This document shows positions 1 to 53,145 of a DNA stretch of 53,145 nucleotides, in pieces; position 1 is the stretch's first letter; the number at the start of each line of letters is the position of its first letter. Position numbers and translations under genes: made by a program. A model generated the notes under the pieces. That model made no database searches, was not told the origin of the DNA, and saw nothing but the letters and a program-made list of their open reading frames with translations. This DNA comes from Eubacteriales bacterium (lineage in GTDB: Bacteria; Bacillota; Clostridia; Oscillospirales; Butyricicoccaceae). The stretch is taken from the NCBI GenBank assembly GCA_030524285.1, contig JAUNGQ010000011.1:1-53145 (forward strand), given 5' to 3'.

Positions 1-564
1 ACTAGCTACATTATATATATCAGCCTTTGTTTTCCGAAGCCATTCCAGAATTTCTCGGGCATTATTGTCCGAACCTGATAATTCAATAATAATTGTATCC
101 AGATTTTCTTCATTCTTATACAGATTGATACGAGACATCTCCTGAATCATGACAACTAAGACTGTCAACACAATGCCAGTAAAGTACATACCGCAGCCAA
201 TTGCCATACCAATAGCCGCCGCTGCCCAGACTCCCGCCGCAGTGGTGAGCCCTTTGATACTGTCCTTTTTGATAAAGATTGTACCCGCGCCCAAAAAGCT
301 GACGCCAGAAACAATGCCGGCAGCAACACGGGAAACATCTACACGGACATTATCATCATACATCAATACATCCATAAATCCATACTTGGAAATCAGCATC
401 ATCGCTGCGGACGCAACACATACCAGCATGTGGGTACGCATACCAGCACTTTTGCGATGCTGTGCCCGGATATGATTCTGACGTTCGAAGCCAATTGCCA
501 ATCCGCAAAAGCAACTAAGTAATAAGCGGATAACATTCATCAACTCCATCGAATACTGTTCCAT
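1..564 (-). CDS. MgtC/SapB family membrane protein (C-terminus beyond window edge)
   Basis: Reading the minus strand from an ATG at 564 gives 188 residues with no stop before the window edge, so the C-terminal end is missing. The N-terminal part has the MgtC/SapB look: NVIRLLLSCFCGLAIGFER, then RKSAGMRTHMLVCVASAAMM, GAGTIFIKKDSIKGLTTAAG and WAAAAIGMAIGCGMY, which form four to five membrane segments. The following stretch (about residue 140 onward) is soluble and resembles the ACT-like C-terminal domain of longer MgtC proteins. Members are inner-membrane proteins linked to Mg2+ limitation or to inhibition of F-ATPase; the role here is unknown. An AAGGGG ribosome site lies just upstream. It follows the LacI gene in the same direction but has its own candidate promoter. 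Confidence 0.85.
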   Translation of the reverse strand, partial: MEQYSMELMNVIRLLLSCFCGLAIGFERQNHIRAQHRKSAGMRTHMLVCVASAAMMLISKYGFMDVLMYDDNVRVDVSRVAAGIVSGVSFLGAGTIFIKKDSIKGLTTAAGVWAAAAIGMAIGCGMYFTGIVLTVLVVMIQEMSRINLYKNEENLDTIIIELSGSDNNAREILEWLRKTKADIYNVAS

Positions 565-624
565 ATTTTAACCCCTTTTTCTTTTATTATATAGTAGGAG
601 TAGCCAAAACGCAATATAAATACC

Positions 625-652
625 ATGATAGCACATTTTATGACTTTGGCAA
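625..652 (-). promoter_or_regulatory. Candidate promoter of the MgtC-like gene
   Basis: On the minus strand TTGCCA, a 16 bp spacer, then TATCAT, about 60 bp upstream of the ATG at 564. It lies directly after the LacI stop codon. I see no clear terminator in between, so read-through from the LacI gene is also possible. Confidence 0.4.
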
Positions 653-656
653 CACT

Positions 657-1667
657 TTACAGCAATTCTCTTGTAATAATCGAGGTATTCACATTGACAA
701 TCTCCTGCCGAATACGATGCCCATATACCAACAGCTCATGCAGGATTAAAATCGCACGATAGACCTGCGAAGTAAAATCCTGTTCCACAACAAAGTCAAT
801 TCTTCCTTTCTTCAGGGAATGCTTTGCTTCCGGTGTCAGATCATTGACAACTACTGTCATCCGTCGGCGGATACCCTTCAATGCATCCACACATGCCTTT
901 ACATTCTCTGTCCCCATATAAACGCCATGCAGTTTCGGATGACTTTCCAATGCATGACGGACCGCATCATAGGTTAAATCATATCGTTCATAGCACTCTG
1001 CTAATTCATAATTGTCCGAATGGAAGCCAAGCATCTCCAAATGCTCCAGAAACCCATCTACACGTACACGATGTGAACGAAATTCCATATTACCCGTGAT
1101 GACAAGCACCTGATCTTTAGGAGAAAGGCTTCGTGCCATCAATCCTGCGGCAATTTTCCCTGACTTTACAAGATCCTGTCCCACATGGCACACCCGTTTG
1201 GTATGCGGCAAATCAGAATTATAGGTGACAACAGCAACACCTGCACGGAACAGCCGCTCAATTTCCGCAGCAATGATAACATTGTCCGGTGCATTCACCA
1301 CCAGACCGCGCACGCCCAGCTCAAGCAGCTGTTCACAAACACGGATATATTCCTCATCCGATCTGCTGTTCATCCTGCGTACTTCCAATGACACTTTCCC
1401 TGTATTGATTTCCCTCGCAGCACGCTGGATTCCACGTAATGTACTGTTGATAAAATATTCATCCTGCCAGTGCGCGACAATGACGCCAATACATATCTTG
1501 TCACCGCCTGCAAACCGTTCATCCTTTCGATAACCAGTTTCCTCTATAATATGTAACACCCTTGCCCGTACCTCCGGGCTCACATCCGGTTGATTGTTTA
1601 ACACCCGGCTGACCGTTCCACGGGATACCCCTGCCAGTGCTGCAATACTCCTGACTGTATGCTTCAT
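657..1667 (-). CDS. LacI/GalR family transcriptional regulator
   Basis: Sugar-responsive DNA-binding repressor or activator. Starting at the ATG at 1667 the N-terminus is MKHTVRSIAALAGVSRGTVS, a textbook LacI helix-turn-helix followed by the RVLNNQPDVSPEVRARV hinge. Residues from about 60 form the periplasmic-binding-protein-like effector domain. The frame is open upstream to 1745, but an AGGCGGTGA ribosome site sits 5-13 nt before the 1667 ATG and the DNA-binding domain begins exactly there. The length, 336 aa, is normal for the family. The gene is divergent from the dehydrogenase at 1948, with repeated TACGAA-type motifs between them, so that gene is its likely target. The effector cannot be inferred, though a sugar or polyol substrate of the dehydrogenase is plausible. 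Confidence 0.9.
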   Translation of the reverse strand: MKHTVRSIAALAGVSRGTVSRVLNNQPDVSPEVRARVLHIIEETGYRKDERFAGGDKICIGVIVAHWQDEYFINSTLRGIQRAAREINTGKVSLEVRRMNSRSDEEYIRVCEQLLELGVRGLVVNAPDNVIIAAEIERLFRAGVAVVTYNSDLPHTKRVCHVGQDLVKSGKIAAGLMARSLSPKDQVLVITGNMEFRSHRVRVDGFLEHLEMLGFHSDNYELAECYERYDLTYDAVRHALESHPKLHGVYMGTENVKACVDALKGIRRRMTVVVNDLTPEAKHSLKKGRIDFVVEQDFTSQVYRAILILHELLVYGHRIRQEIVNVNTSIITRELL

Positions 1668-1787
1668 ATGCTTCACCGCCTCTGCTTTCAGTATACCACA
1701 GCTTTTCCTTTGGTCATAGATTATTTCAATTTTGTCACGCGTCACGGATTTTCAGCCAAAAATCATGCCGTTTTTTTGTGAGCAATA

Positions 1788-1837
1788 TACGAATGATTTT
1801 TTAACTTTTCAGGCATTCATACGAAGTGATTTTCGTA
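1788..1837. promoter_or_regulatory. Candidate LacI-type operator pair
   Basis: TACGAATGATTTT begins at 1788 and the near-copy TACGAAGTGATTTT begins at 1820, 32 bp apart (about three helical turns). The second copy extends into an inverted repeat, TACGAA-6 bp-TTCGTA, that ends 3 bp before the -35 box at 1841. The position suits repression of the dehydrogenase by the divergently encoded LacI-type regulator. No binding data. Confidence 0.45.
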
Positions 1838-1840
1838 CTA

Positions 1841-1869
1841 TTGACTTGATTTTGTAAACATTATACAAT
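1841..1869 (+). promoter_or_regulatory. Promoter of the Gfo/Idh/MocA dehydrogenase gene
   Basis: TTGACT, 17 bp spacer, TACAAT. The predicted transcript would start near 1876 and carry about 70 nt of leader ending in an AGGAGG ribosome site. Confidence 0.65.
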
Positions 1870-1947
1870 ACGTGCAGAGAAACAAAGAGAAACAAAACTC
1901 GAAAAAAATGATTCATTTTATCGGAACGTTATTAGGAGGAATTTACC

Positions 1948-2961
1948 ATGAAAACGATTAAAGTTGGTATTGCAGGTCTGGGACGTCTGGGCAAGGTTCA
2001 TGCAAATAATATCGCATTTAAAATCCCGAATGCACAGCTGACCGCGGCATGCTCCATTATGCCGGCTGAACTGGAATACGCAAAAACCGAGCTTGGTGTC
2101 ACCGATGTTTACACCGATTTCCGTGAAATGCTGGAAAAGGCTGACATTGATGCTGTTGCTATCGTAACAACCTCTTCTGAGCACTGCTGGCAGATTGAAG
2201 CTGCTCTGGATGCAGGCAAGCATGTTTTCACCGATAAACCACTGGGCGTTGATCTGGAACAGTGCAAGATTGCGGAAGCTGCTGTCGAGCGTCATCCGGA
2301 TCAGGTATTTTTCCTCGGCTTCATGCGCCGCTATGATGCTTCCTATGCATATGCAAAGAAGAAGATTCAGGAAGGCGCCATCGGCACACCATATATGGTA
2401 AAGGCCACCGGTATTGACCCGGAAGCGCTGGTAGAAGGCTCAATTAAATTTGCAGCTACCTCCGGTGGTATCTTTATTGACATGGCAATCCATGACATTG
2501 ACCTGATGCGCTGGTTCCTTGAAGACGAACCGACAGAGGTTTATGCGATCGGTTCTACCTTTAAGCATCCAGAATTTAAGGCGGTTGGCGACGATGAAAC
2601 CGCAGTTGCTACCTATAAGTTCAAGAACGGCGGTATTGGTGTCATCCATGTAGGACGCACCGCACCACACGGCTACCATGTAGAAACTGAAATCATCGGC
2701 ACCAACGGTTCCATCCGCATCAGTCCGGAGCCACAGAAGAATCTGGCAAAGCTGTACAATACCAATGGTGTTGTGACTGAGTGCGTTGAAGCATTCCCAC
2801 AGCGTTTCGCAGAGGCTTATCTGGCTGAAATGCAGGAATTTATCGACTGCGTATGCGAAGGCAGAAAACCGGGCGTCACCGTATACGATGGTACCAAATC
2901 CACTGCAATCGGCTTTGGTACAACGGAAGCATGGAAATCTGGTAAGCTTGTAACACTGTAA
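1948..2961 (+). CDS. Gfo/Idh/MocA family NAD(P)-dependent oxidoreductase (myo-inositol 2-dehydrogenase-like)
   Basis: Cytosolic sugar or polyol dehydrogenase of 337 aa, the usual family length. The N-terminal Rossmann fold opens with VGIAGLGRLGKVHANN. The family catalytic lysine lies in FTDKPLG (about residue 95), and the substrate-side motif DMAIHDIDLMRW (about residue 175-186) supplies the conserved Asp and His. The C-terminal domain forms the open sheet of the family. It resembles inositol 2-dehydrogenases (IolG) most, but no other iol genes are in the window, so I give no symbol. An AGGAGG site lies 8 nt before the ATG. It is a single-gene unit closed by a strong terminator and probably controlled by the adjacent LacI regulator. 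Confidence 0.85.
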   Translation: MKTIKVGIAGLGRLGKVHANNIAFKIPNAQLTAACSIMPAELEYAKTELGVTDVYTDFREMLEKADIDAVAIVTTSSEHCWQIEAALDAGKHVFTDKPLGVDLEQCKIAEAAVERHPDQVFFLGFMRRYDASYAYAKKKIQEGAIGTPYMVKATGIDPEALVEGSIKFAATSGGIFIDMAIHDIDLMRWFLEDEPTEVYAIGSTFKHPEFKAVGDDETAVATYKFKNGGIGVIHVGRTAPHGYHVETEIIGTNGSIRISPEPQKNLAKLYNTNGVVTECVEAFPQRFAEAYLAEMQEFIDCVCEGRKPGVTVYDGTKSTAIGFGTTEAWKSGKLVTL

Positions 2962-2988
2962 TCCCATCACTTTCCCCATATTGATATA

Positions 2989-3026
2989 GAAGAGGGCTGC
3001 GTTATCCCAAGCACGCAGCCCTCTTC
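2989..3026. terminator. Bidirectional intrinsic terminator
   Basis: Perfect 14 bp stem (GAAGAGGGCTGCGT and its complement at 3013-3026) with a 10 nt loop. It serves the dehydrogenase (+) and the sbcDC-trmO operon (-), whose last stop codon is at 3028. Confidence 0.85.
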
Positions 3027-3027
3027 T

Positions 3028-3720
3028 TCACATTTCGCCTTGGCAGACACTGCAAACCGTTAACATTTCACCGTCCACACGGAATTTGATTTCCAGACCT
3101 GCAAATGCCATACCATATACTCGTTCCGGGTCATCCTGATAGGATGGGCGCGGATCATGCGCCAGAACACCAGTTAATGCTTCTCTGCGTCCTTCCGGCA
3201 CCTGCTCTAGCCACTGCTGCGGAAAATCTACCTGCAAGATACAGCCGCTGGTATTTTGTGTAAAGCCGCCTGCCGCATCTGGATGATTATCCGCATACGG
3301 AAGAAACGGTTTGATATCATAAATCGGTGTCCCATCCATCAAATCCGCGCCGGATACGTACAGAACCGGACCATCCTTTGTATGCAAGTCAATGCCATCC
3401 AGACGCACACTGGACAAGCCAATCGGATTGGGCCGGAACGGGGAACGTGTAGCAAAAACACCCATGCGCGTATTGCCACCAAGCCGCGGCGGGCGAACAG
3501 TCGGGGACCATTGCTTGCGCACACTTTTGGAAAACTGCCAGATCAACCAGATATGGGAAAAGTCCTCTAACCCCCGCAGGGCATCTGGATTGCGGTATTC
3601 CGGCTCAAAAACAATAGCTGCCTTGAGGGATTCCACTATGCCGCTCTGTCTTGGGATACCAAACTTCGTGGGAAAATCTGTACGAATGGTTGCGATCACT
3701 TTCATTTCATTGCTGTTCAT
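3028..3720 (-). CDS. trmO: tRNA (N6-threonylcarbamoyladenosine37-N6)-methyltransferase TrmO family
   Basis: SAM-dependent methyltransferase of the YaeB/TsaA fold that methylates t6A37 in tRNA-Thr. Family landmarks are IATIRTDFPTKFGIPRQSG at the N-terminus, LRGLEDFSHIWLIWQF, and GVFATRSPFRPNPIGLSS, the most conserved block of the family. A GTG at 3729 would overlap the sbcC stop by four bases. I prefer the ATG at 3720 because AGGGTG lies 7 nt upstream of it. It is third in the sbcD-sbcC-trmO operon. The pairing with DNA repair genes has no obvious functional meaning. Confidence 0.85.
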   Translation of the reverse strand: MNSNEMKVIATIRTDFPTKFGIPRQSGIVESLKAAIVFEPEYRNPDALRGLEDFSHIWLIWQFSKSVRKQWSPTVRPPRLGGNTRMGVFATRSPFRPNPIGLSSVRLDGIDLHTKDGPVLYVSGADLMDGTPIYDIKPFLPYADNHPDAAGGFTQNTSGCILQVDFPQQWLEQVPEGRREALTGVLAHDPRPSYQDDPERVYGMAFAGLEIKFRVDGEMLTVCSVCQGEM

Positions 3721-3725
3721 ATCAC

Positions 3726-6700
3726 TCACCCTGTAATCATATGTGCCGTACTGCCATCTGTACTACGCTGTACAATAATCTGTTTGTCAATCCGATCTTT
3801 TAATTCTGCAACATGGGAAATAATGCCGATCAGTCGATTTCCACCGGACAACCGAACCAACACGGAAATTGCCTGTTCGAGCGCTGCGCTATCCAGCGAG
3901 CCAAACCCTTCATCAATAAAGACAGTTTCAACGCGCACACCTCCGGCATAGCTCTGAATGACATCCGACATGCCGAGCGCCAATGCCAAAGCGCCAAGAA
4001 AAGATTCTCCGCCGGATAATGTCTTCACCGAACGGCATTTTCCGGTGTAATAATCCATAATATCAATATCCAAACCGGACTGGCTGCGATTATTTTCCGC
4101 TTTTTTGCGCCGCCGCATCTCATACCGCCCCTGCGTCATATCCCGCAGACGGAGGTTAGCCCGCTGTAAAACCCGTTCAAAATAAGCTGCCTGTACATAT
4201 TGTTCCAGCATCAGCTTTTGTTTGCCGTTCAACTCGCCGTTTGCTGTTTGAGACATTTCCCGCAGGGCTGCTGTTTGCTGCTCCAGCTTGGACAACTGCT
4301 TTTGCATATCGCCAATGCGCTGTAAAATGCCGCTGTTGGTCTGGATACGTTCGGATATCTGATTCTTTTCCGCCTCACAGGTACGGCAGGAATTTTCTAC
4401 CTGTTCCCTTTTCTGTATCAGCTGTTCGATATCCACAGGCGCTCCCTTAGGCGCTGCTGCGGCATATTCCCGCTCCAATCCGACTGCCGCTGCAACATCC
4501 TGCGTAAATTTTTGTACCCGCTGTTCCCGCCGTTGCAGCTCTTCCGGCGCAAGCAGTGACTTTTGATACGCTTCCCCGGTAGCAAAACCTGCTTCTGGAA
4601 GCGAAGCTTTCCATTGTGCCACTGCTTTTTCCACAGCCTGTGCAGCCTGTTGCAGCTGGGCGCTTTCCGACAAAAGGACCTCTTGTGCTCCCGCCAGATT
4701 GCGCTGATACTGCTCCCATGCTGATTTTGCCTGTTCGATCTGCTGACCCAGACTCTCGCGCTCCGTTTTCTTTTGGTATAACTGTTCCTCCAGCTGCTGC
4801 AAATCATCAAACGGAATAGCTGTACGCAGCGCCTGTGCAGCAGCACAGGTTGCTGCCGCCTGTGTTTGCGCCTGATGCCACTCCTCTTCCGCCTGCTTGG
4901 CTGTTGTTTCCAGCTTCGGCTGCTGTTCTAACAGAATATTTCGTTTTTCCTGGATTTCCAGCCCCTGCTTTTCCTGTTCAGCAAGTGCTTTTCCCTGCTG
5001 TTGCAGCTCTATCGTCTGCGCGTGCTGCTCCTTTTGTGCAATTATAAAATCCTGCTGTGTTTTTTCTGCTGTATCAAATAGCTCCATACATACGCGCTGT
5101 ACAGCAGCCTGCGCCGCTTCCATTTTGGATTTACAGGCAGCACATGCCATACTCTGCTGCTGTAATGCTGCACGCGCCCGTTCCATTTTTTGTTTTTCCT
5201 GCTCCAACTGCTGCTCTGACGGCACCTGTTGTTTTAACTGCGCCGGAGCCGGGTGATGGATTGCACCACAAACCGGACATGGTATACCATCCTGTAATGC
5301 TTGTGCCAAAATACCGGCCTGACCGCGCAGCCATGCTTTCTCATAACTGCGATATCGCTTTTCTGCTTCGGAAAACGCCTGTTCCAAAACCAGATATTGC
5401 TTCTGTGTATCTCCCAGTTCCTTCTGACTTTCGTCCAGCTCGACAAACAATGCCAAAGCTGCTTTCATGCGCTCCTCTTGTTTTTTTGATTCCTTCCAGG
5501 CGAGGCGCTTATCGGCAAGTTGAAGCTGGATTTCATGCAGCTTTTCTACCCTTTGGTTGAGCTTTTCCACCTCAGCCTGCATATCCGTGAGCTCTGCTGA
5601 TTTTTTCTCAGAAATTTTTTGCTTCTGCTTTGCAGCTGTTTGTTCCTGTTCGGCCTGCTTCTGCTTTTGTTTCCACGCCTCAGCTTTTTCCTGTGCGTCG
5701 GCCAATCTGGTGATTTCCTGCTCCAATACTGTCAGCTGAACCTCTTTCCGGCTGGCTTCTTCCCATGCCTGCCGCACAACAGGTGCAGACTTCTCCAGTT
5801 CCTGTATCGCCTGTTTCCGCTCTATCACGCTCTCTTGCAGCTTTTTCTGCCGCTGCTGCTCCATCTGCCATACATTCCATTTCGGCAGGACGATATCTCT
5901 GGCTTTTCGTGCCTTCTCCAGCTGCTGCTTTTCCTGCTCCATTTCTGTTTTCTGCGCAGACAACTGCTCCAGCGTCCTTTTTGCTGTCTGCCATTTTTCC
6001 AACGCATCCTTTTCCTGCTGTGCCCGAACAACCGCCTCAATTGCCGCAGTCCGGGTCTGTCGCAGCTTTGCTAACTGGTCTTCTGCCGCCTGCAAGCACA
6101 CAGCATCCTCTGCGTTTTGCTTTTCCATGCCTTCCAACAGGGCGGCAAGCTCTGGATTATCCATTCCCGCCAACGGGCTATTCTCCGGGATACGGAAGCC
6201 CTCTGTATACTGTAATACAGCCCGTCGGATTTCCTCACACTTGTGATTCCATGCATTGTATTCTGCCTTGATCTGTTTTTGCAACTCCACCAGCGGTTCC
6301 GTATGGAAGACCCTGCGGATAATCTCCGCACGCGAACGGCTGTCCGCTGTCAGCAGCTTTAAAAATTCCCCCTGCGCAATCATGGAAATCTGCTTAAAGG
6401 ATTGACAGCCGACGCCAAGCAGCTGTTCCACAGCTTCTGTTACCGCACTTGCCCCGGCTACCGTAGAACCATCAGGATATTTTAAAATTGCCTTCGGATT
6501 CTGTGTTACTGTACCGCTTCCGCGCTTTTTCGGACGCTCATATTTTGGAATCCGTTCAATATAATATTCTTGTCCATGATGGGAAAAGCGGAAATCAACA
6601 TAGGTTTCCGCCTCTGGCTTTGCAAAATCCGAACGCAGTTGATCGGAAGCACGCTGGGAACCGCTGACCTCGCCAAACAGGGCAAAGCAAATAGCATCAA

Positions 6701-6833
6701 AAATACTGGTCTTCCCTGCACCGGTATCACCTGTGACTAGAAACAGCCCACTGCCGCCGAAATCCTCCATGGAAAGCGTCATTTTTCCGGAATATGGGCC
6801 GAACGCACTGACAGTCAATTCAATTGGCTTCAT
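3726..6833 (-). CDS. sbcC: SbcC, ATPase subunit of the SbcCD nuclease
   Basis: Large SMC-like ATPase of 1035 aa that works with SbcD to cleave hairpins and double-strand ends during DNA repair. Walker A is GDTGAGKTS at residues 35-43. The long middle is Gln/Glu/Lys/Ala-rich coiled coil, interrupted near its centre by a CPVCG zinc hook (in GIPCPVCGAIHHP). The C-terminal half-domain has the signature TLSGGESFLGALALALGMS and Walker B with FIDEGFGSLD. The start codon lies 14 bp inside the end of sbcD, a translationally coupled arrangement, and the gene ends in overlap with the trmO start region. The high Gln content of the coiled coil is unusual but not unknown. Confidence 0.97.
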   Translation of the reverse strand: MKPIELTVSAFGPYSGKMTLSMEDFGGSGLFLVTGDTGAGKTSIFDAICFALFGEVSGSQRASDQLRSDFAKPEAETYVDFRFSHHGQEYYIERIPKYERPKKRGSGTVTQNPKAILKYPDGSTVAGASAVTEAVEQLLGVGCQSFKQISMIAQGEFLKLLTADSRSRAEIIRRVFHTEPLVELQKQIKAEYNAWNHKCEEIRRAVLQYTEGFRIPENSPLAGMDNPELAALLEGMEKQNAEDAVCLQAAEDQLAKLRQTRTAAIEAVVRAQQEKDALEKWQTAKRTLEQLSAQKTEMEQEKQQLEKARKARDIVLPKWNVWQMEQQRQKKLQESVIERKQAIQELEKSAPVVRQAWEEASRKEVQLTVLEQEITRLADAQEKAEAWKQKQKQAEQEQTAAKQKQKISEKKSAELTDMQAEVEKLNQRVEKLHEIQLQLADKRLAWKESKKQEERMKAALALFVELDESQKELGDTQKQYLVLEQAFSEAEKRYRSYEKAWLRGQAGILAQALQDGIPCPVCGAIHHPAPAQLKQQVPSEQQLEQEKQKMERARAALQQQSMACAACKSKMEAAQAAVQRVCMELFDTAEKTQQDFIIAQKEQHAQTIELQQQGKALAEQEKQGLEIQEKRNILLEQQPKLETTAKQAEEEWHQAQTQAAATCAAAQALRTAIPFDDLQQLEEQLYQKKTERESLGQQIEQAKSAWEQYQRNLAGAQEVLLSESAQLQQAAQAVEKAVAQWKASLPEAGFATGEAYQKSLLAPEELQRREQRVQKFTQDVAAAVGLEREYAAAAPKGAPVDIEQLIQKREQVENSCRTCEAEKNQISERIQTNSGILQRIGDMQKQLSKLEQQTAALREMSQTANGELNGKQKLMLEQYVQAAYFERVLQRANLRLRDMTQGRYEMRRRKKAENNRSQSGLDIDIMDYYTGKCRSVKTLSGGESFLGALALALGMSDVIQSYAGGVRVETVFIDEGFGSLDSAALEQAISVLVRLSGGNRLIGIISHVAELKDRIDKQIIVQRSTDGSTAHMITG

Positions 6834-7980
6834 CTGCTTCCTCCATTCTGCGGCAAATGCTATCCAGCATACTCTGCTGCCATTCCGTCATTTTCTTTCC
6901 GTTCTGTTCTATAAAAAACTGTGCAAACAACTCTGCGGGCGTCATCTGCTTTGCTGCATCTTCCTGCTGTAAGCCGTCTGTATCCTCTGTTCTGGTGCGG
7001 GTATTATCAAAATCCAGCCGCATCAGATTCGGATATACCTCTTTCAAGGCTCCCTGCGGATCATATAATTCCTCTTCATCTGTCAGAATCACACGGATAT
7101 AATCCTCCGCATTACCTGCCTGCACAGTTTGCTCAGAAAGAACATCCTCCAGTGTTCCGCGGATTTCCCGCAGGTCATGCTGCGGCTTCAAAGGCAGCAG
7201 TTCAATCTCCGGTTCTCCATCTGTATGTATTGTCACCAGTGGGACAGACTTTGTATACCGTGCTTCTGAAAAAGAATATTTCAATGGCGAACCGGAATAC
7301 CGTACACACTCCCTTCCAAGCCGCTGTGGGCGATGGATATGTCCCAAAGCCGCATAGTCATACCGTTCAAACAGTGCAGCATCCACCGCATCCACACCAC
7401 CGACAGGAATAATCTCAGACTCAGACTGTGCCGGAAGCTCACCGCCGACTGTAACAAAGGTGTGTGCAAGCAAAACATGTCTGACACCATCATCCCAATC
7501 AGCCTGTTCCAATACTGCCTGTACGGCACATTGCTGACTGCTTTTCTCCAGCTCCAGCTTCTCTTTCAACTCCATCGGATGCAGCCACGGCAGCAGATGA
7601 AATTGCACCCGACAGCCTTCTGCATCGCAAAGTGTGACAGCCTCCAATATACCATCAAAGCTTCCCGCCAGATGCATTCCCTGCTGTGCGAGCAGTGTAC
7701 GTCCGAAGTTCAACCGTTCCCCGGAATCGTGATTGCCGCTGATCGCCAGCACCGCGATATTTTTGGCACAAAGCGCAGTAAAAAAGCTGTCAAACAAACT
7801 GACAGCTTCACCGGGCGGCACAGCTTTGTCATAGATATCGCCTGCAAGCAAAACAGCATCTACCTGTTTTGTCTCTGCCATCTGTACAATCTGCTCTAAT
7901 ATGACACGCTGATCTTCCAGCATAGAATAGCCATATACCCGCTTGCCAAGATGCAGATCACCAAGGTGTAAAAATTTCAT
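6820..7980 (-). CDS. sbcD: SbcD, nuclease subunit of the SbcCD complex
   Basis: Mn2+-dependent Mre11-type phosphoesterase of 386 aa. The metallophosphatase motifs occur in order: LGDLHLGK (residue 6 on), LAGDIYDKA, ISGNHDSGE and GHIHRPQ. The C-terminal part is the capping and SbcC-binding region. The ATG at 7980 is preceded by a GAGGAA ribosome site. First gene of the operon with sbcC and trmO. Confidence 0.97.
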   Translation of the reverse strand: MKFLHLGDLHLGKRVYGYSMLEDQRVILEQIVQMAETKQVDAVLLAGDIYDKAVPPGEAVSLFDSFFTALCAKNIAVLAISGNHDSGERLNFGRTLLAQQGMHLAGSFDGILEAVTLCDAEGCRVQFHLLPWLHPMELKEKLELEKSSQQCAVQAVLEQADWDDGVRHVLLAHTFVTVGGELPAQSESEIIPVGGVDAVDAALFERYDYAALGHIHRPQRLGRECVRYSGSPLKYSFSEARYTKSVPLVTIHTDGEPEIELLPLKPQHDLREIRGTLEDVLSEQTVQAGNAEDYIRVILTDEEELYDPQGALKEVYPNLMRLDFDNTRTRTEDTDGLQQEDAAKQMTPAELFAQFFIEQNGKKMTEWQQSMLDSICRRMEEADEAN

Positions 7981-8026
7981 TGCAATTCCTCACGCAAACC
8001 ACAAAATCTGTCCTGTATTGTTCCAC

Positions 8027-8055
8027 ATTATACTCTGATTGCAGGATGATTTCAA
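8027..8055 (-). promoter_or_regulatory. Promoter of the sbcD-sbcC-trmO operon
   Basis: On the minus strand TTGAAA, 17 bp spacer, TATAAT, giving a leader of about 40 nt before the sbcD ATG at 7980. Confidence 0.7.
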
Positions 8056-8097
8056 TGGGACAACCATTGCACAATGCCTGTTTCACTGCATAAAAAT

Positions 8098-8146
8098 ACA
8101 ACCTCATCCCACCTGAAACACGAGGTTTTCGGTAAAATAAGGTTGT
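8098..8146 (-). terminator. Possible terminator after the HIT gene
   Basis: Outer arms ACAACCT (8098) and AGGTTGT (8140) can pair, and an alternative inner pairing AACCTC/GAGGTT is also available. T-rich runs follow on both strands. The stem is long and imperfect, so this is tentative. Confidence 0.35.
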
Positions 8147-8183
8147 TTTTGGTACTAACTAGACGGGTGATAAGGTGTTCTAA

Positions 8184-8618
8184 TTAGTCTTTGGTGATAT
8201 TTAATTCAGCCTTGAGCTGTGCCATCATGTCATCGTATTCTTCCTGCGTCAGATGTACTGGATTCGGATTGGTAATTTCAAAACCGCCGCCGAATTCAAA
8301 ACCGCCTTCATACTTCGGAACAATATGGAAATGTACATGCGGCAGCTTGTCGCCATACGCACCCAGATTGATCTTGGTGCAGCCCCACAGCTTCTTCACT
8401 GCGGCTGCGACATCAGCAACATCATCCATGTAATCATGGCGCTGCTCCGGTGTCAGGTCAGACAGCTCAGCCAGATGTTCATCTACAGCAACAACACAAC
8501 GGCCCTTGTGCGCCTGATCCTTAAACAGATACAAAACGCCTTCTCTCATCTTACCCACACGGAACATAATTGCCTTGCGGCCCTCATGATCCGGATTACA
8601 ATAAAAGCAATTGTTCAT
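8184..8618 (-). CDS. HIT family nucleotide hydrolase/transferase
   Basis: Histidine-triad protein of 144 aa. The catalytic motif HVHFHIVPKY (HxHxHxx) is near residue 105. The N-terminal NNCFYCNPDHEG gives a Cys pair like that in HIT and GalT-type proteins. Such enzymes hydrolyse nucleoside phosphoramidates or dinucleoside polyphosphates; which one cannot be told. The frame is open upstream to 8693, but the ATG at 8618 has AAGGAGA 8 nt before it and starts the conserved domain. Monocistronic, with a TATACT -10-like box around 8682-8687. Confidence 0.88.
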   Translation of the reverse strand: MNNCFYCNPDHEGRKAIMFRVGKMREGVLYLFKDQAHKGRCVVAVDEHLAELSDLTPEQRHDYMDDVADVAAAVKKLWGCTKINLGAYGDKLPHVHFHIVPKYEGGFEFGGGFEITNPNPVHLTQEEYDDMMAQLKAELNITKD

Positions 8619-8714
8619 TGGAATCGTCTCCTTTATCCTGATGTGTTGGATTCCCTCTGCATTTGGATATCCTCTATTTGTAGTATACCGCAATCAGGAC
8701 AATATTTCCAGACT

Positions 8715-9836
8715 TTAACCAAAAGTTACATAGAAATTTGTCTCCCACGCCGGAACATATGGGTGATGCAGCATACCAATGTGTACATCTGGACACATAT
8801 CATACAGCAACAACGGCAATTCATACAAGTCTTCACTGCGATGATATGCAGAAAGTGAAATTTTGGGACGATATGTTTGGATGGTATGCCTTGCCCCCTC
8901 TAATGCCATACGTTCCGCACCCTCGACATCCAGCTTGAGCATGGTACATGGCGCACCGTCCAATACATGGTCTACAGACTCCACTGGAATGATGACCGTA
9001 TGCTTATCATGCGATATTTCATGCATCACTGGCGTCAGAACAGAATTACGTCCTGCCTTACCAGCAAACAACATTTCTCCCGGCTTATCCCATGCGCCTG
9101 CATTGATCAGGCGAATGTGCTCCAGCTGTGCCTGTTCCGCATATTTTTTCAGTTTTTTGAACGTCTTTTTATCCGGTTCCAGTGCAGTAATTGACGCATA
9201 GTTTCCGTCGGTATATCCCAACAGTTCACGGATCGTATCGCCGTTATAGGCGCCTAAGTCAACAAAATGCTCCTGCGTATGCGGTTTCAGATATCGTGCA
9301 AAAGCCTCTTCACGGCTGTCCGTATAATCCCGCAGCCAGTGCAGCTTCCCGCTGAGCTTGAAATTTACCGTCGCTGCAAAAACCTCTCTGGAACGATCAT
9401 CTGCCAGCAGGTCATATGCCTGTTCCAATTCCGCGCAGTGCTCTTGAAGAAAAGCCAGATCAAACAGTGCGCCATCTGCTACCGGGACATCGGGTGCATA
9501 GGTGGTATGCGTGCTGTCCAGATTGTCAAACAGCGCCAACACCTCCGGCCTGCTGGAGGCAAAGGCAATCACCGCTACAAAATCTCCCAACTCTTCTTCC
9601 AACTCCGAGCGTTTTTTTACCAGATAACCGGCAAAGCTGTGTCCACGGACAAATTCATCTGAGGCAAAAATGCCTGCAATTGGAATATTCCGCTGTTTGC
9701 ACACACGCAGAATTTTCTCCGCGCCATCGCCCATACCGTACATGGCAATCGGGCGGGTTTCCTGCTGTAAAATATCCCAGACAGATTGTGTTTCTGTCAC
9801 AAAATGCGGTAATCGGTTCATTCCCATGTTTTCCAC
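8715..9836 (-). CDS. FkbM family SAM-dependent methyltransferase
   Basis: 373 aa. The N-terminal half (about 30-120) has a Rossmann-like fold beginning IAMYGMGDGAEKILRVC, as often seen before FkbM domains. The C-terminal half is the methyltransferase: HFVDLGAYNGDTIRELLG is the SAM-binding motif I, ALEPDKKTFKKLKKY the acidic ribose-binding loop, and MLKLDVEGAERMALEGA the hallmark FkbM block. The acceptor is unknown; FkbM proteins usually O-methylate sugars or other small molecules. It starts 19 bp inside the ArsC/Spx-like gene, so the two are probably co-translated. In-frame ATGs at 9827 and 9821 are alternative starts. Confidence 0.8.
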   Translation of the reverse strand: MENMGMNRLPHFVTETQSVWDILQQETRPIAMYGMGDGAEKILRVCKQRNIPIAGIFASDEFVRGHSFAGYLVKKRSELEEELGDFVAVIAFASSRPEVLALFDNLDSTHTTYAPDVPVADGALFDLAFLQEHCAELEQAYDLLADDRSREVFAATVNFKLSGKLHWLRDYTDSREEAFARYLKPHTQEHFVDLGAYNGDTIRELLGYTDGNYASITALEPDKKTFKKLKKYAEQAQLEHIRLINAGAWDKPGEMLFAGKAGRNSVLTPVMHEISHDKHTVIIPVESVDHVLDGAPCTMLKLDVEGAERMALEGARHTIQTYRPKISLSAYHRSEDLYELPLLLYDMCPDVHIGMLHHPYVPAWETNFYVTFG

Positions 9837-10156
9837 ACATCCGGGCAGTAGCCGACGGTTGCCTGTTTTCCATTGCGGACAATCGGTGTTTTCAGCAGCT
9901 TTGGATTTTCCATCAGCTTTTCTTTTTTCGCGTCATCCGATGCCAGATACAACAGCATTGCTGCATCCGGATCTTTGGATTTTGGATCAATCATCGCTTC
10001 CAGACCAACTGCACGGCATACCGAAGTAAATTCCCCTTTACTCATACCATACCGCAGCAGGTCTATCGATTGGTACTTCACGCGGCGCTCTTTAAAATAA
10101 CGTTCCGCTTTTTTGGTATCAAAGCATTTGCTTTTGCCAAATATCTGAATGTTCAT
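9818..10156 (-). CDS. ArsC/Spx family thioredoxin-fold protein
   Basis: 112 aa, the normal ArsC/Spx length. NIQIFGKSKCFDTKKAERYF places a single Cys at about residue 11, the ArsC position; there is no CxxC as in Spx proper. LLKTPIVRNGKQATVG is the cis-proline region. Many such proteins are annotated as arsenate reductase or Spx/MgsR-like regulators; neither role is shown here, and no ars genes are nearby. It overlaps the following FkbM gene by 19 bp. Confidence 0.8.
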   Translation of the reverse strand: MNIQIFGKSKCFDTKKAERYFKERRVKYQSIDLLRYGMSKGEFTSVCRAVGLEAMIDPKSKDPDAAMLLYLASDDAKKEKLMENPKLLKTPIVRNGKQATVGYCPDVWKTWE

Positions 10157-10323
10157 CTTTGTTTCTCCTGATACGTATTTTTCTTATCTTATCATAGCTT
10201 CCAACAAAAGACAACGGTCTGCCCTGTATATAAAAATCCTTTAATTGTCCACGAACAGAAGACAATTGTTCAACTTGACACACGGATTCCCCTATTTTTT
10301 CCACATTTTATGAATCCTGTCCA

Positions 10324-10352
10324 TTGTTTTCCTTTGCAATTCTGCGTATACT
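10324..10352 (+). promoter_or_regulatory. Promoter for a small RNA upstream of prfC
   Basis: TTGTTT, 17 bp, TATACT. Transcription would begin near 10359-10361. It precedes no credible ORF but is followed about 145 nt later by a strong terminator. Confidence 0.55.
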
Positions 10353-10359
10353 ATAGGTG

Positions 10360-10500
10360 TAATCAAGGAACGGACAGAAGTCCTCCGGTTACAGGTTTCT
10401 ATAGCCTGCCACCGCACAGTTTTCCCATTCTGTGCTTTCATATATCTCTCTCTTTACTGTATGGCGCGTCGAATCTCCTACCAATCGACGCGCCGTTTTT
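10360..10500 (+). ncRNA. Probable small non-coding RNA, unassigned
   Basis: About 140 nt between a good promoter and an intrinsic terminator (10 bp stem, arms 10463-10472 and 10485-10494, then GTTTTT). Upstream of the terminator three more hairpins can form in series: GGAC-AGAA-GTCC at 10372-10383, CAGG/CCTG at 10392-10408, and GCACAG/CTGTGC at 10414-10435. Unpaired C-rich stretches (TCCTCC after the first hairpin, TCTCCT in the terminator loop) resemble anti-Shine-Dalgarno seeds of trans-acting sRNAs. No Rfam family comes to mind. It could instead be an untranslated leader, but prfC has its own promoter 25 bp downstream of the terminator. Confidence 0.5.
10463..10500 (+). terminator. Intrinsic terminator of the small RNA
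   Basis: GGCGCGTCGA and TCGACGCGCC arms, 12 nt loop, followed by GTTTTT. Confidence 0.85.
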
Positions 10501-10524
10501 CTGCCCGTTTTCACAAAACAGGAA

Positions 10525-10553
10525 TTGTCTTCTCCCGTAATTTATGTTATTAT
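10525..10553 (+). promoter_or_regulatory. Promoter of prfC
   Basis: TTGTCT, 17 bp, TATTAT; the leader to the TTG start at 10626 is about 65 nt. Confidence 0.5.
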
Positions 10554-10625
10554 ATATTTGTATGCGCCTGTATATCATTGCGGCGCTTTTGTTACGGAAC
10601 AAATGCTGATCGGAGGTTTTTTCTT

Positions 10626-12224
10626 TTGTCAGATTTTAAATCAGAAATTACAAAGCGCCGCACGTTTGCGATTATTTCACATCCAGACGCCGGTAAAACA
10701 ACCATTACCGAAAAATTCCTGCTGTACGGCGGAGCAATTCAGCTTGCAGGTACGGTTAAGGGCAAAAAGAATACCCGCCATGCCGTTTCCGACTGGATGG
10801 AAATCGAAAAGCAGCGTGGTATTTCCGTTACCTCTTCTGTCTTGCAGTTTGAGTATGATAACCACTGTATCAATATTCTGGACACGCCGGGACATCAGGA
10901 CTTTTCCGAAGATACCTATCGTACCCTGATGGCAGCCGATTCCGCAATCATGGTCATTGATGCTTCCAAGGGTGTCGAGGCACAAACCCGCAAGCTGTTC
11001 AAGGTCTGCTCCATGCGCGGCATTCCAATTTTCACCTTTATCAATAAGATGGACTTGGAATCCCGGGATCCGTATGACTTGCTGGATGAGCTGGAAAAGG
11101 AGCTGGGTATTGATACCTATGCTGTCAACTGGCCGATTGGCTGCGGTAAGGAGTTCAAGGGTGTTTATGACCGCCAGAAAAATCACGTCATGGCATTTGA
11201 AGCCGCTTCGGTCACTGGTACAAAGGAAGCAAAGGCTACGATTTATGCTACCGATGACCCGGCACTGGAGCCGATGGTTGGCGAACGTCTATGGGATACC
11301 CTGCAGGATGACATCGAACTATTGGGCGGCGCAGGTGAGGAATTTGATATGGAACGTGTCCATGCCGGAACGCTTTCTCCTGTGTTCTTCGGTTCTGCGC
11401 TGACAAACTTTGGTGTTGAGCCGTTTTTGCAGTACTTCCTTGAAATGACCCCGCCTCCGACGGCACGCCTGTCCCACGGTGAGGTTGTCGATCCGTTTGA
11501 CGAGCATTTCTCTGCGTTTGTTTTCAAAATTCAGGCAAATATGAACAAGGCGCACCGTGACCGCATTGCATTCATGCGTATCTGCTCCGGTAAGTTTGAA
11601 AAAGGCATGGATGTTTACCATGTACAAGCCGGCAAAAAAATGCAGCTCGCACAGCCACAGCAGATTATGGCACAGGATCGTGCCATCATTGACGAGGCAT
11701 ATGCAGGTGATATTATCGGTGTATTTGACCCGGGTATTTTCTCAATCGGCGATACGGTATGCACACCGGGCTTTGACTGCAAATATTCCGGTATCCCAAC
11801 GTTTGCGCCGGAAGTCTTCTGCCGTATCCGTCAGAAGGATACCATGAAGCGCAAGCAGTTCATCAAGGGTATGGAACAGATTGCACAGGAAGGTGCGATC
11901 CAGATTTTCCAGGAGCCACATACCGGTATGGAAGAAGTCATTGTCGGTGTTGTCGGTACTCTACAGCTGGATGTGCTGGAATATCGCCTGAAAAACGAAT
12001 ACCGTGTTGATATCGTGATGGAAAGCCTGCCATACCAGTATCTGCGCTGGATTGAAAATGAAGAAGTCCAGCCGGACGAGCTGAAAATCACCTCGGACAG
12101 CAAGGTTGTACAGGACTACCGCGGACGGTATCTGCTGCTGTTCACCAGTATGTGGAACCTGAACTGGGCGCTGGACAAAAATGAAAATTTACAGCTGGCT
12201 GAATTCGGCCGTGCTGAGGATTAA
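10626..12224 (+). CDS. prfC: Peptide chain release factor 3 (RF3), TTG start
   Basis: Translational GTPase that recycles RF1/RF2 from the ribosome. G1 is SHPDAGKTTITEK, G3 is DTPGHQDFSED, G4 is FINKMDLESRDPYDLLDELE. The rest (domains II and III) runs through FFGSALTNFGVEPFLQYFLEMTPPP to the C-terminal DELKITSDSKVV. The frame is open from 10461, but no good start lies there. The TTG at 10626 has GGAGG 9 nt upstream and yields SDFKSEITKRRTFAIISHPD with a total of 532 aa, matching the roughly 530 aa of known RF3. It is a single-gene unit. Confidence 0.95.
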   Translation: MSDFKSEITKRRTFAIISHPDAGKTTITEKFLLYGGAIQLAGTVKGKKNTRHAVSDWMEIEKQRGISVTSSVLQFEYDNHCINILDTPGHQDFSEDTYRTLMAADSAIMVIDASKGVEAQTRKLFKVCSMRGIPIFTFINKMDLESRDPYDLLDELEKELGIDTYAVNWPIGCGKEFKGVYDRQKNHVMAFEAASVTGTKEAKATIYATDDPALEPMVGERLWDTLQDDIELLGGAGEEFDMERVHAGTLSPVFFGSALTNFGVEPFLQYFLEMTPPPTARLSHGEVVDPFDEHFSAFVFKIQANMNKAHRDRIAFMRICSGKFEKGMDVYHVQAGKKMQLAQPQQIMAQDRAIIDEAYAGDIIGVFDPGIFSIGDTVCTPGFDCKYSGIPTFAPEVFCRIRQKDTMKRKQFIKGMEQIAQEGAIQIFQEPHTGMEEVIVGVVGTLQLDVLEYRLKNEYRVDIVMESLPYQYLRWIENEEVQPDELKITSDSKVVQDYRGRYLLLFTSMWNLNWALDKNENLQLAEFGRAED

Positions 12225-12234
12225 ACCTGTAAAT

Positions 12235-12271
12235 AACAGAGCCGCGTGCATTTTATACACGCGGCTCTGTT
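12235..12271. terminator. Bidirectional terminator between prfC and bioY
   Basis: Perfect 14 bp stem (AACAGAGCCGCGTG and complement) with a 9 nt loop, serving both convergent genes. Confidence 0.85.
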
Positions 12272-12299
12272 CATCTAAATACATATGGGCTGAATTGGA

Positions 12300-12866
12300 T
12301 TATCTTGTTTTTTTATTTTCTACCAGACCTGCCTGTACCAATCTGCGACGAACCTGCGGCCCAATGATTGCTGCAATGATCATCTTTGCCAGATCTCCCG
12401 GAATGAACGGCAAAACGCCTGCTGCCATTGCTGCGTAAAAGCTCATGCTTGCCTGATATGCCAGCCATGCCGTACCAAATGCATAGCATACAATCGTGCC
12501 CAATACCATGCCAATAAAACTCGGTATCAGCTTGCAGTCGAATGTATCAATAAACCAGCCGCAGAGCAATGCCATGAAAATAAATCCAATCAGATATCCT
12601 CCAGTCGGTCCAAACAGCTTGCCAACACCGCCGGTAAAGCCGGAAAATACCGGTACGCCAACCAATCCAATGAGCAGGTATACAACATAGCTCAAGGTTC
12701 CACGTTTACATCCCAGCACATAAATCGCCAGATAAACCGCCAGATTTGTCAGGGAAATCGGTACAATGCCAATCGGTACGGAAAGTGGCCCCATAATACA
12801 GGTAACTGCCGCCATCAGGGCAACCAGCGCCATTTCACGTACATTTGTTTTCTTTTTCTGTTCCAT
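12300..12866 (-). CDS. bioY: BioY, biotin-specific ECF transporter S component
   Basis: Membrane protein of 188 aa with about six hydrophobic helices. BioY landmarks are VPIGIVPISLTNLAVYLA, GVPVFSGFTGGVGKLFGPTG, GYLIGFIFMALLCGW and VLPFIPGDLAKMIIAAIIG. It binds biotin and recruits the shared ECF energising module (genes not in this window). The ATG at 12866 has AGGAGA 6 nt upstream. The ATG at 12884 lies inside the T-tract of a terminator and is rejected. Regulation by biotin is strongly implied by a BirA operator overlapping the promoter. Confidence 0.95.
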   Translation of the reverse strand: MEQKKKTNVREMALVALMAAVTCIMGPLSVPIGIVPISLTNLAVYLAIYVLGCKRGTLSYVVYLLIGLVGVPVFSGFTGGVGKLFGPTGGYLIGFIFMALLCGWFIDTFDCKLIPSFIGMVLGTIVCYAFGTAWLAYQASMSFYAAMAAGVLPFIPGDLAKMIIAAIIGPQVRRRLVQAGLVENKKTR

Positions 12867-12884
12867 TTGCGTCTCCTGATACAT

Positions 12885-12915
12885 AAAAAATCCTTGTCCG
12901 GATTACCGAACAAGG
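12885..12915 (-). terminator. Terminator of the upstream AraC gene, overlapping the bioY transcription start
   Basis: On the minus strand a 10 bp stem (12906-12915 pairing with 12892-12901, one G-U) with a TAAT loop, then ATTTTTT. The bioY start site, about 7 nt below its -10 box (near 12911), falls within the 5' arm. Read-through RNA would form the hairpin; the bioY transcript itself would lack part of the stem. Confidence 0.7.
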
Positions 12916-12917
12916 AT

Positions 12918-12946
12918 AGTATACATGTATTGCAGCCCATTGTCAA
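12918..12946 (-). promoter_or_regulatory. bioY promoter
   Basis: On the minus strand a consensus TTGACA at 12946-12941, 17 bp spacer and TATACT at 12923-12918. The -35 box lies inside one half-site of the BirA operator. Confidence 0.85.
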
Positions 12947-12971
12947 CCTGTTAATCAAACAAGGTTAACAT
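12940..12971. promoter_or_regulatory. BirA (biotin repressor) operator
   Basis: TTGTCAACC, 14 bp, GGTTAACAT. This is close to the known bacterial BirA operator (TTGTTAACC, about 15 bp, GGTTAACAA). It covers the bioY -35 region and reaches the stop codon of the AraC gene. Confidence 0.85.
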
Positions 12972-13894
12972 CATTTTCTTTTTTCGTTTTCGTTTATTTT
13001 GCTGAGCTCTGCCATTGCTGCCCTGCGGAACTGCTTGGGAGTACAGCCAACGTGCTCCCGGAAGGAGCGGATAAAATTTGTCGTACTATGAAAACCACAT
13101 TCCTCAGCAATCCGTTCTACAGATTTCTGAGAAACAGTCAATAGCTGCCGCGCCATGGTAATCCGAAGGTTGACCAGATAGGCGTGCGGAGATACCGACG
13201 TACATTTGCGAAATAGACGGCTGAAATAATACTCGCTCAGATTCACCTGATCTGCAATTTTTTCAATGGAAAGCCGTTCCGGAAAATGGCGCTCCATATA
13301 GGCAATCGCATGCAGCACAGCGGTATTCTGTATGGACTCCTGCTTTTCCTCTCCCGCCAACTCTGCCAGAATGCGATATAGCTGTGCAGAAATCCGATGC
13401 TCATTATATGTCTTATCCGTTACCAATGCAAAAATGCTCTGAATTGCACTTTGTATCTCGATAGAACGAACCGGCTGCTTGAAATATCCCTTTTCACCGG
13501 CAAGCAGTTTATAATATATTTCACTGCTTCCGCCGCGGAAATAAATATATCGGAATGACACACTGCCAATTGCACCATAAACATGCGGCTGACGGCAATC
13601 TAACAGAATGACCTCTCCGGCATGAACCTCAAAACGTTTTTGGTTATATTCAAAAAACATTCCCCCGCTGTCAATCACAGCCAACAGGAAATAATCAAAT
13701 TGATTTCGACGGACCACATAGGTCTGGTCACAAAAATAATGCCCTACATAGGCTGCATAGAGCAGCGCAGAACGCGCAAACTCTGACGGAAGGTGCAGAA
13801 ACATCTTGGAAGACGGCAGTACGCCGCCATTTTCCAATCCTCCGTTTTTATCATTTAATTCGGCTGAAAAAGCCGTCCCTTCGTAACTTCTCAT
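12971..13894 (-). CDS. AraC family transcriptional regulator
   Basis: N-terminal AraC_binding cupin (about 65-150 here: HAGEVILLDCRQPHVYGAIG) and C-terminal double helix-turn-helix (LSIEKIADQVNLSEYYFSRL; RIAEECGFHSTTNFIRSFRE). Such proteins sense sugars or other small ligands. The frame extends to a TTG at 13954, but the ATG at 13894 is preferred because a good promoter (TTTACA-17-TATGAT) ends 6 bp before it. That would make the mRNA nearly or fully leaderless. No obvious target gene adjoins it; bioY downstream is separately controlled. Confidence 0.85.
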   Translation of the reverse strand: MRSYEGTAFSAELNDKNGGLENGGVLPSSKMFLHLPSEFARSALLYAAYVGHYFCDQTYVVRRNQFDYFLLAVIDSGGMFFEYNQKRFEVHAGEVILLDCRQPHVYGAIGSVSFRYIYFRGGSSEIYYKLLAGEKGYFKQPVRSIEIQSAIQSIFALVTDKTYNEHRISAQLYRILAELAGEEKQESIQNTAVLHAIAYMERHFPERLSIEKIADQVNLSEYYFSRLFRKCTSVSPHAYLVNLRITMARQLLTVSQKSVERIAEECGFHSTTNFIRSFREHVGCTPKQFRRAAMAELSKINENEKRK

Positions 13895-13929
13895 GCAAAT
13901 ATCATACCATGAGACGGCTTTTCTGTAAA
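13868..13929 (-). promoter_or_regulatory. AraC-gene promoter nested in an inverted repeat
   Basis: On the minus strand TTTACA (13929-13924), 17 bp, TATGAT (13906-13901). The whole lies between AAAAGCCGTC (13868-13877) and its exact complement GACGGCTTTT (13913-13922), with inner arms CTCATG/CATGAG at 13890-13913. It may act as a terminator for the upstream Nudix gene, an autoregulatory operator, or both. Confidence 0.5.
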
Positions 13930-14020
13930 GCCTTTCGGCGTAAATTAATTCCAAAATTTGGATATTATTTTTTTATATACTTGCACGTTTCGGCATGTTT
14001 TTCAGTCTTCTTCCTGCACG

Positions 14021-14512
14021 TTATTGCGTATTTTTCTCAAGAAATGCCATTAGGAACTGCTGCGCAAGGCTGTTCTGTACAATTGCCTGCGGTGCTTCCT
14101 CCAGCGTATACCATGCAGCACGGTCAACCTCATCTGTCATACCGCTGAGATCTTCACTGTCTGCAACACACGAGAAGTTCAGCATCAGGGTATTACTTGG
14201 TTCAAAAAACCGGCTTTCATTGAACATAATATGATGAACGTTCAGGCCAACCTCTTCCTGCACTTCACGTGCAACAGCTTTCTCTGCCGCTTCTCCCCGG
14301 TTGACATAACCCGCTACGAGAACATTCCTTTTTTTCCCATACTGCTGGATCAGCAAAACATGTGTCTTTGCCGGGTTCAGCACTTCCATGCTGACAGCTG
14401 TATTAAAAATCGGAAAACGAAACTGCTCACATTTCGGACAATACTGTACCATGCCTTCGCGTTCCAAATATTTTTCTACCAGCGGCGTGCCGCAATCATA
14501 ACAATATTTCAT
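14021..14512 (-). CDS. Nudix hydrolase with N-terminal zinc ribbon (NudC-like)
   Basis: 163 aa. The N-terminus CYDCGTP...YCPKCEQ forms a four-Cys zinc ribbon as in NADH pyrophosphatase NudC. The Nudix box is GYVNRGEAAEKAV followed by AREVQEEVGL, with all signature residues present (G, E, RE, EE, G). NudC-like enzymes hydrolyse NAD(H) and can remove NAD caps from RNA; this protein lacks the N-terminal domain of full-length NudC, so the substrate is uncertain. AGGAGG lies 9 nt upstream of the ATG at 14512; the frame is open upstream but the ribosome site decides the start. Confidence 0.87.
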   Translation of the reverse strand: MKYCYDCGTPLVEKYLEREGMVQYCPKCEQFRFPIFNTAVSMEVLNPAKTHVLLIQQYGKKRNVLVAGYVNRGEAAEKAVAREVQEEVGLNVHHIMFNESRFFEPSNTLMLNFSCVADSEDLSGMTDEVDRAAWYTLEEAPQAIVQNSLAQQFLMAFLEKNTQ

Positions 14513-14570
14513 CTTCTGATTCCTCCTGTGTTTTGTCAGACTCTCTTTATTATATCCTTCCATTTCCATC

Positions 14571-14599
14571 TTGCAACCACTTTTCCCACACGGTATACT
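14571..14599 (+). promoter_or_regulatory. Promoter of the M20 amidohydrolase gene
   Basis: TTGCAA, 17 bp, TATACT, divergent from the Nudix gene; transcript start near 14606. Confidence 0.6.
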
Positions 14600-14661
14600 G
14601 AAAATATATGGCTCTGCCTTCCGACAGGCTATATGGAGTATGGATAAAAGAAGGTTATTTT

Positions 14662-15996
14662 ATGAATACAACAGAACAGCGTATTTGTGCGATCATCGAT
14701 GCCCATGCATCAGAACTGATTTCATTCGCCAACGATATTTATACCCATGCCGAACAGGGTTATATGGAATACCGCACAGCTCAAAAGGTTGCTGACTGGT
14801 TAAAACACCGATGCGGCCTTCCTGTGCAAACAGGACTTGCCAACACCGGTGTCAAGGCAATTCTTGGAACGAATCGTCCAGCTGTTTGCCTGCTTGGTGA
14901 GTTGGATGGTATTTTTAGTCCCAAGCATCCATGTGCCGTCCCGGAAACCGGTATGTCGCATGCCTGCGGACATCACATGCAGCTGGCCGTGCTTGCAGGC
15001 GCTGCACTTGCCTTATCTGATCCCGCCGTTGCCAGCCATTTAGACGGCAGTGCGGTCTTCTTTGCCGTCCCCTGCGAAGAACATGCCCAAATGAACCGTT
15101 TGAAACAGCTTCGGCGTGACGGTATTGCCAGCTGCTGCGGCGGCAAGCCGGAACTTTTGCTGTTGGGAGCCTTTGATGATATCGATGCTGCTGTGACCAC
15201 CCATGCGCACATGGTTCCCTGCGACAGTGATTTTCTGTTGGGCAGCAATTCAACCAGCGGTTTTCTGTCCAAGCTGATCCATGTCAAAGGACGTGCTTCC
15301 CATACCGCCATTGCACCTGAAAAGGGTATCAATGCACTGGATGTTGTCACACTTGCCCGCAGCGCCATCGGGATGCTCCGTAGCACCTTGCGGGATGAGG
15401 ACTGCATCCGCATTGGCGAGGTTGTCCGTATGGGAGATTCCCCCGTCAATGTTGTACCACACGAAGTAACGGTGGATTTACAGGTACGCGCCAAAACATG
15501 GGATGCCCTGCTGGATGCGGACAGAAAAATAGACCGCGCCTATCGTGCTGCCGCCTATGCCTTTGGTGCGGAAATCGAAATCACAGACGATATGGGCTAC
15601 CTTCCAGTGGTTCCGGCAAAGCCCTGTGCTGCATTGACAGAAGCTGCCGAGCTGTTGTCTGACAGTGCAACCTATGAGCCTGTCAATTTTGCCGTCCACA
15701 ATGCAGCGTCTACCGATGTCGGTGATCTCTCTCACCATATGCCGATTGTCAATTTTACATTTTCCGGATTTTCCGGCACACTGCATGGTTCAGACTTTCG
15801 TATTACGGACGAAGAAAAAGCATATCTACTCCCGGCAAAGCTGGCTGCATTGACGATATACCGGCTGCTACGCAATCATGCCGTGCAGGCACGGGAGCTG
15901 ATCGCCTCCTATCAGCCGCTTATGACTGCCGAAACATACAAAACCTATGTCCAAACATTTGAAACCGGATTTGTCGGTGAGCAATCCCCGTTTTAA
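14662..15996 (+). CDS. M20 family amidohydrolase (AbgB/aminobenzoyl-glutamate hydrolase-like)
   Basis: Zn-dependent amidohydrolase of 444 aa. Motifs: ISFANDIYTHAEQGYMEYRT at the start, LLGELDGIF and SHACGHHMQLAVLAGAALAL for metal binding, VPCEEHAQM for the general base, an ASHTAIAPEKGINALD dimerisation region, and STDVGDLSHHMP near the C-terminus. The sequence is closest in feel to AbgB-type and indole-acetyl-amino-acid hydrolases; the substrate is not known. The ATG at 14662 begins the conserved region; the upstream extension to 14608 lacks a ribosome site. It is a single-gene unit followed by a terminator. Confidence 0.85.
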   Translation: MNTTEQRICAIIDAHASELISFANDIYTHAEQGYMEYRTAQKVADWLKHRCGLPVQTGLANTGVKAILGTNRPAVCLLGELDGIFSPKHPCAVPETGMSHACGHHMQLAVLAGAALALSDPAVASHLDGSAVFFAVPCEEHAQMNRLKQLRRDGIASCCGGKPELLLLGAFDDIDAAVTTHAHMVPCDSDFLLGSNSTSGFLSKLIHVKGRASHTAIAPEKGINALDVVTLARSAIGMLRSTLRDEDCIRIGEVVRMGDSPVNVVPHEVTVDLQVRAKTWDALLDADRKIDRAYRAAAYAFGAEIEITDDMGYLPVVPAKPCAALTEAAELLSDSATYEPVNFAVHNAASTDVGDLSHHMPIVNFTFSGFSGTLHGSDFRITDEEKAYLLPAKLAALTIYRLLRNHAVQARELIASYQPLMTAETYKTYVQTFETGFVGEQSPF

Positions 15997-16000
15997 GTCG

Positions 16001-16024
16001 AAAAGCCTGCGAATGCAGGCTTTT
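16001..16024. terminator. Bidirectional terminator
   Basis: AAAAGCCTGC-GAAT-GCAGGCTTTT, 10 bp perfect stem between the convergent amidohydrolase and DMT transporter genes. Confidence 0.85.
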
Positions 16025-16026
16025 CC

Positions 16027-16947
16027 TTATCCCTTTTTACCTTCTTTTGTCCAATTAACCAGAATAATTCCGGCACAAACCAGCATCAGCGACAGCATAT
16101 TGCGCACGGTAAACACCGTCTCATGCAATACCACACCGGACATCAGAGAGCCAAACACCGGTACAAGGAAATTGTACACTGTAACCTTTCCAACCTGATA
16201 TTTTTTCAGCAGTGCAGTCCAGAGGGAAAATGCAGCTGCGGACAGGAAAATCAAATAGCCCAGCAATGCAAATGCCTGTAGCGACACAGTATTGAAACGT
16301 CCTCCGCCAATGATGCCGGCAATCAACAGAACTGCGCCACCGGCTGTCAGCTGCCAGCCGGTTACCATCATCGGTGATTGTCCCTTTGCCACAAATTTAC
16401 TGATCACCGCACCGGTACCGGCAGCAATGGTGGACAACAGCATGAAGCCTTCCCCATTCCATGCAAAGCCACCGCCGAGGGAATCTGCCGAGCTGATGGT
16501 AATCAGCAGCACACCAACAAATCCGATTAAGCAACCAACAGCCTTTCGGGTATTCAGCCGGTCATCCGGAAAGAGGAAATGCGAGATACCTACCGCAAGG
16601 AAAGTAGTCATTGCCGTAATAACAGACCCTTTCACACCAGTTGTATGCGAAAGTCCGATGTAAAAGAACACATATTGCATCGTTGTCTGCACCAGCCCCA
16701 ACAGCAGAATCCCTTTCCACTGTCCTTTTTGTGGAATCAACAGTTTTTTATACATTGCAATAGAAACTATCAATACCGCAACACCTGCGAGCATAAATCT
16801 CCACCCGGCAAAAAACAGCTTGCTGGCAGCGTCTTCTCCAATACCAAATAATGCATAACCGGTTTTTACGGCTGGGAATGCGCTGCCCCACAGCAGCGTG
16901 CAGAACAAAGCCGGTACCAGCAAGCCAACTATCTTACTTTTCTTCAT
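16027..16947 (-). CDS. DMT superfamily transporter (EamA domains)
   Basis: Membrane protein of 306 aa with about ten helices in two EamA repeats: first repeat LLVPALFCTLLWGSAFPAVK to GLSHTTGVKGSVITAMTTFL, second from NGEGFMLLSTIAAGTGAVISK to VHNFLVPVFGSL-like text (YNFLVPVFGSLMSGVVLHE). Family members export amino acids, metabolites or drugs; substrate unknown. The ATG at 16947 is preferred over 16974, because the candidate promoter at 16989-17017 would start RNA only about 8 nt before the latter and GGGTGA precedes the former. Confidence 0.85.
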   Translation of the reverse strand: MKKSKIVGLLVPALFCTLLWGSAFPAVKTGYALFGIGEDAASKLFFAGWRFMLAGVAVLIVSIAMYKKLLIPQKGQWKGILLLGLVQTTMQYVFFYIGLSHTTGVKGSVITAMTTFLAVGISHFLFPDDRLNTRKAVGCLIGFVGVLLITISSADSLGGGFAWNGEGFMLLSTIAAGTGAVISKFVAKGQSPMMVTGWQLTAGGAVLLIAGIIGGGRFNTVSLQAFALLGYLIFLSAAAFSLWTALLKKYQVGKVTVYNFLVPVFGSLMSGVVLHETVFTVRNMLSLMLVCAGIILVNWTKEGKKG

Positions 16948-16988
16948 TTGGAATATCACCCGTTCTATGTTCATTTTCTTTGTCTTTT

Positions 16989-17017
16989 ATCGTACCGTAT
17001 GTGCCTGACAAATACAA
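16989..17017 (-). promoter_or_regulatory. Candidate promoter of the DMT transporter gene
   Basis: On the minus strand TTGTAT, 17 bp, TACGAT; divergent from the but promoter about 35 bp away. Confidence 0.4.
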
Positions 17018-17035
17018 GTACACATTTATTGGCAA

Positions 17036-17060
17036 ATTCCGTCAACCTGCTTGACGGAAT
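17036..17060. promoter_or_regulatory. Inverted repeat over the but -35 box (candidate operator)
   Basis: ATTCCGTCAA-CCTGC-TTGACGGAAT, 10 bp perfect arms and 5 bp centre. The right arm contains the -35 hexamer of but. No T-tract follows on either strand, so an operator is more likely than a terminator. Confidence 0.55.
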
Positions 17061-17079
17061 CCTCATATACTGGTAAAAT
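17051..17079 (+). promoter_or_regulatory. Promoter of but
   Basis: TTGACG, 17 bp, TAAAAT. It gives a leader of about 85 nt ending in a GGAGGAG ribosome site. Confidence 0.7.
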
Positions 17080-17169
17080 AATTTATGTAAAAAGTGGTCA
17101 TTTTTGTTGTTTTTGCACATATTTTTATGCTTTTATGATTATTTTATGATAAATGGAGGAGTATTATCT

Positions 17170-18510
17170 ATGGATTATCAGGCACTCTATCAAAGTAAGC
17201 TGACTACCGCGGAAGAAGCTGCAAAGGTTGTCAAGAGCGGTGACTGGGTTGATTTCGGCTGGTGTACCGGCACACCGGATGTATTGGACAAGGCGCTGGC
17301 TGCACGTGCAGAAGAGCTGGTTGATGTCAATATTCGCGGTGGCATCCTGTTGACGCCGCTGGCTATTGCGCAGGTTCCAAATGCAAACAAGCATTTCTCC
17401 TGGAATTCCTGGCATATGAGCGGCATTGAACGTAAAATGATTAACGACGGCATTGCATACTATGCACCGCTTCGTTATTCCGAGCTGCCGCGCTGGTATC
17501 GCGAGAGCATCTGCCCGCCGGATGTTGTTATGATTCAGGTAGCTCCGATGGACAAGCACGGCTACTTCAACTTTGGCCCGAACGCCTCTCATCTGGCTGC
17601 CGTTTGTGAAACTGGCAAAAAAATTATCGTAGAAGTAAACAAGAACATGCCGCGCTGCCTTGGCGGCTTTGAAGAAGGCGTACATATCACCGATGTCGAT
17701 ATGATTGTAGAGGGTGATAACCCGCCGATTCATACCATGGGCAGTGTAGCTGCTACTGAGATCGATGAAACCGTTGCCAAGCTGATTGTAGAGGAAATTC
17801 CGAACGGTGCATGTTTACAGCTGGGTATTGGCGGTATGCCAAATGCAGTTGGTTCCCTGATTGCACAATCCGATCTGAAGGATCTGGGCGTACATACAGA
17901 AATGTATGTTGACGGTTTTGTTGACATGGCTGCTGCCGGCAAGCTGACCTGCTCCAAGAAGACCATCGATAAGGGCCGTCAGGTATTTGCATTCGGTGCA
18001 GGCACACAGAAAATGTATGATTACATGGATGACAACCCGGCTCTGATGAGCGCTCCGGTTGGTTATACCAATGACTCCCGCGTTATCTCTCAGATTGACA
18101 ACTTTATGTCTATCAACAATGCAGTTGACCTTGACTTGACCGGTCAGATCAATGCAGAATCCGCCGGTACCAAGCATATCAGCGGCGCAGGCGGACAGTT
18201 GGACTTCGTGCTGGGTGCATACCTGTCCAATGGCGGCAAGAGCTTTATCTGCTGCTCCTCTACGTTCTCTACCCGCAGCGGTGAGCTAAAGAGCCGTATT
18301 GTTCCAACCCTGACTCCTGGTTCTACAGTTACCGATACCCGTACCAATACCCATTACCTCGTAACAGAGTATGGCAAGGTTTGCCTGAAGGGTCTGTCTA
18401 CATGGGAACGTGCAGAAGCAATTATCTCCGTTGCTCATCCGCAGTTCCGTGAGGAACTGATCAAGGAAGCTGAAAAGCTTAAGATCTGGAGAACTTCTAA
18501 CCGCAGATAA
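17170..18510 (+). CDS. but: Butyryl-CoA:acetate CoA-transferase (family I CoA-transferase)
   Basis: Transfers CoA from butyryl-CoA to acetate, the last step of butyrate formation in many gut Clostridia. The 446 aa start [17 protein letters not shown] and contain [30 protein letters not shown] and [16 protein letters not shown], a set typical of gut But proteins rather than 4-hydroxybutyrate CoA-transferases. [14 protein letters not shown] holds the catalytic Glu that forms the glutamyl-CoA thioester. The C-terminal CoA-binding part includes [20 protein letters not shown]. The ATG at 17170 has GGAGGAG 9 nt upstream; an upstream hydrophobic extension in frame to 17104 has no ribosome site. Substrate assignment among butyryl, propionyl or other acyl-CoA rests on resemblance. 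Confidence 0.85.
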
Positions 18511-18525
18511 TCTGTTTCATACGAA

Positions 18526-18551
18526 AAGCCGGTGGCCAATGCCACCGGCTT
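18526..18551. terminator. Bidirectional terminator between but and xpt
   Basis: AAGCCGGTGGC-CAAT-GCCACCGGCTT, 11 bp perfect stem. Confidence 0.85.
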
Positions 18552-18576
18552 ATATATTTTCCAAAAGGAAAAGGAA

Positions 18577-19155
18577 TCAACGACGGAAGGTCAGACTGCC
18601 TGTTGCCGCATCCATTGCATCGACAATTGCCAGCGATTCCAGACGAACACCGCGTTCACGCAGCAGCTTACCGCCCTCCTGAAATCCCTTTTCAATTGCA
18701 ATACCAACGCCCTCCAGTGTTGCGCCGGATTCCTCAATGATATCAAGCAAGCCGTTTACTGCACAGCCATTTGCAAGGAAGTCATCGATAACCAGAATAT
18801 GGTCATCCGGCGACAGGAACTTTTTGGATACAATCACGTCATATACGCGTTTATGTGTGAAGGACTGTACCTTAGCGGCATATACTGCGCCATCAATATT
18901 GATTGACTGGGCCTTTTTTGCAAACACAACAGGAACATCAAATGCTTCTGCAACAACACATGCAATGCCTATACCGGATGCCTCAATGGTCAGGATTTTA
19001 TTGATCGGCGCATCTGCAAACAGTCGCTTCCATTCTCTTCCCATTGCTGCAAACAGCTTAACATCCATCTGATGATTCAAAAAGCTGTCTACCTTGAGTA
19101 CATTTCCTTCCTTGACTGCTCCATTTTTGCGAATGTATTCCTCTAAAAGCTCCAT
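18577..19155 (-). CDS. xpt: Xanthine phosphoribosyltransferase
   Basis: Salvage enzyme of 192 aa converting xanthine plus PRPP to XMP. Landmarks are [36 protein letters not shown], and the PRPP-binding loop [17 protein letters not shown]; the length is standard. In many Firmicutes xpt has a guanine riboswitch, but the 50 nt leader here is too short and lacks its conserved core. Instead a perfect inverted repeat covers the transcription start, suggesting a repressor. Confidence 0.95.
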
Positions 19156-19177
19156 ACCCGCATAGATCCTTTCTATT

Positions 19178-19208
19178 GTTCAATTATGATACATTTTTAT
19201 AATTGAAC
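19178..19208. promoter_or_regulatory. Candidate operator at the xpt transcription start
   Basis: GTTCAATTAT, 11 bp, ATAATTGAAC: 10 bp perfect arms lying directly after the -10 box. The position fits a roadblock or start-site repressor. The regulator is unknown. Confidence 0.5.
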
Positions 19209-19210
19209 AT

Positions 19211-19239
19211 ATCGTACCACATTCTATAGGCTCTTGCAA
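19211..19239 (-). promoter_or_regulatory. xpt promoter
   Basis: On the minus strand TTGCAA, 17 bp, TACGAT. Confidence 0.6.
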
Positions 19240-19257
19240 GCATGTTTTGTCAAAGAC

Positions 19258-19272
19258 TGACAGTTTTTGTCA
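19258..19272. repeat. Palindrome TGACA-GTTTT-TGTCA
   Basis: Overlaps the modC stop codon and lies about 20 bp upstream of the xpt -35 box. It differs at one of 15 positions from the palindrome core at 53059-53073 upstream of the carbamate kinase gene. Confidence 0.4.
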
Positions 19273-20259
19273 ATCCAAAAAGAAATGCAGATTTTCCTCA
19301 TCTGCGGACAGTGTGATGCGCTGTCCACCAATCGGTAGCTCTGGGCTGCCTCTGGCGGTTTCCCACAGCAGAGTGCCATGTGCAGTTTCTATTTCAACCT
19401 GGCTGCTGTAAATCCCCGGCAGGATACGCCTTACAACACCGGAATATGTCAGGCTGTCATTTTCCCTTGCCGGCCTGAGATGCTCCGGACGAATGCCAAT
19501 TGACTGCATAGCAGGCTTTTCCTGCTCCAGATCTTCGGGTACGGGAATAAAATTTCGCATACCGGTCAGCTCTGCACATGCGCGTGTCTTTGGCTGCTTC
19601 CAAAGCTCAATACACGGTCCATATTCTACAATTTTTCCATCTGATACTACCGCTGCATGTGAACACAGCTGCAAAGCCTCGGAAAAATCATGCGTTACCA
19701 GCAGCGATACACCGCTATGCTGCTCCATAACCTCTGCCATCTGTCGCCTCACCTGCCCGCGCAGATGAGTATCCAACGCAGAAAACGGCTCATCCAGCAG
19801 CAAAACCTCTGGCTCCGCCGCCAGCATACGCGCCAAAGCAGTGCGCTGTTTTTGTCCACCGGAAAGCTGCGTCGGGCGAAGCCCAGCCAACCCCGTCAGC
19901 TGAAACCGTTCCAGCAGCATGCTGCATCTTTGCTGCTTTCCCGCTTTTGTACCCGTCATCCCCAGCATGATATTGCCGGCGACTGTTTTATTTTCAAATA
20001 AAGCATACTGTTGGAATAAATAGCCCGCATGACGCTTCTGCGGCGGAAGGAAGAGCTTTTTTGTAGAGTCATACCAAATATCCTGTCCTGCGGTAATGCG
20101 TCCGTCATCGGGCGTCTCAATGCCCGCAATGCAACGTAGGAGCATACTCTTTCCGCTGCCGGAAGCGCCGATCACAGCAGTTGGTTCATCCGGAAACTCC
20201 ACCTGCATGGTAAGAGAAAAGTCACCCAGCTTTTTGCAGATATCCACATACAGGCTCAT
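19270..20259 (-). CDS. modC: Molybdate ABC transporter ATP-binding protein
   Basis: ATPase of the molybdate importer, 329 aa. Walker A GASGSGKSMLLRC, Q-loop region YLFQQYALFENKTV, signature LSGGQKQRTALARMLA, Walker B VLLLDEPFSALD and H-loop LLVTHDFSEAL are all intact. The C-terminal 80 residues (SIGIRPEHLRPARE onward) form a regulatory tail. The start overlaps the modB stop by 4 bp (ATGA). Last gene of modABC; no strong terminator is visible before the xpt promoter, so some read-through into xpt is possible. Confidence 0.9.
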   Translation of the reverse strand: MSLYVDICKKLGDFSLTMQVEFPDEPTAVIGASGSGKSMLLRCIAGIETPDDGRITAGQDIWYDSTKKLFLPPQKRHAGYLFQQYALFENKTVAGNIMLGMTGTKAGKQQRCSMLLERFQLTGLAGLRPTQLSGGQKQRTALARMLAAEPEVLLLDEPFSALDTHLRGQVRRQMAEVMEQHSGVSLLVTHDFSEALQLCSHAAVVSDGKIVEYGPCIELWKQPKTRACAELTGMRNFIPVPEDLEQEKPAMQSIGIRPEHLRPARENDSLTYSGVVRRILPGIYSSQVEIETAHGTLLWETARGSPELPIGGQRITLSADEENLHFFLD

Positions 20260-20936
20260 CGACCCCTTCCCCCTTTCCGGCGTACATATATGCTGTTCCA
20301 GATATTGACTACAAGCATGCCTGCAAACGACATCAGACAGATAATGACAGCCCAGAACAATGCTTCGCTGTAATGCGATTGGCCTGCCTGTACAGCGGAA
20401 TAAATCGCAACTGACATCGTCTGTGTTTTGCCCGGAATATTGCCGGCAATCATAATGGTTGCACCAAATTCACCCAATGCACGGGCAAACGTCAAAACGG
20501 TTCCCGCAGCAATGCCCGGTGCACAACCCGGCAGAGTCACTTGTCGGAAAATATTCCACTCGCTCATGCCCAATGTCCGTCCGGCTGCAGCCAGATCCGG
20601 GTCTAACTGTTCCATCGCGCCCCGTACTGTGCGGTACATCAGCGGAAAAGAAACCACAGTTGCAGCAATCACACCTGCTGTCGGTGTAAAGATAATGGAG
20701 ATATCGAGCGCTTGCAGCAACGCACCAACGGGGCCACGTTTTCCTAACAGCAACAGAAGGGCAAATCCGACAACTGTCGGCGGCAATACCATCGGCAGTG
20801 TCAGAATACCATCCAACAATGCCTGTGCACGATGAATGCGCAGTACCAGCCATGCCGCTGCAATGCCAAGTACAACGGAACATGCCGTTGCCAGCAATGC
20901 AATTTTCAATGTCAGTACAAATGGTGTCACATCCAC
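20256..20936 (-). CDS. modB: Molybdate ABC transporter permease
   Basis: Inner-membrane permease of 226 aa with five or six helices. The EAA loop is RALGEFGATIMIAGNIPGKTQTM, the wording typical of ModB, and the N-terminal LPMVLPPTVVGFALLLLLG is also typical. Overlaps modC by 4 bp; modA lies 37 bp upstream. Confidence 0.92.
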   Translation of the reverse strand: MDVTPFVLTLKIALLATACSVVLGIAAAWLVLRIHRAQALLDGILTLPMVLPPTVVGFALLLLLGKRGPVGALLQALDISIIFTPTAGVIAATVVSFPLMYRTVRGAMEQLDPDLAAAGRTLGMSEWNIFRQVTLPGCAPGIAAGTVLTFARALGEFGATIMIAGNIPGKTQTMSVAIYSAVQAGQSHYSEALFWAVIICLMSFAGMLVVNIWNSIYVRRKGGRGR

Positions 20937-20973
20937 CTGCCTTCACCTGTCCTTCTGGTAAAATTCCACTCCG

Positions 20974-21798
20974 TTACTGCGCCACGCCGAAGCCATATGC
21001 TTCAAATACTGCTGCCGCATCCTCGGACTGCAAAAATGTGAGAAAATCTGTTGCTGCGTTGTTTTCCGCGCCGTCTATCGTCAATGCAATCGGATATACA
21101 ACCGGATCGCAGCTGTCTTCCGGCGCTGCGCAGACAACCTTGACAGCATCCGTCACAGCGGCATCGGTTGCATATACAATACCTGCATCCGCCTCACCTG
21201 TTTCACACCATGCCAGAACCTGACGGACATCCGAGCCAAGCACTGCCTTTGCAGATACGGTATCCCAGATACCCAGAGTAGTCAAAATATCCTTTGCATA
21301 CTGTCCTGCCGGCACGCTCTCCGGATCGCCAATTGCAACTGCTTTCACGGTATTCTCTGCCAAATCATGAAAGGAAGTAACCGCATCGTCATCGGCCGGT
21401 GTTACGAGAACAGCCTCATTTGTCAAAAGATCACTGCGGCTGTCTGTATCAATCAGCTTCTCCTCTTCCAGTGTATCCATCTGCGTCTGTGCCGCAGACA
21501 GGAAGATATCACATGGCGCGCCATTTTCAATCTGGCTCTGCAAATCACCGGAAGACGCATAGTTTGCAGAAATCTCTACATCCGGATTTGTCTCATTGTA
21601 ATCTGCAATCAGCTCGTCCATGCAGTCCGTCATACTCTTTGCAGCATAGACTATCACCTCACCGCCTGCCGTACTGCTGGCACCACTTCCAGTTGTACCA
21701 CTGTCAGTGATATTTCCCGATGAACTGCCGCAGCCTGTCAGCGCCCCCACTGTCATCGCTATTGTCAGAAAACCAATTGCCAATCCTTTGCATTTCAT
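20974..21798 (-). CDS. modA: Molybdate-binding lipoprotein
   Basis: Substrate-binding protein of 274 aa. It has a lipoprotein signal (MKCKGLAIGFLTIAMTVG then ALTGCGSSSG, lipidated Cys at about 24) followed by a Gly/Ser/Thr-rich linker. The mature part has ModA motifs VIVYAAKSMTDCMDELIADY, YASSGDLQSQIENGAPCDIF and ADAGIVYATDA. The ATG at 21798 has GGAGG 8 nt upstream; the longer frame to 21825 lacks one. Transcribed from its own promoter under a ModE-like operator. Molybdate uptake would serve molybdoenzymes encoded elsewhere. Confidence 0.92.
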   Translation of the reverse strand: MKCKGLAIGFLTIAMTVGALTGCGSSSGNITDSGTTGSGASSTAGGEVIVYAAKSMTDCMDELIADYNETNPDVEISANYASSGDLQSQIENGAPCDIFLSAAQTQMDTLEEEKLIDTDSRSDLLTNEAVLVTPADDDAVTSFHDLAENTVKAVAIGDPESVPAGQYAKDILTTLGIWDTVSAKAVLGSDVRQVLAWCETGEADAGIVYATDAAVTDAVKVVCAAPEDSCDPVVYPIALTIDGAENNAATDFLTFLQSEDAAAVFEAYGFGVAQ

Positions 21799-21813
21799 GA
21801 AAAACCTCCAAAT

Positions 21814-21837
21814 CGTTATTCTCATTCAAGTATAACG
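21814..21837. promoter_or_regulatory. ModE-like operator upstream of modA
   Basis: CGTTATTCT-CATTCA-AGTATAACG: 9 bp arms with one mismatch and a 6 bp centre, resembling the proteobacterial ModE site with its CGnTATAT and ATATAACG halves. It covers the modA -10 box and start site. No modE gene is in the window. Confidence 0.55.
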
Positions 21838-21856
21838 CTTGTTTAGATTTTGTCAA
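21829..21856 (-). promoter_or_regulatory. modABC promoter
   Basis: On the minus strand TTGACA, 16 bp, TATACT; the -10 box is inside the ModE-like operator. Confidence 0.7.
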
Positions 21857-21896
21857 CTGTTCAAATCTGTTTTACAGAATGTGTTTTCTTTCAGGC

Positions 21897-22124
21897 ATGA
21901 GAAAAGGCCGTTCCGCTCTCCTACAGAACAGCCCTTTCGCTGATTAACAAAGTACCGTCTCACATAATTTCCTTAACCGAACCGGCACATACGATTTCCG
22001 AATCTGTGTACCCAGAAGGCATGCTACCTGATACCGGCAACGGATATTCCGGACACTGCGTATGATCTTTCCCCTTACCATCCACAGATAAACACCCGGC
22101 TATCCACCGGAAATTGTACTTTAT
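21897..22124 (-). ncRNA. Probable structured non-coding RNA, about 225 nt, unassigned
   Basis: A consensus promoter (22131-22158) and a terminator (21900-21937) on the minus strand enclose a stretch with no credible ORF. The ends are complementary: AAAGUAC-AAUUUCC at the 5' end (22122-22109) pairs with GGAAAUU (21972-21966) and GUACUUU (21955-21949), a 14 bp closing stem with a 10 nt bulge on the 3' side. Inside, AUCUGUG (22089-22083) pairs with CACAGAU (22008-22002). Further hairpins include CCGG-UGGAUAG-CCGG and CGGA-AUA-UCCG. The closed, bulged rod is reminiscent of 6S RNA, but I cannot match 6S, SRP, RNase P or known riboswitch cores. modA downstream has its own promoter, so this is probably not a modA leader. 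Confidence 0.55.
21900..21937 (-). terminator. Terminator of the structured RNA
   Basis: On the minus strand AAAGGGCTGTTC pairs with GAACGGCCTTT (one bulge, one G-U), followed by TTTTCTC. Confidence 0.65.
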
Positions 22125-22130
22125 ATATTT

Positions 22131-22158
22131 ATTATAGCAACTTTCCTGTCATTGTCAA
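22131..22158 (-). promoter_or_regulatory. Consensus promoter of the structured RNA
   Basis: On the minus strand TTGACA, 16 bp, TATAAT, both hexamers exact consensus. Transcript start near 22124. Confidence 0.75.
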
Positions 22159-22214
22159 TAATTTTTTCATTTTGCACAAAAATATTATAGAATATTAAAA
22201 ATTTATGTATGTTT

Positions 22215-22718
22215 CTATACAATCGTGACAATTCTACCTTCCCGCAGGGATTTCTGTACATTGATCAGCCTTTGATTTCTGCTGCCCCGGAACCGCAGGG
22301 TCAGATCTCGCTGCGCTTCGATAAACGGGCCATCCACCAGAACATCACACTGCCGGAGCAGCATACCCACTGCCGGATCTTCCAGCCGCAACAGCTGTTC
22401 CCATGTATAACCGGAATACGCCATAATATGCTTGCCACCCTGCTTTAAGACACGCACCAGTTCTGCCAGCGGCTCAGGCTGGCAAAACGGTTCGCCGCCC
22501 GAAAGTGTAACTCCGGAAATCAGTGGGTTTGCCTGTATTTCCGACAAAAGTCGTGAAATCGGCACCACATACCCGGACGCAAAATCGTGCGTCTGCGGGT
22601 TATGGCAGCCGGGACAGCCATGTGGGCAACCCTGTGTAAAAATAACAAAGCGGATGCCGGGGCCATCAACGATGGACTCGTCGATGACTCCGGCAATGCG
22701 GAGGTTATAATCCTTCAT
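22215..22718 (-). CDS. nrdG: Anaerobic ribonucleotide reductase activating protein (radical SAM)
   Basis: Radical SAM activase of 167 aa that installs the glycyl radical on NrdD. The N-terminus NLRIAGVIDESIVDGPGIRF leads to the cluster motif GCPHGCPGCHNPQTHDF (CxxxCxxC), then TLSGGEPFCQPEPLAELV for SAM binding. It follows the small glycyl-radical ORF by 3 bp and is clearly co-transcribed with the nrdD genes. Confidence 0.95.
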   Translation of the reverse strand: MKDYNLRIAGVIDESIVDGPGIRFVIFTQGCPHGCPGCHNPQTHDFASGYVVPISRLLSEIQANPLISGVTLSGGEPFCQPEPLAELVRVLKQGGKHIMAYSGYTWEQLLRLEDPAVGMLLRQCDVLVDGPFIEAQRDLTLRFRGSRNQRLINVQKSLREGRIVTIV

Positions 22719-22721
22719 CTT

Positions 22722-22904
22722 TTATGCTCTATAACGAATATCATGCTTGACACGGTCATGCTCCTCAGCACGCTTCGCGTTGTTAAAACGGTCCAGTGTG
22801 CCTACCAGATAACCGGTAATACGGCGGATACGCTCAAAGCCAACGCCTTCGCCTACCATTTGTTCGCCTTTTTCGTTGTATGTGATGTGATTGAGTTCGT
22901 TCAT
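22722..22904 (-). CDS. Separate glycyl-radical domain of class III ribonucleotide reductase (60 aa)
   Basis: Starts at an ATG at 22904 with AAGGAGGG 8 nt upstream, ends 3 bp before nrdG. The 60 residues end with ERIRRITGYLVGTLDRFNNA then KRAEEHDRVKH. This matches the C-terminal glycyl-radical segment of single-chain NrdD proteins (E. coli has RVCGYLG at the radical glycine and a similar K/R/V/KH tail). The large NrdD upstream lacks this segment. I infer that this mini-protein carries the radical glycine and docks onto NrdD. The frame continues upstream to 23159, but that part overlaps nrdD and is an artefact. Confidence 0.8.
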   Translation of the reverse strand: MNELNHITYNEKGEQMVGEGVGFERIRRITGYLVGTLDRFNNAKRAEEHDRVKHDIRYRA

Positions 22905-22929
22905 TATGATGCCCTCCTTACAAATACTG

Positions 22930-25242
22930 TTATGCCATTGGATTCGGACGGCGGTCTCTTTCCTCATTTGGATCGCCATGATAGCCAATGGTGTCACTGT
23001 TGTGGTTAATATATACACCCAGCTGACGCAGCCGTTCAATGCTGACTGCTTCGCCTTCACGGCGTCCACAGCGCGGGCAAATATCTTCAATAATGCCGGT
23101 ATAGCCGCAAATCGGATCACGGTCAACCGGATGGTTGATGGAACCATAGCCAATGCCACATTCCTTCATATATCGAACAATTGCTTCAAAAGCATCCAGA
23201 TTCTGTGTCGGATCACCGTCCAGTTCAACATAACTGATATGTCCGCCATTGGTCAGCTCATGATACGGCGCTTCCAGCCTAATCTTTTTGAACGCCGTAA
23301 TCGGATAATAAACCGGTACATGGAATGAATTCGTGTAATAATCCCGATCAGTTACACCTTCAATCACGCCATAGCGCTGGCGGTCCAGACGGACAAAACG
23401 TCCGGAAAGGCCCTCTGCCGGTGTTGCAATCACAGAAAAATTCAGGCCGGTTTCACGGCTTTCACGATCCATGCGCTCACGCATACGCCCTACAATGGTA
23501 AGACCCATATGCTGTGCCTGTTCTGATTCGCCGTGGTGTACACCCATCAATGCCTTCAGACACTCTGCCAGTCCGATAAAGCCAATTGTCAATGTGCCGT
23601 GCTTCAGCACTTCACCAATTTTATCATTCGGACCAAGCTTATCGGAATCCAACCATATGCCCTGTCCCATAAGGAACGGATAGTTGCGTACCCGCTTATC
23701 GCACTGAATTTTAAAGCGTGCTTTCAGCTGGTCAACGACCAAATCCATCTTCTTATCCAACTCTTCAAAAAACGCTTCAATATCGCCCTTTGAATTGATT
23801 GCAATTCGCGGCAGGTTGATCGAAGTAAAGCTCAGATTGCCGCGTCCATTGACGATTTCACGGGACGGATCATACACATTGCCAACCACACGAGTGCGAC
23901 AACCCATATAAGAAGCTTCTGTCTCCGGATGTCCCGGTTTATAGTACTGTGCATTATACGGCGCGTCAAGGAACGAGAAATTCGGGAACAGTCGCTTTGC
24001 CGATACACGCATGGAAAGCTTGAACAGGTCATAATTCGGATCTTCCGGATTGTAGTTGACGCCTTCCTTAACCTTGAAAATGTGAATCGGGAAAATGGAT
24101 GTTTCACCATTGCCCAGACCGGCCTCTGTTGCCAGAAGCAGGCTCTTCATAACCAAACGCCCTTCCGGTGAGGTATCAGTACCATAGTTCAGGGACGAGA
24201 ACGGAATCTGCGCACCTGCGCGGGAGTGCATGGTATTCAGGTTATGTACCAGCGCTTCCATTGCCTGATAGGTTGAACGCTCCGTCTCTCTGCGTGCATA
24301 CTTCAATGTAAACGCGATAATGCGTTCCACAGTTTCCTCTGCAACGCCACGTTGCAGCAGACGGTCACGAATCTGTTCCGAGGTTCCGTTATCATCTGCC
24401 AGCACCGGCTTCTCAGCACATGCTTCAATCAACGCCTTTGCCGGCTCCAAACCTTCCTCTTCTACATCAAAGACCTCTAGTGCCTTTGCCAGATTGTCAC
24501 GATAATTGTGCCAATAGGTTTTTCGTACACCTGGCGCCATACTGTAATCGAAATTCGGTACACTCTGACCGCCATGCTGGTCATTCTGATTGGACTGGAT
24601 CGCAATGCAGGCCAATGCAGAATAGCTGCGGATATCATTCGGCTCACGCAGGAAGCCATGTCCTGTCGAAAAGCCATTCTCAAACAGCTTAAGCAGGTCA
24701 ATCTGTGTACAGGTTGTCGTCAAGGTATAAAAATCAAAATCATGGATGTGAATGTCACCCTCACGATGCGCCTTGGCAATGTGCGGCTCCAGCAGGAACA
24801 TTTCGTTAAACTGCTTAGCGCCCTCCGAGCCATATTTCAGCATCGTACCCATTGCGGTATCGCCGTCAATGTTGGCGTTTTCACGCTTGATATCGTTCTC
24901 AATTGCGGATTTAAAAGTTAGATCCTCATACGTCTTCATCAACCCGGTATTCATCTCGCGCTGACGGGAACGCTCATTGCGGTACAGAATATATGCCTTT
25001 GCCGTGCGGGCATGTCCCTGCTCCACCAATATTTTCTCGACCGCATCCTGCACGTACTCAACGGTTGGTGTCGATGTCGGGCTGTGTGCTTCAATATAAT
25101 CTGCCACATCCAAAGCCAGCCGCATAGACATCTGATAATCATGGCCTCCGGAAGCTTCTGCTGCCCGATAGATGGCATTTGCAATCTTTGTCACATCAAA
25201 GAATACACACCTGCCGTCTCTTTTTTCAATCTGCTGAATCAT
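22930..25242 (-). CDS. nrdD: Anaerobic (class III) ribonucleoside-triphosphate reductase, large chain
   Basis: Catalytic subunit of 770 aa reducing NTPs to dNTPs without oxygen. The N-terminal ATP-cone (residues 1-95) begins MIQQIEKRDGRCVFFDVTKI, then the barrel with DIHIHDFDFYTLTTTCTQIDL and PNFDYSMAPGVRKTYWHNYR. Near the C-terminus PICGYTG...ICPRCGRREG provides the Cys pairs of the zinc site. After this the usual RxxGYLxG radical loop is replaced by a different tail (RLRQLGVYINHNSDTIGYHG to NPMA); the expected loop is found on the adjacent 60 aa ORF. Order nrdD-small ORF-nrdG on one transcript. NrdR-type palindrome upstream. Confidence 0.93.
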   Translation of the reverse strand: MIQQIEKRDGRCVFFDVTKIANAIYRAAEASGGHDYQMSMRLALDVADYIEAHSPTSTPTVEYVQDAVEKILVEQGHARTAKAYILYRNERSRQREMNTGLMKTYEDLTFKSAIENDIKRENANIDGDTAMGTMLKYGSEGAKQFNEMFLLEPHIAKAHREGDIHIHDFDFYTLTTTCTQIDLLKLFENGFSTGHGFLREPNDIRSYSALACIAIQSNQNDQHGGQSVPNFDYSMAPGVRKTYWHNYRDNLAKALEVFDVEEEGLEPAKALIEACAEKPVLADDNGTSEQIRDRLLQRGVAEETVERIIAFTLKYARRETERSTYQAMEALVHNLNTMHSRAGAQIPFSSLNYGTDTSPEGRLVMKSLLLATEAGLGNGETSIFPIHIFKVKEGVNYNPEDPNYDLFKLSMRVSAKRLFPNFSFLDAPYNAQYYKPGHPETEASYMGCRTRVVGNVYDPSREIVNGRGNLSFTSINLPRIAINSKGDIEAFFEELDKKMDLVVDQLKARFKIQCDKRVRNYPFLMGQGIWLDSDKLGPNDKIGEVLKHGTLTIGFIGLAECLKALMGVHHGESEQAQHMGLTIVGRMRERMDRESRETGLNFSVIATPAEGLSGRFVRLDRQRYGVIEGVTDRDYYTNSFHVPVYYPITAFKKIRLEAPYHELTNGGHISYVELDGDPTQNLDAFEAIVRYMKECGIGYGSINHPVDRDPICGYTGIIEDICPRCGRREGEAVSIERLRQLGVYINHNSDTIGYHGDPNEERDRRPNPMA

Positions 25243-25349
25243 GTATAGCTGCTCCTCCGGTTTGTATAAATCTAGGAATCGTCACCGATTATGTTGTTCT
25301 GCCCCAACAGCGTCTAAATACAAAATATGCGAACAGTTTTCACATATAC

Positions 25350-25365
25350 ACACAATATATTGTGT
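25350..25365. promoter_or_regulatory. NrdR box upstream of nrdD
   Basis: ACACAATATATTGTGT, a perfect palindrome and exact match to the known NrdR consensus (ACACWATATATWGTGT). NrdR boxes usually come in pairs about three turns apart; on the gene side a degenerate half-match, ACAAAATATGCGAACA at 25320-25335, sits 30 bp away. This implies control by the dATP/ATP-sensing repressor NrdR, encoded elsewhere. Confidence 0.85.
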
Positions 25366-25701
25366 ATCTGAGGTTCGGAACTGTTTAATATTTTAGTACG
25401 TGAGGGAAAAGATGTCAAGTGCCCAAACCGGTCTTGTGGTGCTTTTCAGCATGTGAGAATCATTCTTATTTTTGAATTTTGTGATAAGAGCCCGAATTCG
25501 ATCATCCCCACCAACACCAGGTTTTCCACAGGCTCCCTTGCAGCTTTTCACGCGAAAACATCGATGAATAAACAAAGAATCCCGTTTTTCCAAACCATTT
25601 TTCCCATCAGTCCAAAAGTTTTCCACATCCGACAATTTCTTTCCTAAGATAAAAATCCGAAGAATAAAAAAATTTTTTATTTTGTTGCTTCGACATTTTC
25701 T

Positions 25702-25721
25702 AACCACAATATATTGTGGTT
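25702..25721. promoter_or_regulatory. Distal NrdR-like palindrome
   Basis: AACCACAATATATTGTGGTT, a perfect 20 bp palindrome sharing the CACAATATATTGTG core with the box at 25350, 352 bp further from nrdD and just after the HAD gene stop codon. It might also function as a hairpin at the end of the thi operon, but no T-tract follows. Confidence 0.5.
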
Positions 25722-25727
25722 CCGCCG

Positions 25728-26402
25728 TTATTTCTCCGCAGTATGCCCCAGACAGCTAAATGAAAATTCCTTCCATTTTCTGACGTACATACAGCTCAGA
25801 GATCGAATTTCCTTCTCCTCACTCGCTGCGGATGCATCATATACACCGACAACAGGATAACCAGCGCTACTGGCCGTTATGACACAATGCAGGCTGTCCT
25901 CAAATACGGCTGTTGAAGCTTTCTTCGTTCCCAGCCTGCGTGTGCACTCATCAAAGATATACGGCAGATTCTTGCTCGTATTCAGATCGCCACAGGTTAA
26001 AATAAACGAAAAATATTCCAGAACCTCCAAACGTTTCAGTGCAGCCTCTACCAATCTATGATCGGTTGCGCTTGCCACGCACATACGGACGCCATTCTGC
26101 TGCATCGTTTCCAGCATCTCCCGCACGCCTTCCTTTAACGGTGCATGGAACCGGTAATCATCGGCAATCATGCCATTGATGTGCGTACAGATCTCCTCCA
26201 CAGAATCCTGAACGCCAAAGTCCCGACGGAAATATGCTGCCGCCTCCGGCAGCGTCATGGTTTTCAGCCGCAATGCAAATGTCACGGTATCCGTCACCGG
26301 GATATCCTGTTCCAGCAGATACCGCAAGCCAACAGATTCCCAATATGGCATGGAATCCAGCAATGTACCATCCAGATCGAAAATAGCGCCGGTCAGCTTC
26401 AC
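25728..26402 (-). CDS. HAD family phosphatase (beta-phosphoglucomutase-like)
   Basis: 224 aa haloacid-dehalogenase hydrolase. Motif I is FDLDGTLLDSM with both nucleophile and acid/base Asp, motif II VASAT, motif III a Lys near TSKNLPYIF, motif IV AVFEDSLHCVITA. The alpha-helical cap lies between motifs I and II (subclass I). Its start overlaps the thiE stop by 4 bp, so it is co-translated with the thiamin genes. A phosphatase acting on thiamin monophosphate or a thiazole/pyrimidine phosphate is a possible role suggested only by context. Confidence 0.85.
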   Translation of the reverse strand: MKLTGAIFDLDGTLLDSMPYWESVGLRYLLEQDIPVTDTVTFALRLKTMTLPEAAAYFRRDFGVQDSVEEICTHINGMIADDYRFHAPLKEGVREMLETMQQNGVRMCVASATDHRLVEAALKRLEVLEYFSFILTCGDLNTSKNLPYIFDECTRRLGTKKASTAVFEDSLHCVITASSAGYPVVGVYDASAASEEKEIRSLSCMYVRKWKEFSFSCLGHTAEK

Positions 26403-27055
26403 ACCTCCACCAGCCTTTCCGCCTGTGCCAACAGCGCCTTGGTTGCGGCTTCAATGTCAGCTGCGGCAAAAATACCGGAAACAATCGCTACGCCTGCTAC
26501 GCCGGTGCCCTTCAGCTCCAGCATATTGTCCAGCTTAATGCCTCCAATTGCCGTTGTCGGAATGGATACACTCTGTGTAATATTTTTAATATCCTGCCAT
26601 GTCAGCGGGCTGGCATCCGTCTTGGTTCCGGTTGCATGGACAGCGCCAACGCCCAGATAATCCGCACCGTGCTTCTCTGCGAGCTGCGCTTCCTCTACGG
26701 AATGTGCGGAAACGCCGATGATCTTATCCTCACCCAGGAGCGCCCGAACATCTCCTGCTTCCATATCATCCTGACCGACATGGACGCCGTCTGCGCCGCT
26801 TTCCAGACAAGCCTGCACATCATCATTGATGACACACAATACGCCATAGCTGTGGCACAGCGCGACAATATCCTTTGCCTCTGCAACAAAGGCTTCATGG
26901 GACAGCCCCTTTTCTCGAATCTGTACAAGAGTTGCACCGCCCTTGAGGCATTCCTCTACCTGTTCATATAATGTACGCTCGCCAACCCATGCGCGGTCCG
27001 TGACTGCGTACAGCAGCATTGCTTTTTTTACCGCTTCTTTTTTATCGAACTTCAA
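26399..27055 (-). CDS. thiE: Thiamine-phosphate synthase, TTG start
   Basis: Joins HMP-pyrophosphate and thiazole phosphate to thiamin phosphate, 218 aa. Landmarks: LLYAVTDRAWVG, GGATLVQIREKGLSHEAFV, CVINDDVQACLESGADGVHVG, GTKTDASPLTW and TAIGGIKLDNM. The TTG at 27055 has GGAGGA 8 nt upstream and lies 14 bp inside the end of thiM. Confidence 0.95.
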   Translation of the reverse strand: MKFDKKEAVKKAMLLYAVTDRAWVGERTLYEQVEECLKGGATLVQIREKGLSHEAFVAEAKDIVALCHSYGVLCVINDDVQACLESGADGVHVGQDDMEAGDVRALLGEDKIIGVSAHSVEEAQLAEKHGADYLGVGAVHATGTKTDASPLTWQDIKNITQSVSIPTTAIGGIKLDNMLELKGTGVAGVAIVSGIFAAADIEAATKALLAQAERLVEV

Positions 27056-27866
27056 TTTTCATTCCTCCGTTCAACGTCTCCGCATCCATCAGGTTGACGG
27101 CATCCATCAGATAAACCCGGAACGAACCGGTTCCCTGCCCAGCTTCCATTGTCTTCTGATAGGCGATGTCTCCGGCAACGCCCATGACCGCGGTTGCCGC
27201 CGCAGCTGCTTCGAGAATATTTTCATGATTACCGCCACAGAAAGCCGCTGTAAGCGCCGAAAGCATACAGCCTGTCCCGGTAACACAGGACATCATTGGA
27301 TGCCCGTTACGACAGATATACGCCTTTTCCGGCGATGCAATGATATCAATGGCACCGCTGACCGATACAACCGCATCCAGCCTTGCACTCAGCTGCTTGA
27401 AGAATGCCACGCGCCCCTCCAGGTTCTCCTCTGTCACCGCGTCAGCAGCTCCGGCATCCACGCCCTTGGTGTTAGATGCTACGCCGCCGACAGCAAGCAG
27501 CTCGGAAACATTGCCGCGGATGACAGCAAACCGATAGTTTGCAAAGAAATCCCGCAGGGTATCCATACGGTAGCTGGAAGCGCCTGCGCCAACCGGATCA
27601 AGGATAACCGGGACATGATTCTGATTCGCAGCGGCGATTGCTTTATGCATCGCCGCAACTGTCATGGTATTCAGATTTCCGATATTGATATCCACCGCTC
27701 CGGCAATCGCTGCAATTTCAGCCGCCTCCTGCTCTGCTTCCGCCATCGTCGGAGATGCACCGCAGGCAAGGATAATATTGGCACAGTCATTTGTCGTAAT
27801 ATAATTGGTAATGCAATGGATCAGCGGCCCGCTCCCACGTACATTTTCCAGAATTTGTTCAAACAT
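27042..27866 (-). CDS. thiM: Hydroxyethylthiazole kinase
   Basis: Phosphorylates salvaged hydroxyethylthiazole, 274 aa. Landmarks: PLIHCITNYITTNDCANIIL, ASPTMAEAEQE, VILDPVGAGASSYR and the catalytic SCVTGTGCMLSALTAAF. First gene of thiM-thiE-HAD. The leader (about 45 nt) has no TPP riboswitch. With thiE but no thiC or thiG nearby, the operon fits thiazole salvage. Confidence 0.95.
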   Translation of the reverse strand: MFEQILENVRGSGPLIHCITNYITTNDCANIILACGASPTMAEAEQEAAEIAAIAGAVDINIGNLNTMTVAAMHKAIAAANQNHVPVILDPVGAGASSYRMDTLRDFFANYRFAVIRGNVSELLAVGGVASNTKGVDAGAADAVTEENLEGRVAFFKQLSARLDAVVSVSGAIDIIASPEKAYICRNGHPMMSCVTGTGCMLSALTAAFCGGNHENILEAAAAATAVMGVAGDIAYQKTMEAGQGTGSFRVYLMDAVNLMDAETLNGGMKIEVR

Positions 27867-27900
27867 CTGATTTTTTTCCTTTTATATTTAAAATTTCAGG

Positions 27901-27947
27901 TTGTCACCTGTCTTTTCAGTATATCTCTGATTGTCACACGTTGTCAA
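27901..27947. promoter_or_regulatory. thiM promoter with repeated TTGTCA motifs
   Basis: On the minus strand TTGACA (27947-27942), 18 bp, TATACT (27923-27918). Around it, on the plus strand, TTGTCAC occurs at 27901 and 27931 and TTGTCAA at 27941. The first is part of CAGGT-GACA-ACCTG read on the minus strand, a small inverted repeat at the transcript start. A repressor site is possible. Confidence 0.5.
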
Positions 27948-27954
27948 TGAATCT

Positions 27955-27983
27955 TTGACTTCTGTTTGCACTGGTGCTATGAT
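27955..27983 (+). promoter_or_regulatory. Promoter of the AEC transporter gene
   Basis: TTGACT, 17 bp, TATGAT, divergent from the thiM promoter, about 8 bp between the two -35 boxes. Confidence 0.6.
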
Positions 27984-28020
27984 AGATTATATTTTTTAAC
28001 AAAGGCAGGTAGCAACACTT

Positions 28021-28953
28021 ATGAATATGTCTTCCCTGTACATACAGATTATCGTTATGTTCCTTCTGATTTGCGTTGGTGCAATCTGTTATAAACGTAA
28101 TATGATTACCGATGATGGCTCGGCCCAAATGTCCTCCCTGCTGATGACCTTTGTCGCACCATGTGTCATCATCCATTCTTTTTGCCGACCATTTGACCCC
28201 GCCATGTTTGGCAAACTGGCGGAATCCTTTATCGCTTCGATTGTCCTGTTACTGATCAGCATCACCCTTGCCGCGCTGTTCTTTCGCAAGGATACACCGA
28301 ATTATGCTGACAAACGTATGTGTGTCATCTTTTCCAACAACGGCTTTATGGCACTCCCGTTGCTTCAGGCATTATACGGTGACGATGGCGTATTTATCGG
28401 CTCAATCAACATTGTGGCTACCAATATTCTTCTTTGGACATTCGGCGTATGGCTGCTGACCCGTGCCAGTGGGCAAACCGGCAACGGCGTAAACTGGCAG
28501 AAAATTGTATGTAACCCGGGAATCATTGGTTTTTTTATTGGCTTAATTATTTTTCTCGGTTCCTTCCAGCTTCCAACTGCTTTGGAATCTGCTATTTCCT
28601 TTATGGGAGATCTGAATACACCGCTTGCCATGATTGTTTTAGGCGTTTATCTGGCGCAATCCAATCTGCTGGATATCATAAAAGACCGTTCGATGTATCT
28701 TGTTTCCTTATGCCGCCTGATTATTATCCCACTGATTACGATTCTCATTGTATACTTTCTACCCTTTGACCACAGCGTTGCCAATACACTTATCGTGAGT
28801 ATTGCAACGCCCTGTGCTGTGGCATCCTCCATGTTTGCCCAGATGTTTGGTACAAACTACCACTATTCCAGCCGTATTATCGCATTTTCTACGCTGCTAT
28901 CTGCGGTTTCCATGCCGGTGATGCTGGGATTCTATGAAATGTTAATGGGGTAA
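28021..28953 (+). CDS. AEC family transporter (auxin efflux carrier-like)
   Basis: 310 aa, ten predicted membrane helices in two five-helix halves: YIQIIVMFLLICVGAICYKR at the N-terminus, SLLMTFVAPCVIIHSF, VIFSNNGFMALPLLQALYG, MGDLNTPLAMIVLGVYLAQS, and ATPCAVASSMFAQMFG in the second half. Bacterial AEC proteins carry malate, malonate and other organic acids; substrate not determinable. ATG at 28021 or 28027. Confidence 0.88.
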   Translation: MNMSSLYIQIIVMFLLICVGAICYKRNMITDDGSAQMSSLLMTFVAPCVIIHSFCRPFDPAMFGKLAESFIASIVLLLISITLAALFFRKDTPNYADKRMCVIFSNNGFMALPLLQALYGDDGVFIGSINIVATNILLWTFGVWLLTRASGQTGNGVNWQKIVCNPGIIGFFIGLIIFLGSFQLPTALESAISFMGDLNTPLAMIVLGVYLAQSNLLDIIKDRSMYLVSLCRLIIIPLITILIVYFLPFDHSVANTLIVSIATPCAVASSMFAQMFGTNYHYSSRIIAFSTLLSAVSMPVMLGFYEMLMG

Positions 28954-28970
28954 AGTTATATACATATTAA

Positions 28971-28996
28971 AAGCCGGACGGTTTCCCGTCCGGCTT
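28971..28996. terminator. Terminator between the AEC transporter and rubredoxin genes
   Basis: AAGCCGGACGG-TTTC-CCGTCCGGCTT, 11 bp perfect stem between convergent genes. Confidence 0.85.
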
Positions 28997-29007
28997 CTCT
29001 TTCACTC

Positions 29008-29211
29008 TTACAGGCTGGCTTTGCCCGGAAATTCTTCCGTGCGGATCTGTTGAAAAGCAGCCTTACCCTGTCCACACACAGGGCAGCGGAAGCTGCTTTC
29101 CACATGGGACCATGGTATACCAACGCCAACCTTTTCCTTCGGTTCACCATGAACCGGATCATACACATAGCCGCATACAGAACATTGGTAGCGGCGCATA
29201 TCATTCTGCAT
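29008..29211 (-). CDS. Rubredoxin
   Basis: Small electron-transfer protein, 67 aa. The single Fe is held by CSVCGYVYDP and RCPVCGQGKAAF (two CxxCG); the spacing and the central IPWSHVESSF are typical. The ATG at 29211 has AAGGAAG 8 nt upstream; a GTG at 29220 is less likely. The 13-residue tail after the second Cys pair is a little longer than in classic rubredoxins. It probably donates electrons to oxygen or peroxide detoxifying enzymes. Confidence 0.92.
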   Translation of the reverse strand: MQNDMRRYQCSVCGYVYDPVHGEPKEKVGVGIPWSHVESSFRCPVCGQGKAAFQQIRTEEFPGKASL

Positions 29212-29278
29212 ATCTATCACTTCCTTACCGAAAGTATTTCCATATCAAAATGTTTTATGCACAGCTTGTAGATGAAAA

Positions 29279-29305
29279 ATGCCTCCGGAATATCTCCGAA
29301 GGCAT
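29279..29305 (-). terminator. Terminator of the asd-dapA-dapB operon
   Basis: On the minus strand ATGCCTTCGGA pairs with its near-complement at 29279-29289 (two mismatches or wobbles), followed by TTTTT. Confidence 0.75.
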
Positions 29306-29320
29306 CTTTATTTTTTACAA

Positions 29321-30082
29321 TTACTTTGCAGCAATCACATCGGACATATCATACATACCAGGCTGAGTCTGTGCACCGAGATAAGCCGCTGCATCAACAG
29401 CGCCGACTGCAAATACCTCACGGGACAGCGCCACATGACGAATTTCAATCAGCTCATCACGACCTGCAAACAGAACCTCATGCTCACCGACAATTGTGCC
29501 ACCACGCACAGTATGCATACCGATTTCATGCGCCGGACGTTTCTCACGACGCTCATGACGGTCATATACATATTCTGCATCATACGGCAGCGCTTCATTG
29601 ACTGCATCCGCCAGCATCAGCGCTGTACCAGACGGAGCATCCAACTTCTGGTTGTGATGCTTTTCGGTGATTTCTACATCATATCCATCACCGAGTACGG
29701 CTGCCGCCTTACGCAGCAGATCCATCATCAGATTGATACCGATGGACATGTTACCGGAACGGAATACCGGGATTTCAGCGGAAGCTGCCCGCATTGCTGC
29801 CAGCTGTTCTTTGCTGTGTCCGGTGGAGCAGATCACGAGTGGCGTCCTGGTCTGTTTGCCATAATCCAGCAGCATCTCCAAAGAAGAAGCATTGGAAAAA
29901 TCAATGATAACATCGCATGCACCGGTAAATTCATGCGCATCTGCATATACCGGATAATCCGACAGCTTTTCCGTATAACTGTCAAAACCTGCTACGATTT
30001 TCATGTTCTCCTTCTTGGAGACAATATCCGTGATCACTCTGCCCATACGGCCATTGCAGCCGCAAAGTCCGATTTTCAACAT
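29321..30082 (-). CDS. dapB: 4-hydroxy-tetrahydrodipicolinate reductase
   Basis: Second step of the DAP/lysine branch, 253 aa. N-terminal NAD(P)-binding GLCGCNGRMGRVITDIV; the catalytic region ITEKHHNQKLDAPSGTALML holds the His pair and Lys. Located 13 bp after dapA, last gene of the operon. Confidence 0.97.
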   Translation of the reverse strand: MLKIGLCGCNGRMGRVITDIVSKKENMKIVAGFDSYTEKLSDYPVYADAHEFTGACDVIIDFSNASSLEMLLDYGKQTRTPLVICSTGHSKEQLAAMRAASAEIPVFRSGNMSIGINLMMDLLRKAAAVLGDGYDVEITEKHHNQKLDAPSGTALMLADAVNEALPYDAEYVYDRHERREKRPAHEIGMHTVRGGTIVGEHEVLFAGRDELIEIRHVALSREVFAVGAVDAAAYLGAQTQPGMYDMSDVIAAK

Positions 30083-30095
30083 CCTGAAACGCTCC

Positions 30096-30989
30096 TTACT
30101 TTACTGCCGGATAGCCAGCCTCAGCCATAGCCTTTTTCAGCTGTACTACATGTTCTTCGGTCATATCGCAAAGCGGCATACGCAGCTCACCGACATCCCA
30201 GCCAAGGAAACGCATTGCCATCTTAACCGGAATCGGATTAACCTCAATGAACAATGCATTGATAAGATCCAGATACTTCAGCTGAAGCTCACGTGCCTTT
30301 GCATAATCGCCTTCCAAACACAGGTGCGCAATATCGTGCGCAGCATCCGGAGCAACGTTTGCCAGAACGGAGATAACACCCTTACCGCCCATTGCCATCA
30401 GCGGGACAATCATATCATCGTTGCCGGACCAGAAGTTCAGCTCGTCACCGCACAGACGCATTGCCTCTGCCAGCAGGGAGAAATCGCCGGTAGCTTCCTT
30501 CGCACCGTTGATGTTCGGATGCTTGGAAAGCTCCTGATAAGTCTTCGGCTGAATGGTAACACCAGTACGGCTTGGTACGCTGTACAGGATAATCGGGGTT
30601 GTAGTAGCATCTGCCAGCATATTAAAATGCTTAATGAGACCCTGCTGTGTTGCCTTGTTGTAATACGGGGTAACGGTTAGAAGACCATCAGCGCCTGCAT
30701 CAGAAGCGAATTTGCACAGTTCCAGCGCATATCTGGTATCATTCGAACCAGTGCCTGCAACGACCGGAACGCGTCCGTTCACATAATCAATGCCAAACTG
30801 GATTGCCTCCTTATGCTCCTTGTCTGTCAATGTGGAGCCTTCACCAGTCGTACCGCAGATCGTGATGGAATCAATCCCGCGGTTGATCTGATCATCAATG
30901 ATGCGCTTAAACTCCGAATAATTGATGCCCGTAGCGGTCATCGGGGTAATAATAGCAACGTTAGCGCCAGTAAAAATAGGCTTTTTCAT
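30096..30989 (-). CDS. dapA: 4-hydroxy-tetrahydrodipicolinate synthase
   Basis: Condenses pyruvate with aspartate semialdehyde, 297 aa. ICGTTGEGSTLTDKEH is the pyruvate-binding motif; ILYSVPSRTGVTI carries the proton-relay Tyr; the Schiff-base Lys is in NINGAKEATGD. AGGG ribosome site before the ATG. Middle gene of asd-dapA-dapB. Confidence 0.97.
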   Translation of the reverse strand: MKKPIFTGANVAIITPMTATGINYSEFKRIIDDQINRGIDSITICGTTGEGSTLTDKEHKEAIQFGIDYVNGRVPVVAGTGSNDTRYALELCKFASDAGADGLLTVTPYYNKATQQGLIKHFNMLADATTTPIILYSVPSRTGVTIQPKTYQELSKHPNINGAKEATGDFSLLAEAMRLCGDELNFWSGNDDMIVPLMAMGGKGVISVLANVAPDAAHDIAHLCLEGDYAKARELQLKYLDLINALFIEVNPIPVKMAMRFLGWDVGELRMPLCDMTEEHVVQLKKAMAEAGYPAVK

Positions 30990-31037
30990 GGGTTTTCCCT
31001 CCGATCAAAATGGTTTCCATATATCTCTCAATAACAT

Positions 31038-32117
31038 TTAGTCCATGTAGCCTTCTGCACACAGCAATTCTGCCATTTCAACTGCACCGCCTGCAGCACC
31101 GCGCAGCGTATTATGAGACAGGCTGACAAAACGGTAATCAAAAATCACGTCATCGCGCAGACGGCCGATGGTAACTGCCATACCGCCCTCCAGATTGCGG
31201 TCCAGACGAGCCTGCGGACGGTCATCCTCTTCAAAATAATGCAGAAACTGCTTCGGTGCGCTCGGCAGCTCAAGCTCCTGTGCACGGCCGCTGTAGTTTG
31301 CCCATGCTTCCAGAATCTGTTCCTTTGTCGGCTTGTTCTTGAACTTGACAAAAGCAGCAGCAGTATGGCCATCGCTTACCGGTACACGCAGGCACTGTGC
31401 AGAGATCACCGGCTCGGAAGCCGCAACGATTTCGTCACCTTCCACTGTGCCCCAAACCTTCATCGGTTCCTTCTCGGATTTCTCTTCTTCACCGCCAATA
31501 TATGGGATCACGTTGTCAATCATTTCCGGCCAGGTTTCAAAGGTCTTGCCGGCGCCGGAAATTGCCTGATAGGTGCATACTGCAACCTTTTCAATGCCAA
31601 AGTCCTTCAGCGCGGTCAAAGCCGGTACATAGGACTGGATGGAGCAGTTGGACTTCACTGCAATAAAGCCGCGTTTCGTTCCCAGACGCTTGCGCTGTGC
31701 CGGGATAATCTTCGCATGGTCAGCATTGACCTCCGGAATAATCATCGGAACATCCTTTGTGAAGCGGTGTGCGCTGTTGTTGGAAATAACCGGACACTCC
31801 AGCTTCGCATACTTCTCTTCCAGAGCACGGATGACATCCTTCTTCATATTAACTGCACAGAAAGTAAAATCGATCTGCGAAGCAAATTCCTCTGCATCGC
31901 CTTCTGCATCATACAGAACCATATCCTTCACATTTTCCGGAATCGGAGTGGTCATCTTCCAGCGGCCTTCTACTGCTTCTGCATAGGTCTTGCCCTTATT
32001 GCGTCCACTTGCTGCGATTGCGGTTACTGTAAACCACGGATGATTTGCCAGCAGGGTGACAAAGCGCTGACCTACCATACCGGTTGCGCCGATAATGCCA
32101 ACCTTGTAATTCTTCAT
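31038..32117 (-). CDS. asd: Aspartate-semialdehyde dehydrogenase
   Basis: Makes aspartate semialdehyde, the lysine/threonine/methionine branch point. 359 aa. NADP-binding YKVGIIGATGMVGQRF at the N-terminus; catalytic Cys in VKSNCSIQSYVPALT; GAGKTFETWPEMIDN and RVPVSDGHTAAAFVKF follow. It is of the longer archaeal/fungal-like type by length and sequence feel. The ATG at 32117 has AGGAGG upstream; the frame to 32156 is not used. First gene behind the lysine riboswitch. Confidence 0.95.
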   Translation of the reverse strand: MKNYKVGIIGATGMVGQRFVTLLANHPWFTVTAIAASGRNKGKTYAEAVEGRWKMTTPIPENVKDMVLYDAEGDAEEFASQIDFTFCAVNMKKDVIRALEEKYAKLECPVISNNSAHRFTKDVPMIIPEVNADHAKIIPAQRKRLGTKRGFIAVKSNCSIQSYVPALTALKDFGIEKVAVCTYQAISGAGKTFETWPEMIDNVIPYIGGEEEKSEKEPMKVWGTVEGDEIVAASEPVISAQCLRVPVSDGHTAAAFVKFKNKPTKEQILEAWANYSGRAQELELPSAPKQFLHYFEEDDRPQARLDRNLEGGMAVTIGRLRDDVIFDYRFVSLSHNTLRGAAGGAVEMAELLCAEGYMD

Positions 32118-32238
32118 GTTCGTATTTCCTCCTGAAAAGCGATTGTTTTCATTCATGATTTCATTGTATTGTTAAGGCTTGTCATTTGCTCCGATTTTAC
32201 ACAGCAGAATCATCCTTTGATTATGCCTGAGCAAAGAA

Positions 32239-32490
32239 AAAGCCGGACGGTAAACCGGCCGGTGACGCGAAACAAACTGCCTGTAACAAAATACAGGAAA
32301 AACGTAGCGATAGCGCATCACGGTAGCAAGCCGGTGACAGCCGGACAGATATTCTCATGCCCGTCCAGACAGATGCCTGCGAATCCGACACCCTCTTCGG
32401 CAGCTTCCCCTTTCCGGCCCGGTCATCGAAGAAATTCGCCTCCTAACGGACATTACTCATGTCAGCTGCGCCTCAATCGTACTATACAAT
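32239..32490 (-). promoter_or_regulatory. Lysine riboswitch (L box) with terminator, controlling asd-dapA-dapB
   Basis: The minus-strand leader carries L-box core motifs in order: GAGGCGCAGCTGAC and GAGTAATG near the 5' end, GGAAAGGGGAAGCTGCCGAAG-type text (split GGAAAGGGG and GCCGAAG) in the middle, and a 3' strand GCGCTATCGCTAC (32316-32304) that pairs back with GTACGAT...GCGC to close P1. An intermediate hairpin CCTGTA/TTACAGG and a GC-rich hairpin (32242-32263 region) with TTTTT form the expression platform. Lysine binding should promote termination. Confidence 0.92.
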
Positions 32491-32502
32491 TAAGCTTTTT
32501 TT

Positions 32503-32532
32503 ATTCTATCATGCTGTAAATTGCTTTGTCAA
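32503..32532 (-). promoter_or_regulatory. Promoter of the lysine-riboswitch operon
   Basis: On the minus strand TTGACA, 18 bp, TAGAAT; transcription starts just before the aptamer. Confidence 0.65.
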
Positions 32533-32781
32533 GCTGATTCCATTGGAAAACCACACAAAACGACAGCATTTCCAGCACTTGATTTCGTATGCTCTTTACG
32601 CTATTATAGATTTTATATCATTCCTGACATCCGAAGCACATTTTGCATCTAAATAACTGCCGGACATGATTGATAAAATATTCCTTCTGTCATCGCTGCT
32701 AGCACTGACAATTCTCTCAAAGAGGGATCCTCTTAGCAGAATGTCCTGCAAGTATAAATTCGGTATTTGTCGTATGGGGAT

Positions 32782-32816
32782 AAGGAGGCTGACGCGCTGT
32801 ACTCGCGTTGAAAATG
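32782..32816 (+). promoter_or_regulatory. queA ribosome site separated from the start codon by a hairpin
   Basis: AAGGAGG at 32782-32788 is 25 nt from the ATG at 32814. The 17 nt between 32792 and 32808 fold as ACGCG-CTGTACT-CGCGT, which would shorten the effective spacing to 8 nt. Confidence 0.5.
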
Positions 32817-33872
32817 AAGATGAAAACAAGTGATTTTTATTATGATCTGCCGGAGCGTCTGATTGCACAGACACCTCTGGATCAGCGTGATTCGTCACGT
32901 ATGCTGGCACTGAACAAGTCTGACGGCAGCATTGCGCATCGTCATTTCTATGACCTGCCGGAATATCTGCGTGCCGGTGATACGCTGGTACTCAACAATT
33001 CCCGCGTGATTCCCGCCCGCCTGCTGGGAGTGCGTGAGGATACCGGATATCCGATTGAACTGGTTCTGCTCACCGATAAAGGCAACGGCGTTTGGGAATG
33101 TCTGACCCGCCCAGGTAAGAAATGTCGTATCGGTGCAAAGTTGAGCTTTGGCGAAGGTAAACTAACAGCAACGGTAGAGGACATCCTGCCGGACGGTGGT
33201 AACCGCCTCATCCGGTTCCATTATGAAGGCATTTTTCTGGAGATTCTGGAAGAGCTTGGTACAATGCCGCTCCCGCCGTATATCAAGAAAAAGCTGGAAG
33301 ACCCGGAACGCTATCAGACAGTCTACAGTAAGACGCCCGGCTCTGCAGCAGCACCGACTGCGGGTCTGCATTTTACACCGGAGCTATTAGAAAAGATCAA
33401 GGCAATGGGCGTGCATATTGCATACGTCACCCTGCATGTCGGTCTTGGAACCTTCCGTCCGGTAAAGGTAGAGGATGTCAATGACCACGTGATGCATTCG
33501 GAATTTTATATGCTGGATGAAGAAAATGCTGCTATCATCAACAATACCCATAAAAATGGCGGACGTATTTTCTCTGTCGGTACAACGGCAACCCGCACAC
33601 TGGAAACCATTGCTGCAGAGGATGGCACAGTCCGTGCCTGCTCCGGCTGGACAAACATTTTTATTTATCCGGGCTACAAATTCAAGGCAGTTGATTGCCT
33701 GATTACCAACTTCCATCTGCCGGAAAGCACATTGATGATGCTGATTTCTGCATTTGCAACCCGTGACATGATTATGAACACTTATAAGGCTGCTGTTGCC
33801 GAAGAATACCGTTTCTTCAGCTTTGGCGATTCTATGTTAATTTATACCGATCAGGAGGACAACCATGTTTAA
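32814..33872 (+). CDS. queA: S-adenosylmethionine:tRNA ribosyltransferase-isomerase
   Basis: Adds the epoxycyclopentane ring in queuosine synthesis, about 352 aa. Landmarks: [89 protein letters not shown]. Start choice between ATGs at 32814 and 32820 and a TTG at 32808 is uncertain; the hairpin argument favours 32814. Overlaps tgt by 8 bp. About 250 bp upstream contains several competing short inverted repeats but no promoter I can call. Confidence 0.95.
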
Positions 33873-34995
33873 AGTACGCAAAACAGAGGGCAATGCCCGC
33901 CGCGGTGAATTCACCTGTGCACACGGTACAGTTCAAACCCCCGTCTTCCAGAATGTCGGTACGCAGGGCGCGATCAAGGGCGCAGTATCTGCAAAAGACT
34001 TAAAGGATCTCGGCTGTCAGATTGAGCTTTCCAACACCTATCATCTGCATGTTCGTCCCGGAGATCAGATTATCCGTTCCATGGGCGGGCTGCATAAGTT
34101 TATGAACTGGGATGGTCCGATTCTAACGGACAGCGGCGGATTTCAGGTTTTTTCGTTGTCTTCCCTGCGCCGTATCAAAGAGGAAGGTGTTTATTTCTCC
34201 TCCCACGTAGATGGACGCAAAATCTTCATGGGTCCGGAAGAAAGTATGCAGATTCAGTCCAATCTAGGCTCTGATATTGCCATGGCATTTGATGAATGTG
34301 TAGAAAATCCGGCTCCGTATGATTACGTCAAGGCTTCCTGTGAGCGTACAACCCGTTGGCTGCACCGCTGCAAAACAGAGCTTGACCGTCTGAACAGCCT
34401 GCCATCTACGGTCAATCCACAGCAAATGCTGTTTGGTATCAATCAGGGCGGCACGTATGATGATCTCCGCGTTGAACACATGAAAGCAATTGCTGCGCTT
34501 GATCTGGACGGCTATGCCATCGGTGGTCTGGCTGTCGGCGAATCCACAGAAACCATGTATCATATTCTGGATATGGTGGTTCCACATGCACCGGCAGATA
34601 AGCCACGTTACCTAATGGGTGTCGGTACGCCATCCAATATTATTGAAGGCGTATGGCGCGGTGTGGATTTCTTTGACTGTGTCATGCCAACGCGCAATGC
34701 ACGCCATGGTCATTTATTCACATGGGATGGTATCCGCAATTTAAACAATGCAAAATACCAGCTGGATGACAAGCCGATTGACGAACATTGCCACTGTCCG
34801 GTCTGCCAGACCTACAGCCGTGCGTATATCCGCCACCTGCTGAAATCTGGTGAAATGCTGGGTCAGCGTCTGACAGTTATGCACAATCTGTGGTTTTATA
34901 ACAATCTGATGGTGGAAATCCGCAAAGCATTGGATGAAGGCCGTTTTGCAGCATTCCGCGCAGAATGGAGCGAGAAATTAGGCAAACGAATTTAA
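33865..34995 (+). CDS. tgt: tRNA-guanine transglycosylase
   Basis: Exchanges G34 for preQ1 in tRNAs with GUN anticodons, 376 aa. [20 protein letters not shown] contains an active-site Asp; [13 protein letters not shown] the nucleophile region; the C-terminal zinc site is [17 protein letters not shown] with the distal His. AGGAGG before the ATG, inside the end of queA. Confidence 0.97.
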
Positions 34996-35017
34996 AAACG
35001 GAAGAAACGCAAAAGAA

Positions 35018-35054
35018 AAGCGGTATATGAACCACGCGAGTCCATATACCGCTT
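35018..35054. terminator. Bidirectional terminator between tgt and the giant SLH protein
   Basis: AAGCGGTATATG and its complement at 35043-35054 (12 bp), 13 nt loop, then CTTTTT on the plus strand. Confidence 0.8.
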
Positions 35055-35089
35055 CTTTTTATACCTGCGTTACAGGTTTTTCCGCAGTC

Positions 35090-38000
35090 TTACTGATACA
35101 GAATCTTGTCGCAGAGATTCTTAATAATCTGAGCAACCTGTGCTCTTGTAGCGTTAGACTTTGGATCGATGGTTGTGTTAGACATGCCAAGCATCAGTCC
35201 GGTGCCAACAGCCCATGCTACAGAATCCTTTGCATAGCTGCTGATCTTGTCGCTATCGGTATAGCGATCCATCCAGTCTGCATTCTCGATGCTGGTGTCA
35301 ATACCAAGATATCTGCAATAACGCATCATGATAGACGCCATCTGCTCACGGGTAATGCTGTCATTTGGACCAAACTTACCATTGCCATAGCCGCTGACAA
35401 TACCATTCTGGCTTGCCCACTCAACATACGGACCATAGTAGCTGTCTGCCTTGACATCAGAGAACGAGCTTCCCTGATACTGGCTTACATCAACACCATC
35501 AATACGTCCCAGAACAGTGACAAACATTGCACGGTTCATGTTGATCTTTGGTCCAAAAATGCCTTCATCGATACCATAGAAATAGCCTCTGTCGGTAACG
35601 AAATTAACAGCATCATAGAACCAATGATCGGTACGTACATCGGTGTAAGCAGAGGAAGCAGCTTCCTTATAGTAAACACGAATGCTTACATCCTGCTCCG
35701 GCATAACGAAGGTGTACGTAGCTACATAATATGCATCCTCGCTCAACTTTGATACCGGAATAGAAGTGCCGTCCTTGCCGATAACAGATACATAATCGAC
35801 TCTCCAGCCATCATCCGGGTCAACCTTAAAGACAACCTTATCTCCATACGCAGCGGTCTGTCCGTCAATGGATACATCACCGTGCTCAGAATTACTCATG
35901 GTAATGCTGCCACGATCTTCACCAGTGAAGGAGTCGCCGTCGGTATCGATGTTACTCTTGATTACCTCATAGGTTGCAGTTACAACAGTATCTTCCGTGA
36001 TTTCCTCGTAAGATACGTCCCAACCAGTGAAGGTATATCCTGTACGGCTCGGATCTTCTGGAGGTGTTGCGTCACCCAGATATGGAACTTCATCAACCTT
36101 CAGCATATCGCCGTTCCAATCCATGAAGGTTACCGTATAGATTTCCTCCGTGAATGTAGCGGTAACAGTGACATTTTCAGCAGGCATAACGAAGGTAAAC
36201 GTACCTGTTGTGCTGCCTTCATAGAGCGTGTCGCCGCTCTCGCTGACTGCCTCAACATGAACCAACTTGTAGCCATACTTCTCAGCAACAGTAGCTGTAA
36301 CGATATCGCCTACATTGACATCGCTCAGGCTTGTGGTTCCTGCCGTTTCAACAATAGAAGCGCCCTTTGCAAGCTTAATAGTACCAGTATTGGTCGGATT
36401 AATCACGCCAGTAACAGCGTAGTTAATCTTCTCCAGTATTACATTAACCTTAACGCTGTACTCCGGCATGGTAAAGGTATAATCGCCGCCAGACTTGCCA
36501 TTCTGTGCAGTCAGATCAACCTTGTTATTGCCTTCTGTATCCGTTACGGTAACGTCAGCAACCTGCCAACCAGCATCCGGTGTTACGGTAACCGTAACCG
36601 TATCGCCATACTGCTTGTCAGCGGTAGTGGTATCTACACCATCCACGCGAATTGCAGCGCTGCCGGTCTTCACTACCTCTACATTGCGGGTAATCTGCTT
36701 GAAGGTTGCAACAAAGTCTACATTTGCTGCCGGCATGATAAACGTATAATCGCCGCCCTTTTCCAGATCGCTCGGTGTTCCTGTAAAGGTAATTGTCTGT
36801 GTCTTACCGGTTTCGTCCGTGTAGGTTGCGGTTACGGTGTCAATCATATACCCGGTAGCCGGTGTTACGGTTACAGTAGCAGTGCTCTGATACGGGATCT
36901 CGCCTGTCGGAACAGTAACCGTACCGTTGGTATCGGTAGTCTGATTGGTTACCGTATAGCCAATCTGTGTATACGTAGCCACGATGGTTACATCGTATTT
37001 CGGCATGGTGAAGGTACCGGAAACCGGCTGTGTGCCATCACCAAGATCATACGTCAATGCTACAGCTGCGCCAGATGCATCTGTTGCAACAATAGATGTG
37101 ATCTTATAGCCATTGTTCGGAGCTACCTGGAAGGTAGCCTCGCTCTGGTACTCAAAGTCATACTTATTGCTGTCTGCATCTGCCGGAACCTTGATAACGC
37201 CGTTGGCGTTATCTGCACCGGTAACAGTGAAGCTGTCCTTGACGTAGTTTGCCTCTACCGTAACATCCGCTGCAGGCATGGTGAAGTATGCAATAGCAAC
37301 CTTGTTTGTGCTTGAGTAGAGATAATCTACATTGATTTCCTTGCCATCCGCAGTCTGTACGGAGAACGGAACAACAGACAGGAGATATCCAGTCTGCGCA
37401 GTAGCGCGAACGTAAATTCTCTCGCCAACCTTTGCATCTGCAATGCTTGCTGCATACGTGCCGTTGCCACTTCTGGAGGTGTCCACATCAACAGCCAATT
37501 CATCGCCATTGTACGCATCCTCGGTAGTAACAGAGTAAATGATCTTTTCCATTTCTACATGGACATAAACCTTGTGCGAAGGCATGGTGAAATGGTACGT
37601 TGTCGGAACAGTAATCTTGTCTGCCGCAGAAGCAAGTGTACCATCCTGCTGATACAGCATGATTTCAGAATAATACTGATCTGTTATATCACTGGTACCA
37701 TACACAAGCTTCTCATAATCTGCTTGTGTAGCATTTGGCAACTGCATGTAGCCATCGAATTTCTCTGTGCTATACAGGTTATTACCCTTCGCATCTGTCA
37801 GTGCAACAGACTTGATGTAATAGCCAGCTTCCGGTGTAACCGTAAATTCAACTCTGTCGCCAGTTCTAAATGCCTGATTGTTGCCGTCTGTCTCGCCAAT
37901 CCAAACCTTTGCGCCTTCAATTTCCGGCGGGGTCGCAACCACAGGGCTGCTGTTCGGCTCGAATTCAGCATTTACAGTAACGTCTGCCGCTGGCATCGTG

Positions 38001-41000
38001 AAGGTATAAATCTGGTTGCCGTTTTCATCCGTGCTGTCATAAATAACAGGGATGTTTTCTGTAGCAGACTTAACCGTCAATGTCGGCTGCTTATAGCTGT
38101 AGCCAGCATCGCCAATCAGTGTTACCGTAACGGTATCGCCAACGTTAGCTGTGGACGGATCTACTGTGATTGTACCATGTTCTGGTTTCTGTGCAGTAAC
38201 TGTGTAATCGATCTTGCTGTATGCAATCTCAACCTTTACATCTGCTTCAACCATCGTGAAGGAAATCGTAGATTCACCAGCAGCATAAATTTCTGTGCCA
38301 TCGACACCAGTAATAATAGTCTCATGTGTCTTACCACTGCGATCTGTGGTTGTATAGGTTGCCTTAACAGTTGCAGTGTAACCCGGTTCAACATGCAGTC
38401 CAATGTCAACCTGATCACCCTGCTTGATCATCTTATTGGTGGTAGTATCGCCATTGATGGTATACGTACCGCCCTGCGGATTCTCTGTCTCAACAACAGT
38501 TACCTTATACTCAATTGCCTCGGTCAGCACCTGAACGGTAACATTTCCATTCGGCATGGTGAACTGATACTGTACAGGCTCACCTGCAACAGCTTCATTC
38601 GCCTGGGTATACGGAACAACATTGCCCGATGCCGTATCTCGCAGGATAATGCCAGTAATCTTGTAGTTTGCAACCGGAGTAGCGGTCAGTGTTACAACAT
38701 CATCGGTAGCGGCGGTCAAAGTGCCAATCGTAACCTCATTTGCATTTGCCTTGCCATTGATTGTGCCGGTGATTGTAGCATACTCGCTGCTGTTGTCAGC
38801 CCTGGTTACAATGTGTTCCTCAGCCTCGTCAACTGCAATGATCGTCATGCTCTCATTGACGGTATACTTAGCGTCAACCGCAGTACCTAACGTACCATCT
38901 GCGTTATACTGCTTCCAAGTTACATCGCCATAGCCTGGACGTTTTGCCTGTGTTGCATATTCATCCAGTGTAGCTGCTGGAATCGCTGTGCCCTGTTCTA
39001 CTGTGAGGTAGCCCATCAGCTGCTTATCCTGATCCAGCACGCGAACTGTGCACTGATCCTTGACAGCAGTTGCCGTGACTGTTACATCAGCTGCCGGCAT
39101 AACGAAGGAATATACATCCTTGCCATCCTCTGTTTTCACAAAGGTAAGCGGAACATAGGTTTCAACACCATTGCTGGTATAGGATACCAGAACACTGTCG
39201 ATGACATAATTGTCGTTTGCGGCAACAGTAAATGTTACTGTCTCGCCAACTTCTGCCGAATTCGCAACCGTAACAGTTGTGTTTGTCTCTGTCTTGGTAA
39301 TGCTGTAAACATTCTGCTTATAGTTGATATGCAGCCATGTCTCACCAGCAGGCATATTGAAGTCATACGCACCGTTTTCATCTGGAGTCAGTTCGCATCT
39401 TACCAGTGCGCCATTGATTTCGGTTACATAGTAAACGTCATCAACAACATACTTGTCGTCTGCTCCCTGTGTCGTCAGGTTCAGTGCTGTACCAGCCTTC
39501 AGTGTCGCTACATTATCGTCTGGAATCTTAACTGTTCCATTGTCATATGTCAGTTTGCCCTTTGCATTCAGTGCAGAAATGTGCAGGGTATACTCCTCGC
39601 CTTCCCACTGAGCAACATAGGTGATGACCTTATCCTGGAACAGACCTGCAAGCCAGTTGCCTACTTCCTTGGATTCCATTGGAGCAAGCGTGTCCTCTTC
39701 ACCTTCAAGCTTCCAGTTAATAAACTTGTAGCCTTCTCGTTCCGGTGCAGCAGGCGCTTTATAGCTGCCGCCATACGGAACTTCCTGATAATCAACCAGT
39801 CTACCCTGCCCGTCAACAAACTTGACAACATAAGCCTCTGCGGACCAGATTGCCTTCAATGTCATATCAGCTGTTACAGTAACCGTAGCGCCTGCGGTAT
39901 AGGTCAGGCCGCCTGTCGTATCCTGCCAGCCAACAAACTTATGACCAGACTTGGTTGGAGCATCAGCAAGCGTGATCTGTTCGCCATAGTTTACAGTAAC
40001 GCTATCAATTGCAGCTGGATCACCGTCATCGGTATCATAGCTTACGGTGTACTCGTCAGCTTCATAGATTGCATAATAATCTACAGAGCTGGAAACTGTG
40101 ATTTCACTTCCTGGCAGATAGCCCGTAGTTGCAGACTGATCGGCAGCCCAGAACTTAGCGGTCTTACCATCAACTCCCGGAATCTCCGGAGTTGTTACTG
40201 TATCGCCAGCCTTAGCTTCGATATAGTTGACCAGATAACCGTTTGCAAAGAAGCGTACAACAACTTCTGCATCCGAATATACAGCAGTAAAGGTGGTGTC
40301 TGCGGTAATTGCTACCTTTTCACCAGCAGCATAGACATGGTTATCTACATCGCTCTGCCAACCAATAAAGGTCTTGCCTTCCTTAGCGGTAACTTCCGGC
40401 AGCGTAACGATCTCACCATATTTTGCTGTTGTATCAGCAGCATCGCTTGTACCATCATTCCCTACCTCATACTTTACCTCATACTCATCCTCTGTAAACT
40501 GAGCTGTAAAGGTAGTATCTGCCTTAAACGAGGTTGTTGTGGAGAATGCAACATTGTTTTCATCATACCAGCCGTCAAACTTCTGTCCTGCCGGAGCATC
40601 CGGAGTCGGTGCAGAAGCAATTGTGCTGCCATATGGAATTTCCTTCACTGCTACCTGTGTGCCGTTTGCCAGCTGGAAGGTAACAGTTACCTGCTTATCC
40701 TCATAAACCGGTGTGAACGCTGCTGTAAGATTTCCATTGCCAGCCACTTCAACAACGTTTTCGTCCAGCGTAACGGTTTCACCATCCGCATACTGATGTC
40801 CGTTCTTATCGGTCCAGTAAGCTATGGTCTGGCCGTCCTTTTCAGGAGCCTCAAGCGTAACCGTGTCGCCAAAAAACTTGCTGTTGTCGGTCTTGTCTCC
40901 TGTGATGACAGTGACAGCCTTCGCTGTATACTGTGCATAGTAAACAGCATAGTCCTCTGTTACCTCTACAGGGAATGTTACTTCGTCAGTGCCTTCCTTA

Positions 41001-43597
41001 TCAGAAGTCCACTTGTCAAAGGTATAGCCGAACTTTTCCGGAACTGTCGGAGCCTTGATTTCTCGTCCCTTTTCCAAGCTCTGGCTATCAAGCACATATC
41101 CGGTTACCGCATCGGCAAATACTACCGTACCATAGTTGGACTCGGTTGTCAGATAGGCCGTAATGGCAACCTCATCTGCCGGCATCGTGAACGAATAGGT
41201 ATATTTACCGTTCTCTACCGTCTTGAGTACAACTGGAATTGGACCAGTAGTAGCATCCTCGCCCGTAACCGTGATGTAGTCAATCTTCTGATTTTGGGCT
41301 GTATCCGGTGTTACAGTAAATGTAACCGTTTCACCTACAGACGCCTCCTGTGTGGGATCAATGACAACAACGCCAGATTGTTCCGCGCTTACACCATCAA
41401 CCATCAGTGCAGACGTAATCTTGTACTTGTTCGCCTCGAACTGTGCAAAGACTTCTGCATTTGCAGTAATATTGGTAAGATCAACATCATTACCGTTCAC
41501 ATCTCCCCACTTTTTGAAGGTATAGCCAACCTTAACAGGCGTATATTTCGGTTCAGCAGTGCCGCCCTTAGCTACTGTCTGAATGTCAAACAGCTTGTCG
41601 TCAGAATAGAACTTGACAACATACTCGCCCTGTGTAAAGTGTGCAGTGTAGGTAACATCGCCGGTTACAGTGACTTCGATTGTCTCGCTGAGATAGTAAG
41701 AACCATCAGAGCCGGACCAGTAAGCGAAATCATAGTTTGTATTCGCGGTTGCAGTCAGTTCAGCGGTTGCTTCATACTCATACGGACCATCGCCTTCTGT
41801 GGTACCAGCATCGGCCGGAGCAGCAGCAGTTGTTACCGTATACGACTTCTTTTCATACGCAGCTACATACGTTGCATTTTCCTGAATGTTTGTGATAGTA
41901 TCGCTACCGTCAACAGTGTCATCTTCATCATTCACATTCTTCCAAATGCCATTCTCATAGCCAGTTCTGTTCGGAACTTCCGGAGCAGTTACTGTACCAT
42001 CATAATCAACCGTTTTGGTTTCCAGAATGGTGCCCTCTGCGGTCTTGAAGGTTACAGTATACCGATTCGTCTCGTAAACCGGTGTGAACGCTGCGCTGTA
42101 AGCTGTACCATCGTAGGAAACAACATCCTCGTTCAGTACAACTTCTGCACCGTCATCATAATGACGGCCTTCCGCGTCAGTCCAGTAAGCAAACGTCTTG
42201 CCAGCCGGAATCGTGATATCTTCGGAATCAAGCGTAACTGTCTCGCCGTATTTTTTTGTCTCAGGAGTCGTGTTCTCACCAATGGTTACTGTGACATCCG
42301 CAGCCGTATATACTACGTTGATAACCGTATCTTCGGTAATAGCCGCTGTCAGATCACCCCAAGAACCTTCATAGCCGGTCTTATTCGGAATTGCAGGAAG
42401 GCTATCCTGATCTACCGTTTGTCCATCTTCAACCTGAACTGTGTCGACTACCTTTCCGTCAGCCTTGAAGGTTACGGTATGGTAAACAGCCGCATTCTTG
42501 GTATAATGTGCGGTGTAGGTAACCTCTTCCGCCGGTGTTTTAACAGTCCATACCTTTTCGTTGCTGGTATTACCATTGGAGTCAGACCAGTACGAGAAAG
42601 TATATCCATCTACGTCTTTAGCGGTCAGCGTAACCTCTGTGCCAGCTACATAGCTGTCGCCAGATGTAATCGTATCAGCGGAAACTTCGTCTTTGAGTTC
42701 TTCCGGATCAGCCGTAACGTTAACCGAATATGTCGGATCTGCCGGAATTGCTTCAAACGTTGCACTTACCGTGACATCACCTGCCGGCATAACGAAAGAA
42801 TATCCGCCATTTACTGTCGGATTGACAGAAACGGCACCATTATTTACGCTTACACTGGAAACTGTATAGCCATCTTTCGGTGTAACCGTAAAGGTAACCG
42901 TATCGCCTGCTTCCGCTTTCTCTGTACCAAGCTCAATTTCGCCGTTTTCGAGAGTATCATCAACTGCGACATCGTACTCCTGCACAGTCTCCTGCACATT
43001 CTTGATTTCCGTATACTTTAACGTATTCTGGAAACGATATGATGTACCGCCGAGAACAGAGCTTCCAACCTCTACATCATCACAGAAAACCGTGTAGGTC
43101 TTGCCGTCGTTAGTTGCGCCTACGGGGTAGGTATAGTAACCCTCAACATACTGGCTACCCGCCATCACAGTAGCAAAATCGATCACACCTGTTGTTGGAT
43201 CAGTAGGATCTTGTAAAATCCATCTAACCTTCAGCGTATCAGTATAATCCACCACTGGAGCCTGCTGGTAATTCAACGGTACCCATGCGTTGCTCGGATC
43301 TCTAGCAGATTCGTCGATCACTGCATCGTCTGCAACAGTCGCGCTTGTGGTGTAATACCAACTCGCAGATGTTACTTCGCTCAAGCTCGTATCGCCAGTT
43401 TTGTCATATGCTTCAGCCAAAGCAGCTGCACTTAGCGTAGCCTGGGTTTTCGAGTCGGTGTCTTCCGGTGTAACCGTAATATAACCGTTAGCATCCGGGT
43501 TGCTTGTACTATACGCAAACACTTCAACCGGTAATGTGGTGACACACATCGCCAAAACCATCAGTAACGCAAGCGGGCGTCTTAGCCATTTTTTCAT
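35090..43597 (-). CDS. Giant secreted repeat protein with C-terminal SLH domains
   Basis: About 2835 aa from the ATG at 43597 (AAAGGAGG 11 nt upstream). The signal peptide is MKKWLRRPLALLMVLAMCV, cleaved near EVFAYS. The body is a chain of beta-rich modules of two kinds. InlB B-repeat/Listeria-Bacteroides type, in the first half, has units like VTFKTAEGTILETKTVDYDG followed by GY...W. A second kind, mostly in the second half, ends each in F-[TV]-MP-A-x-x-V-T-V-x-A; I count 14. Three SLH domains fill about the last 185 residues (YTDVRTDHWFYDAV; FSDVKADSYYGPYVEWA; YTDSDKISSYAKDSVAWAV), so it is anchored non-covalently to secondary wall polymer. No LPXTG. Likely role: surface adhesion or stalk; function not shown. 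Confidence 0.9.
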   Translation of the reverse strand: MKKWLRRPLALLMVLAMCVTTLPVEVFAYSTSNPDANGYITVTPEDTDSKTQATLSAAALAEAYDKTGDTSLSEVTSASWYYTTSATVADDAVIDESARDPSNAWVPLNYQQAPVVDYTDTLKVRWILQDPTDPTTGVIDFATVMAGSQYVEGYYTYPVGATNDGKTYTVFCDDVEVGSSVLGGTSYRFQNTLKYTEIKNVQETVQEYDVAVDDTLENGEIELGTEKAEAGDTVTFTVTPKDGYTVSSVSVNNGAVSVNPTVNGGYSFVMPAGDVTVSATFEAIPADPTYSVNVTADPEELKDEVSADTITSGDSYVAGTEVTLTAKDVDGYTFSYWSDSNGNTSNEKVWTVKTPAEEVTYTAHYTKNAAVYHTVTFKADGKVVDTVQVEDGQTVDQDSLPAIPNKTGYEGSWGDLTAAITEDTVINVVYTAADVTVTIGENTTPETKKYGETVTLDSEDITIPAGKTFAYWTDAEGRHYDDGAEVVLNEDVVSYDGTAYSAAFTPVYETNRYTVTFKTAEGTILETKTVDYDGTVTAPEVPNRTGYENGIWKNVNDEDDTVDGSDTITNIQENATYVAAYEKKSYTVTTAAAPADAGTTEGDGPYEYEATAELTATANTNYDFAYWSGSDGSYYLSETIEVTVTGDVTYTAHFTQGEYVVKFYSDDKLFDIQTVAKGGTAEPKYTPVKVGYTFKKWGDVNGNDVDLTNITANAEVFAQFEANKYKITSALMVDGVSAEQSGVVVIDPTQEASVGETVTFTVTPDTAQNQKIDYITVTGEDATTGPIPVVLKTVENGKYTYSFTMPADEVAITAYLTTESNYGTVVFADAVTGYVLDSQSLEKGREIKAPTVPEKFGYTFDKWTSDKEGTDEVTFPVEVTEDYAVYYAQYTAKAVTVITGDKTDNSKFFGDTVTLEAPEKDGQTIAYWTDKNGHQYADGETVTLDENVVEVAGNGNLTAAFTPVYEDKQVTVTFQLANGTQVAVKEIPYGSTIASAPTPDAPAGQKFDGWYDENNVAFSTTTSFKADTTFTAQFTEDEYEVKYEVGNDGTSDAADTTAKYGEIVTLPEVTAKEGKTFIGWQSDVDNHVYAAGEKVAITADTTFTAVYSDAEVVVRFFANGYLVNYIEAKAGDTVTTPEIPGVDGKTAKFWAADQSATTGYLPGSEITVSSSVDYYAIYEADEYTVSYDTDDGDPAAIDSVTVNYGEQITLADAPTKSGHKFVGWQDTTGGLTYTAGATVTVTADMTLKAIWSAEAYVVKFVDGQGRLVDYQEVPYGGSYKAPAAPEREGYKFINWKLEGEEDTLAPMESKEVGNWLAGLFQDKVITYVAQWEGEEYTLHISALNAKGKLTYDNGTVKIPDDNVATLKAGTALNLTTQGADDKYVVDDVYYVTEINGALVRCELTPDENGAYDFNMPAGETWLHINYKQNVYSITKTETNTTVTVANSAEVGETVTFTVAANDNYVIDSVLVSYTSNGVETYVPLTFVKTEDGKDVYSFVMPAADVTVTATAVKDQCTVRVLDQDKQLMGYLTVEQGTAIPAATLDEYATQAKRPGYGDVTWKQYNADGTLGTAVDAKYTVNESMTIIAVDEAEEHIVTRADNSSEYATITGTINGKANANEVTIGTLTAATDDVVTLTATPVANYKITGIILRDTASGNVVPYTQANEAVAGEPVQYQFTMPNGNVTVQVLTEAIEYKVTVVETENPQGGTYTINGDTTTNKMIKQGDQVDIGLHVEPGYTATVKATYTTTDRSGKTHETIITGVDGTEIYAAGESTISFTMVEADVKVEIAYSKIDYTVTAQKPEHGTITVDPSTANVGDTVTVTLIGDAGYSYKQPTLTVKSATENIPVIYDSTDENGNQIYTFTMPAADVTVNAEFEPNSSPVVATPPEIEGAKVWIGETDGNNQAFRTGDRVEFTVTPEAGYYIKSVALTDAKGNNLYSTEKFDGYMQLPNATQADYEKLVYGTSDITDQYYSEIMLYQQDGTLASAADKITVPTTYHFTMPSHKVYVHVEMEKIIYSVTTEDAYNGDELAVDVDTSRSGNGTYAASIADAKVGERIYVRATAQTGYLLSVVPFSVQTADGKEINVDYLYSSTNKVAIAYFTMPAADVTVEANYVKDSFTVTGADNANGVIKVPADADSNKYDFEYQSEATFQVAPNNGYKITSIVATDASGAAVALTYDLGDGTQPVSGTFTMPKYDVTIVATYTQIGYTVTNQTTDTNGTVTVPTGEIPYQSTATVTVTPATGYMIDTVTATYTDETGKTQTITFTGTPSDLEKGGDYTFIMPAANVDFVATFKQITRNVEVVKTGSAAIRVDGVDTTTADKQYGDTVTVTVTPDAGWQVADVTVTDTEGNNKVDLTAQNGKSGGDYTFTMPEYSVKVNVILEKINYAVTGVINPTNTGTIKLAKGASIVETAGTTSLSDVNVGDIVTATVAEKYGYKLVHVEAVSESGDTLYEGSTTGTFTFVMPAENVTVTATFTEEIYTVTFMDWNGDMLKVDEVPYLGDATPPEDPSRTGYTFTGWDVSYEEITEDTVVTATYEVIKSNIDTDGDSFTGEDRGSITMSNSEHGDVSIDGQTAAYGDKVVFKVDPDDGWRVDYVSVIGKDGTSIPVSKLSEDAYYVATYTFVMPEQDVSIRVYYKEAASSAYTDVRTDHWFYDAVNFVTDRGYFYGIDEGIFGPKINMNRAMFVTVLGRIDGVDVSQYQGSSFSDVKADSYYGPYVEWASQNGIVSGYGNGKFGPNDSITREQMASIMMRYCRYLGIDTSIENADWMDRYTDSDKISSYAKDSVAWAVGTGLMLGMSNTTIDPKSNATRAQVAQIIKNLCDKILYQ

Positions 43598-43892
43598 GAC
43601 CCATTGTTCCTCCTTTGTTTTTATTTGCAAAGGCTTTTTCCATGGTCCTTGCAGTCCCATGTTGTTAGGCGCGGTACAGCTGCACCGCTTTCCCAAATGT
43701 ATAACCTGTAAAACATCCATTAGATCGGGCAAATCCTCAGATGTGAATTTTTGCAGTTTCTTCGATATTCAATTGTGAAATGTATCAGGTGGTTATACGT
43801 GCCTGACTGTCCGCTTGTGTACAATTCCCAGGGAAATTTGATACAATAGGACGCATCTTCATGCCTACTTATCGTCTAATCGTAAAAATATA
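43598..43892. other. Upstream region of the SLH protein gene
   Basis: About 300 bp with no gene. It contains a stem-loop GCGGT-ACAGCTGC-ACCGC near 43670-43690, in the probable 5' leader of the SLH gene. No promoter matches consensus well enough to call. Confidence 0.4.
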
Positions 43893-43961
43893 TCAGTAAG
43901 TTAAAAAGTCTTCAAAAGCTGCTATCGTCGTGGTATTATTTTGGAACTTCAACATAATCAT
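43893..43961 (-). pseudogene. IS982-family transposase N-terminal remnant (left copy)
   Basis: ATG at 43961 with AAAGGAGG upstream; 22 codons (MIMLKFQNNTTTIAAFEDFL then TY) and a stop. The same sequence, in inverted orientation and continuing further into transposase, is at 46739. It is therefore read as a broken transposase start, not a peptide gene. Confidence 0.55.
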
Positions 43962-44037
43962 GCCTCCTTTACTTTTTCGTCGCTACAAATAAGATATATT
44001 TTGTTGAGTTCTTTCTTTTATTTATTACAACAAATCA
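43900..44037. repeat. Left inverted repeat flanking the two-component island (IS end)
   Basis: About 138 bp closely similar to the reverse complement of 46662-46803, with a handful of substitutions and short indels. It includes the start of the transposase remnant and its upstream region (GTCGCTACAAATA, ATATTTTGTTGA, CTTTTATTT, TACAACA shared). Likely the left end of an IS982-family element. Confidence 0.75.
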
Positions 44038-44197
44038 ATATATTTTATTATGTTAATATGTTTTATTATATCAAAAACCACTTACTTATGTTGTGTTGTT
44101 TACGTTGGAAATCGTGTCGTTTAAGAAATGACCCCTCCGGCGCTTGCGCCGTTTGATCGCTTCTGTTATGATAAAAGCAAAAATGGAAGGGATGCTT

Positions 44198-45865
44198 ATG
44201 AATCGAAGATTGGTATTTGGGCTCTGCGCCGGTGGGTTCGCCGTGCTTTGCATCGCGGCAGTGCTGTTTCTCCACGCCTTTATGACCGTTCCAGAGCCGA
44301 TGAACTATATTACATTCCAGTCCGCCGACCGAATCAGTGAGGACGGCAGTCTGACTCCCTGTACACTGGACGAACACGGCGCGGTAACCGGCATGGAGGA
44401 TGGCGCGGTTTACCGTTTCCGTGCCACGGTGGAGGACATCCCGACGGACGGCTATCTGCTGCTGGAAACGGCAGGCGCGGCTTTCACCATCCGTATGGAC
44501 GGCGAGGCTGTACTGCAAAGCACCGGAACCGCCTCCTATGGTATGCAGACCATGGGCGTCGGACAGGTCCATGTGCCATTCCCACCGGGAGCAGAGCGCT
44601 GTGATCTGGAAATTGATTATCAGGTGCTGGATGCAGAAAACGCCCTGTATCCACCGATGGCACGTTTCACTTCCCTATGGCTTACCGATGGCGCGAACAT
44701 TGCATATGCCAACCTGTATGGCATTCCGGCTGGATGTTTCACACTCGTTTTCGTCTGTGTGTGCGGTCTGTTTCTGCTGGGATTGGCACAGGGCAGGCCT
44801 GACTATACCCTTCTCGTGCTGGTCCTCGCCACTGGGATGCTGAGTATCTACCAGATCTCCCGTGGCTACGGATATTATTTTCTCCCCGAATTGCTCAATG
44901 ATTTTTTTACTTGGCATGGGTTTTCCCTGCTGTCACCGCTGTTATTGCTGGTATGGCTACTGCTGGGGCGCAGACGGGGAACATGGAGGCAACTCGGGTG
45001 GAGCGTCCTTACCGCAGGTGTCGTCGTGCTGTGTATCTATCTGGCCTCTCTTGTACGGGGTGGCTATACCGCAGGGTATATCAACGATATGTTTGTAACC
45101 TTGTTCCAATATGGCGAATATAGCCGTCCAGTTTATTGGATGACGGTATTTCTGGTTGCCGACAGCGCCGTTATCGCAGTTTTGGGCGTGCTCCGGGATT
45201 TCGCCCGAGTGCAGACAGACGCCCAGACACTCGCTCTCAAAAATGAGCTGACAGCGAATAGCTACCGTGCAGCAGAGGAGAAGCTCCGGCAAAACACCGT
45301 CATGCGCCACGAATGGAAGAACCAGGTGGCCACTTTGCATCTGCTCCAGCAGAAGGGAGATCTGGAGGAACTGGGCCACCGTCTGGAGGAGCTGGACGCC
45401 CAGTTGGACAAGCTGGCGCCACAGCAGTACACCAAGCATTTCACCATCAATACCATTTTACAGAACGCCGCTGCCCGCGCGAACGATCTCGGTGTGAGTT
45501 TCCGTGCTGCCGCGCTGGTGCCTGCTGAGCTGAGCATCCCCGATGGCGATCTGTGCAGCCTGCTGCTCAATATGCTGGACAACGCCCTAGAGGCCGCGTC
45601 CCAGGTTTCGCCTCCCCAGACGCGGGAAGTGGAATGTATGATCAAGGTCACACAGGGCTATCTGGCGATCAAGTGTGAAAACAGCTACATGGGCGGGCTG
45701 TCTCTGGACGAACAGGGGAGTCTTCAGACCACCAAGGCCGACCAGGACAGTCATGGCTTCGGTCTGGCGCAGATGCGTTCCATAACAAAAAAATATGGAA
45801 GCATTCTGGACATCAGCTACACCGACGATCACTTCACTGTCCAAACCGCGTTGAAAATCAGATAG
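44198..45865 (+). CDS. Membrane sensor histidine kinase, GHKL/AgrC-like ATPase domain
   Basis: About 555 aa. TM1 at about 6-29, an extracellular beta-rich sensor domain (30-180), then five or six helices (about 178-335), a short coiled coil, and a cytoplasmic kinase. The phospho-acceptor is in MRHEWKNQVATLHLL (about residue 370), the N-box LLLNMLDNALEAA (about 459), the G-box DSHGFGLAQMRSI (about 520). The layout resembles 7TMR-DISM sensor kinases. The ATG at 44198 has AAGGGA 7 nt upstream. Convergent with the LytTR regulator at 45922, its probable partner. The DNA of this pair is visibly richer in G+C than its flanks, and the pair lies between inverted IS remnants, so acquisition by transfer is likely. 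Confidence 0.85.
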   Translation: MNRRLVFGLCAGGFAVLCIAAVLFLHAFMTVPEPMNYITFQSADRISEDGSLTPCTLDEHGAVTGMEDGAVYRFRATVEDIPTDGYLLLETAGAAFTIRMDGEAVLQSTGTASYGMQTMGVGQVHVPFPPGAERCDLEIDYQVLDAENALYPPMARFTSLWLTDGANIAYANLYGIPAGCFTLVFVCVCGLFLLGLAQGRPDYTLLVLVLATGMLSIYQISRGYGYYFLPELLNDFFTWHGFSLLSPLLLLVWLLLGRRRGTWRQLGWSVLTAGVVVLCIYLASLVRGGYTAGYINDMFVTLFQYGEYSRPVYWMTVFLVADSAVIAVLGVLRDFARVQTDAQTLALKNELTANSYRAAEEKLRQNTVMRHEWKNQVATLHLLQQKGDLEELGHRLEELDAQLDKLAPQQYTKHFTINTILQNAAARANDLGVSFRAAALVPAELSIPDGDLCSLLLNMLDNALEAASQVSPPQTREVECMIKVTQGYLAIKCENSYMGGLSLDEQGSLQTTKADQDSHGFGLAQMRSITKKYGSILDISYTDDHFTVQTALKIR

Positions 45866-45874
45866 AAAATATAA

Positions 45875-45913
45875 AAGACCCACGGAACGGGAAATTCCCA
45901 TTCCATGGGTCTT
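45875..45913. terminator. Terminator between the convergent kinase and regulator genes
   Basis: AAGACCCA and TGGGTCTT outer arms, with GGAA/TTCC and GGGAA/TTCCC inside; a long imperfect hairpin usable in both directions. Confidence 0.7.
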
Positions 45914-45921
45914 GCTTTCAT

Positions 45922-46635
45922 TTAGCGGCTGTTGAGATTGAGATAGCAAATAAATTTCGTTTGAAACTGCTCCGCATAGCGGCGGCCAATCGTCAGGCGA
46001 CTGCCGTCAGAGAGATACAACTCCCGGCTGGTGACCTCTTTAATCTGCGCCAGATTTACCAAATAGCTGTGGTGACAGCGGCAGAATTGCGCTTTTGGTA
46101 AAAGTGTCTCCACTTGGGTCAGACTCAGCTGGAAGAACTGCTCCTCCCGATCCATGCAAAACACGCAGCCGTGGTTCTGGCTTTCTACATACCGGATGTC
46201 CGCCAAGGGTAACACGACGGTTTTTCCGCCGCTGCGTAGCGTCACCATGCGTGGCTGGTGGTTAAGACGCAGATCGGTTTGGAGCGCTCGTTCCAGTTCC
46301 TCCAGTTTCACCGGTTTGAGCAAATATTGGATTGGGCGTGCCTCATAGCCTTCCAAAAGAAACTCGGTGAAGCTGGTGATAAACAGGATACTAATCTGCT
46401 CGTCCCATTTTCGCACTTCCATAGCCAGCTCCATACCCGTCTTGTCCGTCAGGAGGATGTCTAGACACAGCAGGTCGAACCGCATGCCGTCCGTCAATGC
46501 GACCTCCAGCTCCTCAGCCGAGGCAAAGGGTTCAATCTGATACTCCACCTCCAGCCGGGTTAGAATGTCACGACATTGGGCACACAGTCCCTCCCGTTGC
46601 TTCGGTTCATCTTCGCAGACCGCGATACGATACAT
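45922..46635 (-). CDS. LytTR family response regulator
   Basis: 237 aa. Receiver domain 1-120: acidic pocket CEDE at 7-10, phospho-acceptor Asp at about 59 in LLCLDILLTDKTGM, Thr/Ser in FITSFTEF and Lys in YLLKPVK. LytTR DNA-binding domain from about 130: VVLPLADIRYVESQNH, FCRCHHSYLVNLAQIKEV, LYLSDGSRLTIGRRY. Probable partner of the adjacent kinase although the genes face each other. GAGAGAGG lies directly before the ATG. No target operon (for example agrBD or a bacteriocin) is seen within the island. Confidence 0.92.
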   Translation of the reverse strand: MYRIAVCEDEPKQREGLCAQCRDILTRLEVEYQIEPFASAEELEVALTDGMRFDLLCLDILLTDKTGMELAMEVRKWDEQISILFITSFTEFLLEGYEARPIQYLLKPVKLEELERALQTDLRLNHQPRMVTLRSGGKTVVLPLADIRYVESQNHGCVFCMDREEQFFQLSLTQVETLLPKAQFCRCHHSYLVNLAQIKEVTSRELYLSDGSRLTIGRRYAEQFQTKFICYLNLNSR

Positions 46636-46661
46636 CCTCTCTCACCACCTTTTATCAATGA

Positions 46662-46803
46662 ACCTGTTGTACGAAATAAAAGAGAGAACTTCAACAAAAT
46701 ATGCTATCCTATTTGTAGCGACACAAAAGTAAAGGGGCATGATTATGTTGAAGTTCCAAAAATAATACCACGACGATAACAGCTTTTGAAGACTTTATTT
46801 TAA
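46662..46803. repeat. Right inverted repeat flanking the two-component island (IS end)
   Basis: Reverse complement is closely similar to 43900-44037. It lies about 27 bp upstream of the response-regulator start, so the IS end could supply promoter sequence for the regulator, as the left copy could for the kinase. Confidence 0.75.
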
Positions 46804-46943
46804 CAGCTTTTGTGATAATTGATGATCTGTATCATCAGTATGCCCCTGTCTCTGTTTCCAGCAGAAAACATGTGAAAAAGGCGAAACTTTCAGATTCTGA
46901 AATCATTTGTTTTATATCTTCTTTTTGGTATAAAGAGAAATAA
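46739..46943 (+). pseudogene. IS982-family transposase N-terminal fragment, frameshifted
   Basis: ATG at 46739 with AAAGGGG upstream. One extra A in the run at 46758-46762 shifts the frame relative to the left copy. In the corrected frame it reads NNTTTITAFEDFILTAFVII then DDLYHQYAP...KHVKKAKLSDSEII, stopping at 46941. The AKLSDSEII block and the preceding FVIIDDLY are what I recall of IS982-type transposase N-termini. After SDSEII the match is lost, so most of the gene is deleted. Confidence 0.6.
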
Positions 46944-47070
46944 ATTTGTCAAAAATTGTATGAAATCTATCGTTTCCCTAGCCGTTTTATTGTATCACCT
47001 GCACGAAACATTGTAAATCGTTTTTTCTGTAAAATTTCATTTATATTGATTATTTCCCGAAAAAGAAAAT
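46804..47070. other. AT-rich region after the IS remnant
   Basis: Beyond the transposase fragment (46943) I see only AT-rich sequence with no gene, tRNA or repeat I can support. Confidence 0.5.
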
Positions 47071-47100
47071 ACCGTCTGGAGCATTTCTACTCCAAACGGT
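47071..47100 (-). terminator. Terminator of the nitroreductase gene
   Basis: ACCGTCTGGAG/CTCCAAACGGT arms (one mismatch), 8 nt loop; on the minus strand it is followed by ATTTTCTTTTT. Confidence 0.75.
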
Positions 47101-47124
47101 ACAATTTCTTACACAAAATGCGCC

Positions 47125-47649
47125 TTAATAGGTCTCTTTGTGTACTTTTTCCCACTGGAGCGCCTCCAGCGTATGCGCCTCCGGCTGCTGTGCAGGCATA
47201 CCGAGAACGAGTACAGCCTCCAGCTTCATGTGCTCCGGATAATGCAGAAGATTTCTCAAATAATCCTCTGTGGAGGTTTCATCTACTGCAAAGCGCAGAC
47301 GTCCCTGCAACCAGCAGCTTCCGACACCCAATGTGTCCGCCATCAGGTGCATGTACGCCATCACGATTGAACAGTCCTCCACGATCGTATCCGATTTACT
47401 GCTGTCGCCAAGCACAACAATTGCTGCGTCTGCGCCATCCAGCATCGTACCACAGCCCACTCTGCATCCGGACATCTTTTTCAGCATGTCCTTATCGCGC
47501 ACCACAATCATTTCCCACGGATTGAGCCCTCTTCCCGCAAAGGACAGTAAGCCAGCTTGTACAATCTTTTCCAGCTTTTCTTCCGAAATCGCTTCCTCCG
47601 TGTACTTGCGAATGCTCCGACGATGCAGCAGCATATCCATCAGTTCCAT
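47125..47649 (-). CDS. Nitroreductase family protein
   Basis: 174 aa FMN-dependent oxidoreductase of the short, anaerobe type. MDMLLHRRSIRKYTEEAISE is the classic N-terminal FMN phosphate-binding block; LNPWEMIVVRD and ADTLGVGSCWLQGRLRF are further family marks, and the C-terminus has LGMPAQQPEAHTLE. Substrate unknown. GAGGAA upstream of the ATG. Confidence 0.9.
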   Translation of the reverse strand: MELMDMLLHRRSIRKYTEEAISEEKLEKIVQAGLLSFAGRGLNPWEMIVVRDKDMLKKMSGCRVGCGTMLDGADAAIVVLGDSSKSDTIVEDCSIVMAYMHLMADTLGVGSCWLQGRLRFAVDETSTEDYLRNLLHYPEHMKLEAVLVLGMPAQQPEAHTLEALQWEKVHKETY

Positions 47650-47684
47650 GTAACATTCCTCACTTTCATCGTTTTTGGTGAAAA

Positions 47685-47715
47685 AGCATCCTGTCGAACA
47701 TACAGACAGGATGCT
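47685..47715 (-). terminator. Terminator of the XRE-GntR regulator gene
   Basis: AGCATCCTGTC and GACAGGATGCT arms (11 bp), 9 nt loop; TTTTT follows on the minus strand. Confidence 0.85.
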
Positions 47716-47777
47716 TCGTTGTGTTTTGTTGTGTTCGTTGTTTGTTATGTTGATTTGTTTTGGTTTGTCCTGATTGA

Positions 47778-48782
47778 TTAGCGATAATTATACCGCTTCA
47801 TAGATTTTTGTAAATGTTCCTCCATAAATTTTCCCGCAGCTTCATCATCCCGGGATAAAATCGCACCATAAATCAAACGATGCTCCTTATGTATTTCCTC
47901 CAGCTGCTCTTCATCCACCATACCGGTTCCACTGACATGCTTCATCAGATTGCTGATCGTCTGGATCATACTGTGGATGACCGGATTGCCTGAGCCTGCT
48001 GCAATACATAGATGGAATTCCAAATCACAGTTTAGAAAGCTCTGATAATCCAAATGCACATATGCATCATGAATACGTGTGGAAATATCATGCAATTTTT
48101 CCATGCATTCTTCATCCGCAGCACTTGCTGTCAGCTCTGCCGCCTTTTTTTCCAGCAGATTCCGAACCATCAGAATGCTTTCAATCTGGTTACCGTTGAG
48201 AAAAAGGGACCACGAAAGAGGAATGATAAAAAAGTCTGCTTCATCATTGCTGATAAATGTTCCCTGTCCCGGACGGATGTCAAGCATACCCAGTACATCC
48301 AATACCTTTAATGCCTCACGAATTGCTGACCGCCCTACGCCGAGCTTGTCTGCCAAAATACGGTCAGATTCGATTTTGTCGCCCTTTTTCAATCGTTTGT
48401 CAAAAAGCTGTTCGGAGAAATACATTGTGAGACGGTACAGCAGGCGATCTATATTTCCAACCTTTGCTGTTGGCTGTGAAATATCTGCTGTATCTTTTGC
48501 ATTTGGAAGCACCGTATTCAGCCTGTCTGCAAATTTCTCGGGTGTCATGGAAAACAGCATCGGATCTATTTGCAGCTTTTCGGCAACTGTCAGTACTACT
48601 TCACTGGTACGGCTTCCGCCCTTTGACTCCAGATTGGAAAATGTAGCGACACACATAGAAGGCTTTCCATCTTCCGATGTCAGAAATTTCTGAATAAACT
48701 CCTTCTGTGTCAGCGCTAAATGCCTCCTCAGCAAGCGAATATTATCTTTTTTATAAGTAGAATTCCAGTTTACTTCTCCCAT
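47778..48782 (-). CDS. GntR/FadR-type regulator with N-terminal XRE-like helix-turn-helix
   Basis: 334 aa. Residues about 12-80 look like an XRE/Cro helix-turn-helix (IRLLRRHLALTQKEFIQKFL...ATFSNLESKG). Residues about 110-180 are a GntR winged helix (KKGDKIESDRILADKLGVGR then SAIREALKVLDVLGMLDIRP). Residues about 185-330 are an FCD ligand-binding domain (EKKAAELTASAADEECMEKL; DLEFHLCIAAGSGNPVI; EHRLIYGAI with the metal-binding His pattern). Usual FadR-type proteins are about 230 aa, so the first 100 residues are an added DNA-binding domain. Last gene of the minus-strand catabolic cluster and its likely regulator. GGAGG before the ATG. Confidence 0.85.
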   Translation of the reverse strand: MGEVNWNSTYKKDNIRLLRRHLALTQKEFIQKFLTSEDGKPSMCVATFSNLESKGGSRTSEVVLTVAEKLQIDPMLFSMTPEKFADRLNTVLPNAKDTADISQPTAKVGNIDRLLYRLTMYFSEQLFDKRLKKGDKIESDRILADKLGVGRSAIREALKVLDVLGMLDIRPGQGTFISNDEADFFIIPLSWSLFLNGNQIESILMVRNLLEKKAAELTASAADEECMEKLHDISTRIHDAYVHLDYQSFLNCDLEFHLCIAAGSGNPVIHSMIQTISNLMKHVSGTGMVDEEQLEEIHKEHRLIYGAILSRDDEAAGKFMEEHLQKSMKRYNYR

Positions 48783-48829
48783 ACAAACCTCCGCAAGCGG
48801 TCAAACATTTATATGGAGGAACCTTATCA

Positions 48830-50074
48830 TTAATCCCTGTTTAAAAGCTCCTGTGCCAGCTCCGTCATAATCACCGTGGCCTTTGCAAGATCACTATACT
48901 TGGTAAATTCTACCGGGCAATGGCTTCTGCCGTCCTTGCTCGGGACGAATACCATAACTGTCGGGATGACCTGACCGATTTCAAGCGAGTCATGTCCTGC
49001 ACCGCTCGGAAGATACTTATAGGAATATTCATGAGCCTTGCAGCTTTCCTCCATGATATGCAGCATCTCTTCGGAGAGATTCACCGGAGTAATGACCAGC
49101 TTGGTATCCATTTCATAGCTTCCGCCAATCGCAGCGGTTTCCCTGTCCAATGCAGCGCGAATCCGGTGTGCAATATCGTTAATATTATCGTTGTTTTTGG
49201 AACGAATGTCAACCGTAAATTCGACTTTCTCTGCCACGATATTCATGCCACCCGGTGTTGTCTTGATATATCCGGTTGTAGCAACCGTGCCGTCTGCCTT
49301 TTCCCTTGCCCAATCCGGAATCTTGGAAATGACCTTGGTTGCAGCTTCCACCGCATCCATACGCATGTCCATCGGTGTTGTTCCGGCATGGTCGGCACGG
49401 CCATGAACCGTAATCATGTAACGCTGAATACCGACAATACAGTCAACCAGACCGATTTCAATATTCTCTGCATCCAGCACAGGCCCCTGCTCAATATGTG
49501 CTTCAAGGAAATAACCTATAGAACCGTTTTCCCATGCAGCATCCTGCACCTTTTCCGGATCCAATCCATATCCCTTCATTGCATCGTAGATCGAAATTCC
49601 ATCGGTATCCTGAAACCTTCTGCAATAGTCCGGATCACGGTTGCCCAGCATTGCGCCGGAACCAAAGTAACCGGTACCAAAGCGCATACCCTCTTCATCA
49701 CAGAAACCAACAGCAACAAAATTCCTCTTTGGCTGTATGCCACTTTCCTTCAGCTGGCGTGCAACCTCAATGGCACAGATGACACCTGCAATACCATCAT
49801 AATCACCGCCGTTGATAACAGAATCATAATGGGAACCCATCATAACACATGGCAGTTCCGGGTTTTGACCTGCGAGTGTACCGATAATATTACCGGCGGC
49901 ATCCTCCCTGACCTCCATGCCTGCTTCCTGCATCAATTCTCCCAAAAATTCTACCGCTTCCCGTGCTTCCTTGGTAAACGGAAGTCTCGTACAGCCGTCT
50001 CCCGGGGTTGCAGTGAACTGTTTTAAATGCTCCAGATCTCTTGCAACCCGTCCTAAAATGTCTTCAATATACAT
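48830..50074 (-). CDS. M20 family Zn-dependent hydrolase (N-carbamoyl-L-amino acid hydrolase/allantoate amidohydrolase-like)
   Basis: 414 aa. Landmarks of the carbamoylase/allantoate amidohydrolase group: GCTRLPFTKEAREAVEFLGE, MGSHYDSVINGGDYDGIAGV (metal ligands), VGFCDEEGMRFGTGYFGSGA (general base Glu), LEAHIEQGPVLD, GRADHAGTTPMDMRMDA, and SGAGHDS near the end. The group hydrolyses ureido compounds such as N-carbamoyl amino acids, allantoate or ureidoglycine, releasing ammonia and CO2. The nearby carbamate kinase suggests that carbamoyl groups are handled in this cluster. Exact substrate unknown. Confidence 0.85.
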   Translation of the reverse strand: MYIEDILGRVARDLEHLKQFTATPGDGCTRLPFTKEAREAVEFLGELMQEAGMEVREDAAGNIIGTLAGQNPELPCVMMGSHYDSVINGGDYDGIAGVICAIEVARQLKESGIQPKRNFVAVGFCDEEGMRFGTGYFGSGAMLGNRDPDYCRRFQDTDGISIYDAMKGYGLDPEKVQDAAWENGSIGYFLEAHIEQGPVLDAENIEIGLVDCIVGIQRYMITVHGRADHAGTTPMDMRMDAVEAATKVISKIPDWAREKADGTVATTGYIKTTPGGMNIVAEKVEFTVDIRSKNNDNINDIAHRIRAALDRETAAIGGSYEMDTKLVITPVNLSEEMLHIMEESCKAHEYSYKYLPSGAGHDSLEIGQVIPTVMVFVPSKDGRSHCPVEFTKYSDLAKATVIMTELAQELLNRD

Positions 50075-50123
50075 AGTATCCCTCGTTTAATCCTACCGTT
50101 CTGCTTTTCTGCCAGGAAAGCAG

Positions 50124-50324
50124 CTATTTCTTTAATTTTCTCAGAATATAAACCTCAACCGGCGAATACAGCATTGCCCCAACAATCAGGACAAAGCCGA
50201 TCGTGCAAAGAACCGTTATCCCTGTGTTAAGACCTGCCAAAATCATTGCAAATGCAAGCATGATGACAATAAATGCAATGGTCAAACCGCCTGCCTTTGT
50301 CTGAAAAAAGCCCTTCTGTTCCAT
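50124..50324 (-). CDS. Small membrane protein with two helices
   Basis: 66 aa, MEQKGFFQTKAGGLTIAFIV then two hydrophobic helices (about 14-31 and 34-52) and a basic tail RKLKK. GGAGG 8 nt before the ATG; 15 bp after the permease gene, so co-transcribed. Family not recognised; an accessory subunit of the permease is possible. Confidence 0.75.
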   Translation of the reverse strand: MEQKGFFQTKAGGLTIAFIVIMLAFAMILAGLNTGITVLCTIGFVLIVGAMLYSPVEVYILRKLKK

Positions 50325-50339
50325 GTTTTCTGCCTCCGT

Positions 50340-51950
50340 TTACAATCCAACCATTGCGAATACGATAATGCCAATCAGGATTGTCGCCGGAATGGTAATG
50401 CTCATGATCTTTTTCAGTACCTTGCCTTCGCTGCCGAGGATATTCGCGGTTGTTGTTCCGAGGATAATCTTGCTCGGGCTGACTGCACTGCCAATGGCGC
50501 CACCGGCGGACTGTGCACCCAGAATAATCGACGGGTCTACGCCAAGCAGCTTCGCTGTCGTCAGCTGGAAGCCGCCGAACAGAATGTTCGAGCTCATGTT
50601 GCTGCCGGTCATAAAGGTTCCGAGCAGGCCGACAAACGGAGCAAATACAACATATACAATACCTAAAATGTCTGCAATACCATTGGCCAGCACGACAGTC
50701 TGTCCCGTACCGTCCATGATCTTGGACATGATAACCAGTCCGATCACGGCAATGCCGGACGGCATCGTCATGGAAATCGATTTGGTAAACACGCGCTTGA
50801 CGCCGCCTTTTTTAATCCAGCCATGCTTCTTGTAGAAAACCAGACCAATAATGGACGACACAAACAGAAACATACTCGCATGAGTAAAAATTGCCAACGG
50901 TGAAAAGCATTCGCTTGCCGCATTGACATAGCCATATCCAGTTGCAGTTTCCGGAAATGCGAAGCCGATTTTGAACTGTCCGAGGAACGAATTGATCGGT
51001 CCCACAACCAGTACCACCAGTGTAATGATGGAAAGCAGGAAATACGGCACAAATGCCTGTACCAGCGTCATATCCTTCGGCGCTTCATCGTTACCTTGTC
51101 CGGCAAAACTGCGATTCATAATCGGGCTGTTTTCCACAGACCATTCCTCGCGGTACAGCTTGCTCCTGCCGAGCAGCAGAATGACAACCAGAGAAATCGT
51201 TGCCGGGACAAAGCAGCAAATCGTTGTGTTCACTCCAGCCAGCAGCAGTTCACCGCCGCCCTGAATCACAGATAAAATCAGGACAGCAGGCAGCCCTTTT
51301 TTCACTGCCTTGCCTTTGCCATAGAACCAGCATACTGCGATACCGCCAATGATGTTCCACAGCCAGATAAAAGCAGCGGTCCACATAGCAGTTGACAGAT
51401 ATTCGGCACTTCCTACCGTCAAACCAGCGCTCATGGCAAGCGAATCCCATGCGGCGCCCAGCGTGCCGAAGGTATTGCCCCATGCCTGTCCGAGCAGCGG
51501 GATAATAACCGCCCACAGCGGCTGTACACCAATACCAATGAGCAGCGGCGCGCCGACTGCAACCGGCACGCCAAAGCCGGTAATGCCCTGCAAAAAGCTT
51601 TCAAAAATCCAGCCCATTGCCAGCACCAGCAGCAGCTCATTCGGCAGAAGCTTGCGCATGCCGTTCCGGATGACCAGAAACGCTTTGGCTTCGTCACCAA
51701 CCTGATACATCAGAATTGCGGTCCAGACAATCAGCAGAATAATCAATGCATTCCAGATGCCTTTGGCGCTTTCCGCGGCAATCAGCGTAATATCCGCTTT
51801 ATAAAAGAAAATTCCTGTGATAATGGTAATCAGCAGTCCAATCGGCGCTGCTTCCGTTGCGCCCCACTGGAATTTAATCATCAAAACCAGCAGCACCGCA
51901 ATCGGTAAAAATGCCATTACCCACATAAAAATAGTAACCGGTATATTCAT
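50340..51950 (-). CDS. LctP (L-lactate permease) family transporter
   Basis: 536 aa, about 12-14 membrane helices. LctP marks: WIFESFLQGITGFGVPVAVG, WGNTFGTLGAAWDSL, GTFMTGSNMSSNILFGGFQ and AQSAGGAIGSAVSPSKIILG. Known members import lactate or glycolate by proton symport. Its place between carbamate kinase and a carbamoylase suggests an organic acid or ureido acid as substrate; that is inference from context only. AGGAG before the ATG at 51950. Confidence 0.9.
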   Translation of the reverse strand: MNIPVTIFMWVMAFLPIAVLLVLMIKFQWGATEAAPIGLLITIITGIFFYKADITLIAAESAKGIWNALIILLIVWTAILMYQVGDEAKAFLVIRNGMRKLLPNELLLVLAMGWIFESFLQGITGFGVPVAVGAPLLIGIGVQPLWAVIIPLLGQAWGNTFGTLGAAWDSLAMSAGLTVGSAEYLSTAMWTAAFIWLWNIIGGIAVCWFYGKGKAVKKGLPAVLILSVIQGGGELLLAGVNTTICCFVPATISLVVILLLGRSKLYREEWSVENSPIMNRSFAGQGNDEAPKDMTLVQAFVPYFLLSIITLVVLVVGPINSFLGQFKIGFAFPETATGYGYVNAASECFSPLAIFTHASMFLFVSSIIGLVFYKKHGWIKKGGVKRVFTKSISMTMPSGIAVIGLVIMSKIMDGTGQTVVLANGIADILGIVYVVFAPFVGLLGTFMTGSNMSSNILFGGFQLTTAKLLGVDPSIILGAQSAGGAIGSAVSPSKIILGTTTANILGSEGKVLKKIMSITIPATILIGIIVFAMVGL

Positions 51951-51988
51951 TATTTTATAACTCCTACGGCATAGACGCAGAAATATTT

Positions 51989-52924
51989 TTACAGATGGAT
52001 GACAGTTCCTGTCTTACCTGCGATGCCATCTGCTGCCTTATCCAGCAGGGTAATCAGCGAACGCCGTCCCGGCTTGGATTCTGCAAAGCGAATGGATGCC
52101 TCTACCTTTGGAAGCATAGAGCCTTTTGCAAACTGTTCTTCTGCAATATACTGTTTTGCCTGTTCAACAGTCAGGTCGGAAAGCCATTCCTGATTTTCCT
52201 TACCAAAATTGATCGCAACCTTTTCTACTGCGGTCAGAATAATCAGGAAATCAGCATCCAACTGCTGTGCAAGCAGGCTGCTGGCATTGTCCTTATCAAT
52301 AACAGCGTTGACACCATCTAACCTTCCCTCATGGTCAACCACTGGAATACCGCCGCCACCGCAGGTGATGACAATATGTCCTGCTTTGTTTAGTGTTTTG
52401 ATGGTTTCCAGCTCACGGATCCGCTTCGGCAGAGGAGAGGCTACAACAACACGATAACCGCGTCCGGCATCTTCCTGGCAGTGTACACCATTGCTTTCGT
52501 TGATTTCCGCCTCTTCTTTGGTCATAAAACGGCCAATCGGCTTTGCCGGATTCTCGAAAGCCGGATCATCCTCATCCACCTCAACTTGAGACAGAATGGT
52601 AGATACCTTCACATCCATTTCACGGCGGCGCAGCTCGTATTTGATTGCATTCTGCAAATCAATGCCGATGTAGCCCTGGCTCATTGCCACACACGTTGGC
52701 AGCGGAATCTGCTTGTAATTTTCATGCATAACAACCATATTATCCATTGCATCCTGAATCATACCAACCTGCGGACCATTGCCATGCGTAATAATAATAT
52801 CCAAATCCTGCTGTAAAAGATCAACAATTACCTTCGCTGTCTTTTCTACAGCTTCCTTCTGCTCTTCTACATTTCTTCCAAGTGCATTGCCTCCTAAAGC
52901 AATAACAACCTTCTTTTTTCCCAT
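51989..52924 (-). CDS. arcC: Carbamate kinase
   Basis: Makes ATP from carbamoyl phosphate and ADP, 311 aa. N-terminal VVIALGGNALGR, ITHGNGPQVGMI, PLPTCVAMSQGYIGIDLQNA, VITCGGGGIPVV and the C-terminal AKGSMLPKVEASIRFAES are all typical. The ATG at 52924 has GGAGG 5 nt upstream and begins the conserved core; 52936 is the longer alternative. Upstream gene unidentified. No arginine deiminase is in view, so carbamoyl phosphate probably comes from another route such as ureide breakdown (compare the yqeA-type kinases). Confidence 0.93.
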   Translation of the reverse strand: MGKKKVVIALGGNALGRNVEEQKEAVEKTAKVIVDLLQQDLDIIITHGNGPQVGMIQDAMDNMVVMHENYKQIPLPTCVAMSQGYIGIDLQNAIKYELRRREMDVKVSTILSQVEVDEDDPAFENPAKPIGRFMTKEEAEINESNGVHCQEDAGRGYRVVVASPLPKRIRELETIKTLNKAGHIVITCGGGGIPVVDHEGRLDGVNAVIDKDNASSLLAQQLDADFLIILTAVEKVAINFGKENQEWLSDLTVEQAKQYIAEEQFAKGSMLPKVEASIRFAESKPGRRSLITLLDKAADGIAGKTGTVIHL

Positions 52925-52981
52925 ATTGGCCTCCAATCCGGCATCATCAAATGCCAGTCCGATTCCTTCCAGATTTCACCA

Positions 52982-53013
52982 GCTTTTCCGCCCCGGAAAA
53001 GGGACGAAAAAGC
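52982..53013 (-). other. Strong stem-loop in the carbamate kinase leader
   Basis: GCTTTTTCGTCCC and GGGGCGGAAAAGC (minus strand) pair over 13 positions with two G-U, 6 nt loop. No T-tract follows, so mRNA processing, stability or partial attenuation are more likely than simple termination. Confidence 0.5.
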
Positions 53014-53055
53014 CGATGATCCAAATAAAAGGAGATTTGAGATCTCAATCTTATC

Positions 53056-53076
53056 ATATGACAGTTTGTGTCATAT
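53056..53076. promoter_or_regulatory. Palindromic candidate operator of the catabolic cluster
   Basis: ATATGACA-GTTTG-TGTCATAT: 8 bp perfect arms, 5 bp centre, about 130 bp upstream of the carbamate kinase start. Size and symmetry suit a GntR-type dimer such as the one encoded at 47778. Confidence 0.5.
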
Positions 53077-53090
53077 CATACTGGTAAGTC

Positions 53091-53145
53091 TTAAGCCTTG
53101 AAGCCCAGCTTTTCAGCATACGCCTTGATTGCCTTCTCGAAGCAT
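53091..53145 (-). CDS. C-terminal end of an unidentified gene
   Basis: On the minus strand an open frame enters from the window edge and ends FEKAIKAYAEKLGFKA with a TAA at 53091. Only 17 codons are visible. Position upstream of carbamate kinase would suit a carbamoyltransferase or ureide enzyme, but nothing in these residues identifies it. Confidence 0.5.
   Translation of the reverse strand, partial: CFEKAIKAYAEKLGFKA

Follow-up and report, generated by a model that had tools for sequence, protein, structure and literature searches.

Class III reductases described in the literature covered here carry the glycyl radical on the catalytic chain. In P. copri NrdD, the glycyl-radical domain (GRD) is the C terminus (residues 676 to 739, with Gly711) of one 739-residue chain, as described in PMC11226230. 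Small free-standing radical proteins are known from a different glycyl-radical enzyme: according to PMC8683613, GrcA/YfiD of E. coli and Y06I of phage T4 are spare parts for pyruvate formate-lyase (PFL), which keeps its own GRD and is repaired by GrcA, and the same article suggests spare parts for glycyl-radical enzymes beyond PFL. Ribonucleotide reductases (RNRs) in pieces are known as well. The class II reductase NrdJa/NrdJb is split in two chains (PMC9669993 and PMC4520616), and PMC3653736, in whose main text the word “glycyl” is absent, treats phage RNR genes with interruptions, such as nrdA of Aeh1 and nrdD of phiAS4, chiefly from the angle of homing endonucleases, introns, and inteins. 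In the open-access literature searched (subscription papers and preprints lay outside it), we found no description of a class III reductase whose GRD forms a chain of its own, nor of phage genes encoding only a GRD. Database curators may already be aware of the split form.

In the 53,145-nt stretch of DNA analyzed here (the window), which comes from a gut bacterium, nrdD, a 60-amino-acid (aa) GRD open reading frame (ORF), and nrdG form one minus-strand run in that order (Table 1). The 770-aa NrdD chain covers positions 1 to 533 of the 562 positions of the Pfam model NRDD (638 bits), and the 60-aa protein covers positions 533 to 562 (31.2 bits versus a curated cutoff of 26.2); the two chains are therefore complementary at one joint. 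This bears out the original prediction that the radical segment of this NrdD resides on a separate 60-aa protein, and the ribosome-binding site and the position just before nrdG that had been claimed for the small ORF were found as well. When the proteins were compared with PDB chains at the sequence level, P. copri NrdD (8p23) was the sole match of the 60-aa protein within an E-value limit of 10; the alignment spans chain positions 707 to 738 (E value, 1.5e-7). PF01228, the PFL-type glycine radical domain, did not match the 60-aa protein at E values up to 1. Among the Pfam, NCBIfam, and PHROGs matches at E values up to 1, there was no dedicated model for a free-standing GRD, and this form is hidden by current annotation.

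Table 1. Features of the nrd locus in window coordinates
Feature	Position	Strand	Basis
Catalytic NrdD chain of 770 aa, lacking the glycyl-radical loop	22930..25242	-	ORF and profile matches
60-aa glycyl-radical protein, ATG start, predicted radical glycine Gly31 (RRITGYLVG)	22722..22904	-	NRDD match, P. copri alignment
Ribosome-binding site AAGGAGGG	22912..22919	-	7 nt upstream of the small-ORF ATG
nrdG, radical-SAM activase	22215..22718	-	TIGR02491 above cutoff; start 3 nt past the small-ORF end
Large-chain tail from Gly730, GEAVSIERLRQLGVY...TIGYHGDPNEERDR, probable decayed radical-segment copy	22933..23055	-	Resemblance in split loci
Perfect palindrome CACAATATATTGTG, upstream of nrdD	25351..25364	.	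Motif count
Second CACAATATATTGTG copy, perfect palindrome	25705..25718	.	Motif count

Compared with the systems above, the window enzyme is like P. copri NrdD in its ATP-cone, barrel, radical cysteine, loop (RITGYLVGT.DR), predicted activation by NrdG, and probable zinc knuckle but differs in that everything beyond this knuckle is encoded by a gene of its own. Like GrcA/YfiD, the 60-aa protein is a small free-standing glycyl-radical protein that would act in trans with a radical-SAM activase; unlike GrcA/YfiD, it has a GRD of the NrdD kind, and its partner large chain lacks a radical loop of its own. NrdJa/NrdJb is also a reductase in two chains but belongs to class II, and Aeh1 nrdA and phiAS4 nrdD are likewise RNR genes in pieces. 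A split by an intein or homing endonuclease does not fit the break in the window, where only 25 nt separate the two ORFs, which lie in different frames. In class I RNRs (NrdA/NrdB), the radical is kept on a separate ferritin-like subunit and is passed on by long-range transfer; the window enzyme would likewise have its radical on a separate subunit, whereas its short glycyl loop would insert directly. Judged by its barrel, cysteines, and activase, the window enzyme is still a class III reductase, but one that departs from the single-chain form.

All sequence evidence is consistent with the second part of the original prediction, a two-chain class III reductase with the radical on the small protein. 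We consider it highly likely that the locus encodes a two-chain class III (anaerobic) RNR, in which the 60-aa protein is an obligate subunit that receives the radical from NrdG and binds the large chain in trans. The sequences establish the split, its conservation, the co-occurrence of its two parts, and its standing as the sole reductase found in several near-complete genomes; docking, activation by NrdG, rescue, and a likely benefit of the split under oxygen are inferred. The 770-aa chain would supply the ATP-cone, the zinc knuckle, the sites for nucleotides, and C448 as the cysteine that forms the thiyl radical, and the 60-aa protein would supply the glycyl-radical loop (Gly31) and the C-terminal tail. 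The loop would insert into the large-chain barrel in trans. NrdG from the same operon would load the radical on Gly31, probably while the small protein is bound to the large chain, as may be supposed from the account of GrcA and PFL in PMC8683613. The Gly31 radical would then oxidize C448, and reduction would proceed as in single-chain NrdD. Oxygen would cleave only the small subunit, so that a cheap, replaceable 60-aa protein would be lost and the 770-aa chain spared.

The 770-aa chain comprises an ATP-cone (residues 4 to 92), the NRDD match (residues 121 to 735), and a tail running onward to residue 770. C448, in an MGCR motif, aligns with the MGCR cysteine of P. copri, and the second active-site cysteine, C178, is retained; both are invariant across 48 alignment rows. 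The zinc-site cysteines, predicted to be kept, are present in part: C712, C722, and C725 remain, and Asp709, which is invariant in alignment A6, stands where P. copri has the fourth zinc Cys. Five fused relatives in the alignment share the pattern of Asp709 and three cysteines. The zinc region spans large-chain residues 704 to 725 (window positions 23068 to 23133), and its three cysteines typify the clade. According to profile matches, the NrdG activase adjoins the split nrdD in the window.

The large-chain tail had been described as unrelated looking, which probably does not hold when other loci are considered. In many split loci, the tail consensus GE.V..EKLR.L..Y...EE.DR resembles the small-protein start GEGV.FERIRRITGY...EE.DR. 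By shuffling, the tail resembled the small protein of the same locus at a P value of <0.05 in 21 of 39 split loci and stayed above this value in 18; these loci are mutually nonindependent, and the window's own locus lies outside the set. In alignments A2 to A4, MAFFT lined up the small proteins with the tail of the large chain or with other places. The resemblance of the tail to the small-protein start suggests that the end of the gene was duplicated in part and that the upstream copy then decayed.

A search for a conserved glycyl-radical motif in the 770-aa chain led to this same tail, which in the window contains TIGYHGD, a Gly-Tyr pair. Were TIGYHGD the radical site, the small protein would be regulatory; such a role would agree with the look of the tail as a decayed radical segment and with the resemblance, by eye, of GYHGD or GYCGD to a glycyl-radical motif. 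Across split homologues, however, the position reads GYHGD, GYCGD, GQCGN, CCDEN, or CSCDEN or is absent, and some split large chains have short tails such as LRKKYPNMP. The lack of conservation of the tail glycine argues against the tail as the radical site; we rejected the motif on this ground and consider a regulatory small protein very unlikely. In the small protein, Gly is present in 74 of 74 genome copies and 78 of 78 viral copies, free or paired, although the scan patterns partly select for Gly.

The common operon, the short gap, and the difference in frame would also suit a joining of the two ORFs by programmed frameshifting, readthrough, or protein splicing. Against this, the small ORF begins with a start codon of its own behind a Shine-Dalgarno site, the FERIRR motif lies anywhere between 48 and 312 nt beyond the large-chain stop among 66 loci, and the GRD is found on another contig in some genomes. 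The varying distances and the GRDs on other contigs make frameshifting or readthrough unlikely, and we regard a joined chain as extremely improbable.

The window genome is 73% complete and consists of 23 contigs, a state in which a sequencing error, an assembly artifact, or a decaying pseudogene might be suspected. The layout in which a GRD-less large chain precedes a short ORF recurs, however, in 11 of 12 same-genus genomes (the window's included), the sole miss being a 65% complete genome (G002). It is also present in Massiliimalia timonensis Marseille-P3753 and bacterium 1XD42-1, the strain-titled split records; most others are metagenome assembled. The small gene is under strong purifying selection, with a mean pN/pS ratio of 0.087 (36 pairs from 9 same-genus loci) and, in its core, a pN of 0.006 versus a pS of 0.534 among same-genus loci. 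Conservation and selection rule out a pseudogene or assembly error, for which we see a vanishingly small chance.

The split is distributed beyond the genus. The 60-aa query found a match in 43 of 60 relatives, fused forms counted. In a genome scan with one genome per species, the best 80 of at least 584 confirmed loci included 66 in which a short GRD ORF closely follows a GRD-less large chain, 8 with a short ORF lacking an adjacent large chain, and 6 fused loci; the ranking favors split forms, and these proportions are therefore no frequency. A NrdG match starts within 1,200 nt in 46 of the 60 pairs among these best genome loci that have more than 1,500 nt of downstream sequence. By record title, the carriers of these best loci include Clostridia, Bacilli/Erysipelotrichaceae, Desulfovibrio, Fibrobacter, and Anaerobiospirillum. 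Two samples chosen independently of the small protein comprised 89 class-level and 91 phylum-level genomes, all at least 95% complete except the window's own. At the class level, none of the 89 genomes but the window's own was split; split forms are in the minority.

GRD-less NrdD and a separate GRD occur together. The two samples pooled contain 157 different genomes with an NRDD match, 6 of which (G000, G414, G453, G434, G468, and G479) have a GRD-less NrdD, defined here as a chain whose NRDD match begins at position 1 and ends at 531-540. A separate GRD is encoded by each of these six, versus 5 of the 151 other genomes (G387, G399, G438, G452, and G474); Fisher's test gave a P value of about 2e-8, computed without correction for relatedness, and the co-occurrence counts, which derive mostly from metagenome-assembled genomes, are phylogenetically nonindependent. 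Weak partial NRDD matches (e.g., 6 to 504 in G458, 12 to 432 in G464, and 8 to 431 in G496) were left out of the sample counts. Two 45-aa GRD matches at contig ends in G406, which are probably fragments of fused NrdD, were left out of the separate-GRD count. Among 38 genomes chosen mostly by small-protein match, a separate GRD was found in 26 of 26 GRD-less genomes.

The RNR inventory of 38 genomes, mostly picked by small-protein match, was based on searches for PF13597 and PF02867; the latter represents class I and II large subunits, and its control search was positive in 11 of 14 named genomes. Eleven of the 38 genomes (G000, G001, G004, G005, G006, G008, G009, G011, G012, G039, and G051) yielded no RNR besides the split pair, with no other PF13597 match and no PF02867 match; 10 of these 11 are 91 to 100% complete. 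De novo deoxynucleoside triphosphate (dNTP) supply is normally essential. With no second RNR found in these genomes, the split pair is very probably functional. A second or third fused NrdD exists beside the split pair in G010, G007, G020, G032, and other family members. In two Desulfovibrio genomes (G314 and G320), the GRD-less nrdD is directly followed by nrdG and the GRDs were found on other contigs, from which they would have to act in trans.

The original prediction had likened the small protein to GrcA/YfiD. This analogy calls for refinement: in the window, the small protein looks obligate rather than like a repair part, and repair-type free GRDs beside an intact NrdD exist as well. Free GRDs of about 90 aa with an N-terminal extension are present in 16 of 393 class-level genomes, and a fused NrdD is also listed in 13 of the 16 (none at threshold in G091, G145, and G618). 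A partner with its own radical glycine, the GrcA-type feature, was seen only with these about 90-aa forms beside fused NrdD. Five genomes (G399, G600, G687, G671, and G699) have operons of fused nrdD, an about 90-aa grd, and nrdG, in G399 followed by nrdR; loci L312/L322, L321, L323, L333, and L335 carry these operons. Such operons, with a complete NrdD and a separate radical domain, are a possible evolutionary intermediate. In two loci, of Ruminococcus flavefaciens FD-1 and L162, a rubrerythrin gene adjoins the free GRD on the same strand, which suggests a link to oxygen defense; the free GRD is directly followed by rubrerythrin at L100:2607-3487 and L162:3338-4116. By analogy with GrcA, the about 90-aa free GRDs beside intact NrdD would look as expected for an NrdD spare part. 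These 16 genomes, the five operons, and the two rubrerythrin loci also favor a spare-part role in the window, where the small protein would rescue the large chain's own radical site after oxygen damage. The window large chain stops at NRDD position 533, however, and the sole GY motif in its tail is unconserved among split homologues, so that we consider this role very unlikely and retain the obligate radical subunit for the window.

To follow the evolution of the split, a FastTree phylogeny of 149 large chains (77 split and 72 fused) was inferred with the GRD and tail cut off. The tree requires at least 14 changes between fused and split forms, 12 of which are imposed by starred branches; with shuffled labels, the mean is 49.7 changes. 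Rows L311, L270, L287, L307, and L229 carry long-branch warnings, 5 of the 149 rows are duplicates of others, split loci are overrepresented in the sample, and large chains of less than 600 aa (L052, L070, L079, L097, and L103) were left out. Given at least 14 changes in this FastTree phylogeny, long-branch warnings included, a single origin of the split is not supported; some of the changes may be refusions. Separate origins are clearest for G479, in which the gene order is a 692-aa NrdD, an NrdG2-type activase, and a 45-aa GRD, and for G414/G453, which have a GRD-less chain of 694 aa. In G468, NrdD (L309) ends with FERIHRITE and a stop, right before the radical-glycine position, and the separate GRD (L308), of 90 aa with an N-terminal extension, lies on another contig.

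GRDs are also carried by phages. Among the best 80 of 326 confirmed loci on IMG/VR contigs (L163 to L242), the GRD is free-standing in 77; two of the remaining three loci are fused, and the third is a split pair accompanied by nrdG. Since only the top-scoring viral loci are counted, these proportions are no frequency either. A large chain is present elsewhere in the fetched stretch in 5 of the 77 free-GRD loci, the stretches being mostly without a reductase gene. Four viral contigs (L181, L183, L211, and L239) share the IMG number 2561511128. Eight of 10 proteins tested from viral GRD loci matched phage families (terminase twice, tape measure, DNA polymerase, two tail proteins, PAPS reductase, and integrase), and two had no match; the viral label of the other loci is that of IMG/VR. 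One free GRD in a Desulfovibrio genome adjoins terminase subunits. Eggerthella phage EL753P1 (OP172808.1; L243) has a GRD-less nrdD and, about 400 bases on, a small GRD gene whose reading frame is broken by a frame change and whose product is listed as a hypothetical protein. In a C. difficile phage record, by contrast, the annotated nrdD covers the GRD match.

Phage GRDs point to a strategy of raising the dNTP supply in anaerobic hosts. We see about an even chance that the NrdD radical domain is a detachable and exchangeable part that has been repeatedly freed, as an obligate subunit, as an oxygen-repair part, and as a phage gene reloading the host reductase during infection. If so, a phage protein of some 45 to 90 aa would control the dNTP supply in anaerobic hosts. 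For NrdD, the split bears on the suggestion of spare parts beyond PFL made in PMC8683613. With a natural two-chain form, loop docking, NrdG activation, and oxygen damage would become separable and open to direct tests with wild-type proteins.

The neighborhood of the operon has further features. The perfect palindrome CACAATATATTGTG occurs twice in the window versus 0.27 expected, and 3 of 100 shuffles also gave two copies; we take these palindromes to resemble NrdR boxes. Downstream of the nrd operon, window positions 19270 to 21825 (minus strand) hold molybdate ABC transporter genes, in which modA and modB scored above the NCBIfam cutoffs and are accompanied by an ABC ATPase. A giant surface protein is encoded at positions 35090 to 43732 (minus strand) by a 2,880-aa ORF that contains InlB-like and Listeria-Bacteroides repeats as well as S-layer homology domains at the C terminus.
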